DNA of 43,357 bases, from NCBI RefSeq assembly GCF_002159915.1, contig NZ_NFJP01000030.1, positions 1 to 43,357 on the forward strand. The letters run 5' to 3'. Below, piece by piece: positions 1 to 43,357 of the stretch. The notes under the pieces are model-generated. The model was given only the letters and a program-made list of their open reading frames with translations, did not search any database and was not told the DNA's origin. This DNA comes from Gordonibacter sp. An230. GTDB lineage: Bacteria; Actinomycetota; Coriobacteriia; Coriobacteriales; Eggerthellaceae. A program made the translations under genes and the position numbers. Each line of letters begins with the position of its first letter. Positions within the stretch are counted from its first letter, which is position 1.

Positions 1-78
1 GGCAGGGCGCTCATCACCAGCCTCGAGTGCGCCGCGGCGGGCCTGCGCGGCGAGACCGGCACGGTCATCACGAGGTAG
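1..78 (+). CDS. arcC: Carbamate kinase, C-terminal end (partial)
   Basis: Only the last 25 codons are in the window, ending at TAG 76-78. The peptide (…ALITSLECAAAGLRGETGT…) matches the C-terminal end typical of carbamate kinases, where an 'AIITSL' stretch precedes a Gly-rich 'G.AGT.I' end. Carbamate kinase transfers phosphate from carbamoyl phosphate to ADP, the ATP-yielding last step of the arginine deiminase pathway. The transporter that follows about 200 bp downstream fits such an operon. The call rests on a very short stretch plus context, so it is probable rather than certain. Confidence 0.65.
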   Translation, partial: GRALITSLECAAAGLRGETGTVITR

Positions 79-140
79 GCTGTTTTTGCGGCTTCGGATG
101 CCGGTCGCTGCAAAGCCGTCATTTGAAGTCGTTGATCTCG

Positions 141-170
141 CGGCGGCGCCTGCGTCGGCAGGCGTCGCCG
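141..170 (+). terminator. GC-rich hairpin between arcC and the transporter gene
   Basis: A 13-bp stem (141-153 with 158-170, one G-U pair) closes a GTCG tetraloop. No U-tract follows. It lies in the 199-bp gap between arcC and the YfcC-family gene, so it may be an intercistronic attenuator or processing/stability element rather than a full terminator. Confidence 0.4.
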
Positions 171-277
171 CTCTCAAGGTTATCGCGGGTCGCTCGGTTA
201 TGCTTCCGTCGATCCGTGTTGCAAATTCTCGTTCGCCAATCATATTCGCCTCGACTCCCTGAAAGGGGGAGGTTCGT

Positions 278-1888
278 ATGACCGAGAATGCAAAGCAAAA
301 AAGCAAGAAAAGGCGATCCGTATCGTCTTTCACCATTCTGTTGGCCATCTTGATCGTGTTGGCTTTGGTGACGGTTGCGATGTCTGCGGCCGGAGTCGAA
401 GGCGTCACGGGCGCGACGGTGGCCGACGTGGCGACGGCTCCCGTCAAGGGCTTCACCGACGCATTGCCCGTATGCCTGTTCGTCCTGATTCTGGGCGGGT
501 TTTTGGGCATCGTCGCCGAGACGGGCGCGCTCGACGCCGGCATCGCCGCGCTGGTGAGGAAGCTCAAGGGAAACGAGCTCGTGCTCATCCCCATCTTGAT
601 GTTCATCTTCTCCATCGGCGGCACAACCTACGGCATGCTCGAGGAGACGGTTCCGTTCTACCTGCTGCTTGCCGCGACGATGGTGGCAGCGGGTTTCGAC
701 AGCGTCGTTGGCGCTTCGGTCGTGCTGCTAGGCGCCGGTTGCGGAGTGCTCGGCTCGACGGTGAACCCGTTCGCCGTCGGAGCGGCCGTTGACTCGTTGA
801 GCTCGTCGGGCATCGAGGTCAACCAAGGCGTCATCATCATGCTCGGGGTCATTTTGTGGCTCGTGTCGCTGGCTATCTCCATCGTCTATGTCATGCGCTA
901 CGCGAAGAAGGTCAAGGCGGACAAAGGGTCGACCATCCTGTCGCTGCAGGAGCGCCAAGCTATGGAAGCCGAGTTCGGCGAGGGGCGCCAGGAGACCGAA
1001 GCCGCCGAGGCTCGCCCGAACGAGAGGCTCATGTCGGGACGTCAGAAAGCGGCGCTCTCGGTGTTCGCCCTTACGTTCGTGGTCATGATCGTCGGGTTCA
1101 TTCCATGGAACGACTTCGGCGTGAGCGTGTTCGACGCGGGCGCAGTCACCGAAGAGGTCACCGAAGAGGTTTCTGGCGAGGACATCTCGGCGGTGTGGGC
1201 CGATGCCGAGGGCAGCGACCTGGCCTTCGACGGCGAAGCGTCCGGCACCGTGACCGCCGAGGAGCAGGTGTCCGGCGGATGGTCGGCGTTTCTGACTGAC
1301 GTTCCGCTCGGATCGTGGTACTTCGACGAGGCCTCCACGTGGTTCTTGTTGATGGCCATCGTCATCGGGCTCATCGGGGGCGTGTCAGAGAGCCGCTTCG
1401 TCAAGGCGTTCGTCAACGGCGCCGCCGACATGATGAGCGTCGTGCTGATCATCGCCATGGCGCGTTCCATCACGGTGCTCATGGGGGAGACGGGTCTTGA
1501 CCTGTGGATCCTTGAGAACGCCGCGAACGCGCTGAAGGGTTTGTCCGCGGTCGTGTTCGCGCCGCTGTCGTTTTTGCTCTACATCGTGCTGTCGTTCCTC
1601 ATCCCGTCATCGTCCGGCATGGCCACGGTGTCGATGCCCATCATGGGACCCCTTGCCGACTCGCTTGGCTTCTCGCCTGACGTCATGATCATGGTGTTCA
1701 GCGCCGGCAGCGGTCTGGTGAACCTGTTCACTCCGACGAGCGGAGCCATCATGGGCGGACTGGCGCTTGCGAAGGTTGAGTACTCCACCTGGCTGAAGTT
1801 CGGCGCGAAGCTGTTCGTCATCTTGGGCGTCGTATGCGTGGTCGTCTTGACGGCGGCGATGATCCTCGTTCCGGGAGCCGCCGGATAG
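278..1888 (+). CDS. YfcC-family transporter, probable arginine/ornithine antiporter
   Basis: This is a 536-residue polytopic membrane protein of the YfcC/DcuC-like family. Family landmarks visible are 'LFVLILGGFLGI', 'ETGALDAGIAALV', 'GGTTYGMLEETVPFY' and 'LGAGCGVLGSTVNPFA'. A strong ribosome binding site (AAAGGGGGAGG) precedes ATG 278. Streptococcal ArcD arginine/ornithine exchangers belong to this family, and the gene follows an arcC end, so import of arginine in exchange for ornithine is a reasonable inference; the substrate is not proven by sequence. An acidic hydrophilic insertion of roughly 45 residues (about 288-335, rich in Glu, Val and Ala) sits between two membrane blocks and is longer than I expect for the family. 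Confidence 0.8.
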   Translation: MTENAKQKSKKRRSVSSFTILLAILIVLALVTVAMSAAGVEGVTGATVADVATAPVKGFTDALPVCLFVLILGGFLGIVAETGALDAGIAALVRKLKGNELVLIPILMFIFSIGGTTYGMLEETVPFYLLLAATMVAAGFDSVVGASVVLLGAGCGVLGSTVNPFAVGAAVDSLSSSGIEVNQGVIIMLGVILWLVSLAISIVYVMRYAKKVKADKGSTILSLQERQAMEAEFGEGRQETEAAEARPNERLMSGRQKAALSVFALTFVVMIVGFIPWNDFGVSVFDAGAVTEEVTEEVSGEDISAVWADAEGSDLAFDGEASGTVTAEEQVSGGWSAFLTDVPLGSWYFDEASTWFLLMAIVIGLIGGVSESRFVKAFVNGAADMMSVVLIIAMARSITVLMGETGLDLWILENAANALKGLSAVVFAPLSFLLYIVLSFLIPSSSGMATVSMPIMGPLADSLGFSPDVMIMVFSAGSGLVNLFTPTSGAIMGGLALAKVEYSTWLKFGAKLFVILGVVCVVVLTAAMILVPGAAG

Positions 1889-1946
1889 CCGGGGCTTTCG
1901 TGCGCGCGGGTCGGGGTAGCGGCGCGCACGCACGAGGATACGCTTG

Positions 1947-1990
1947 AAAAAAAGGGGGGGGGCTGTCTTGCGGCGGCCCCCTCTCTCTTG
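1947..1990 (-). terminator. Rho-independent terminator (bidirectional)
   Basis: An 8-bp G/C stem (1958-1965 with 1974-1981, one G-U pair) is flanked by seven A on the left and CTCTCTCTT on the right. Read on the minus strand it ends in a run of seven T, which suits the acetyltransferase gene ending at 2036. Read on the plus strand it can also serve the YfcC-family gene. The G side is a nine-G run. Confidence 0.75.
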
Positions 1991-2035
1991 TCTCGTCGGC
2001 GCGGATGCGGCGAATCGCGCGGTGTTTCCTTGTCG

Positions 2036-2476
2036 TCAGAGACGCTTGCGCATCCACACGTGCTCGACGTGCTCGTCGAGCTCCACGGGGCCGTACTGCT
2101 CGTAGCCGGCTCGCTCGTAGAAGCTTGCGGCGCGGCATTGGGCGTGCAAGCGCATAGCGACGGCGCCCCTTTCGCGGGCGATGCGCTCGGCTTCGGCCAG
2201 AAGGAGCGCGCCGAAGCCGCTACGACGCGCCTCGGGCAGCACGGCCAAGCGACCGAACACCCAGCGTCCGTTCGCCTTCGCGTCGGGATCGTCAGGATCG
2301 GGGAACGTCCGTGCGCAGCCTGCGAGACGGTCCTCCGCATACAGCGTCAGATGGATAGTGGAGGGGTCGGCATCGGTTTCGTCGAACTCGTATTCGAACC
2401 CTTGCTCCTCCACGAACACGCGCTCGCGCACGAGCCGCGCGCCCTCGAAGTCGTCGCATTCGATGCGCACAGCCAT
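2036..2476 (-). CDS. GNAT-family N-acetyltransferase (ElaA/YjcF-like)
   Basis: A 146-residue single-domain GNAT protein. The N-terminal 'RVFVEEQGFEYEFDETDAD' resembles the ElaA/YjcF subgroup. The acetyl-CoA pyrophosphate-binding loop is visible as 'RRSGFG' after 'FGRLAVLPEA', and 'FYERAGY' is the usual motif B end. The start at 2476 is backed by AAGGAAAGGTGG on the minus strand. Family members transfer an acetyl group from acetyl-CoA to a small molecule or protein amine; the substrate cannot be read from sequence. It stands alone, convergent with the transporter and divergent from argS. Confidence 0.8.
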   Translation of the reverse strand: MAVRIECDDFEGARLVRERVFVEEQGFEYEFDETDADPSTIHLTLYAEDRLAGCARTFPDPDDPDAKANGRWVFGRLAVLPEARRSGFGALLLAEAERIARERGAVAMRLHAQCRAASFYERAGYEQYGPVELDEHVEHVWMRKRL

Positions 2477-2639
2477 GGCCCGCCACCTTTCCTTATCGTC
2501 TTTGCCTAAGGGGCCACGATATCATGAAAACGCGCAACGGTCATCTTCTTTCGCGAGGTCGTGTGGACGTTTTCTGCATAACGGGTCCGCGTGCGACCCG
2601 TTTGGGCCGCACCTTCGTTCCGCACGGCCGAAAAAATGG

Positions 2640-2653
2640 TAGAATCATATAAT
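2640..2653 (+). promoter_or_regulatory. Putative argS promoter (-10 region)
   Basis: A consensus TATAAT lies at 2648-2653, 43 bases before the argS ATG. An overlapping TAGAAT at 2640-2645 is preceded by TGG (extended -10). No good -35 box is visible for either. Confidence 0.4.
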
Positions 2654-2696
2654 CTGTAGGGAATCGCACGAGGTTTGCCGGATAGGAAGATGCGCA

Positions 2697-4424
2697 ATGC
2701 AAATTCGCGAACAACTTGAACAGCTGATCGATGCGGCCGTGGCGGCTGCGCGCGAGGACGGGACGCTTTCGCTCGACGAAGCACCGCAAGCGGCGCTCGA
2801 ACGTCCGCGCGACGAGGGCAACGGCGACTGGGCGTCCACCGTTGCGATGCGCTCGGCCAGGCTCGCCAAGAAGAACCCGCGCGAGATCGCCCAGGCCATC
2901 GTCGACCATCTGCCCGAGAACGATCTTATTCAGTCGGTCGAGATCGCTGGCCCCGGCTTCATCAACATACGCCTGAATCCAGCCGCGCTCCAAAGCGTGG
3001 TTGCCGCCGTCCGCACCGAGAAGGGCGACTTCGGTCGCGGAACCATTCCCGAGGGCGAGCGCAAGATCAACCTCGAGTACATCTCGGCCAACCCCACCGG
3101 CCCCATGCACGTGGGCCATGGCCGCTGGGCCGCGCTCGGCGACGCCACGGCGCGCGTCATGCGCCATGCCGGCTACGACGTGTACGAGGAGTTCTACATC
3201 AACGATCACGGCACCCAGATGGACAACTTCGGCGAGTCGGTGGCCGTGCGCTACCAGCAGCTGCTCGGCCGCGATGTGGAGATGCCCGAAGCCTGCTATG
3301 CCGGCGCGTACGTGAAGGACATCGCTCAGGCCATCATCGACGAAGACGGCGACAAGTGGCTCGATGCCGACCCGACCGAGCGCATGGAGAACTTCCGCGA
3401 GCGCGCCTACGCCTACGAACTGGCCGAGCAGCACCGCGTGACCGAGCGCTTCGGCACGACGTTCGACTGCTGGTTCAGCGAGCGCAGCCTCTACGAGCCC
3501 GACGAGAACGGCGAGAGCGCCGTCGACCGCAGCCTTGCGGCCATGGACGAGAAGGGCTACATCTACGTCGAGGACGGCGCCACCTGGTTCAAGTCGAGCG
3601 CGTTCGGCGACGAGAAGGACCGCGTGCTCATCAAGGCCAACGGCGAGATGACGTACTTCATGAGCGACGTGGCGTATCACTACAACAAGATGGAGCGCGG
3701 TTTCGACCACCTCATCAACATCTGGGGCGCCGACCACCACGGCTACATCGCCCGCTGCGAGGCCATGCTCGCCGCCTGGGGTTGGCCCGGCGCGCTTGAG
3801 ATCATGCTCGGCCAGCTGGTGAACCTGTTCCGCGATGGCGAGGCCGTGCGCATGTCAAAGCGCACGGGCGAGATGATCACGTTCGAGGAGCTCATCGACG
3901 AGGTGGGCGTGGACGCGACCCGCTACCTCATGCTGGCGAAGTCCTCCGACCAGCCCATCGACTTCGACATCGAGGTGGCGAAGAAGAAGGACGCGTCGAA
4001 CCCGGTGTACTACGTGCAGTACGCGCACGCGCGCATCTGCTCGATCCTGCGCAAGGCAGCCGACCCCGCCGACGCCGCGGCCGCCGAGGCCGGCGAGATG
4101 AGCATGGACGAGCTGGCCGCCAAGGTGATCCCGGAGGGCGTGGACCTCTCGCCCCTCACGCACGAGTCCGAGCTCGCGCTCATGCGCAAGATGGACGACT
4201 TCGGACCGCTCGTGGCCCAGGCCGCACGCGACCGCGCCGCGTTCCGTCTCACGCACTACGCGCAGGATCTTGCGGCGCTGTTCCATTCGTTCTACACGAA
4301 CTGCCACGTCATCGGCGAGGAGCCGGCGCTGCGCGATGCGCGCCTGGCGCTCGTGGATGCCGCCCGCATCGTGCTGGCCACGACGCTGGGCCTTTTGGGC
4401 GTGAGCGCGCCTGCGAAGATGTAG
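2697..4424 (+). CDS. argS: Arginyl-tRNA synthetase
   Basis: This 575-residue class I synthetase charges tRNA-Arg with arginine using ATP in the cytoplasm. The N-terminal additional domain is followed by the HIGH-like motif HVGH at residues 138-141 within 'ANPTGPMHVGHGRWAALGD'. The KMSKS-equivalent is MSKRTG at 386-391. The DALR anticodon-binding domain begins near 'YVQYAHARICSIL', and the protein ends with the family-typical '…LLGVSAPAKM'. Length is normal. ATG 2697 is preceded by AGGAAG; another ATG seven bases upstream (2690) is out of frame. A hairpin terminator follows at 4457-4491, so the gene appears monocistronic. Confidence 0.97.
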   Translation: MQIREQLEQLIDAAVAAAREDGTLSLDEAPQAALERPRDEGNGDWASTVAMRSARLAKKNPREIAQAIVDHLPENDLIQSVEIAGPGFINIRLNPAALQSVVAAVRTEKGDFGRGTIPEGERKINLEYISANPTGPMHVGHGRWAALGDATARVMRHAGYDVYEEFYINDHGTQMDNFGESVAVRYQQLLGRDVEMPEACYAGAYVKDIAQAIIDEDGDKWLDADPTERMENFRERAYAYELAEQHRVTERFGTTFDCWFSERSLYEPDENGESAVDRSLAAMDEKGYIYVEDGATWFKSSAFGDEKDRVLIKANGEMTYFMSDVAYHYNKMERGFDHLINIWGADHHGYIARCEAMLAAWGWPGALEIMLGQLVNLFRDGEAVRMSKRTGEMITFEELIDEVGVDATRYLMLAKSSDQPIDFDIEVAKKKDASNPVYYVQYAHARICSILRKAADPADAAAAEAGEMSMDELAAKVIPEGVDLSPLTHESELALMRKMDDFGPLVAQAARDRAAFRLTHYAQDLAALFHSFYTNCHVIGEEPALRDARLALVDAARIVLATTLGLLGVSAPAKM

Positions 4425-4456
4425 CGCCTTCCAAGATAAGAGCGTATGGATCGTTG

Positions 4457-4491
4457 CAGAGCCGTGACTCTTGCCAAAGGGTCCGGCTCTG
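4457..4491 (+). terminator. Hairpin downstream of argS
   Basis: CAGAGCCG (4457-4464) pairs with CGGCTCTG (4484-4491), and GACTCTT (4466-4472) pairs with AAGGGTC (4477-4483) around a GCCA loop, giving a 15-bp stem with one bulged T. TTCCGTT follows, a weak U-rich tail. A second, weaker inverted repeat (AGGAGGC 4501-4507 with GCCTCCT 4537-4543) comes just after. Confidence 0.55.
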
Positions 4492-4658
4492 TTCCGTTGC
4501 AGGAGGCGTTTTCTTTCAGAAGACCCGTTTTCGAGGGCCTCCTAGCCTCTTCGCTCAATACGCGCTGCCTGGGGGGTGAGGGAAAGCTGCGAAAGGACGG
4601 GCCGCTCGAGGGCGTTGCGCGTGAGATGGCGGCGGCTGCGTTCTATCCTCCGGCGCGC

Positions 4659-6704
4659 CTACACGTTGTCCTCGAGGTCGACTTGCATGAGGAAGACGTT
4701 CTCGCGGAGGCGTTTGTACGACGAGCGGCACAGATCGCCCTCTTCGTAGCGTGCCTGTATCTGCTCGAGTTCGAGGCGCAATCCGAGCCGTTCGATGTCC
4801 ACCGCCTTGTCGACCGTGGTGGTGATCGCGGTGATGGAGGGGTTCGATCTACGGAGGTTGCGGGCTGTGCGTTGGTACTCCAGGAGGAGCGCGCTCACGT
4901 CCTCGGTGGGGAAGCTGGTCTCCGAAGAGGCCAAAAGCGCGCTCAGCCATTCGGAGACGTGGTCGGCGCAGCGGATCTGCAGATCGCGGGAGGCTTGCCT
5001 GCGCTCGGTCACGCCTTTGCCGGGCAATCCAGGCGCGAGGCGGTGCAATCCTGCGCGCACGAGCGCGCGCAGCCTTAACAGGAGGTTCTGTAGCGACCAG
5101 CGGCCGTGGTGGTGCAGCAGCATGTTCTCGATATGGTCGAGCCGGCTGAGATGGCGGTAGCCCACGATGGGGTGGACGTCTTCGTTCTCGATGAGCTTTG
5201 CGACGAAGTCTTGCTCCCAGTGCAGGGCCTGCACGCGAAGCGCCGTGTTCGGCTCGTCTTCGATGTCGTTGGTGCTCTTGATGCGCGCTATGCGCTGGTT
5301 GTAGGAGCGCAGCACAAGCTGCGTGGCCGCGCGCGTCTCGGGCGTTTGCCTCGAAGAGAGCTCTCCGATGACCGTGCGCAGGATCTCCAGGCTCACGGCC
5401 GTCTCGTCGCAGCGTATGTCCTCGTCGGTGGCCCCTCTTTTCGGGGCCAGGAGGGGCACGACGAACGTTGCCAGAAGCAGCGTGACCACGATGACGCCGC
5501 ATGCGAGGAAGATGACGAGGTCGCGTTGGGGGAAGGGGCTCACCATGCCCGTATCGGTGGGCAGATACAGTGGAATGGTGAGCATGACGGCGAGGGTGAT
5601 GGTCCCCTTCGGGCCGGCGAGGGCCATCGTCAGCGCGGAACGCGCGTCCGCCGACCAGCTCGGCCGCGCGCCGTCTGCGCTCGAACGTCCATGGACCCGC
5701 TCGACCCCGAGCAGCCACAGGAAGCGCACGGCCAGGTAGATGGCCGTGATTAGAAGGATGACCCCGATGAGGAAGCCGTTGTCGAAGCTCGCGTCCTCCC
5801 ACGTGTGCTGCATGGCGCGAGGCAGTTGCGTGCCGAGCAGCACGAACACCACGCCGTTGAGCGCGAATGACACGACGCGCCATACGCTTGCCGACACGAT
5901 GTTCATGCGCGAGATGGACGGACCGACGGCGCGGGGCGAGATGACGTTCACCAGACCGGCGGCTACGACGGCGAGGATGCCGCTCGAGCCAGCCGCGTTC
6001 GCGGCGAGGTACACGATGAAGGGCGTGAACAACTCGAACAGCACGTGGAACGTCGTGTTCTCCAACCCCCACGAACGGACCCTGCGCACGAGGAAGTTGC
6101 CCAGGTAGCCCAGGGCAAGCCCTATGAGGATGCCCCCGAAGAAGCTGAACAGGAAGTCTGCGGCCGCATCGGCGAGGGAGAACGAGCTGGTGATGGCCGC
6201 AGCGAGCGCGAATTGGAACGCGACGATGCCCGAGGCGTCGTTGATGAGGGATTCGCCCTCAAGGATGCTCTTCGCGCGGGGCGAGAGGTCGGTTTCCTTT
6301 GACAGCGAAGCCACGGCGACGGCGTCGGTGGGGCCGAGCGCCGCGCCCAAGGCGATGGCGGTGGCCAGGCCGATGGCGGGGATCACCCAGTTCACGGCGA
6401 ATCCGATGATGAACGCTGCGACGACGACGAACACGACCGCGAGCGAGAGCACCGGTCTGCGGTTCCTCCACAGGGCCGCCTTGTCGACGTTCTTCGCCTC
6501 GTCGAAAAGAAGCGGCGCGATGAACAGCACGAGGAACAGCTCCGGGTCGAGCTGGATGCTGATCTGGCGCTGCGCGAGAAGCGCGATGCCCAAGCCGAGG
6601 ACGATCTGGATGAGCGGAGAGGACACCTTGGGAACGAGCTGGTCGATGACCGAGGAAAGCAAGACGGCGGCCAACAAGAGCAAGGCGAGCATAAGCGCTT
6701 CCAA
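4659..6704 (-). CDS. CPA1-family Na+/H+ (cation/proton) antiporter
   Basis: About 681 residues. The first ~415 residues are a dozen hydrophobic helices and carry the CPA1 signature 'GESLINDASGIVAF', with the acidic residue used in cation/proton exchange. The remaining ~260 residues are a hydrophilic, helix-rich cytoplasmic tail with many Arg, Glu and Leu, plausibly regulatory. I place the start at TTG 6704 because AGGAGA (6712-6717) is exactly seven bases upstream. ATG 6692 is a possible alternative, but its spacing is poor. The ATG at 6776 lies upstream of the ribosome binding site and is unlikely. The family exports Na+ (or K+) for protons to hold cytoplasmic pH. A possible -10 (TACAAT, 6741-6746) lies upstream. 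Confidence 0.88.
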   Translation of the reverse strand: MEALMLALLLLAAVLLSSVIDQLVPKVSSPLIQIVLGLGIALLAQRQISIQLDPELFLVLFIAPLLFDEAKNVDKAALWRNRRPVLSLAVVFVVVAAFIIGFAVNWVIPAIGLATAIALGAALGPTDAVAVASLSKETDLSPRAKSILEGESLINDASGIVAFQFALAAAITSSFSLADAAADFLFSFFGGILIGLALGYLGNFLVRRVRSWGLENTTFHVLFELFTPFIVYLAANAAGSSGILAVVAAGLVNVISPRAVGPSISRMNIVSASVWRVVSFALNGVVFVLLGTQLPRAMQHTWEDASFDNGFLIGVILLITAIYLAVRFLWLLGVERVHGRSSADGARPSWSADARSALTMALAGPKGTITLAVMLTIPLYLPTDTGMVSPFPQRDLVIFLACGVIVVTLLLATFVVPLLAPKRGATDEDIRCDETAVSLEILRTVIGELSSRQTPETRAATQLVLRSYNQRIARIKSTNDIEDEPNTALRVQALHWEQDFVAKLIENEDVHPIVGYRHLSRLDHIENMLLHHHGRWSLQNLLLRLRALVRAGLHRLAPGLPGKGVTERRQASRDLQIRCADHVSEWLSALLASSETSFPTEDVSALLLEYQRTARNLRRSNPSITAITTTVDKAVDIERLGLRLELEQIQARYEEGDLCRSSYKRLRENVFLMQVDLEDNV

Positions 6705-6985
6705 AGATCGTTCTCCTTTCGGGTGCGGTTGGCGACCTTTATTGTATCCGATCCCTCGGGCTGGTTCGAGGCGCATGCGAAGGATGTCGGGAGGGCGTTT
6801 CCCGCTTGGACGAGAGAGCGAAGGTTCGCTCGGCCCTCTTTTCGTTCATGGACCGTCCAAAGGCGATGGGGGAGCGGGCCTGCTGGCGCGGCGAAGCGCA
6901 ACACGGCGCCTTTTCCGCTGCTGATGCGGGGGGCTCGCGCAGCGTCGCCTGCGGGCGCGGCGAGAAGAGGAGGGCGACCCGCCTC
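6705..6985. other. Intergenic region, no gene seen
   Basis: This lies between the antiporter start and the kinase operon end, both on the minus strand. It holds the antiporter ribosome binding site and a possible -10 box at 6741-6746. Open frames here lack a ribosome binding site, family motifs and the G/C-rich third positions of the neighbouring genes. Confidence 0.5.
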
Positions 6986-7028
6986 GCCGTCGCGCCCGTC
7001 TCGCTCTTCCAGAGACGGGCGCGACGGC
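6986..7028 (-). terminator. 17-bp perfect hairpin after the kinase operon
   Basis: 6986-7002 pairs perfectly with 7012-7028 around a nine-base loop, 20 bp past the stop of the histidine kinase gene. There is no U-tract on either strand. Position and strength suggest a transcript end for the response regulator-kinase operon. Confidence 0.55.
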
Positions 7029-7048
7029 ATAGGGAGAGCGCCCCGGCG

Positions 7049-8470
7049 CTAGGCGATCGGCAGCGACAGCTCCACGGAGAACCCCTGGCCCTGCTCGCTG
7101 TCGAGCGAGAGCTCGCCGCCGTGCGCTCGGGCGATGCGGTCCACGAGCACAAGGCCAAGACCGTGCTCCTCGCCGTACGATCCCGCTGCGCTGCGCGCGG
7201 TTCGTGCGCGGGCGAGCCGGGCCCTGAGTTCGGTCAGCTCCTCGGCGGACGCGCCCGCGCCGTCGTCGGCCACGCCGATGATCGCGCGCTCGCCTTGCGT
7301 ACGCAGCGTCACCCGCACGCAGCAGCCTTCCTCGTTGTGCAGCCGCGCGTTCGCGATGGCGTTCTCGACCGCGCGCTCGAGCAGGCGCTCGTCGGCCAGC
7401 ACGACGGCGTCTAGCGCGTTTTCGTTCAAGTCGAGCTCGAGGGGGTGAAGCTCGTCGAGGCCGCTGTTCGCATGGGCGGCCACCACGCTGCGCAGAAGGC
7501 GCGGCAGGTGGATGCGCTCGAGGTCGAGCGGCTGCATGTCGTAATCGAGCTTTGAGGCGGTGTTGAGATCGGTGACCAGGTCCTTGATCCTGAGCCCTTG
7601 CGCGCGGATCACCTGGGCGCTCGACCGTGCGCTCCCGCTCGCGTCCTCGTCCGCTGCGATGGCGTCGGCGTAGCCGAGTATCATCGACAGCGGCGTGCGA
7701 ATGTCGTGGGACACGCCGCGGATCCAGTTTGCGCGAGCGGCGTCCTTCTGCTCGATGATGCCGCTCGCTTCGGTGATTCGCTGGCCGATCTCGCGCAGAT
7801 CGCCTTTCAGGCTCAGTTCGGCCGCGCGACCCTCGGACAGGGCGTCGAGCGCCTCGACGATGGGCCCTACTGCGTTTTGCGTGCGTCGGCGCGCGACCGC
7901 GTAGATGACGAACAGGATGCCGAGGTCGACTGCGAGCACGAGGAGCACGTACAGCGGCAGGTTGACGATGAAGGAGGCGGGGTAGGTGAAGCTTTCGTGC
8001 CAGAACTCGCCTTTGGGGAATCCCACGACGAGCAGCCCGTCGTCACGATCCCAGAAAAACGCCGGATAGTCGGCCACCTCTGCGTAGTGGGCGGCCATGG
8101 CGACATCGTTGGGGGAGAAGGCGCGTGGCACCTCGTCGGGAACGCGTTGCGACCAGGAAACGGAGCCGCTTCCGTCCACGAGAAGCGCCCAGGCGCTGCG
8201 TTCGTCGAGGATCTTCGCGCCGTCTTCGGCGAGCGTCCATGTCCCGTCCTCCCCGCGCGAGAGCGCGGCGTCCACGGTGCGCACCACGGCGGAAGGCGAG
8301 CCCTCGCTGAAGTGCGCGTCCGACTCGTGGTAGGCGACGACGACGTATAGGAAGAGGTCTACCGCCACGACAAGGAGCGTGAGCGATGCGAACACGAGCA
8401 GCTGTTTCGTAAAGAACCGCGCGAAGCTCGGCGTGCTCGCGCGTCTTCTCGCCCTTGTCCTCCGCGCCAT
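7049..8470 (-). CDS. Sensor histidine kinase
   Basis: About 473 residues. TM1 (about 22-46) and TM2 (about 168-193) enclose a ~120-residue extracytoplasmic sensor domain. A linker leads to the H-box 'GVSHDIRTPL' with phospho-acceptor His255, then the N-box 'ENAIANARLHN', the G1 box 'DDGAG' and a Gly-rich G2 ('EEHGLGLVLV'). The start at ATG 8470 is chosen because the regulator's stop codon ends at 8473, leaving only two bases between the genes; the upstream extension of the frame lies inside the regulator gene. The protein should autophosphorylate and pass phosphate to the adjacent regulator. It faces a BceAB-like ABC exporter, so sensing of an antimicrobial peptide or cell-envelope stress is plausible, but the sensor domain is not the short loop of BceS-type kinases. 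Confidence 0.9.
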   Translation of the reverse strand: MARRTRARRRASTPSFARFFTKQLLVFASLTLLVVAVDLFLYVVVAYHESDAHFSEGSPSAVVRTVDAALSRGEDGTWTLAEDGAKILDERSAWALLVDGSGSVSWSQRVPDEVPRAFSPNDVAMAAHYAEVADYPAFFWDRDDGLLVVGFPKGEFWHESFTYPASFIVNLPLYVLLVLAVDLGILFVIYAVARRRTQNAVGPIVEALDALSEGRAAELSLKGDLREIGQRITEASGIIEQKDAARANWIRGVSHDIRTPLSMILGYADAIAADEDASGSARSSAQVIRAQGLRIKDLVTDLNTASKLDYDMQPLDLERIHLPRLLRSVVAAHANSGLDELHPLELDLNENALDAVVLADERLLERAVENAIANARLHNEEGCCVRVTLRTQGERAIIGVADDGAGASAEELTELRARLARARTARSAAGSYGEEHGLGLVLVDRIARAHGGELSLDSEQGQGFSVELSLPIA

Positions 8471-8472
8471 GG

Positions 8473-9276
8473 CTAGCCGCGTTTCACGAGCTTGTAGCCC
8501 AGGCCGCGCGCCGTGACGAGTGAGACGGGCTTCGACGGATCCGCTTCGATCTTCTCGCGCAGACGCCTGATGTGCGCCATGAGCGAGTTCTCGTAGCCGA
8601 ACGAGGTTCCCCAGCACGCCTCGCACAAGGAGTCGATGGTGACGATGCGCCCCGCGTTGCGCGCGAGCACGCCCAGGATCTCGTGCTCCTTGGCGGTGAG
8701 CACCGCCGTCTCGCCGTCCGCGCGCAGCACCTCCGCGGTGGCGAAGTTCACGCGGCATGCGTCAAGATCGAGCAGAGGGCTCTCCTCGGCGTAGCAGCGG
8801 CGCAGAACCGCGGTCACGCGCAGGACGAGCTCCTGGGGGAGAAAGGGCTTGGCGATGTAGTCGTCAGCACCGAGCGAAAGGCCGCTCACGCGGTCGAAGG
8901 GCTCGTCCTTCGCGGTGAGGAACACGACGGGCGCCTGCGCGTGCGCAGGGTGCTCGCGCAGGCGCGCGAGCAGCTCGAAGCCGTCCATGCCGGGCATCAT
9001 GACGTCGAGCACGAACAGCTGGTAGATCTCTTCGGTGGCGTGCGGGGCGGTCGGGGACGTTCGGCCGGATGCCCCGCGTCCCTGACGAGGCTCGACGGGG
9101 CTCCTGTCGAGGACCGCGAGCGCCTCCTCGCCCGAATGTGCGACATCGACGCGGGCGAACCCCGCACCGTGCAGGATGGCGGCCACCATGTCCGCCAAGT
9201 CGCGCTCGTCGTCCACGACGAGGATGCGCTTGTCGCGCAGATGCTCGTCCGCCATGCCGAACCCGCTCATCGCCAT
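8473..9276 (-). CDS. OmpR/PhoB-family response regulator with receiver-loop insertion
   Basis: 267 residues. The receiver domain has the acidic pair in 'ILVVDDERD', the phospho-acceptor Asp91 in 'LDVMMPGMDGF' and the conserved Lys143 in 'DDYIAKPF'. A winged-helix DNA-binding domain follows ('TAKEHEILGVLARNAG … HIRRLREKI … TARGLGYKL'). ATG 9276 is preceded by AGAAGGAGG six bases away. About 22 extra, Pro/Gly/Arg-rich residues (about 58-82) separate helix 2 from the strand carrying Asp91, longer than the usual loop. It heads the operon with the histidine kinase and probably controls the divergent ABC exporter, where 11-bp-phased repeats occur. Confidence 0.92.
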   Translation of the reverse strand: MAMSGFGMADEHLRDKRILVVDDERDLADMVAAILHGAGFARVDVAHSGEEALAVLDRSPVEPRQGRGASGRTSPTAPHATEEIYQLFVLDVMMPGMDGFELLARLREHPAHAQAPVVFLTAKDEPFDRVSGLSLGADDYIAKPFLPQELVLRVTAVLRRCYAEESPLLDLDACRVNFATAEVLRADGETAVLTAKEHEILGVLARNAGRIVTIDSLCEACWGTSFGYENSLMAHIRRLREKIEADPSKPVSLVTARGLGYKLVKRG

Positions 9277-9996
9277 TCGCAGCCTCCTTCTCTCGTTTCG
9301 TGATGCATTATGCCACATCTTCATGGCGCTTTTCGCTCGGCGCCCGCGGACGTAAGGAGGATGCAAGGTGGGGTTCGCCACGCTTGGGCGGGGAGGGGGC
9401 TGCTCGCGGCGAAAGCCTTGGTCGGGAAATGGTTCAGCCTTCTTGGAAACGTCTGCCTGCCTCTTGGCGGTTGTCGGGTGGGCCGGGGAGCTTCCGGCAT
9501 CCTCTTTAGCTCCGCTGCGGGTTCCGGGAAGCGTCCGTCGGCCGAGGACCGACGACCTTTGCGAGCCGGGAAATCGCGGTCGGAGGGGGTTCGGGCAAAC
9601 GCCGGGGCGCGCTTCGGGGTCTCGGGGCTCAGATCCGCCCGACGTGCTCGACGCCGTGCGTTGCGGAGAGGGGATGCGAGGAGGCGGTCGTCCCAGCATT
9701 GCGGCGTTCTTCCGCCTAGTCGAGCTCTTTCGGAGCCCGCGGTGGGAGCACGTTGGCTTTCCGAGCGCCGCCCCTTCGCTTCTCTTAGCGCCTTGCCGTT
9801 TCGTAAGGCAATCGCAAGGAAGGTGCGCTGGGGGCGTAAGGTCGGCTCTCTAGACTGGAGCATGCGACAGGGAGCGCGCGGCGAAGGGGCGGGGCCGCGC
9901 CATGCTCGCAAGAGAACGCGGGGCTCGGCATGCTTCTCGTTGAACGCAAAGGAAGCCCTCGCCCTTTTGCCAAGAACGAAACGGAAGGAGACACGC
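9277..9996. other. 720-bp divergent intergenic region
   Basis: This separates the two-component genes (minus) from the ABC exporter (plus). Seen in it are an extended -10 for the regulator on the minus strand (TGGCATAAT, box 9307-9312) and phased repeats near the exporter (9802-9841). A GTG-started open frame at 9368-9853 has a fine AAGGAGG but A/T-rich third positions and no known motif, so I do not call it a gene. Confidence 0.5.
9802..9856 (+). promoter_or_regulatory. Phased direct repeats and -10: likely response-regulator target
   Basis: CGTAAGG (9802-9808), CGCAAGG (9813-9819) and CGTAAGG (9835-9841) are offset by 11 and 22 bases, i.e. one and two helical turns, as expected for tandem OmpR-family binding. 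A TAGACT box (9851-9856) follows nine bases after the last repeat, and no -35 is evident, which is common at activator-dependent promoters. The exporter ATG is at 9997. Assignment to the regulator encoded at 8473-9276 is inference. Confidence 0.5.
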
Positions 9997-10854
9997 ATGG
10001 GAAACGCGGCGCATGGCGCGACGACGGTGGTGGAGGTGCGCAATGTGAGCAAGCGCTACGGCGCGAGCGGGCGCAAAGGGTCGGAGGCGAGCGTCACGCA
10101 GGCGCTTGATCGGGTGAGCTTCGCGGTGGCGAAGGGCGAGTTCGTGGCCATCATGGGACCGTCGGGCTCGGGAAAGTCGACGCTTTTGAACTGTCTCGCC
10201 ACCATCGACGCGCCTTCAAGCGGCCAGATCGTCATCGGCGGTCGGACGGTCACAGACCTGCGCGGACGGCAGCTTAGCGACTTTAGGCGCGACGACCTCG
10301 GGTTCATCTTCCAGGATGCGAACCTGCTCGACACGCTGACGGCCTACGAGAACATCGCGCTCGCGCTCACCATCCAGCGCGTTTCCTCGCACGAGATCGA
10401 CGGCCGCGTGCGCGAGGCGGCGCGTGCCCTCGGTATCGAGGATGTGCTGGAAAAGCGTCCCTTCCAGATGTCGGGGGGCCAACGGCAGCGCGTGGCGGCC
10501 GCGCGCGCCACGGTGACGCGCCCGCACCTCGTGCTGGCCGACGAGCCGACGGGCGCGCTCGATTCTCGATCGGCGGCCGCGCTGCTCGAATCGCTCGAAG
10601 GGTTGAACGCGCGCGGAGCCACCATCCTCATGGTCACGCACGACGCGGTGTCGGCGAGCTACTGCGGACGGGTCATCTTCATCAAGGACGGCCGCCTCTT
10701 CGGGGAGCTTCGTCGCCGCGGGGCCGACCGATCGGCGTTCCGGCATCGCATCGTGGAGGTGGTGGCCAGCATGAACGATGCGGAGGAAGAAGGAGGGCTG
10801 GGTGCGGCCGCGCATGCCGTGCAGGGCGAGGCGGTGATGCTCCATGCTCGCTAA
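9997..10854 (+). CDS. ABC transporter ATP-binding protein (BceA/LolD-like)
   Basis: 285 residues. Walker A is GPSGSGKS (54-61). The Q-loop region is '[18 protein letters not shown]', the signature '[14 protein letters not shown]', and Walker B 'LVLADEPTG', followed by the H-loop 'LMVTHD'. This is the MacB/LolD/BceA type that partners FtsX-like permeases. ATG 9997 follows GGAAGGAG; the frame stays open far upstream but lacks coding character there. The stop overlaps the permease start by 11 bases, showing one operon. The ATPase would power export or target release by the permease. Confidence 0.93.
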
Positions 10855-12952
10855 GATCGCTTTCGGCAACGTCCGCAAGTCCGTCTCGGACTTCGGAGTG
10901 TACTTCCTCACCGTCATGCTGGGCGTGGCGGTGTTCTACGCGTTCAACTCCATGACGGCGCAGCAGGGGGTGCTCGCGTTCTCGGAGACGCAGGAGAAGA
11001 TGTTCGACCTTCTGGGCATGGTCATTGGCGGCGTGTCGGCGTTCGTCGCGCTCGTGCTCGTTTTCTTGGTGGTGTACGCGAACCGCTTTCTTATCCGGCG
11101 GCGTAAGAAGGAGTTCGGCCTGTACCTCATGATGGGCATGCGCGTATCCGACGTGGTGAAGATCGTCGCGCTCGAGTCGCTCATCGTGGGCGCGGCATCG
11201 CTTGCCGCGGGCCTCGTCTTGGGCTTCGCTCTGTCGCAGCTTCTTCTGTATGTGACATCGGCCCTGTTCCAAGCCGATGTCGCCGAGGCGGCGGGATTCT
11301 CGTTCGTGTTCTCGGCCGACGCTCTCGCGCAGACTGCGGCCGTGTTCGTCGCTGTCTTCGCGATAGCGGCCGTGCTGAACGCGCGCACTGTGGCGAAGGC
11401 GAAGCTCATCGAACTGCTGCATGCTGATCGCGTGGGCGAGGACATGAGGCTGAGGAGCCTGCCGCTTTCGATCATGCTGTTCGCGGCGTCCCTCGCCATC
11501 ATCGGCGTGTCGTACAAACTGCTCGTGGACAACGGGCTTACGGAGCCTTCGCCTCAGTTCGCGGCTGCCACGGTCCTTGTGTTCGTGGGCACGGTGCTGT
11601 TCTTCTACGCGTTGTCGGGCTTTCTGCTGAGGCTTGTGCAGGCGGTGCGGCCCCTGTACCTGCGCGGGCTCAACATGTTCACGCTGCGGCAGCTGGGCTC
11701 GAAGGTGAACACGACGTTCGCGTCGCTGTCGATCGTGTGCCTCGTGCTGTTCCTGGCCATCACGAGCGTGTGCGGCGGCATCGGAATACGAAACGCGCTC
11801 GTCGGGTCGATCGAGGCGAGCACGGCCTACAGCGCCACCGTGTCGACGAACTTCGGCGCGTACACCTCCGAGACGGGCTACGTGCCCGTTGATCTGGGCG
11901 AGTTCGGGGCGTTTGCCGAGGAGCAGGGCTATGACGCCGCAGCCGGCCTGCGTGCGAGCGTCCGCGCGCTCGGCGCGGGCGACTTCGACGCGCTCGTAGA
12001 GGGTGCGGCGCAGGTGGATTTGCTCGTGGATCCCGACGACGGTCTGACGATGGGCGATGTGGAGGATGCGAGCGGCCTTGTCTTGACGGACTTCGCCGGC
12101 TCGTCTGTGAACGACGGTTACGGGGTGTATCCCGTGTACATGATGCGGCTCTCGCAGGTGAACGCTGCGCTCGAGCTGGCTGGCAAACCCTCTATTTCGC
12201 TGGAGGAGGGCGAGTGCGCCGTGTTCAGCGACTCCGACATCACGCGCGGGTTCTACGAGCGGGCCGTGGAGCTGGGAACAACTCTCGACGTGAACGGCCA
12301 TGCGCTCAAGCTGGCGTCCTTCCACGGCGATACGCTGCAGACCACGCCGGTTCCCATGAACACGGGTGCGATCGTAGTGTCCGACGATGTCGTTCCCGAG
12401 AATGCGGCCATCGTCCAGACCATGCTGAACGTGCAGTGCGCAACAGATGCCGACGAGGCGGCGTTTGGCGAGATGATGGAGGTCGTGGCTGATACGAGCG
12501 AGCCGGACACCTGGCCCATCACCATGTCGTTCACGCGCGCAGACGTGCTCGAGCAGAGCATCGGGTTGTCCACGGTGGTGGCGTATCTGGCCATCTATCT
12601 GGGGTTCGTGCTGGTGGTTGCGTGCGCGGCGATACTGGCCATCCAGCAGCTCTCGGAAGCGTCCGACAGTGCGCCGCGCTACGGGCTTCTGCGCAAACTC
12701 GGCGCCCCCGAAGGCATGGTGTCAGGTTCGATCTTCATGCAGGTGCTCGTGTACTTCCTGTTCCCGCTTGCCTTGGCCGTGGCGCATTCGTGCTGCGCGC
12801 TGACGGTGGTCACCGACGTGGTGGCGGTGTTCGGCCATCTCGACATCGCCGAGACGGCCCTCATGTGCGCCGCGTGCTTCCTCGTCGTGTACGGCGCGTA
12901 CTTCGCCGTGACGTTCTTCGGCGCCCGCAAGCTCGCCTTTGCGAGTGAGTGA
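10844..12952 (+). CDS. FtsX-like ABC transporter permease (BceB-like)
   Basis: 702 residues with FtsX-type topology of about ten membrane segments: a group within the first ~300 residues, a large soluble domain (about 320-560) and three terminal helices near 575-595, 625-650 and 670-695. 'RRRKKEFGLYLMMGM' is the conserved cytoplasmic segment of BceB/MacB-type permeases ('KEFG/KEIG…GM'). The start overlaps the ATPase gene. With the divergent kinase and regulator it resembles Bce/Vex detoxification modules, where the exporter removes or senses peptide antibiotics; the actual substrate is unknown. Confidence 0.9.
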   Translation: MLAKIAFGNVRKSVSDFGVYFLTVMLGVAVFYAFNSMTAQQGVLAFSETQEKMFDLLGMVIGGVSAFVALVLVFLVVYANRFLIRRRKKEFGLYLMMGMRVSDVVKIVALESLIVGAASLAAGLVLGFALSQLLLYVTSALFQADVAEAAGFSFVFSADALAQTAAVFVAVFAIAAVLNARTVAKAKLIELLHADRVGEDMRLRSLPLSIMLFAASLAIIGVSYKLLVDNGLTEPSPQFAAATVLVFVGTVLFFYALSGFLLRLVQAVRPLYLRGLNMFTLRQLGSKVNTTFASLSIVCLVLFLAITSVCGGIGIRNALVGSIEASTAYSATVSTNFGAYTSETGYVPVDLGEFGAFAEEQGYDAAAGLRASVRALGAGDFDALVEGAAQVDLLVDPDDGLTMGDVEDASGLVLTDFAGSSVNDGYGVYPVYMMRLSQVNAALELAGKPSISLEEGECAVFSDSDITRGFYERAVELGTTLDVNGHALKLASFHGDTLQTTPVPMNTGAIVVSDDVVPENAAIVQTMLNVQCATDADEAAFGEMMEVVADTSEPDTWPITMSFTRADVLEQSIGLSTVVAYLAIYLGFVLVVACAAILAIQQLSEASDSAPRYGLLRKLGAPEGMVSGSIFMQVLVYFLFPLALAVAHSCCALTVVTDVVAVFGHLDIAETALMCAACFLVVYGAYFAVTFFGARKLAFASE

Positions 12953-12987
12953 CGCGCGCCGGGAGCGGGGCGCCAGGCGTTCGACGG

Positions 12988-13024
12988 GCGGAGCGCCCGC
13001 AGGGCGGACCTGCGGGCGCTCCGC
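12988..13024 (+). terminator. 16-bp perfect hairpin after the permease gene
   Basis: 12988-13003 pairs perfectly with 13009-13024 around a five-base loop, 35 bp past the permease stop. It is followed by GC-rich sequence, not a U-tract. Probable transcript end of the ABC operon. Confidence 0.55.
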
Positions 13025-13090
13025 TGCACGGGGGTGTTTCGGGTTCGACCGTCCGTCGCGAACGTTCGGAGATCGTCTCGTTCTCGGGAA

Positions 13091-13123
13091 GAAGGCGGGA
13101 CGGGGTTTCCTCGTCCCGCCTTC
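13091..13123. terminator. 12-bp hairpin between convergent genes
   Basis: GAAGGCGGGACG (13091-13102) pairs with CGTCCCGCCTTC (13112-13123), then TCTTG. It sits between the ABC operon (plus) and the sigma-factor remnant (minus) and could act in either direction. Confidence 0.5.
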
Positions 13124-13129
13124 TCTTGC

Positions 13130-13683
13130 GGGCTGTTCTTGAACCGCAAGCCTGAAGGCGGCCTGATCGGAGTTGGACGTACGGCTCGGGACGAGGCACA
13201 GCCCCTCGTCGGCCAAGGCGTTTGCGGGCGCTATGCGCAAAAGGGAGATGCGCGCCTCGCCGCCCGGGGCCAGCACGACGGTTTGGGGATGGCCCTCCAA
13301 GGCCGAGACGTCGCCGCTGGCCGTGAAATCGAGGTCGTAGCCGCCGACGGCGACGTCGTAGGTGCCTGGAGCACGTCCTCCGCGTCGGCGGCGTTGCCCA
13401 TGCGACTCCTCGCCAGACGCAGCACCGCATCTCCCCAGCGGCTGACGGCGGCCTCCACCTCGGCGGTCGAGAGGCTTTCCGCATCCTTCGGTCCCGCCGC
13501 TTCGCCGTCGGGCTTCTCCGAAGCGGCGCAGGCCGCCCTTTCGGCGTGTGCGGGGTGCGGAAAGCGGGTCGGGGCGGCCGTCGGTCCGGGCGGTGCCGGA
13601 CGCGGCGCGCCCGAGGCGGCGCGCGGGGAGAGCGCGGGGCCGCGCGCTGCCGTCCGGACGAACGTTCCGCAAGCTGGATCCAT
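13130..13683 (-). pseudogene. ECF-type sigma factor gene fused by deletion to a downstream gene tail
   Basis: From ATG 13683 (AAAGGAGA six bases upstream) the frame runs through an ~80-residue Pro/Ala-rich segment into 'AAVSRWGDAVLRLARSRMG' and 'NAADAEDVLQ', the start of sigma region 2 ('…DAEDVVQ'). Right after the Gln codon (about 13366) sigma homology stops and the frame becomes low-complexity, ending at TAG 13231. In another frame, from the same point, a protein-like tail begins: 'PGTYDVAVGGYDLDFTASG' and 'LEGHPQTVVLAPGGEARI'. This reads as a deletion joining the 5' part of a sigma gene to the 3' part of another gene, out of frame. The tail could belong to a downstream anti-sigma-like partner. 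The product would lack -10 and -35 recognition regions. Confidence 0.6.
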
Positions 13684-13938
13684 GGCTTCTCTCCTTTCGC
13701 GCCCAACACGGTTTCGCAGGGGAATTTGTTGCACTTCCCCCGGAATTCGCGGGCCGCGCCGCCGAGCGGTTTGGAAACGTCCGGGGAACGCGGCGGCAAC
13801 CGCTTCCGTTCGGATTGCCGGTGCGCCCTCCGACGAGGCTACCATGTCCAGTGCGCCGCTCCTTTGACGGCGTGGCATCGTCTCGGTGCCGAGCGTCAGC
13901 TCTTGCGCCGACCCTCCTTCGACCGTTGGGACTTCGTT

Positions 13939-14820
13939 ATGGATGCATCGATACTAAAAGATCGTTCGCGACCTGCGCGAATCGGCGTCATCGACGTGGG
14001 CGGTGGTTTGCGCGGCGCGTTCGGCGCCGGCGTGCTCGACCGCTGCCTCGACGAGGGCGTTTCGTTCGACGTGTGCCTGGGCGTGTCGGCCGGCAGCGGC
14101 AACATGGTGGCGTATCTGGCCGGCCAACGCGGGCGCAACCGGCTGTTCTACACGGAGTACCCGCAGCGCAAGGAGTACATGAGCGTGCGCAATCTCGTGA
14201 CGAAGGGATCCTACCTCGACCTTGACTACGTGTACTCGGTGCTGTCGAACTCCGACGGTGAGTACCCGCTCGACTACGATGCGCTGCTCGCGAACCCCGC
14301 CGCCCTCGTCGTGGTGGCCACCGACGCTTTGGCGGGGGAGGCCGTGTACTTCCGCAAGGCCGACCTCAAGCGCGACGACTTCGGTATCCTCAAGGCTTCG
14401 AGCGGCATTCCCGTGGTGTGCCGTCCCTGCCGGTGGGAGGGCGGCACATACTTCGACGGCGGCATCGCCGACCCTGTGCCCCTCGCGCGCGCCTTCGCCG
14501 AGGGATGCGCGCGCGTGGTGGTCGTGCTCACGCGCCCGCGTTCCTACGTGCGCTCGTTCAAGCGCGACCGCTTCGCCTATCGGATGCTGCGCCGGCGCTT
14601 CCCGCGCGCCGCCGAGGCCCTGCGCGGCCGCGCGGCGCGCTACAACCTCGGAGTGGCCCGCGCTTTGGAGCTCGAGCGGCAAGGGCTTGTGCTCGTGGTC
14701 GCTCCCGACGACTGCTGCGGCGCGGACACTCTCACGAGGGATCCGGCGTGCCTCGAGCGCTTGTATGAGAAGGGTTACGAGGCCGCCCGCGCCGTCCCCG
14801 CGTTCGCGGGCGGCGCGTGA
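13939..14820 (+). CDS. Patatin-like phospholipase family protein
   Basis: 293 residues of the bacterial patatin type (YjjU-like). The oxyanion loop is 'DVGGGLRGAFGAGVLD' (19-34), the nucleophile elbow GVSAG has Ser50, and the catalytic Asp is D173 in 'YFDGGIADP', so the Ser-Asp dyad is complete. Family members hydrolyse acyl esters of lipids; the substrate is unknown. There is no signal peptide. ATG 13939 is chosen for fit to the family start, but the ribosome binding site is weak (TTGGGA). A paralogue lies at 36968-37897 in this window. Confidence 0.85.
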   Translation: MDASILKDRSRPARIGVIDVGGGLRGAFGAGVLDRCLDEGVSFDVCLGVSAGSGNMVAYLAGQRGRNRLFYTEYPQRKEYMSVRNLVTKGSYLDLDYVYSVLSNSDGEYPLDYDALLANPAALVVVATDALAGEAVYFRKADLKRDDFGILKASSGIPVVCRPCRWEGGTYFDGGIADPVPLARAFAEGCARVVVVLTRPRSYVRSFKRDRFAYRMLRRRFPRAAEALRGRAARYNLGVARALELERQGLVLVVAPDDCCGADTLTRDPACLERLYEKGYEAARAVPAFAGGA

Positions 14821-14978
14821 CGTGCGGGGCGTTCTCTGCGAGCGCTACGGGAGGGCGGCGGCTTGCGCGCGGCCAAGGCGGGGCGCAGTGTCCCTCCCGA
14901 GGGCGGGCGACGGGCGCTGCGCGCCGCGCGCCGAAGGGCGCGGCAAGGACTGCAGGCATCGTGCCTGGTTCGTATGAT

Positions 14979-15008
14979 AAAAAAACCGTCCGGCTATGCC
15001 AGACGGTT
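14979..15008 (-). terminator. Rho-independent terminator of the tRNA-His/tRNA-Lys unit
   Basis: On the minus strand an 11-bp stem (14998-15008 with 14984-14994, one G-U pair) closes a three-base loop and runs into seven T (14979-14985). It starts 11 bases after the tRNA-Lys 3' end. Confidence 0.85.
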
Positions 15009-15018
15009 CATCGATTTC

Positions 15019-15094
15019 TGGTGCTCCGTGAAGGACTCGAACCTTCGACCTTGGGATTAAGAGTCCCCTGCTCTACCAACTAAGCTAACGGAGC
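15019..15094 (-). tRNA. tRNA-Lys(CTT)
   Basis: 76-nt cloverleaf on the minus strand. The acceptor GCTCCGT pairs with ACGGAGC, followed by discriminator A and encoded CCA (15019-15021). The anticodon loop CTCTTAA gives anticodon CTT. The T-arm GGTTCGAGTCC is standard. Confidence 0.95.
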
Positions 15095-15177
15095 GTGTGC
15101 TTGCTTCGCTTACGAAGCGAAATGAGATTCTAGATCATTCCGCTCAAACGCGCAAGCCCCTTTTTCAAAAGGCGCGC

Positions 15178-15255
15178 TGGGGTGGATGATGGGACTCGAA
15201 CCCACGACCTCCAGAGCCACAATCTGGCGTTCTAGCCAACTGAACTACACCCACC
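15178..15255 (-). tRNA. tRNA-His(GTG)
   Basis: The minus-strand cloverleaf has acceptor GTGGGTG/CATCCAC, the extra G at -1 (15255) facing C73, and encoded CCA (15178-15180). The anticodon loop TTGTGGC gives GTG. The G-1 is the identity element specific to tRNA-His. It is transcribed ahead of tRNA-Lys, 83 bp apart. Confidence 0.95.
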
Positions 15256-15270
15256 AAGGCGCAAGGTGGA

Positions 15271-15299
15271 AGTATAGGGATTTTCGGCGACAAGCGCAA
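15271..15299 (-). promoter_or_regulatory. Promoter of the tRNA-His/tRNA-Lys unit
   Basis: On the minus strand TTGCGC (15294-15299) and TATACT (15271-15276) are separated by exactly 17 bases and lie 15 bp upstream of tRNA-His. Confidence 0.6.
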
Positions 15300-15470
15300 G
15301 GGGAATGTGGACAAATTGTATCAGCCCTTTTCCAAAAGCCCGCGTTCGACCTCCTATCGGGTAGTATGTGCTCGATGCCCGCCGGACGACGCGTCGTTTC
15401 GATGCCGTCGGCACGGTTCGTGAGGGCGGGGCGCGCGGCTCCGTTTCCCCTGCAACCAAGGAGCGAAAAC

Positions 15471-17213
15471 GTGGATACCAAACAATCGTCCGAAAAGCGG
15501 TTCGCGCTCTTGATCGATGCCGACAACGTGTCGGCGAAGTACATAAAGCCCATCATCGACGAGCTGTCGAAGTACGGCACCGTCACCTACAAGCGCATCT
15601 ACGGAGACTGGACGCTCGCGCTCCATGCGAAGTGGAAGGACGCGCTACTGGAGAACTCCATCACTCCCATCCAGCAGTTCGGCTACACCCAGGGCAAGAA
15701 CGCCACCGATTCGGCCATGATCATCGACGCGATGGACATCCTGTACACGCGATCGGTCGAAGGTTTCTGCATCGTGTCGAGTGACAGCGACTTCACGCGC
15801 CTGGCCAGCCGCATCCGCGAAAGCGGCCTCACGGTCGTGGGCATGGGGGAGAAGAAGACGCCCGTTCCCTTCCGCAAAGCGTGCGACATCTTCACGACGC
15901 TCGAGCTTTTGCTGCCCGCTTCGGGCGGCAAGGCGAACGGTCGCGGCAAGGGGCGCTCCGAACGGGCGGGGCAGGTCTCTGACGGCCAGAACGGCACCGG
16001 GCCCTCGATCGAGGAGATCGAGCAGGCGGTGGTGAGCATCGTCACCGACAACCAGAACAACGGCAAGTCGACGGGACTTGGCGAGGTGGGCAGCCGCCTT
16101 CTGAAGCGCCACCCCGACTTCGACGTGCGCAGCTACGGCACGAACCAGCTCAAGAAGCTGCTCGACGAGTTCGAAAGCGTCGTCGTCACGAAGGACGGCA
16201 ACTCGGTGACCGTGGAACTGGCCGAGGAGAAGGCGTCTGCCGCCGCGTCAGAGGACGCGCGGGCAGACGCGCCTTCCGAGGACGTGCAAGGCGTCGAGGG
16301 CGCGGTGATCGGGCGCTCTTCGGAGGACGGAGCCGCGTCGTCCGGGGCCGCGCCTGCCGTGGCGGCGGAGCCGAGGCAGCGCTCGCGCCGCTCGTCGCGT
16401 CGTCGGCGCGACCAGGCGGCGGCCCCGGAGGGCGGGCCGACGCCGGAGGCTGCACCCGAGGCTACGGGCGAGGGTTCGGAGGACGGGGCTGCCGCGGCGG
16501 TCGGCCGGGCAGATGAGGCTTCGGCCCCGGCTCTTCAGGCGGAGCGTTCGGACGGTGCTTCCTCTGGCGAGGGCGGGAAGGCCGCTTTGCAGGAGAAGCA
16601 TCGCGAGGCGGCCGCGTCTGAAGACGCGAAAGCTGCGAAGCCCCGGCGTGGTCGTTCTGCCCGCGCCGCCCGCGCCGCGAAGCGCGCGGAGGCTGAGGCG
16701 AAGGGCGCTCAGGCTAAGGTGGCTGGCGACGACGAGCAGGCCGACAGGGCCGAGCAGGGCGAGCCTTCGAGGCGGTCCTCTGCTCGGAAAGCGAAGGAGG
16801 CCGCGCGGGGCGCGTCGACCGAAGCCTCTCGGAGGACCGCGGCGACCGAGGCGCAGTCTGAGTCCGAGGACGCTCGGGAGCGAAAGGGAAGGGCCGCCGT
16901 GCGCACCTCGAAACGTCGTCCCGCGTCCGACGCCTCGCCATCCATCGCTCCTCATTCGGCCTCAAGGGCCAAACGTCCCGCAGAGGCCGCCGAGGCGTCA
17001 GAAACGCCCGAGCAGTTCATCCGCCGCCTCGTTCGCGAGGCCGGCGCCGAGGGCGTGGCGCTTTCGGAGGTGGGCAAGCGCGTGCGCACCCGGTTCCGCA
17101 CGTTCAAGCTGCGCGAGCTCGGCTACACCCAGCTGCGCGCCTACGTGGCCGATCTCGACGACGTGGAGATAGAGAAGCGCGGTCGGGACTTTTACGCCCG
17201 TCTCGGCGAATAG
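15471..17213 (+). CDS. NYN-domain ribonuclease-like protein with two OST-HTH/LOTUS domains
   Basis: About 580 residues from GTG 15471, chosen because AAGGAG ends seven bases upstream. Residues 9-145 form a NYN (PIN-like) domain with the acidic set D16/D18 ('LLIDADN'), D80 ('GKNATDSAMIIDAMD') and D105 ('VSSDSDF'), consistent with metal-dependent RNA cleavage. Residues ~178-250 resemble an OST-HTH/LOTUS domain ('SIEEIEQAVVSIV … LLKRHPDFDVRSYGTNQLKKL'), and residues ~510-578 a second one ('FIRRLVREAG … TRFRTFKLRELGYTQLRAYV'). Between them lies a ~255-residue Ala/Glu/Arg-rich, probably disordered linker. The layout resembles LabA-type bacterial proteins and, in outline, eukaryotic MARF1. RNA targeting by the LOTUS domains is inferred. 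Confidence 0.88.
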   Translation: MDTKQSSEKRFALLIDADNVSAKYIKPIIDELSKYGTVTYKRIYGDWTLALHAKWKDALLENSITPIQQFGYTQGKNATDSAMIIDAMDILYTRSVEGFCIVSSDSDFTRLASRIRESGLTVVGMGEKKTPVPFRKACDIFTTLELLLPASGGKANGRGKGRSERAGQVSDGQNGTGPSIEEIEQAVVSIVTDNQNNGKSTGLGEVGSRLLKRHPDFDVRSYGTNQLKKLLDEFESVVVTKDGNSVTVELAEEKASAAASEDARADAPSEDVQGVEGAVIGRSSEDGAASSGAAPAVAAEPRQRSRRSSRRRRDQAAAPEGGPTPEAAPEATGEGSEDGAAAAVGRADEASAPALQAERSDGASSGEGGKAALQEKHREAAASEDAKAAKPRRGRSARAARAAKRAEAEAKGAQAKVAGDDEQADRAEQGEPSRRSSARKAKEAARGASTEASRRTAATEAQSESEDARERKGRAAVRTSKRRPASDASPSIAPHSASRAKRPAEAAEASETPEQFIRRLVREAGAEGVALSEVGKRVRTRFRTFKLRELGYTQLRAYVADLDDVEIEKRGRDFYARLGE

Positions 17214-17304
17214 GGCGAGCGAGGCGTTGGGGCGCGCTCCGCAGTGCCCGGGCGCGGCTTTCGTGACCCTGCCCTCTCGGCCGTTTTCGCGTTCGGACGC
17301 AACG

Positions 17305-17331
17305 GGACCCGGACGGTTCTCGTCCGGGTCC
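17305..17331. terminator. 11-bp perfect hairpin between convergent genes
   Basis: GGACCCGGACG (17305-17315) pairs with CGTCCGGGTCC (17321-17331) around GTTCT. It lies between the NYN gene (plus, ends 17213) and sstT (minus, ends 17424). No U-tract on either side. Confidence 0.55.
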
Positions 17332-17423
17332 AGCCATGCAATGGGCCCTTGTGCGAACAGGCGATCGTCGTCGACTTCTCGCGTCCTGCTCTCGAGCTTG
17401 CCCTTGTATCTGTTCGAACCTGA

Positions 17424-18680
17424 TCAGGCCAACTCGTCTTCGCTGAAGGCATCGGGACCGAGTGCGATCTCGCGACCTTCTTTGCGCCATTGTCGGTACT
17501 CCGCCGTCGCGGTGAACAGCACGTCGGAGGAGGAGTTGAGCGCCGTCTCGCACGAGTCTTGCACGACGCCGATGATGAAGCCGATGCCCACCACCTGCAT
17601 GGCCACGTCGCCTCCGATGCCGAACAGCGAGCATGCGAGCGGGATGAGCAGAAGGGAGCCTCCCGCCACGCCCGACGCGCCGCATGCGGACACGGCCGCA
17701 AGGGCGCTTAGGACGACGGCCGTGGGCAGGTCGACGGCGATGCCCATCGTATGGGCAGCCATCATGGCCATTACCGAGATGGTGACGGCCGCGCCGGCCA
17801 TGTTGATGGTGGCCCCCAGCGGGATGGACACCGAGTAGTTGTCCTTGTCGAGGCCGAGCTTGCGGCACAGCTCCATGTTCACCGGGATGTTCGCCGCAGA
17901 AGAACGCGTGAAGAACGCCGTGATGCCGCTGTCCTTCAGGCAGCGCAGCACGAGCGGGTAGGGGTTCTTCCGGATGCCCCAGAACACGAGCAGGGGGTTC
18001 GTGACGAGCGCGATGAAGAGCATGCAGCCTACGAGCACGAGCAGCAGCCTCCCGTACTCGGTGAATATCTCGAGGCCGTTCTCGCCTACGGTTTGGTACA
18101 CGAGCCCCAGGATGCCGAACGGCGCGAGCGCGATCACCCAGCGCACCACCTGCGACACGGCGTCGGAGACGTTCGAGAGCACGTCTTTGGTGGTTTGCGA
18201 TGCGGCGCGCAGCGCGATTCCCAGCACCACAGCCCAAGCGAGGATGCCAATGTAGTTGCCGTTCATGAGGGCGTCCACGGGGTTCGCCACGATGTCCGAG
18301 ACGAGCGAGGACAGCACCTCCCCGATGCCCGACGGCGAGCTTTGCTCGGTCGGTGAGGACGCGAGCGTGAGGTCGATGGGGAACAGGAAGCTCGCCGTCA
18401 CGGCCACGAGCGCGGCGACGAACGTGCTGACCAGGTAGAGGGCGATGACTGTTCCCATGGAGCCTGCGGCCTTCGCGTTCGCGAGCGCGCTGATGACGAG
18501 GAAGAACACGAGTATGGGCGCGATGCCCTTGAGCGCCGAGACGAACAGGGTGCCCAAAAGCGCGACCACCTCAAGGCCGGGCAAGGTGCAGCCCAGCAGC
18601 GCGCCCGCCGCCAAACCGACGACGATGCGTTTGACCAAGCTCACCGAGTTCCAGGTTCGGGCGATCTTCTTGATGTCCAT
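17424..18680 (-). CDS. sstT: Serine/threonine:Na+ symporter SstT
   Basis: 418 residues of the dicarboxylate/amino acid:cation symporter (DAACS) family. Subfamily-specific stretches are '[14 protein letters not shown]', '[16 protein letters not shown]', '[18 protein letters not shown]' and '[19 protein letters not shown]', which closely follow E. coli SstT. It imports L-serine and L-threonine with sodium at the inner membrane. ATG 18680 is preceded by AAGGAG seven bases away. The tRNA-Leu gene is just upstream on the same strand, with a hairpin between them. Confidence 0.93.
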
Positions 18681-18738
18681 GGCGGCGCTCCTTGCTTCCC
18701 CTCGAACGTCGGCCGCTCGGGGACGGCCCCAGATGGCT

Positions 18739-18764
18739 GGGAAGGTGCACGGCGGCACCCTCCC
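18739..18764 (-). terminator. Hairpin between tRNA-Leu and sstT
   Basis: 10-bp stem (18739-18748 with 18755-18764, one G-U pair) 16 bases past the tRNA-Leu 3' end on the minus strand. No U-tract, so it may only partly separate tRNA-Leu from sstT transcription. Confidence 0.4.
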
Positions 18765-18779
18765 CAGATTATGCGCAGA

Positions 18780-18864
18780 TGGTGCGGGCGAAAGGACTTG
18801 AACCTTCACGAGTTTCCTCACCAGAACCTAAATCTGGCGCGTCTGCCAATTCCGCCACGCCCGC
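18780..18864 (-). tRNA. tRNA-Leu(TAG)
   Basis: 85-nt class II tRNA on the minus strand. The acceptor GCGGGCG/CGCCCGC is followed by A and encoded CCA (18780-18782). The anticodon stem CCAGA/TCTGG with loop TTTAGGT gives TAG. A long variable arm (TGAGGAAACTCG) is present, as expected for leucine tRNA. A TATCAT box (18900-18905, context GCTATCATGG) upstream may be its -10. Confidence 0.95.
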
Positions 18865-18951
18865 ACGTGGTTTTTCGCGCCCGGAAGCACGCAGCGACCA
18901 TGATAGCAAAAAGACGTCCGTTTGGAAGCGGCAAGATGGGTTCGAAGCCGC

Positions 18952-20193
18952 TTAGGCGATGGGCGGGGCGTAAGCTTTTAGCTCGGCGATGGCGGCAGGA
19001 CCCACGCTGTAAGCGTCGATAGCCTTCCGCGCGATGGCGGAAACACTTGCCGGATTTGCCAGCAGGCGAACGGCCACGGCTGCGAGCGGGATTGCGCTTG
19101 GCGGGTCGTCCTGCACGGGCGTCAGCACCTCGGTCTCGTCGTGCGGCCTGCCTCGACGGAGGAGGGCGTCGAGTACTGCGCGGCGTGTGCCCCGCGACTC
19201 GGCGGCGCCCAGCAGAAGAGCCTGCAGGCTGCAGGTCCTTGCGCCGGCAGCTCCGATGCGAAGCTTCGTGCCGAGATCGCAACCGGCGGACAGCTTGGCG
19301 AGCAGGAGCGGCAGGTTGACGCCCGCTTTCCAAGCGTTGCCCGGCTCTATCATGCGGGGGTTGCATTCCAGGTAGCGTGGGTTCCCGTCCGTGTGGAGAA
19401 AATCGAGAGTGAAGGGCCCGTGCCAGCCCAGATGCGCGCCCAGGACGCGCGCGTGCTCCCGCGCGGCGGGAAAGTCGACGCTCATCCGGGCCGCTGCGGA
19501 GGGGCCCGCCCCGGTGCCGGTGGCCACCGACGTGTGCACGGCGACCATCCTGCCGTGATCGAACAGCGCCTGCACTTGGCCGTACTGGCCTTCGGCGTCA
19601 GATTGAGCCATGAGCCCCCCGCTCTGCGCCCCCGAAAGGTCGGCCAGAGCCCGTTCGAGGCCGTGTCGGTCATGCACCTTGCGCACCGAGCGCCCCGCCG
19701 TGCCGTAGGATGCTTTCACCCAGAAGGGGAAGGGAAAGGGCGGCTCGCACGAGGACGGTTCTCCAAGTGGGACCCAAGGGGGCTGGGGTATGCCCAGCTT
19801 GTCGAGCAAGCGCGCGAAGCCAACTTTGCCCTGCAGCTGCCTGAAGGCCTTCGCGGACGCGAGGGCCGCAGGGAATCCGGGCGAGAGCAGGGAGCTCGCT
19901 TCCGCGAGCAGCCACGCCTGCTCGTGCGTGGGCAGCACCGCGTCGTAGCTTTCCTCTGCGACGAGACGGTCGAGGAAGCCCAGGTATCCGAGGGGGTCGT
20001 CGCCCGGTCGCGGAGCCTGGACGATGCGACGGCGCATCCCGCTGAAGGCGGCCATGGGGGCCCGCTGCGAGACGAGGACGTCTACTTGCAGGTTGTACGA
20101 GCCGAGCACAGTGAGCGTCTCGCGCGCCGTCAGGCTTGAGCCTTCGGTGAGAAGGACGCTGCGCAAAGATCGCTGTCCAGCATCGCCGTTCAC
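18952..20193 (-). CDS. ATP-grasp domain protein
   Basis: About 413 residues. The N-terminal 'VLLTEGSSLTARETLTVLG' looks like a nucleotide-fold pre-ATP-grasp region. 'FWVKASYGTAGRSVRKV' is the ATP-binding lysine/glycine loop, and 'GPFTLDFLHTDGNPRYLECNPRMIEPGN' carries the Asp/Glu/Asn metal ligands of the carbamoyl-phosphate synthase-like ATP-grasp fold. Such enzymes join a carboxylate to an amine through an acyl phosphate; the substrate is not predictable here. I start it at GTG 20193, which overlaps the TGA of the preceding gene as GTGA, implying translational coupling. The open frame further upstream is inside that gene. A TTG at residue ~10 is an alternative start. Confidence 0.8.
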   Translation of the reverse strand: MNGDAGQRSLRSVLLTEGSSLTARETLTVLGSYNLQVDVLVSQRAPMAAFSGMRRRIVQAPRPGDDPLGYLGFLDRLVAEESYDAVLPTHEQAWLLAEASSLLSPGFPAALASAKAFRQLQGKVGFARLLDKLGIPQPPWVPLGEPSSCEPPFPFPFWVKASYGTAGRSVRKVHDRHGLERALADLSGAQSGGLMAQSDAEGQYGQVQALFDHGRMVAVHTSVATGTGAGPSAAARMSVDFPAAREHARVLGAHLGWHGPFTLDFLHTDGNPRYLECNPRMIEPGNAWKAGVNLPLLLAKLSAGCDLGTKLRIGAAGARTCSLQALLLGAAESRGTRRAVLDALLRRGRPHDETEVLTPVQDDPPSAIPLAAVAVRLLANPASVSAIARKAIDAYSVGPAAIAELKAYAPPIA

Positions 20194-20549
20194 GCCAAGA
20201 AGCGTCCGAGCAAAAACCCGATCACCACGCATGCGGCGGAAAACAGGGCTGCCAGGCCGACAAGCCGAACCTCCCGCAGCGAGCGCCTGCGCGACTCGGC
20301 CTCCTCGCGCTCTTTGGCAGGGAAGTAAGAGTAGCCATCGGAGGTGATCGACACCACGCTGCCGCGGCGCTCGTCCGGTCTGCGCGCGAGTGCGCCGCGT
20401 TCGATGAGTTCGCACTGCAGGTCGTCGTCGGGACGATAGGGGAAGGCGCAGCGGTAGACCAGTTCGCCTTTCACCGTGCAAGTGGCACGTTCGTAATCGA
20501 TGAGTCGTCCTAACTCGCGCTCCTGCAAAAGGTTGAGTTCAAGAGTCAT
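20190..20549 (-). CDS. Small tail-anchored hypothetical protein
   Basis: 119 residues, not recognised. The first ~85 residues are hydrophilic; the stretch 'ELIERGALARRP' followed by 'GSVVSITSDGYSYF' suggests a small winged-helix-like fold (helix then beta-wing), a guess from pattern only. A basic/acidic helix ('EREEAESRRRSLREV') leads into one C-terminal membrane helix (about 97-118), with nothing after it, so the protein would be anchored by its tail facing the cytoplasm. ATG 20549 follows GGAGG. It is coupled to the ATP-grasp gene by a one-base-shifted stop/start overlap, so the two probably work together. Confidence 0.7.
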   Translation of the reverse strand: MTLELNLLQERELGRLIDYERATCTVKGELVYRCAFPYRPDDDLQCELIERGALARRPDERRGSVVSITSDGYSYFPAKEREEAESRRRSLREVRLVGLAALFSAACVVIGFLLGRFLA

Positions 20550-20886
20550 GGCACCTCCGCTGCTGCGTTTCGTTTTCGTTTCAACCCATGATAGCGTTGT
20601 GCGGCTCTGATTGGTAGCGCCAAACGCAATCGTAACCATGCCCTTTCGCCGTGCGGCCCGAAAACGCCGACCTTTCTGATTAAACGCTTCGCGCCTCGCT
20701 CGTGTTTCGTCGGTTCTTCGTGAACGTGGCGCAACCTCCCTTTCTCGCGCGGGCCATATGTGCGATAATTCCGTTTCGGTGCGCTCGGAGCGCGACGCGC
20801 GTTCGCGGCGTCCGCAACAGGGGACGGTCGTCCGGGGCGCCGCTCGATGCCGCAAGGCGATACATGAAATGATGGAGGACAGCTAC
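20550..20886 (+). promoter_or_regulatory. Divergent intergenic region with tig promoter
   Basis: For trigger factor an extended -10 TGC+GATAAT is at 20761-20769, giving a ~110-base leader. For the minus-strand pair a TATCAT box in the context GCTATCATGG lies near 20590-20600. No gene was recognised here; frames that extend tig upstream are not supported. Confidence 0.4.
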
Positions 20887-22356
20887 GTGGAAACAAAAGT
20901 TGAGGCATTGGAAGATAACCGCACGAAAGTGACCGTTACCGTCGATGCCGCGGACATCGATGCCCGCATCAAGAAGACCTACAAGGACTTCGCCAACAAG
21001 TACAATTTCCCCGGGTTCCGCAAGGGCAAGGCCCCGCGCCCGATCATCGACAACGCGCTTGGCAAGGAGGCCGTCCTGGCGACGGTCACCGACGACGTCG
21101 TGAACGGCAGCTATCCTCTCGCCATCGACGATTGCGGCCTGTACCCCGTCTCCAAGCCCGAGTTCGACGAGTCCGGCCTCGTCGAGGGCGGCAAGCCCTA
21201 CGCGTTCTCGTTCACCGTGGCCGTCAAGCCCGAGCTCGAGCTGTCAAGCTACGATGCGGTGTCCATCGAGCTGCCCGCCGAGGGCGCGACCGACGCCGAG
21301 GTCGACGAGCAGATCGAGGCCCTGCGCGAGCACTACCACACGTTCGAGGACGCGTCGGCCGCCACGAAGGTGAAGACCGACAGCTACATCGACCTGGCCA
21401 TGAAGGCCACCGACGACAAGGGCGAGGAGATCCCGTCCCTCACGACGGAGAGCCGCCCCTACGGCTTGGGCGCGAACCTGTTCCCCGCCGAGTTCGACGA
21501 GCAGCTCGTGGGCCTCAAGAAGGGCCAGAGCGCCACGTTCACGCTCGACATGCCGGCCGATCCGCCCATCATGCTGTCCGCGCTTTCGGGCAAGACCGAC
21601 AAGATCGCTTTCGAGGTCGAGGTGAAGGCCGTCAAGAAGAAGATCCTGCCCGAGGTCACCGACGAGTGGGCCAAGGACACGCTCGGGTTCGAGAGCGCCG
21701 AGGACCTGCGCTCCCGCATCGCCGAGTCCATCTCTCAGCAAAAGGCCATCGTCCTGCCGCGCCTCAAGGAGAACGCCTGCCTCGAGGCCCTTGCCGAACG
21801 CCTTGAGGGCGAGGCGCCCGAGGCCATGCGCGAGAGCGCCGAAGCCACCCTTATCCAGGACTTCTTCCAGCAGCTTCAGAGCCAAGGCATGACGTTCGAC
21901 CGCTACCTCATGCAGCAGGGCATCACTCCCGATCAGTTCAAGGAGGATGTCAAGAAGCAGGCCGCCGACGTGGCGAAGCAGGATCTCGCGCTCGACGCGT
22001 GGGCGCGCCACTTCGGCATGGAGGCCACCGACGAGGACGTGACCGCCGAGTTCCAGAAGAGCGGCGTGGAGGATCCCGCGGCGCTCGAGAAGGAATGGCG
22101 CGCGAACGGCCAGCTGCACATGGTGCGCCAGGGCATCATGCGCACGAAGGCCGTGTACGACCTCATGGAGAAGGCCGTCGTGAGCGAGGCCGATCCGGCG
22201 AAGAAGGACGGCGAGGCCAAGAAGCCGGCCAAGAAGGCCGCCGCCAAGAAGTCCTCGAAGAAGGACGCCTCCGAGGGCGCCGACGAGGCCGCCGAAAAGA
22301 AGCCGGCCAAAAAGGTCGCCAAGAAAGACGACGCCGCGGCCGACGGCGCCGAATAG
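20887..22356 (+). CDS. tig: Trigger factor (ribosome-bound chaperone)
   Basis: 489 residues from GTG 20887; GGAGG (20874-20878) is eight bases upstream, whereas the ATGs at 20868/20871 overlap or abut that ribosome binding site. The N-terminal ribosome-binding domain carries the signature GFRKGK (43-48). An FKBP-like domain spans about 150-245 ('DSYIDLAMKATDDKG … LVGLKKGQSATFTLDMP'), and a helical C-terminal domain follows. The last ~55 residues are an unusual Lys/Ala-rich tail with repeated KKPAKK units. It folds nascent chains at the exit tunnel. It leads the tig-clpP-clpX block, a common arrangement. Confidence 0.95.
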   Translation: METKVEALEDNRTKVTVTVDAADIDARIKKTYKDFANKYNFPGFRKGKAPRPIIDNALGKEAVLATVTDDVVNGSYPLAIDDCGLYPVSKPEFDESGLVEGGKPYAFSFTVAVKPELELSSYDAVSIELPAEGATDAEVDEQIEALREHYHTFEDASAATKVKTDSYIDLAMKATDDKGEEIPSLTTESRPYGLGANLFPAEFDEQLVGLKKGQSATFTLDMPADPPIMLSALSGKTDKIAFEVEVKAVKKKILPEVTDEWAKDTLGFESAEDLRSRIAESISQQKAIVLPRLKENACLEALAERLEGEAPEAMRESAEATLIQDFFQQLQSQGMTFDRYLMQQGITPDQFKEDVKKQAADVAKQDLALDAWARHFGMEATDEDVTAEFQKSGVEDPAALEKEWRANGQLHMVRQGIMRTKAVYDLMEKAVVSEADPAKKDGEAKKPAKKAAAKKSSKKDASEGADEAAEKKPAKKVAKKDDAAADGAE

Positions 22357-22366
22357 AACGACTGTG

Positions 22367-22411
22367 CCTCGGCCCGTCCTGCCGCGCATCGGCGCGCAGG
22401 GCGGGCCGAGG
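22367..22411 (+). terminator. 16-bp hairpin downstream of tig
   Basis: 22367-22382 pairs with 22396-22411 (one G-U pair), ten bases after the tig stop, with further pairing in the loop. No U-tract follows, so it may attenuate rather than stop transcription into clpP. Confidence 0.5.
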
Positions 22412-22459
22412 TAACGATACGGTAGCCGGGCCTTGCGCGGCGGTGCGGGAGGCCGCACT

Positions 22460-22525
22460 ATGACAGAGACGCCAACCGGGCCGCGCGCGCCGCGGCCGCT
22501 AGAGACAAGCGAGGCATACCTATGA
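22460..22525 (+). CDS. Possible 21-residue leader ORF overlapping clpP start
   Basis: ATG 22460 is preceded by GGGAGG with a seven-base gap, a better ribosome binding site than that of clpP. The frame encodes 21 residues (starting [13 protein letters not shown]) and its TGA (22523-22525) overlaps the clpP ATG as ATGA. That geometry fits translational coupling or a leader peptide. The peptide is Pro/Thr/Arg-rich and not recognised. It could be chance in a GC-rich leader; comparison with relatives decides. Confidence 0.4.
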
Positions 22526-23145
22526 GCTTTGAAACGAAGTCAGCTTTGATCCCCTACGTCATCGAGCAGTCGCCGCGCGGCGAGCGCAGCTACGACATCT
22601 ATTCTCGCCTGCTCAACGAGCGCATCATCTTCTTGGGCGAGGCCATCGACGACAACGTGGCCAACTCGGTGGTGGCGCAGATGCTGCACCTCGAGAGCGC
22701 CGATCCCGACAAGGACATCTCGCTGTACATCAACTCCCCGGGCGGCTCGGTGACCGCCGGTCTGGCCATCCTCGACACGATGGACTTCATCAAGTGCGAC
22801 GTGTCCACCATCTGCCTGGGCGAGTGCGCCTCCATGGCGGCGGTGCTCCTTTCCAACGGCGCGAAGGGCAAGAGGCTGTGCCTGCCCAACTCGCTCGTGC
22901 TCATCCACCAGCCTTCCGGCGGCGCGCAGGGCCAGCAGACCGAGATCGCCATCGTGGCCGACTTCATGCTGAAGACGCGCCAGCGCCTGAACAAGATCCT
23001 TGCGGACAACACGGGTCAGACCCTCGAGACCATCCAGAACGACACGGAGCGCGACAACTACATGACTGCGGAGGAGGCCGTGGCGTACGGCCTGGTCGAC
23101 CGCATCACCACGTCGCGCGCCATCGCGCCGAGCAAAGACGAGTAG
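22522..23145 (+). CDS. clpP: ATP-dependent Clp protease proteolytic subunit
   Basis: 207 residues. The catalytic triad is Ser104 ('[11 protein letters not shown]'), His129 ('[12 protein letters not shown]') and Asp178 ('NDTERDNYM'), with the same 25- and 49-residue spacing as E. coli ClpP. The nucleophile context GECASMAA differs from the common GQAASMGA. The start at ATG 22522 has only a modest GAGG, and a short upstream ORF overlaps it. ClpP forms the tetradecameric peptidase chamber fed by ClpX, encoded 18 bp downstream. Confidence 0.96.
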
Positions 23146-23163
23146 ACGGGCGAGACAGGATAC

Positions 23164-24582
<1,419 letters not shown>

Positions 24583-24614
24583 CGCACGGCGCGAGCGCGA
24601 AAGGCGATGAACGG

Positions 24615-24647
24615 GCGGGCGGCACGCTGGGCGGCGCGCCCGCTTTT
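24615..24647 (+). terminator. Terminator after clpX
   Basis: GCGGGC (24615-24620) pairs with GCCCGC (24638-24643), with further pairing in the loop, followed by TTTT (24644-24647). It ends the clpPX unit before valS. Confidence 0.6.
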
Positions 24648-24688
24648 CGGTTTGGGAGACGCGAGGGATCGAGACGAAAGAGCAGACC

Positions 24689-27385
24689 ATGGCCGACAAC
24701 ACGAATGACAAGAGCGGCGGCAAGAAGATCGACTACGACTTCGCCGCCCACGAGCGCCCGCTTTTCCAGGCGTGGATGGACGCGGGCTACTTCCAGCGCA
24801 CGCCCGAGCTGGGCGCGGGCCGGGGTGCGTGCAAAGATCAGCCGTACACCATCGTCATCCCGCCGCCGAACATCACCGGCGTGCTGCACATGGGCCATGC
24901 CCTCAACGACACCATCCAGGACACGTGCATCCGCCGCGCCCGCATGCAGGGCCGTCCCACGCGCTGGATCCTCGGCACCGACCATGCCGGCATCTCCACA
25001 CAGACGAAGGTGGACAAGAAGCTGGCCGATCAGGGCATCAGCCGCTTGGAGATCGGACGCGAGGCGTTCATCGAGGCGTGCTACGACTGGTACAAGGAGT
25101 ACGGCGCCACCATCGTGAACCAGATCAAGGGCATGGGCTGCTCGTGCGACTACGCCGACGAGCACTTCACGCTGGAGCCGGCGTACGTGAAGGCCGTGCG
25201 GAAGCTGTTCGTGGACTGGTACCACGACGACCTCATCTACAAGGGCAAGCGCATCGTGAACTGGTGCCCGCATTGCACCACGTCCATCTCCGACGACGAG
25301 GCCGAGTACGTGGACGAGAAGGGTCACTTGTGGTACCTGCGCTACCCGCTCACCGAGCCTGAGGACGGCTTGGAGTGCCTCGTGGTGGCCACCACCCGTC
25401 CCGAGACGATGCTCGGCGACACGGGCGTTGCCGTGAACCCGAAGGACGAGCGCTTCAAGCACCTCGTGGGCAAGACGGTCAAGCTGCCGCTCGTGGACCG
25501 CGAGATCCCCATCTTCGCCGACTGGCACGTGGACATGGAGTTCGGCACCGGCTGCGTGAAGACCACGCCCGCGCACGATCCGAACGACTGGGCCATGGGC
25601 GAGCGTAACGGCCTTGAGCGCATCAACATCTTCGACGAGACGGCGCACGTGGTGGACGGCTACGGGCGTTTCAGCGGCATGGACCGCGACGAGGCGCGCG
25701 AGGCCGTGGTGGCCGCGTTCGACGAGCTGGGACTGCTCGACAAGGTGGAAGACCACGACCACAGCGTGATGACGTGCTACCGCTGCCACACGAAGCTCGA
25801 GCCCTGGGAGAGCGAGCAGTGGTTCGTGGCGGTGGACGGCCTCAAGCAGGACGCGTCGCGCGTGGTGGAGGACGGCTCCATCCAGTTCCATCCCGAGCGC
25901 TGGAAGCAGGTCTACCTCGACTGGCTGGCAAACCTCAAGGACTGGTGCATCTCGCGCCAGCTGTGGTGGGGCCATCGCATCCCCATGTTCTACTGCGACG
26001 AATGCGGCTGGGAAGACGCGTCGGTGGAGGACGTCGAGGTCTGCCCCGTGTGCGGAAAGCCCGTGCGCCAGGACGAGGACGTGCTCGACACGTGGTTCTC
26101 GTCGCAGCTGTGGCCGTTCGCCACGATGGGCTGGACCGAGGAGGGCATGGACGCGCCGCAGATGAAGCAGGCGTATCCCACGCAGGTGCTGTCCACGGCC
26201 CGCGACATCATGGGGCTGTGGGTGGCGCGCATGGTGATGGCGTCCATGTACTGCACCGACACCATCCCGTTCGAGCACGTCATCATCCATCCCACGGTGA
26301 TGGCGGCCGACGGCAAGCCCATGTCGAAGAGCCGCGGCAACGGCGTGGACCCGCTGCGCCTCATGGAGGACTACGGCGCCGACGGCATGCGCTTCGGCCT
26401 GCTCATGCAGGTGACGGGCGCGCAGGATCTCAAGTTCAACGAGGCGAAGCTGGAAAGCTCGCGCAACTTCGCGAACAAGATCCGCAACGCCGCGCGCTTC
26501 GTGTTGATGAACCTCGACGACTACGAGCCGGGCGCGCCCGAGCCCGTCACGCCGGTGGACCGTTGGATCTTCTCGCGTCTGGCCGGGCTGGTTGCGCGCG
26601 TGGACGAGGCGTTCGCCAAGTTCGAGTTCGGCGAGGTCACCCGAGAGCTCTACGCGTTCTTCTGGAACGAGTTCTGCGACTGGTACATCGAGTTCTCGAA
26701 GGCGCGCCTCGCCGGCTCGCCGGAGGATCGCGCCGCGTGCCAGCGCAACCTCGTGTTCGTGCTCGACCAGGCGCTGCGCCTCTTGCATCCCATCATGCCG
26801 TTCGTGACCGAGGAGATCTACCAGCAGCTGCCCATCGACCGCGAGGGCGCGCCGTATCTCATCGGCGCCGCGTGGCCGGACGCGCAGGAGCTGGCGAAGT
26901 ACGCGGATGCGGAGGCCGAGCGCGCCATCGAGATGGTGTGCGAGACGGTGTCGGCCATCCGCAGCACGCGCGCCCGCTACGGCATCTCGCCGAAGTCCGA
27001 GCTGGCCGTGGTCGTGAAGGCCGACGAGGCGGACGCGGCACTGCTCGAGGCCCAGCGGGGACTCATCGAGGGCATGGGCAACACGGCGTCGCTCGTCATC
27101 GGCGCGCAGGTGGAGAAGCCGGCCGAATCCAGCGCCGTGCTGGGCGCGGGGCTGGAGGTGTACCTGGTGCTGTCGGGCCTCGTGGACCTCGACGCCGAGC
27201 GCGAGCGCCTTGCGAAGGAACAGGCCAAGCTCGCCGCCGATGCGGGCAAGCTGGAGAAGAAGCTCTCCAACCCCGGCTTCCTCGCCAAGGCCGCGCCCGA
27301 GATCGTGGAGAAGGACCGCGCCAAGCACGCCGAGCTCGCCGACAAGCTCGCCCGCGTGGAGGCCCAGCTGGCGGAATTGGGGTAG
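24689..27385 (+). CDS. valS: Valyl-tRNA synthetase
   Basis: 898 residues, normal for the enzyme. HMGH (67-70) in '[14 protein letters not shown]' and MSKS (545-548) in '[15 protein letters not shown]' are the class I signatures. The CP1 editing domain shows '[15 protein letters not shown]' and the 'TPAHDPND' region. A C-terminal coiled coil ('[19 protein letters not shown] … [12 protein letters not shown]') is typical of ValS. It charges tRNA-Val with valine and edits misactivated threonine. The ribosome binding site before ATG 24689 is weak (AAAGAG). No T-box motif was found upstream. Confidence 0.97.
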
Positions 27386-27400
27386 CGGTTGCGTTGAACA

Positions 27401-27425
27401 GCGCGGAGCGCACTTCGCTCCGCGC
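27401..27425 (+). terminator. 10-bp perfect hairpin after valS
   Basis: GCGCGGAGCG (27401-27410) pairs with CGCTCCGCGC (27416-27425) around CACTT, 15 bases past the valS stop. No U-tract. Confidence 0.55.
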
Positions 27426-28017
27426 GTTGGCTGCAACGGGGTTTCGTCTGCTTTTCGCGGTTGCCTCGCAACATCCTTCGCTTTGCGCGCCGATCGAGCT
27501 GCGGTGCCTTTTCCTCACGGTGATCGACCTTCTGCGCCCGATGTTTCCCTTCGGGCGCGCAGGTGCGTTGCGATGATGGAAACGCTGCTTTCCGCAGATG
27601 CTCTATAACGATGGCCGCTATGCGAGGCTATTCGGTGGCGAACCCGGCTGCTTGCTTCGATGCCTCGCTGTTTTGCGCGCTCTGGCGCAGATCGCGATGG
27701 GTCTCGGTCTTTAGGACGGCTTTCTGTGTATGCTGCGGCAAAAATCGATGAAGAACCTTTGACTCGATGCCGTGCGGGTATGATCATTGTCTTGGATGAG
27801 CGTAAGCGGTGGCGTGCGGGACCGCAGCGGCCCTCCCGCCGTTCCGACCGGTTGCGGAAATTGGCTGAACAAGGGCGCAGGTTGCGGCTTCTTTGCTATA
27901 ATGACTGATCGCGTGCATGCTACAGATGTTTTCGATGCTGCACGGCGGCGGTTTCAGAGCCCTTCGCGGGATGGCGGGATCGCCGGCTTCGAGCCGACCG
28001 AGGAAAACGAGGTTGAA
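27426..28017. other. 592-bp intergenic region with extended -10 promoter
   Basis: It contains a second hairpin (27534-27541 with 27551-27558) and, on the plus strand, TGC+TATAAT at 27894-27902, a strong extended -10 about 116 bases before the zinc-ribbon gene. The rest, somewhat richer in A/T than the genes, has no frame I can support. Confidence 0.5.
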
Positions 28018-28563
28018 ATGACTGAACTGCTGTCCCAGCTGTGGACGCCCGAGCTGCAAGCCGCGTTCACCGTGGTGGTGGTGCTGCTCGTCATTCTGTA
28101 CGTGCTGTCCATCGTCTGGGTGGTCCGCGATGCCTATCTGCGCGGTTCCTACTGGTATGTATGGGCCGTCGTCGCGCTTGTCCCGTTGCTCGGCGTGATC
28201 GCGTATTGCCTGCTGCGTCCGCCGCTGTTGCAGATCGACCGCGACGAGCAGGAGTTGGAGATCGCACTCAAGCAGCGCGAGCTCATGAAATACGGCGAGT
28301 GCGCGAACTGCGGCTATCCTGTGGAAGCCGATTTCGTGCTCTGTCCGAATTGCCATCAACGTCTGAAGAATCTCTGCGGCACCTGCAACCATGCGCTTGA
28401 TCCCACTTGGACCGTGTGCCCCTATTGCGCAACGCCCGTAGGCGGTGCTGCTCCTGCACGCCGCAACACTCCGCGCGCCCGAACGAAGCAGCCGCAGCAA
28501 GCGGCTTCCCAGCAAAGGCAGGCCCGGAATCGCTCCTCGCAAGGAGAGCCTTCCGCCCAGTAA
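28018..28563 (+). CDS. Membrane-anchored double zinc-ribbon protein
   Basis: 181 residues from ATG 28018 (CGAGG five bases upstream). Two membrane helices (about 15-37 and 45-66) lie near the N-terminus. A soluble part follows with four CxxC pairs: 'CANCGYP', 'CPNCHQ', 'CGTCNH' and 'CPYCAT', i.e. a double zinc ribbon binding two zinc ions. The last ~40 residues are Gln/Arg/Ala-rich and probably disordered. Function is unknown; such proteins often act as adaptors. It sits between valS and thrS, has its own promoter, and ends at a clear terminator, so it is a separate transcription unit. Confidence 0.82.
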   Translation: MTELLSQLWTPELQAAFTVVVVLLVILYVLSIVWVVRDAYLRGSYWYVWAVVALVPLLGVIAYCLLRPPLLQIDRDEQELEIALKQRELMKYGECANCGYPVEADFVLCPNCHQRLKNLCGTCNHALDPTWTVCPYCATPVGGAAPARRNTPRARTKQPQQAASQQRQARNRSSQGEPSAQ

Positions 28564-28581
28564 CCTGTGCTGTCGAAGAAG

Positions 28582-28607
28582 CCGCCTCGTTTTCCGGGGC
28601 GGTTTTT
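28582..28607 (+). terminator. Rho-independent terminator of the zinc-ribbon gene
   Basis: CCGCCTCG (28582-28589) pairs with CGGGGCGG (28595-28602), one G-U pair, loop TTTTC, then TTTTT (28603-28607). Confidence 0.8.
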
Positions 28608-28878
28608 CATGCGCGCTTTCTGCGGCGTCTGTTGAAACCGTGTGCCCGAGGGACCTTCCGGTCGTTCGTGGCATACTAAGCCAAGGCCGCGCGTTCGGGG
28701 GCTTGGTCGTACCGGTCCAGGGCTGTTTTCGAGGGAAAGGGTCGGCTGAAGGTTCCGGAAGCTTCAGCTTGGCGTTCTTGAAGCCGTCTCGAAAGCTTCC
28801 GGATCCCGGAAGGCGATATGCTCCCGAGATAGTCCGATGCAGGTGCTTTGTGCGCACCCGGCATAGAAAGGAACCATC
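28608..28878 (+). promoter_or_regulatory. thrS upstream region with nested inverted repeats
   Basis: TCCGGAAGCTT (28754-28764) is inverted as AAGCTTCCGGA (28793-28803), an 11-bp perfect stem. TTCCGG (28798-28803) can instead pair with CCGGAA (28806-28811), and GCTTCA (28761-28766) with TGAAGC (28779-28784). These pairings exclude each other, as in a leader switch. Candidate -10 boxes are CATACT (28672-28677, preceded by TGG), which would include the repeats in the mRNA, or TATGCT (28817-28822), which would make them upstream DNA. No T-box core sequence was found. Confidence 0.4.
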
Positions 28879-30792
28879 ATGAACATCGTACTTCCCGACG
28901 GCTCGACCAAGGACGTGCCCGAGAACGCCACTGTCGCCGACGTGGCGGCCGCCATCGGCGCGGGCCTGGCGAAGGCCGCGCTCGCGGGCATCGTGAACGA
29001 CCGGCCGGTCGACCTCTCCGCGCCCGTGGCCGAGGGCGACTCCGTGGCCATCGTCACCGCCAAGAGCCCCGAGGGCCTGGAGCTTCTGCGCCACTCAACC
29101 GCGCACGTCATGGCAGCCGCGCTCGTCGACCTCTACGGCGACGTGCAGTTCGGCGTGGGCCCCGCCATCGAGGACGGCTTCTACTACGACGTGAAGCTGG
29201 ATCGCGCGCTCTCGCCCGACGACTTCGCCGCCATCGAGGCCCGCATGGCCGAGATCGCGAAGGCCGACGAGCCCTTCGAGCGTCGCGTGGTCACGCGCGC
29301 CGAGGCCGAGGAGATCTTCGCGAACCAGCCGTTCAAGCTGGAGCTCATCGCCGAGCTTCCCGAGGACGCGATCATCACCACGTATCGCATCGGCAAGTTC
29401 ACCGACCTGTGCCGCGGGCCGCACCTGCCCTCCACCGGCAAGCTGGGCGCGTACAAGCTGACCAAGCTGGCCGGCGCGTACTGGCGCGGCGACGCCGAGC
29501 GCGAGATGCTCACCCGCATCTACGGCACCGCGTTCTTCAAGAAGGCCGAGCTCGAGGAGCACCTGCACAACCTGGCCGAGGCCGAGAAGCGCGACCACCG
29601 CAAGCTCGGCCGCGAGCTGGGCATCTACATGATGGATCCCATGGCGGGCGTGGGCCTGCCCATGTACCTGCCGAAGGGCGCGCGCGTCATCCGCACCCTG
29701 CAGGAGTGGCTGCGCCGCGATTTGTACGAGCGCGGCTACGAGGAGGTCATCACCCCGCACATCTACAACGCCGACGTGTGGAAGACCTCGGGGCACTACG
29801 GCTTCTACAAGGAGAACATGTACTTCTTCGAGATCAACGAGGGAGACGACGAGAACCCGCGCATGAGCGAGTACGGCGTGAAGCCCATGAACTGCCCGGG
29901 CCACGTCATGCTGTACAAGAACGAGCTGCATTCCTACCGCGACCTGCCGCTGCGCTACTTCGAGTTCGGCACCGTGTACCGCCACGAGATGTCGGGCGTG
30001 GTGCACGGCCTTCTGCGCGCCCGCGGCTTCACCCAGGACGACGCGCACGTGTTTTGCACGAAAGACCAGGTCGTCGACGAGGTGGTGGCCATCCTCGACC
30101 TCGTGGACCACATCATGACCACGTTCGGGTTCGAATACGAGGCCGAGATATCCACGCGCCCCGAGAAGTCCATCGGCACCGACGAGATGTGGGAGCATGC
30201 CACGAGCTCCCTCGAGGAGGCTTGCGAGCGCCATGGCCTCGCCTACGAGATCAACGAGGGCGACGGCGCGTTCTACGGCCCGAAGATCGACATCAAGGTG
30301 AAGGACGCCATCGGCCGCACCTGGCAGTGCTCCACCGTGCAGGTGGACTTCAACATGCCCGAGCGCTTCGAGCTGACCTACCGCACCGAGGACAACACCG
30401 AGGAGCGCCCCTGGATGCTCCATCGTGCCATCTTCGGCTCCATCGAGCGCTTCTTGGGGATTCTGATCGAGCACTACGCCGGCGCGCTGCCGCTGTGGCT
30501 GGCCCCCGTGCAGGTTGCCGTGCTGCCGCTGGCCGACCGCCACAACGACGCGGCGGCCGAGCTGGCGAAGCGGCTCAAGGCAGCGGGCGGCCGCGTCGAG
30601 GTGTACGACCAGAACGAGCCCATGCGCGTGAAGATCGCGAAGGCGCAAAGCCAGAAGATCCCGTACATGGCCGTGATCGGCGACAAGGAGATCGCCGGCG
30701 GCACCGTCAGCGTGCGCGAGCGCCACGAAGGCGACCTCGGCGCGTGGCCGGTCGAGCAGCTGGAGGAGAAGCTGCGCGAAGCGGCGCTGTAG
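28879..30792 (+). CDS. thrS: Threonyl-tRNA synthetase
   Basis: 637 residues. An N-terminal TGS domain (1-60) is followed by the editing domain with H72 in 'RHSTAHVMA'. The class II catalytic core includes 'MKPMNCPGHVML' (zinc ligand C339) and 'GSIERFLGILIEHYAG' (motif 3 region). A C-terminal anticodon-binding domain begins near 'APVQVAVLPLADRHND'. It charges tRNA-Thr and clears seryl-tRNA-Thr. AAAGGAA lies before ATG 28879. The structured upstream region suggests regulation, and a terminator follows at 30859. Confidence 0.97.
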   Translation: MNIVLPDGSTKDVPENATVADVAAAIGAGLAKAALAGIVNDRPVDLSAPVAEGDSVAIVTAKSPEGLELLRHSTAHVMAAALVDLYGDVQFGVGPAIEDGFYYDVKLDRALSPDDFAAIEARMAEIAKADEPFERRVVTRAEAEEIFANQPFKLELIAELPEDAIITTYRIGKFTDLCRGPHLPSTGKLGAYKLTKLAGAYWRGDAEREMLTRIYGTAFFKKAELEEHLHNLAEAEKRDHRKLGRELGIYMMDPMAGVGLPMYLPKGARVIRTLQEWLRRDLYERGYEEVITPHIYNADVWKTSGHYGFYKENMYFFEINEGDDENPRMSEYGVKPMNCPGHVMLYKNELHSYRDLPLRYFEFGTVYRHEMSGVVHGLLRARGFTQDDAHVFCTKDQVVDEVVAILDLVDHIMTTFGFEYEAEISTRPEKSIGTDEMWEHATSSLEEACERHGLAYEINEGDGAFYGPKIDIKVKDAIGRTWQCSTVQVDFNMPERFELTYRTEDNTEERPWMLHRAIFGSIERFLGILIEHYAGALPLWLAPVQVAVLPLADRHNDAAAELAKRLKAAGGRVEVYDQNEPMRVKIAKAQSQKIPYMAVIGDKEIAGGTVSVRERHEGDLGAWPVEQLEEKLREAAL

Positions 30793-30826
30793 GACGGCGG
30801 CCGCGCGACGAACGCGTCCGATGCGA

Positions 30827-30842
30827 TGTTTCACGTGAAATA
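30827..30842. promoter_or_regulatory. parS-like centromere site
   Basis: TGTTTCACGTGAAATA matches the widely conserved ParB-binding parS consensus (TGTTTCACGTGAAACA) at 15 of 16 positions, including the full central palindrome TTTCACGTGAAA. It lies in the 66 bp between the thrS stop and its terminator. ParB-parS nucleates chromosome segregation complexes, usually near the replication origin. No parAB genes are in this window. Function is inferred from the match. Confidence 0.65.
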
Positions 30843-30858
30843 TCCGTACGATTCCACG

Positions 30859-30887
30859 AAGCCCCGGCGCGCTCGCCGGGGCTTTTT
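30859..30887 (+). terminator. Rho-independent terminator of thrS
   Basis: AAGCCCCGGC (30859-30868) pairs with GCCGGGGCTT (30875-30884), loop GCGCTC, continuing as TTTTT (30883-30887). Confidence 0.88.
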
Positions 30888-30898
30888 CGCGCTTGCAT

Positions 30899-30951
30899 GT
30901 TATATCGTCTTTCGATCTCCGTTATATCGGAAGACGATATAACGGAGATCG
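30899..30951 (+). promoter_or_regulatory. PadR-type operator (17-bp inverted repeat plus third half-site)
   Basis: CGATCTCCGTTATATCG (30913-30929) is perfectly inverted as CGATATAACGGAGATCG (30935-30951) with a five-base spacer. A further copy of the core, GTTATATCGTCTT, lies at 30899-30911 and is the inverse of AAGACGATATAAC at 30931-30943. The A/T-rich cores stand out from the GC-rich surroundings and lie just before the padR-like gene (ATG 30970), the expected place for autoregulation. Confidence 0.7.
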
Positions 30952-30969
30952 GTATACAGGAGGGCACGC

Positions 30970-31293
30970 ATGGGAACGGAATCGATCGCGCTGACCGAGG
31001 CGGTGTTCTACATCCCGCTCTCGCTCGACGAGCTGCTGCACGGCTACGGCATCATGCGATGCGTGGAGCGGCTGAGCGGAGGCCGCGTGCGCCTGGCGGT
31101 CAGCACGCTGTGCGGCGTGCTCGACACGTTGCAGAAGAGGCGCTGGATCGGGCCGACGCCCGGCGGGGGAGCAGGGAGGAAGAAGGGGTATCGGCTGACG
31201 GATGCCGGTCGCGACGCGGTGCGCAGCGAGCTGGCGCGCTTGTGCGAGCTGGTGGGCAACGGCGAGCAGGTAGCAGGGGAGTGGTCGCGATGA
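30970..31293 (+). CDS. PadR-family transcriptional regulator
   Basis: 107 residues. The winged helix shows the PadR pattern 'SLDELLHGYGIMRCVERLSGG … LAVSTLCGVLDTLQKRRWI', with the wing at 'GGAGRKKGYRLTDAGRDAV'. The family's usual 'GTLYPAL.RLE' is degenerate here ('STLCGVLDTLQ'), typical of the subgroup paired with DUF2812 genes. ATG 30970 has a strong AGGAGG six bases upstream. A long palindrome just upstream is the likely operator. The stop overlaps the start of the downstream DUF2812 gene (ATGA), but that gene is broken. Confidence 0.88.
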   Translation: MGTESIALTEAVFYIPLSLDELLHGYGIMRCVERLSGGRVRLAVSTLCGVLDTLQKRRWIGPTPGGGAGRKKGYRLTDAGRDAVRSELARLCELVGNGEQVAGEWSR

Positions 31294-31827
31294 GGCACGC
31301 GAGGTGCCGGCCGTTCTAGACGTGGAACTTCGACAAGGAGGAGGCGTGGCTGAACGAGCAGGCCGCGCACGGTCTTGCGCTCGTGGACGCCGTCGATCCG
31401 CTATGTGTTCGAGGAGTGCGAACCGGGAGCCTACGAGTACCGGCTCGAGCTGCTCGAGAACATGGCGTGCGCTGCGGAGAGCCGCCGCTACCTGGGCTTC
31501 CTGGAGGAAATGGGCATCGAGTGCGTCGGCATGTTCGGCCGCTAGGCCTACCTGCGCCGACGCTGCGACGGCGCGCCGTTCGACCTGTTCTCCGACATCG
31601 ACTCCAAGATCAAGCGCCTCAGGCGCATCGACGCGCTGTTGCTCTCCGCGCTCGTCCTGCAGCTTGCGGGCTTGGAGGCTCTGTTCCATATGCGCGAGTA
31701 CCTGCAGGACATGCTGCCGTTCGCTTTCGTGTGGCTCGCGTTCGTCGCGCTCGTGGGGTTCGGTATCGTCCGCATCGCGCGTAAGACGGGCCGCCTGGAG
31801 CGCGAGCGCGCGGTGCGCGAGTGGTCA
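31290..31827 (+). pseudogene. DUF2812-family membrane protein gene, inactivated
   Basis: The start at 31290 overlaps the padR-like stop by four bases. DUF2812-like sequence is readable across frames: 'TWNFDKEEAWLNEQAAHGL', then 'YVFEECEPGAYEYRLELLE', 'SRRYLGFLEEMGIECVGMFGR', 'FDLFSDIDSKIKRLRRI' and two membrane helices before about 31790. Breaks are a TAG at 31317-31319 and another at 31542-31544, both where the family normally has Trp (one base from TGG), plus a frameshift near 31395. No in-frame stop occurs before the convergent gene, so the 3' end is also abnormal. The partner regulator is intact, so the pair has lost its effector. Confidence 0.8.
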
Positions 31828-32652
31828 CCCCAGCCAGAGGCGGTAGATGGTCGGCGGGTCGTAGTCGGCCAGCGCGAGGCAGAAGCGGGACGGGTCGATG
31901 TCGTCGTAGGCCGACCGATCGCGAAACGTGCTCGCGTACACGAGGAACGGCAGTGTGAAGGCGTGCGTCTCGCCTGGCTGGAGCACGTTCCAATCGTCGG
32001 GGAGGGTGTTCTGGACGAGCCCGCGATCGGAAGGGACGCCGTACAGCTCTCCCAGCAGGTAACCGCCCGAATCGCCGCCTCCGCCGTTGTCGAGCATGTC
32101 GTTCGCCCCGTTGAAGTCTTCGCTCCACAGCAGCATCACGGGAAGGTTCTGCGCGTAGTCCATGGTGTTCGTCACGGTGACGTCGACGAGCACGATCTTG
32201 CATTCGTGCTCGCGAGCCTGCGCGTACCCGGTCGTCAGAGCGTAGTGCGGATACCATTCGGCGAACGCGTCCAAGGTCACGGCCTTCATGCCGACGGGGA
32301 CGACCTCGACCCCGTCCGAATCTTCGATGTAGTTGAATTCGCTCAAACGGCGCTCGCGCTCCTCGTCGCTCCACGTCGCGCGTTCCTCCTCGCTCGTGCT
32401 GAACCATTTCCCTCGGGTCAGGCTTTCGGTTCGATAGGCTTGCCCGAACGGGACGTCCACGATGCGCTCGGCTTCGTAGGCGGGGTTGCCGGCGGCGCTG
32501 ATCGACGAGTGCAGCGAGTCCGGTTTCGCCGTCCGCACGCGGGGCTCGCCGGGGGCGAACTGGAAGCCGAACCAGACGAGGGCGCAGGCCGCCGCCGCGA
32601 TGCAGGCGACGCCGACGAGGGTCCGTGCGATTCTGCTGCGTGCTGCGCTCAT
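31825..32652 (-). CDS. Secreted or membrane-anchored hypothetical protein
   Basis: 275 residues, not recognised. An N-terminal basic stretch and hydrophobic helix (about 9-29) act as signal anchor or signal peptide; a Cys is present inside it but without a clear lipobox. The rest is soluble and beta-rich: 'CKIVLVDVTVTNTMDYAQNLPV' and 'LQPGETHAFTLPFLV' are reminiscent of DUF4352-like immunoglobulin-type extracellular domains, an impression only. ATG 32652 follows AAGGAG. It is divergent from a membrane LuxR regulator 164 bp away, which may control it. Confidence 0.75.
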   Translation of the reverse strand: MSAARSRIARTLVGVACIAAAACALVWFGFQFAPGEPRVRTAKPDSLHSSISAAGNPAYEAERIVDVPFGQAYRTESLTRGKWFSTSEEERATWSDEERERRLSEFNYIEDSDGVEVVPVGMKAVTLDAFAEWYPHYALTTGYAQAREHECKIVLVDVTVTNTMDYAQNLPVMLLWSEDFNGANDMLDNGGGGDSGGYLLGELYGVPSDRGLVQNTLPDDWNVLQPGETHAFTLPFLVYASTFRDRSAYDDIDPSRFCLALADYDPPTIYRLWLG

Positions 32653-32816
32653 GGGGGTGCTCCTTCGCCGTGACTTTCCGCGTCCAACCTAGCATGACCT
32701 GCCGTTCGTCGGCAATGATGAAGTTTTTCATCACCGGTTCTGCTGCGGCTCGGCGGGCGGGTTGCGCTATGCTGTACGCGAAAGCGAGGCGCAGCGATGC
32801 GGGAAGGGGGAGCGCG
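32653..32816. promoter_or_regulatory. Divergent promoter region with inverted repeat
   Basis: TGATGAA (32716-32722) and TTCATCA (32727-32733) form a 7-bp inverted repeat with a four-base spacer, a possible operator for the adjacent LuxR protein. TATGCT (32768-32773) is a candidate -10 for the luxR-like gene. No convincing -35 is seen. Confidence 0.35.
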
Positions 32817-33395
32817 ATGGTGTCCTGGTCGACGGTTGCGGTGCTGGCGCTGGTCTGCGTCGAGTTCGCTGCGTTCTGCGCGGCGATCGTCCGCGCGTTC
32901 TTTCGCGTGCGGGCCGACCGGGCGGCGTACCGGGCCGCGGGCGTATGGGCGGCCTCCTTCGGCGTCACCGTCGTCGGGTCGCTCGCGGCGCGCGATGCCC
33001 AGGGCACGTGGGCGGCAGCGGCGTTCGCGGCAGCGGCGTGCCTTCTCACGTTCCCGCTGTGCGCGCTGCTCGAACGCCGCTGGCGCAACCGCGACATGGC
33101 CGCCGCGGTGGCCTACCTGCAGCTTCACCGCCCGGCCGCCCGTCCCGTCGAGCCCCCTGCCGCGCAGGAGTGGGGCACCGGCCCCGATGCCACGTGCGCC
33201 CGCCTCGCGCGCGCCTACGACCTGACGCGCCGCGAGGAGGACGTGCTGCGCCTGCTCATGGAGGGCCGCACGTTCGCCGAGGCCGCCGACGAGTTGACAG
33301 TGTCCCTCAACACGGTGAAGAGCCACGTGCGTCGCATCTACGCCAAGATGGGCGTTCGTGGCAAGCAGGATCTTCTCGACAAGGTGCTCTCCTGA
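32817..33395 (+). CDS. Membrane-tethered LuxR-family regulator
   Basis: 192 residues from ATG 32817 (GGGAAGGGGGAG upstream). Three membrane helices (about 5-29, 40-58 and 63-85) are followed by a short linker and a GerE/LuxR helix-turn-helix (about 128-192): 'LTRREEDVLRLLMEGRTFAEAADELTVSLNTVKSHVRRIYAKMGV'. Membrane-bound LuxR regulators are a notable feature of Eggerthellaceae, usually with a larger membrane domain; this one is short. There is no receiver domain, so it likely senses something at or in the membrane directly. The divergent secreted protein gene is the natural target candidate. Confidence 0.85.
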   Translation: MVSWSTVAVLALVCVEFAAFCAAIVRAFFRVRADRAAYRAAGVWAASFGVTVVGSLAARDAQGTWAAAAFAAAACLLTFPLCALLERRWRNRDMAAAVAYLQLHRPAARPVEPPAAQEWGTGPDATCARLARAYDLTRREEDVLRLLMEGRTFAEAADELTVSLNTVKSHVRRIYAKMGVRGKQDLLDKVLS

Positions 33396-34000
33396 GCGGA
33401 CTTGGGGAAGGCGAGGAGGTCCGTTGTGGCGTCGGCGAGCCGGTCTGTGCCAGCTCGGTTCGAAAAAGAGAGGTCCTCGTTCGCATCGAGGAAAGGTCGC
33501 GCGGCCATCCCATTTCCGTATCGTTCAGGAAGGAGCTTTCTCCGTTTAGCTTGAAGGGGCGGGGAGATGACCCTGTCCCTTCGAAGCAAGGGCAGGGTCA
33601 TGCGGGAGGGCGATCAGGGCCTTGCGAAGATGAGCTGACCGTGCGACGGCGATTTGACGCGAGCGGGAGGCTAAAGTGGCGCAGATCTCGTTTTATGTAT
33701 GGATTTTCGCAGCGCAAAGCGCAGGAGAACGAGCAAGACCTGGGATTACGCTTCGTTGCTCGGTCTCGCGAGCAGAAAATGCGGACAAACCTACGCACAG
33801 GACGCGATCTGCGCCGTTCCGGGCTGCCTTTGCGCGGTCGAAAAGGGGTTCGGGCCTTCCGGCGCGTGAACGCTTGCGAAATCGTTGCGGCTGTCGACGA
33901 GTTATGGGCGGTCGTCCCTTCCGAAGCTCGTCGGTTTTCGCCCCCTTCGCAAGTGCGGTGGTGGCGCATGAGGATCGACCAGGTCGAAGCTTCGTCCGCC
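33396..34000. other. 605-bp intergenic region with one strong hairpin
   Basis: ATGACCCTGTCCCTT (33567-33581) pairs with AAGGGCAGGGTCAT (33588-33601) with a single bulged T, between the convergent luxR-like and antiporter genes. The remaining sequence is more A/T-rich than the genes. Frames such as 33676-34074 have no ribosome binding site or family pattern, so no gene is called. Confidence 0.5.
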
Positions 34001-35662
34001 TCAGTCGCGTTCGTCGGTCTTTTCACCATCGCGGGCGTCTTCGTCCCTTTGCACCAGGAGCGCCTGCTCGATGAGGCGTCCTCGCTCGATCAGGCGTCGC
34101 CGATGCTCGTGCGCGACAAGCCGCGCGATGCGCCGCCGGCGCTCATCGAGCGATGGGGAGCCGACCGCATGTCGCGGGCCGTCGCCGTCCGGATCGGCAT
34201 CAACGGCGAGATCGTGGCGGGCCATCTCCTGCGCGGCCAAGTCGAGCGCTTCGTCGATGGCGCGCCTGCGGGCGCCGCGGCGCTGCAGCAGCGCGGCGCG
34301 GTCTTGCCAGCTTGAACCGCCGACGCCCCCTTCCGCATCCGGGTGGTCGCATCCAGCGCCTTTCCGCAAGCGTCGTTCGAGCTCCTCTTCGCGCGCGAGC
34401 ATGCGCTCCAGCTCCCAGTGCTCGCGCAGGATGTCGCCGATGTCGCGCGGGTTGTGCGCGATCTCGCGCACCGCCTCGATGGGCTTCGCGTCGGCAACGC
34501 GGTAGGTGAGCATGCCCAGAAGCGGCATGAGGAACACGGTGATTGCGCCCGCCGCCACGAGCACGCTCGCCGTCTCCTGCAGCATGGCGTCCGCTCCCAC
34601 GGCAACCGAGGTCACTGCCACGATGATGGGCAGCGCCGTCGTGCAGTACAGCGCCACGGTCAGACGATTGTGCGTGGATATGTCGCGCGTACCCTTCGCG
34701 GTGGACAGAGCGACGAAGATGGGAGCTGCGCGGATGATTAGCAGAAGCACGATGAACCCGACAAGCAGCGCCGGTTGGGCGAACACGGCCGAAAGGTCGA
34801 TCTTCGCTCCGGAGACTGCGAAGAACACGGGAATGAGAAATCCGTAGGCCGTTCCTTCAAGCTTGTGCTCGAGAGAGCGGTCGCCTTCGGGGATGATGTA
34901 GCGCAGCACGAAGCCCGCGGCGAAGGCGCCCAGCACGATGTCGAGGTCGAAGACGGCCGACACGGCAACGAGGCCCACGAGCAAAAGCACCACCATGCGC
35001 ATCATGGTCTGCGATGTGCCGTCGGCGTTCTCCGAGAGAAAGCGAAACAGCCGGTGCCCCGCCTTCTTCGCCTTGGCAGGCACGACGGCGGCGATCACGG
35101 CGATGGCGACGAACGCCAAAAGGATGAGCGCGGTCTGCCACTCGGCGCGCGTCGACAGCAGAAGCGCCATGGCGAGCACCGGGCACAGCTCTCCCCAGGT
35201 GCCGTATGCGAGGATGGACTCGCCCACGCGGGTTCCCATGAGCCCCCGCTCCTTCATGATGGGCATGAGCGTGCCGAGAGCCGTTGTGGTGAGCGCGATG
35301 GCCACGGCCATGGCCTCCAGCTCGTTTGTCTTCATGAGTCCGGCTGCGATGACGACGCCGAAGGCCAGCGCGATGGACGCGATCCAGGTAACAAGACCGC
35401 GCTTGCCTTGGCCGCCTGTGAGGCTTTTCGGGTTGATCTCGTAACCGGCCAGCAGGAACAAGAATCCCAGACCCAGATCGGACAGAAGAGCCACCGCATC
35501 GGTGACCTCGATGAGGCCGAGCACGTTCGGGCCGAGCAGCGCGCCGGCGATGAGCAGGAACACCGTCTCGGGAACGAGCTTGTTGGGGACGATCTTCGCG
35601 ACGATGGGGCTTGCCGCCGCGATGAGCGCGATGATGGCGAGCGAGACGAGGTCGACGGTCAT
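34001..35662 (-). CDS. CPA2-family (KefB-type) cation/proton antiporter
   Basis: 553 residues. About twelve membrane helices occupy the first ~390 residues. KefB/RosB-type landmarks are 'FLLIAGALLGPNVLG', 'SDLGLGFLFLLAGYEINPKSL', 'TTTALGTLMPIMKE' and 'LGAFAAGFVLRYIIPEG'. The remaining ~150 residues are hydrophilic, rich in Arg, Glu and Leu, likely a coiled regulatory tail. No TrkA-N domain is present, so it lacks the classical Kef NAD-binding gate. It would exchange K+ or Na+ for protons. ATG 35662 has AAAGG eleven bases upstream, a loose fit. TAGAAT at 35718-35723 (minus) may be its -10. Unrelated in family to the CPA1 antiporter at 4659-6704. Confidence 0.86.
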   Translation of the reverse strand: MTVDLVSLAIIALIAAASPIVAKIVPNKLVPETVFLLIAGALLGPNVLGLIEVTDAVALLSDLGLGFLFLLAGYEINPKSLTGGQGKRGLVTWIASIALAFGVVIAAGLMKTNELEAMAVAIALTTTALGTLMPIMKERGLMGTRVGESILAYGTWGELCPVLAMALLLSTRAEWQTALILLAFVAIAVIAAVVPAKAKKAGHRLFRFLSENADGTSQTMMRMVVLLLVGLVAVSAVFDLDIVLGAFAAGFVLRYIIPEGDRSLEHKLEGTAYGFLIPVFFAVSGAKIDLSAVFAQPALLVGFIVLLLIIRAAPIFVALSTAKGTRDISTHNRLTVALYCTTALPIIVAVTSVAVGADAMLQETASVLVAAGAITVFLMPLLGMLTYRVADAKPIEAVREIAHNPRDIGDILREHWELERMLAREEELERRLRKGAGCDHPDAEGGVGGSSWQDRAALLQRRGARRRAIDEALDLAAQEMARHDLAVDADPDGDGPRHAVGSPSLDERRRRIARLVAHEHRRRLIERGRLIEQALLVQRDEDARDGEKTDERD

Positions 35663-36535
35663 GGAAGTCTGCGCCTTTCGATGCTGTTTGTACGTTCGTG
35701 CTGATGGGCGGTGCCCTATTCTACACCTTCGTCGTTTGCGCAAAGCGCGTCCCACAGTTTTCGCACGTGGGGAAAGGGATGCGTTCCCGCATGCGGGAGG
35801 CGACGAGCTTGCGGAGCCGATGTGGGTTGCGAGGGAAGGGCTTCGGGAAAGGCGTGAACGAGGGGGCTGCGAGGCTGTGGTGCCGAGAGGGCTTCGTCGG
35901 GAATGGCGGGGACCGTCCGGGCTGCTGTGCGTCCGGGCGCCCTTCTGCCCGGGCGGTCCGCGTTCCTCGGAATTGCGCTTCCTGCGCCTGGTGCTCGAAA
36001 GCCTGCCGAGGACGATCCTGCCTGCGCTGCTTCGCAGGAGGCGATGGCACGGTGTCGCCTCGGGCGTTCTTGGGGGGGGGGGTCGCTGCTCCGTCCTTCC
36101 GACCGCGCGGGTTCGGGTCGGATGGCCATCCCGTCTGGGATCATGCCCTCGCGCCCGACCGTTCCTTTCGAGCGTGGGGACGCGCGCCGGACGCGCATCT
36201 TTTTTCGATTTTGCGCGCGATTCCCCACCATCCCCGGTCTTCTCCGATGCTTTAACGAGAGAGCCCCAGATGGCGACACCCTTGCTTCGCTCATTGTTCC
36301 CAAAAGCGAAAAAACGTGCTATTCGGAGGGGTTTTGCGCTGCTGCGCGATCCAGACGGAGGGGCATCGACGTTTCGCAGGGGGGGTGGCCGACGGGTCGC
36401 GCAGCCGCGAATCGCGCTGCGGAGGGCTTCGTCTGGAATGGGGCTTCTGTGAGGTGATTTCCCTTGGACGGCGTGGTTCGGCGGGCGGCCATGGTATGCT
36501 TTTGGGAGGGCATTTTCTTGGGAAGGAGCGGTTCT
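35663..36535. other. 873-bp intergenic region with an 11-G tract and long inverted repeat
   Basis: This is the largest gap in the window. GGACCGTCCGGGC (35910-35922) can pair with GCCCGGGCGGTCC (35947-35959). A run of eleven G occupies 36072-36082, and a run of seven occurs near 36380. For the YbjQ-like gene TGG+TATGCT (36491-36499) is a probable extended -10. Open frames crossing the region have no ribosome binding site, no recognisable domain and irregular third-position use. Confidence 0.5.
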
Positions 36536-36859
36536 ATGATTGTCACCACCACGAACTTCGTCGACGGCTACCGCATAAGCGGCTATTACGGCATCGTGTT
36601 CGGCGAAGTGATCACCGGCATCAATTTCCTGCGCGATTTCGGCGCGGGCATCCGCAACATCGTGGGCGGCCGCAGTCAGGGGTACGAGGAGGAGCTCATG
36701 CAGGCGCGCACCGAGGCGCTCGCCGAGCTCGAGCAGCGCGCCGCCGCCATGGGCGCGCACGCCGTGGTGGGCGTGGACTTGGACTACGAAGTGCTCGGTC
36801 AGGGCAATATGCTCATGGTCACCGCCTCCGGAACCGCCGTTGCGCTCGAGCAGGCGTAA
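36536..36859 (+). CDS. YbjQ-family (UPF0145) protein
   Basis: 107 residues, the usual length for the YbjQ/'heavy-metal-binding' family. Typical segments are '[23 protein letters not shown]', 'LQAR…'-like '[32 protein letters not shown]' and the ending '[11 protein letters not shown]'. The family forms pentameric beta-rich barrels; its function is not settled despite the name. GGAAGGAG precedes ATG 36536 and an extended -10 lies about 40 bp upstream. It converges with the patatin gene. Confidence 0.88.
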
Positions 36860-36911
36860 GGAGTCGGACGGTCGCGCTCTGTCCCGTCATCGCGGGCAAG
36901 CGCGCATGCGC

Positions 36912-36949
36912 CTTGCGCCTGCGTTGCGTCGAGCCAACGCGGGCGCAAG
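36912..36949. terminator. 15-bp hairpin between convergent genes
   Basis: 36912-36926 pairs with 36935-36949 (one G-U pair) around an eight-base loop, between the YbjQ-like gene and the patatin gene. It can serve both strands. No U-tract. Confidence 0.6.
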
Positions 36950-36967
36950 CATCCCCTACTGTGCTGC

Positions 36968-37897
36968 CTAACGCTCGAGGTAGGAGCAGAGGGCTGACCA
37001 GGTGCGCGCGGCTTCGGCATACCCCTGCTCGTAGAGCGCGAACAGCTTCTCGGAGTCGCGCTCCATGCTCGAGACGGTGACGGGTTCGGGCGGGCGGATG
37101 ACGAATGCCTCGCCTGCTTCGTGCATCCGCGCGAGCATGCGGTAGGTGCGGTTGTATTCGTAGTGACGGTGTTGGAGCCTTTCGAGATAGTACGGGTAGA
37201 GTCCGTAGCGCTGCCGTTCGAGCGCGAGCATCTTGTCAGGGCCCTTTACATAGTCGGCTGCCTGGGTGAGCACGACAACGTGCTTTTTCGCGCCTGTGAG
37301 CAGCGAGTGCACGATGGGCACGCTGTCGCAGGTGCCGCCGTCGAGCAGAAGCTTGCCGTCCACGTCGACGATCTGGCTGACGAGCGGCATGGATGACGAT
37401 GCGATGAGGTAGGGCAGGTCGGCCCGCGCGTCGGAGAGCTCGTGGTAGTCGGCTTCTCCGGTGATGAGGTTGCTCGACACGGTGATCAGCCTCATGGGCG
37501 ACTCGTCGAACGCCGCGTAGTTGAACGGCTCGAGGCGATTGGGAATCTCGTCGAAAGCGAACTCGCGACCGCAGGCGTTGCCCGTGCGCACGAAGCTTTT
37601 AAGGGACAAGTAGCGCCAGTCGGTGCAGTATTTCGTGTTGAGGTAGCATGTGCGGCCGTCCTCGCCTGCCACGTAGTTGTAGCCGCAAAGCGCCCCCGCG
37701 CTCACGCCGATGACGCGCTTGCAGAACAGCTTCTGATCCATGAAGAAGTCGAGCACGCCGGCGGTGAACTGCCCGCGCATCGCGCCGCCTTCCAGAACGA
37801 GGTTTGCATCCGTGGCGGCGTGCCCACGCCATGCGGGCTCGTGAAGGGACGCGGGAGAGGTGCGGAAGATTCGCTGGCGGTCGGACGATGTGCTCAT
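36968..37897 (-). CDS. Patatin-like phospholipase family protein (YjjU-like)
   Basis: 309 residues. The oxyanion loop is 'LVLEGGAMRGQFTAGVLD' (33-50), the nucleophile Ser66 lies in GVSAG, and the dyad Asp186 in 'LLLDGGTCDSVP'. The C-terminal helical part ('ALYEQGYAEA') matches the YjjU group, as in the paralogue at 13939-14820. It is a cytoplasmic lipid acyl hydrolase by family. ATG 37897 follows AAAGGAAG four bases away. TATAAT on the minus strand (37925-37930) is a likely -10, implying a leader of about 20 bases. Confidence 0.9.
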   Translation of the reverse strand: MSTSSDRQRIFRTSPASLHEPAWRGHAATDANLVLEGGAMRGQFTAGVLDFFMDQKLFCKRVIGVSAGALCGYNYVAGEDGRTCYLNTKYCTDWRYLSLKSFVRTGNACGREFAFDEIPNRLEPFNYAAFDESPMRLITVSSNLITGEADYHELSDARADLPYLIASSSMPLVSQIVDVDGKLLLDGGTCDSVPIVHSLLTGAKKHVVVLTQAADYVKGPDKMLALERQRYGLYPYYLERLQHRHYEYNRTYRMLARMHEAGEAFVIRPPEPVTVSSMERDSEKLFALYEQGYAEAARTWSALCSYLER

Positions 37898-37924
37898 TGA
37901 GCTTCCTTTCGATGGTTCCCGGCC

Positions 37925-37930
37925 ATTATA
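37925..37930 (-). promoter_or_regulatory. -10 box of the patatin gene
   Basis: Minus-strand TATAAT in the context GCTATAATGG, 28 bases upstream of the ATG. The same GCTAT(A/C)ATG context recurs before other genes here. No clear -35. Confidence 0.45.
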
Positions 37931-38191
37931 GCTCAGCGCGCGTGGCGGGGTTTGTGGAGCGTCGGTGGAGGATGACCATCCTTCGGGCCGTTCGCCGGTC
38001 GAAAACGCCGCGAGGCTCAACAATCATATCCCGTATGGTGACATTTGAGTGCGCGATGCGTGCTCTGCGTGTACAATGCAGAGGAACCCGGAAATGCCGC
38101 GCGTCGGCTGCGCGGCGGAGGGCGGCGGCCGTCAGGCCGCCGCGGATCGGCCGCGCATGCGGTCGCGAACCGAGAAAAAAAGGAGGCTCTT

Positions 38192-38500
38192 ATGAGCGAG
38201 ATCGTATCGTCTTCCGATTTCCAGTCCAAGGTGCTCGATGCGCAGGGCCCTGTGCTCGTGGACTTTTTCGCCACATGGTGCGGGCCGTGCAAGATGCTCG
38301 CGCCGACGCTCGACGAAGTGGCGGAAGAAACGGCCGGCAAGGCCGTCGTATGCAAGCTCGACATCGACCAAAGCCCCGACATCGCCCAACGCTACGGGGT
38401 CATGAGCGTGCCTACGCTCATGGTGTTCGAGAACGGCCAGGTTAAGAATCAGGCCGTGGGCGTGCAGCCCAAGCACGCCATCCTCTCGATGCTCGACTAG
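38192..38500 (+). CDS. trxA: Thioredoxin
   Basis: 102 residues with the canonical active site WCGPC (Cys30, Cys33) in 'LVDFFATWCGPCKML' and the cis-proline loop 'VMSVPTLMVF'. It reduces disulfides in cytoplasmic proteins, including methionine sulfoxide reductases such as the MsrAB encoded at 41935. AGGAGG lies five bases before ATG 38192. TACAAT (38072-38077) may be the -10. The leader holds a 9-bp hairpin (38122-38130 with 38135-38143). Confidence 0.96.
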   Translation: MSEIVSSSDFQSKVLDAQGPVLVDFFATWCGPCKMLAPTLDEVAEETAGKAVVCKLDIDQSPDIAQRYGVMSVPTLMVFENGQVKNQAVGVQPKHAILSMLD

Positions 38501-38544
38501 CCATTGCGAGAGAAGCGCGTTCGCTTGTCGCATCGCGCCGCGCC

Positions 38545-38576
38545 AAGGCCCCTGACCGATCCGGTCGGGGGCCTTT
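38545..38576 (+). terminator. Terminator of trxA
   Basis: The stem AAGGCCCC-GACCG with CGGTC-GGGGCCTT (mismatch in the middle) runs from 38545 to 38575, loop ATC, and ends in TTTC. It lies 45 bp past the trxA stop. Confidence 0.75.
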
Positions 38577-39138
38577 CGCGTATCGGCGGCGTTTCCGTCG
38601 AGTCGCCCTCCTCGCGTCTTGTCGGATGGCGCCGCGGGGCTCTTGCCGACGAGGCCGGGCCTCGAACGGCCGTCGTGCGTGTTGAACTGCCGTTTCGAGA
38701 CCGAGCTCTGGGGCGAAGTTCGGTCCCTTAGGGCTCGGGTTATCGCACAGGGGTCCAGGCCGGTGGAATGGGCGACGACTTGAGTGCCTTCGGGGTTTGG
38801 AAGCTTCCGGTCGCGGTTTGGCGACTCCCGGGCGCTCGAGCGCCGTCTCGACGACGTCGTCGAGGCCGGTTCGACGGAGCTTCCTCTGGCAGCGTCAAAC
38901 CCCTGCGCCTGAAGAGGGCGCGGTGCGTTCGAGTGGGCGACGCGAGATGGCGAGGCGGCTGGTTGGAGTTGCGGGCTGAGGCGTCTTTTGCGAGGCTGCG
39001 CGCTCAGGCGCGAGCGGCCTTGGCGAGCCGTCGGCCAGGGCGGCGAGGGCTTGGATGGCGCAGCTCCCCGCGCATCCGGCCGACGGGCATCCTTTCGTCG
39101 GCGATCTGCCGACGGTCCCCTCCGCCGCGCTGTCCGCT
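38577..39138. other. 562-bp intergenic region, no gene seen
   Basis: It lies between the trxA terminator and the end of the MerR-like gene. The only structure noted is three alternating copies of GCCGACG and its complement (39079-39085, 39096-39102, 39108-39114), which can form either of two hairpins downstream of the MerR-like gene. Frames here carry no domain or ribosome binding site. Confidence 0.5.
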
Positions 39139-39933
39139 TCATGCCGAAGGGTCTCCAACGACCCAGGCGCGGTGGAGGTCCCAGCGGCCTGCGTCGTCCG
39201 TGGCGGTGAGCAGATAGCTGCCCACGACGAGGACGGGGTCGATGCCCTCTTCGCGTGCTTCGGAGAGCAGCTCGCGCACGTTGCTCTCTCCCGAGGCGGG
39301 AGCTACTTTGAGCAGGCATTCGCGACAGGTGCGCGCCGTATGGGCGGGAGAGCGGAGCCATAGCGCTTCCGCCTCGCCGTCCCTTGCGCGCGTCCCGGCT
39401 CGATCTCCGTTCTCCTCGTCGGCCACTGCTTCGAGCACCTCGTCCGGATGCGCGGCGTCCACAAGCACCCCGTAGCGCCAAGGCTCCTCCACCAGCAGTC
39501 GCCACGGGCCTGCGTCGTTGTAGTCGATGGCCTCGAGCCGGACGATGGCGGGCGCTTTGGCGCGCATTCCCTGGCGGGCGAGGCGCGCCGCCTCGGCGTT
39601 GAGGGCCCGCTGACGAGAGAGACGGGCGCGGGTGCCTTCGAGCTGGGCGATGCGGTGCTCGATGTCGCTTTCGGTTCGTGCGAGCGCCTCGTCCAAACCG
39701 CGGGCCGAGAGCGCGCGGTAGCCCTCGAGCTCCTTAACCGGCACGCCGAGCTTTCGATAGAAGGCGATCTCGCTCGCTTCGATGAGGTCGTGCAGCGAGT
39801 ACTGCCGGTAGTCGTTGCCGCGGTTGCGCCGCGCGCGCACGAGCCCTTGGCTCTCCCAGTAGCGAAGCGTGGACGGAGCCACTTCCAGATAGCGTGCAGC
39901 GTCTTTGATGTCGTAGAGCCTCGGTTCGTCCAT
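39139..39933 (-). CDS. MerR-family transcriptional regulator
   Basis: 264 residues. The N-terminal winged helix is standard: 'YDIKDAARYLEVAPSTLRYWESQGLV' followed by 'DYRQYSLHDLIEASEIAFYRKLGVPV'. A coiled dimer helix (about 80-125) leads to a C-terminal ~140-residue ligand-binding domain of probable GyrI-like type. It contains paired Cys ('CREC') near residue 214 that could bind a metal or sense redox, though this is speculation. ATG 39933 follows AGAGGAA. It is divergent from a MATE exporter whose promoter carries a MerR-type operator, so drug- or toxin-induced efflux is the likely role. Confidence 0.9.
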   Translation of the reverse strand: MDEPRLYDIKDAARYLEVAPSTLRYWESQGLVRARRNRGNDYRQYSLHDLIEASEIAFYRKLGVPVKELEGYRALSARGLDEALARTESDIEHRIAQLEGTRARLSRQRALNAEAARLARQGMRAKAPAIVRLEAIDYNDAGPWRLLVEEPWRYGVLVDAAHPDEVLEAVADEENGDRAGTRARDGEAEALWLRSPAHTARTCRECLLKVAPASGESNVRELLSEAREEGIDPVLVVGSYLLTATDDAGRWDLHRAWVVGDPSA

Positions 39934-40312
39934 GGTTGGTTCCTCTCTTGGCAGCCGTCTGCGTTGGGGGGGCGTCGTTCGCGCGCTTTGGCGCGCGGTC
40001 GGGGAGCCGTCGCGGCGCTGCTGGCGGGCGGCATCGGCTACTCGCGTCGCGCGACGGCTCCTCGCCTCCGGTCTTGCGCGCGCTGTCCGCGTCGGGAGCG
40101 CGCACGCTGTTGAGCGGCTTGTGCCGTTCCACGAGAGCCTTGAGCGCCGCCGGGCGGCACGGGCGGACTCGCCGTCTTCATTCGACCTCTTCGGGCAGCG
40201 CTTCAGGCTCGTCAATGCCGTCCGTGTCGTGTCGCTTTCGATGTTGCGCACCCATTCGCCCCGCTGAACTGCCGGGGGATTTGAAGATTCCGCGAAACCT
40301 TTGGCGTTTTCC
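39934..40312. other. Divergent intergenic region (MerR/MATE), upstream part
   Basis: About 380 bp between the MerR-like start and the MATE promoter. No gene, and no clear promoter for the MerR-like gene, could be picked out on the minus strand. Confidence 0.4.
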
Positions 40313-40343
40313 TTTACCTTAAAGCCGCTTTAAGGTTGAGAAT
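40313..40343 (+). promoter_or_regulatory. MerR-type promoter/operator of the MATE gene
   Basis: TTTACC (40313-40318) and GAGAAT (40338-40343) are separated by 19 bases, the over-long spacer typical of MerR-activated promoters. Within the gap a perfect inverted repeat, ACCTTAAAG (40316-40324) and CTTTAAGGT (40328-40336), lies on a CCG centre. This is the classical layout in which the regulator twists DNA to align the two boxes. The MATE ATG is 46 bases downstream. Confidence 0.75.
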
Positions 40344-40388
40344 ACCATCTGGAAAACGACAAAGCAAGCAAGGCAAGGTGGAGTAGCT

Positions 40389-41735
40389 ATGATCACGAAG
40401 GACATGGTGCGCGAATACCTCAAGTACATCGTTCCCACCATGATCACGTTCACGCTCGCGAGCGTCTACAGCATCGTTGACGGCGTGTTCGTGGGGCATG
40501 CCGTGGGCGATGCGGGGCTGGCCGGCATCAACGTGGCCTTTCCGCTCGTGGCCCTCATCATGGCGGTGGGCACGGGCATCGGCATGGGTGGCGGCGTCAT
40601 CTCGTCCATCGCGAAGGGGGCGGGCGACGAGGCGAAGGCGCATCGTGCCGTGGGCACGACGTTTCTCATGCTCGTGTTGGCGTCCGCGCCCATCATGGTG
40701 ACGTTGCTGCTGTTCGCCGAACCCATCTGCCAGCTGCTCGGCGGCCGCGGTGAGACACTCTCGCAGGCGGCGGCGTACCTGTCGGTCATCGCGTGGGGCG
40801 TGCCGTTCCAGATCCTCGTCACCGGCTCCATGCCGCTCATCCGCAACCAGGGCAAGGTGGCTTACGCCATGGGCGTGCAGGTGCTCGCAGGCCTTATGAA
40901 CGTTGCGCTCGACTTCGTGTTCGTCATCCTCATGGGGTGGGGAACGGCGGGCGCGGCTTTGGCCACGGCGACGGCGCAGGCATCCTCGTTCCTGCTCGTG
41001 GGTGCGTTCTTCCTGCGCAAGGACAACCGCATCGCGCGCGGCGATCTGCGCATTGACGGCCATATCGCGCTCCATGCGCTCAAACTGGGCATGGCGCCGT
41101 TTGGTCTGACGCTTCTGCCCGAGGCCACGGTGGTGGCCATCAACGTGAACCTGGCGGCGTGCGGTGGCGAGACAGCGCTTGCGGCGTACGCCGTGGTGTC
41201 CTACACGGCCTGCGTCATCCAGATGCTCATCCAGGGGGTCGGCGACGGATCGCAGCCGCTCGTCTCGAAGCGCTACGGGGCGGGCGACGTCGACGGCGTG
41301 CGCCGCATACGCAACACGAACTATCTCATCACCATCAGCTTGGGCGCGCTTGGCCTTGTCGCGATGCTTCTTTTGCGCGATCGGATACCACTTCTGTTCG
41401 GCGCGTCCGAGGAGACGGCGGGAGTGATCGCGTGGGCTTTGCCGTTGTTCTCCACGGCCTACGTGTTCTACGGGTTCACCCATGCGTCCACCTCGTACTT
41501 TTACGCGGTGGACGACGCGCGGGCCTCGAGTGCCATCGTGTACGGGGAGGCGTTGCTCGTGGTGGCCGTGGTGTTCGGGGCCGCGCGCCTTGCCGGAGTC
41601 GACGGCATCTGGCTGTCGGTGACCGTGGTGCAGGCTATCCTCTCCGTGTGCGCAGGGGCGCTTTTGCGCCGTCGTCGCCGCGCCAGGCGCGCGGAAGGGC
41701 CTGCGCGGGCGGCGGTGGGAGACGGGGTCTGCTAG
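40389..41735 (+). CDS. MATE-family multidrug efflux transporter
   Basis: 448 residues, about twelve membrane helices in two related halves. MATE landmarks are 'YLKYIVPTMITFTLASVYSIVDGVFVG', 'AGINVAFPLVALIMAVGTGIGMGGG' and in the second half 'AYAVVSYTACVIQMLIQGVGDGSQPLVSKRYGAG'. It exports cationic drugs or metabolites in exchange for Na+ or H+. GGTGGAG precedes ATG 40389. The MerR-type promoter immediately upstream ties its expression to the divergent regulator. No terminator with a U-tract was found after it. Confidence 0.93.
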   Translation: MITKDMVREYLKYIVPTMITFTLASVYSIVDGVFVGHAVGDAGLAGINVAFPLVALIMAVGTGIGMGGGVISSIAKGAGDEAKAHRAVGTTFLMLVLASAPIMVTLLLFAEPICQLLGGRGETLSQAAAYLSVIAWGVPFQILVTGSMPLIRNQGKVAYAMGVQVLAGLMNVALDFVFVILMGWGTAGAALATATAQASSFLLVGAFFLRKDNRIARGDLRIDGHIALHALKLGMAPFGLTLLPEATVVAINVNLAACGGETALAAYAVVSYTACVIQMLIQGVGDGSQPLVSKRYGAGDVDGVRRIRNTNYLITISLGALGLVAMLLLRDRIPLLFGASEETAGVIAWALPLFSTAYVFYGFTHASTSYFYAVDDARASSAIVYGEALLVVAVVFGAARLAGVDGIWLSVTVVQAILSVCAGALLRRRRRARRAEGPARAAVGDGVC

Positions 41736-41934
41736 CGAGTCCGGGTTTCGCGCGGAGCGGTGCTGGCGGCGAACGCAGGATCGGCCAAGCTGTCGAAGCG
41801 CGCAGGCTCGGCGGGTTAGCGGACGAGGTGCGCGGGGCCGCCATGATGCACGGGGCGCGCAGGGGGCGACGGGGCCGCATGCCTTCCGACCTCCCTGGAT
41901 TCTTCGACCCCTTGAGGCCCTCGGCGCTTGCCTT

Positions 41935-43128
41935 TCACGCCCGTACGAGCGGCGTGAGGTAGCCGTAGCCCTCCTCTTCCATGCGCTCGAGCGGGACGAA
42001 GCGCAACGCCGCGCTGTTGATGCAGTAGCGCATCCCGCCCGCCTCGGCAGGGCCGTCGTCGAACACGTGGCCGAGATGGGCGTCGCCCGCGCGGCTGCGC
42101 ACCTCGGTGCGGCGCATGCCGTGGCTGCGGTCGGGACGCCAGGTAACGACGTCGGGGACGATGGGGCGCGAGAACGCCGGCCATCCGCAGCCCGAGTCGA
42201 ACTTGTCGGTGCTTGCGAACAAAGGCTCGCCGCTCGTCACGTCCACGTACACGCCCGGTTCGAACATTTTGTCGTAGGCGTTGCGGAAAGGGGCTTCGGT
42301 GGCGTTTTCACGCACAACGCAGTACTGCTCGTCGGTGAGCGCGCGGCGCAGGGCCTCGTCGGAGGGCGCGGAGTAGCCGACTGCGCGAATGCGCGCGGCG
42401 GCCTCTTCGCGCGTGTTGCCGGGTGCGAGGGTTTTGGCGCGGGGTCCGCACGACGGCGAGGTCGGCGCGCGCGGACCGTCCTCGCCATCGTGCGCGCGAT
42501 CCTCCGAAAGACCCTTGCTGCGGACGAATTCGTCAGCCTTGCGCAGGTTGACATGGCAGTACCCGCCTGGGTTCTTCGCCAGGTAGTCCTGGTGGTAGTC
42601 CTCGGCGGGCCAAAAGCCCTCGAGGGGTCCCGCTTCTACGGCGATCGGCTTGTCGTGTCGCGCCTGCTCGCGAAAGAGCGCTGCCTGCGCGACGGGACGG
42701 TCGGCATCGTCGGTCCAGTAGATGCCCGTGCGGTACTGCGTACCTACGTCGTTTCCCTGGCGGTTTTCGCTCGTTGGGTCGATGGCCTCGAAGAAAGCCT
42801 CGAGCAGCGTGCGCGTGGGCAGCACGCGGCGGTCGTAAGCGACGGCCACCGTTTCGGCATGCCCTGTGCCTCTTCGGCATACGTCCTCGTAGCTGGGGCG
42901 GTCGGTGGAGCCGTTCGCGTAGCCGGCTGTCGTGGCGCGAACGCCCGGCAGGCGCTTGAGGAACGCCTCGAGTCCCCAGAAGCAGCCTCCGGCCAGGTAA
43001 ATCGTGTGCAAGTCGTCCGCATTGGAAGGTTTGGGCTCTTCCGGCGAGGCGTCGGTCGGTGCGAATCCGGTGGCCGGGGCCTCATCGAACGGGGAACCGG
43101 CAAGGGCTTCAACGCTTTGGTCGCGCAT
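41935..43128 (-). CDS. msrAB: Fused peptide methionine sulfoxide reductase MsrA/MsrB
   Basis: About 397 residues. The MsrA domain comes first (about 42-200), with catalytic Cys49 in GCFWG and '[10 protein letters not shown]' and '[16 protein letters not shown]' motifs. The MsrB domain follows (about 250-385), with '[11 protein letters not shown]' (Cys314) and catalytic Cys369 in '[11 protein letters not shown]'. The zinc-binding CxxC pairs of many MsrB proteins are missing ('[13 protein letters not shown]'). The fusion repairs both S- and R-methionine sulfoxide, with thioredoxin as reductant. There is no signal peptide, so it is cytoplasmic. ATG 43128 follows AAAGGA. The linker (about 205-240) is Pro/Gly-rich. 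Confidence 0.95.
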
Positions 43129-43215
43129 GGACGATCCTTTCTCGCAGAGGCTTCGCAGGGAATTGCAATGGTAGCGCACCTTCGTGCGGCGCGAGCACTG
43201 CGCTCCGAACCGTGA

Positions 43216-43357
43216 GGGGGCTGTCGCGGGGCTGTGGGGGGCGGCGGCAACGTGGCCAGGGACTGCGCCCGCACGGCGGGGCGCGCGGGGGCGGAAGAGG
43301 TGTCGGTGGTGTATCGGCGCCGCCGCGAGGACATGACGGCGCTCGCCGCCGAGGTGG
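43216..43357 (+). pseudogene. GltD-like NAD(P)H oxidoreductase fragment, 5'-truncated, runs off the window
   Basis: From the first codon after TGA 43213-43215 the frame reads '[17 protein letters not shown]' then '[15 protein letters not shown]', a close match to the NAD(P)H-binding segment of glutamate synthase small-subunit-like FAD oxidoreductases ('VIGGGNVAMDAARTA…GA.EVTVVYRR'). In normal proteins this lies after ~270 residues with an FAD domain, but here nothing of that precedes it and msrAB starts only 88 bp away. Either the gene is a truncated relic or a frameshift hides part of it. GTG 43234 is the only early start. The 3' part is outside the window. Confidence 0.6.

Follow-up and report, generated by a model that had tools for sequence, protein, structure and literature searches.

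Bacterial proteins with LOTUS (OST-HTH) domains form a described family. According to the accessible text of the 2010 account, nearly all of them carry one or two OST-HTH domains after an LK-nuclease (DUF88/NYN) domain, their genes are not consistently linked with known RNA-processing systems, and the eukaryotic LOTUS members are thought to stem from the bacterial ones (PMC2848206). Human MARF1 is described as comprising two RRM and eight LOTUS domains, and the MARF1 NYN domain as a Mn/Mg-dependent endoribonuclease (Asp358, Asp426, Asp427, and Asp452; PMC6294520). Binding of Vasa by LOTUS domains is reported to need a C-terminal extension (PMC5458760). G-quadruplex RNA binding in ELISA has been reported for LOTUS domains, bacterial ones included (PMC12247748), and one group, working on the extended LOTUS domain of Oskar, saw no binding to RNA (PMC5458760). 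Disordered segments of a bacterial RNase have been studied in Caulobacter, in which RNase E is reported to condense through the arginine-rich charge blocks of its disordered tail (PMC10412687).

The DNA analyzed here (the window) is a stretch of 43,357 nucleotides from Gordonibacter sp. An230; a preliminary description made from the sequence alone had correctly named Coriobacteriia as its setting. One gene of the window encodes a protein with the N-terminal NYN domain, the two OST-HTH domains, and the kept acidic residues of the bacterial NYN (DUF88) plus OST-HTH family. This kind of protein is already known, since bacterial NYN proteins with single or duplicated OST-HTH domains were described in 2010, a Coriobacteriia species included: Cryptobacterium curtum appears in the Figure 1 alignment of Anantharaman, Zhang and Aravind 2010 (PMC2848206). 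The long disordered linker between the two LOTUS domains is a lineage-specific feature and the new part of this known architecture. In the open-access literature, no title or abstract start among the matches listed pointed to a comparable linker in a bacterial LOTUS protein; nor did the open-access matches listed include a study of what a bacterial LOTUS protein does in the cell. Genome G004 of our comparisons is presumably that of C. curtum.

The gene and its conserved domains

The reading frame of the gene (Table 1) is open up to its single, terminal stop, and the GTG start is preceded by AAGGAG. A longer frame of 675 residues, starting with ATG at 15186, was rejected; it overlaps tRNA-His (15178-15254) in the antisense direction, making 15471 the better start.

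Table 1. Features of the NYN-LOTUS gene in the window
Feature	Position	Strand	Basis or remark
Whole gene, NYN-LOTUS1-linker-LOTUS2	15471..17213	+	GTG start, 580 residues plus stop
NYN (PIN-like) nuclease domain	15498..15905	+	Profile E 2.3e-36; fold Z 18.6 to mouse MARF1 NYN
Short disordered NYN-LOTUS1 spacer, about residues 151-179	15921..16007	+	pLDDT <50 at 151-174
LOTUS1 / OST-HTH, contains PDFDVRSYGTNQL	16014..16205	+	Pfam OST-HTH match
Linker between LOTUS1 and LOTUS2: 257 residues, disordered, near-neutral, charge-segregated	16227..16997	+	Disorder, tree, and charge tests
LOTUS2 / OST-HTH, basic variant, contains FRTFKLRELGYTQLRAYVA; no C-terminal extension in the model	17001..17186	+	Pfam, AlphaFold2 model

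Pfam and AlphaFold2 confirmed the order of domains that had been proposed at the outset, i.e., a NYN domain and two LOTUS domains with a disordered linker. The Pfam NYN profile, whose search had been suggested as a check, matched residues 10 to 145 (E 1.6e-35, 123.2 bits); NCBIfam gave a sub-threshold NYN match only. The genome has one further NYN match, on contig 67, where a 151-residue stretch gave NYN as its sole match. In the AlphaFold2 model, built with a 38-protein alignment, pLDDT is mostly >90 in both LOTUS domains and in much of NYN, with values of 59 to 81 for blocks of residues 41-80. The model aligned to the NYN domains of mouse MARF1 (Z 18.6, 2.3 A over 141 residues) and human MARF1 (Z 17.6), and Vibrio VPA0982 matched with Z 16.5.

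Scanned separately, the LOTUS1 segment (about residues 182-245) and the LOTUS2 segment (about residues 511-572) scored 35.9 and 39.7 bits, respectively, so both of the segments that had been put forward as OST-HTH exceed the Pfam cut-off of 23.8 bits. They are the only OST-HTH matches in the genome, and 14 control genomes contained none. Structure comparison matched residues 178-252 to the LOTUS domain of TDRD7 (Z 9.3) and residues 508-579 to that of Oskar (Z 8.9), and a profile search of the PDB retrieved the bacterial OST-HTH structures 2kpm and 2kzv. Human DEK, at the top of that search, was discarded because the match is composition-driven, falling on low-complexity linker columns. In the model, LOTUS2 ends with a strand at residues 573-578 of 580, and the strand of LOTUS1 at 245-250 is followed by disorder. 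The C-terminal extension that follows the minimal domain in the extended LOTUS of Oskar, TDRD5, and TDRD7 thus appears to be absent from both modeled domains.

A disordered linker between the LOTUS domains

The linker comprises 257 residues between HMM envelopes and 265 between Pfam matches; of the 255 disordered residues reported in the preliminary description, the disorder stands, and the length becomes 257 to 265 according to the boundaries used. AlphaFold2 assigned pLDDT values of <50 to residues 260-396, 412-437, and 470-499, separated by low-confidence helices at 397-412 and 437-471, and a Pfam scan of the segment between LOTUS1 and LOTUS2 returned no family. The linker is the longest low-hydrophobicity run (280 residues; next longest, 113) among 304 ORFs in a 0.44-Mb sample of the same genome, some of which may not be genes. 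That sample does not include IF-2, in which a hand-cut disordered stretch of about 270 residues is comparable in length.

We compared the junction in 74 tandem LOTUS proteins, namely, the window protein, 16 proteins from sampled genomes of its family (f1), and 57 of 80 named loci. A scan of species genomes with the family profile detected at least 591 relatives, the 80 best of which make up these loci, and distant long-gap forms may have been missed. The gap between the LOTUS domains was 1 to 5 residues in 57 proteins and 64 to 290 residues in 17, with no intermediate values. On a tree of NYN and LOTUS1 columns only, the 17 long-gap proteins formed one Eggerthellaceae clade (support 100/99) free of any short-gap protein, and the length class changed once, a count as low as this being found in 0 of 500 label shuffles. 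This tree omits proteins with a single LOTUS domain (23 of the 80 named loci), duplicates (L015, L016, and L023-L033), and viral loci. We call f1 Eggerthellaceae because L051 (Adlercreutzia), L052 (Eggerthellaceae), and L081 (Senegalimassilia) sit inside the long-gap clade. The sister group comprised 17 short-gap Bacillota proteins, with support (90/81) that is not decisive; by our assumed genus placement they are mostly Lachnospiraceae. Elsewhere in the tree (100/100) fell four further tandem proteins of Coriobacteriia, in which four residues separate the domains. Since short gaps are spread over the remainder of this unrooted tree, a single insertion of the linker is the simplest reading, and a junction of about four residues is probably the ancestral form, the direction of change being inferred from relatives. 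Within the taxonomic class of the window, OST-HTH was detected at E ≤0.001 in 109 of 149 genomes (93 over the cut-off); 17 sampled f1 genomes had the domain and at least 4 lacked it, the corresponding figures for family f3 of the same order being 15 and at least 9. A model of the short-gap tandem of L057 (pTM 0.45) was considered as a source for a fixed LOTUS1-LOTUS2 arrangement and set aside, as it does not settle the relative placement of the domains.

The 17 linkers contain 3 to 16% hydrophobic residues, and 15 of them have a net charge within 0.04 per residue of zero, the exceptions being acidic (G146, -0.17; L081, -0.08). Charge segregation in the window linker exceeds that of shuffled sequences (p 0.010, 0.008, and 0.0165 at windows of 5, 10, and 15 residues; ratio 1.92), with moderate strength, and is among the weaker cases in its clade. 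Sixteen of the 17 linkers reached p ≤0.01 with 10-residue windows and 15 reached p ≤0.013 with 5-residue windows; the G012 linker failed at both window sizes and that of G112 at the smaller one. With flanks included, as in the labeling of a NYN-only tree (see below), three proteins fell short of the 0.01 threshold and of the label: the window protein, G012, and G146. Segments of three other proteins of the same genome were not significant for segregation and are more basic than the linker: IF-2 (270 residues, p 0.39), Rho (135 residues, p 0.059), and RNase J (99 residues, p 0.56), the first two being cut by hand. RNase J (L165, contig 34 of G000) appears to have a basic disordered extension of roughly 90 residues at its N terminus, with the start site assumed. 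Of a possible shared PG-type motif, the form R/K-PGR occurs in 7 of 14 listed members of the f1 long clade and is absent from the window.

We give an even chance to the reading in which the protein is a metal-dependent endoribonuclease guided by its minimal LOTUS domains, and in which the linker sets LOTUS2 at a distance and may favor multivalent assembly with RNA. The NYN domain would cleave single-stranded RNA with the help of a divalent metal, coordinated by D16, D80, D105, and D107. Which RNA is bound (structured or G-rich) would be decided by the two minimal LOTUS domains, and the enzyme would act without an obvious dedicated partner. The charge-blocked linker, which would have arisen once between the LOTUS domains in this Eggerthellaceae lineage, would allow LOTUS2 to contact RNA farther away, on the same molecule or on a different one, and its alternating basic and acidic blocks would add weak contacts with RNA and with one another, gathering enzyme and substrate. 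The nuclease and LOTUS half of this reading, which we consider the most likely mechanism, rests on homology and conserved residues, RNA cleavage and RNA binding being predicted from relatives. To judge by its composition, the linker may contribute charge contacts of a multivalent kind, like those proposed for the arginine-rich charge blocks of Caulobacter RNase E, and assembly or condensation by this means is speculative.

Alternatively, the linker may be a neutral spacer, a GC-rich stretch tolerated at the junction of independent domains in an enzyme that works like its short-gap relatives, which we regard as a real possibility that falls short of being probable. Its length is not tightly constrained and changed later on: in G134, the nearest relative, the linker is just 64 residues long versus 257 in the window protein (193 fewer), within a clade that spans 64 to 290. 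Short tandem repeats of 9 and 21 bases occur within the linker, and third-position GC (0.77 versus 0.87 in NYN and 0.93 in LOTUS1) is lower, as would fit relaxed selection. However, a neutral spacer would not readily explain why the short form is missing from all 17 members of the clade, nor why segregation is kept in 16 of them although the linkers hardly align with one another and the three other disordered segments lack it.

Charge-blocked segments elsewhere and RNase E

Family f3, which we take to be Coriobacteriaceae, has a charge-segregated segment at another position. All 15 of the f3 OST-HTH proteins examined have a single LOTUS domain, separated from NYN by 47 to 141 residues, and the intervening linker is charge-segregated in 14 of them (L022 fails, p 0.92) or in 12 under a stricter rule on length and p. 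A PGDxG motif, often RRRPGDxGG, was seen in 11 of the 15 f3 linkers, which are otherwise variable (L005-L022 except L007, L015, and L016), and is absent from the window. In family f35, of another class, all five proteins examined (L184 and L186-L189, from genomes G221, G161, G231, G270, and G280) end in a tail of arginine runs and acidic repeats, the main tail giving p 0.000 of 200 shuffles in each. L187 and L184 share near-identical acidic/basic repeats resembling EEKPKRRRTTRKKADEEAPAEDAAEATAEEPAE.

Fifteen proteins from Coriobacteriia families f2, f5, f9, and f10 showed no low-hydrophobicity run of ≥40 residues, and none of 12 f33 proteins reached p 0.01 for charge segregation. Eight of nine f2 proteins had no disordered run, and the runs of the ninth, from G104, were not charge-segregated. 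By eye, the NYN protein L174 / L221 of G104 has three LOTUS-like segments with disordered linkers between them; one of these segments scored, weakly. On the NYN-only tree (167 rows, 35 labeled), the long-gap f1 proteins, f3, and f35 formed separate supported groups, and the label changed 12 times, at least 7 of these changes being forced by well-supported branches. This tree rests on 148 columns, leaves many forks without resolution, and omits the duplicates removed above, viral loci, L174, and L220.

The window genome contains RNase Y and RNase J and gave no match to RNase E/G (PF10150). None of 43 sampled genomes of f1, f2, and f3 had RNase E/G, versus 49 of 56 other Coriobacteriia, and six further f1 genomes likewise lacked it. 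We considered the linker as a replacement for RNase E and rejected this idea, the correlation being loose and families f2 and f35 speaking against it. The segment is not simply a substitute for RNase E, because all five f35 genomes with charge-blocked tails have that enzyme, and lacking RNase E does not bring the segment, because the nine f2 proteins lack charge-segregated runs.

A wider proposal is that charge-blocked segments, gained several times at different positions, turn these proteins into condensate-forming RNA-decay hubs, bacterial counterparts of the germ granules and P bodies of LOTUS proteins that would take over the scaffold role of RNase E in a Coriobacteriia order lacking it; we consider this rather unlikely. 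The role of the disordered segment can be tested directly, because close relatives with and without the linker are available, separated by a single change, and the linkers span 64 to 290 residues. Should the segment drive assembly with RNA, RNA bodies made of LOTUS domains and disorder would not be solely a germline invention.

Predicted nuclease site, gene neighborhood, and comparison with known systems

Four aspartates, D16, D80, D105, and D107, are conserved without exception in two protein alignments (17 of 17 and 38 of 38). By order and spacing, D16, D80, and D105 would correspond to residues of the MARF1 site, the intervals being 64 and 25 residues versus 68 and 26 in MARF1. The protein might instead serve as a regulator or scaffold that binds RNA, its NYN fold being idle, and open-access titles and abstract starts, among the matches listed, mention no bacterial NYN-LOTUS protein with measured nuclease activity. 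We hold this to be quite improbable, because an inactive site is not expected to keep all four aspartates in 38 of 38 proteins.

Immediately upstream of the gene, on the opposite strand, tRNA-Lys and tRNA-His occupy positions 15019-15254 of the window. Of 19 related loci, 12 have the tRNA-His/tRNA-Lys pair next to the gene, and in 3 others a different tRNA lies within about 0.4 kb. The flanks of 78 named loci contain 36 tRNAs, of which 20 lie no more than 1 kb from the gene; this interval makes up 21% of the flank. However, only 8 of the 78 loci have a tRNA within 1 kb. An inherited neighborhood explains most of this proximity, because few loci are involved and 13 of the 20 tRNAs belong to one cluster shared by four loci. 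PADLOC gave no match at E up to 0.1, and in the 13 relatives on viral contigs our LOTUS model detected one domain (6 proteins) or none (7 proteins), never two. We consider action on tRNAs or in phage defense, to which the neighboring tRNA pair might point, highly improbable.

A sodium:dicarboxylate symporter gene is present in 10 of the 19 loci and is convergent in 8, as in the window. A DUF4230 gene lies directly downstream on the same strand, at about 80 to 330 bases, in seven of the loci (L043:1947-2570, L037, L041, L042, L045, L046, and L048) and not in the window; its product may be a partner in those seven. No RNA-processing partner of a known kind was found among the identified clusters (14 largest shared clusters of the 19 loci, few of them identified).

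The bacterial family described in 2010 has the same N-terminal NYN domain and two C-terminal OST-HTH domains; in the accessible part of that source, no long disordered segment between the OST-HTH domains is mentioned, and its figure omits nonglobular regions (PMC2848206). The interpretation first given to the window gene holds in part, having missed both that bacterial description and the lineage-specific nature of the linker. Caenorhabditis elegans MIP-1 and MIP-2 likewise combine two LOTUS domains with disordered regions in each protein; unlike the window protein, they are germ-granule proteins that bind the Vasa homolog GLH-1, and the accessible text mentions no nuclease domain (PMC8331183). 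Like BR-body RNase E, the window protein joins an RNase domain, here a predicted one, to a disordered segment in which arginine-rich blocks occur together with acidic ones (PMC10412687), but the catalytic domains are unrelated, the segment is internal in the window protein, and condensation of the latter is speculative. The parallel with MARF1-type regulators drawn in the preliminary description extends to the NYN fold and the LOTUS parts and not to the full layout: the window protein is bacterial, has two LOTUS domains instead of eight, and contains no RRM in a Pfam scan at E up to 1. What it shares with MARF1 (limkain b1) is the NYN fold, the invariant acidic residues, and the presence of several minimal LOTUS domains.
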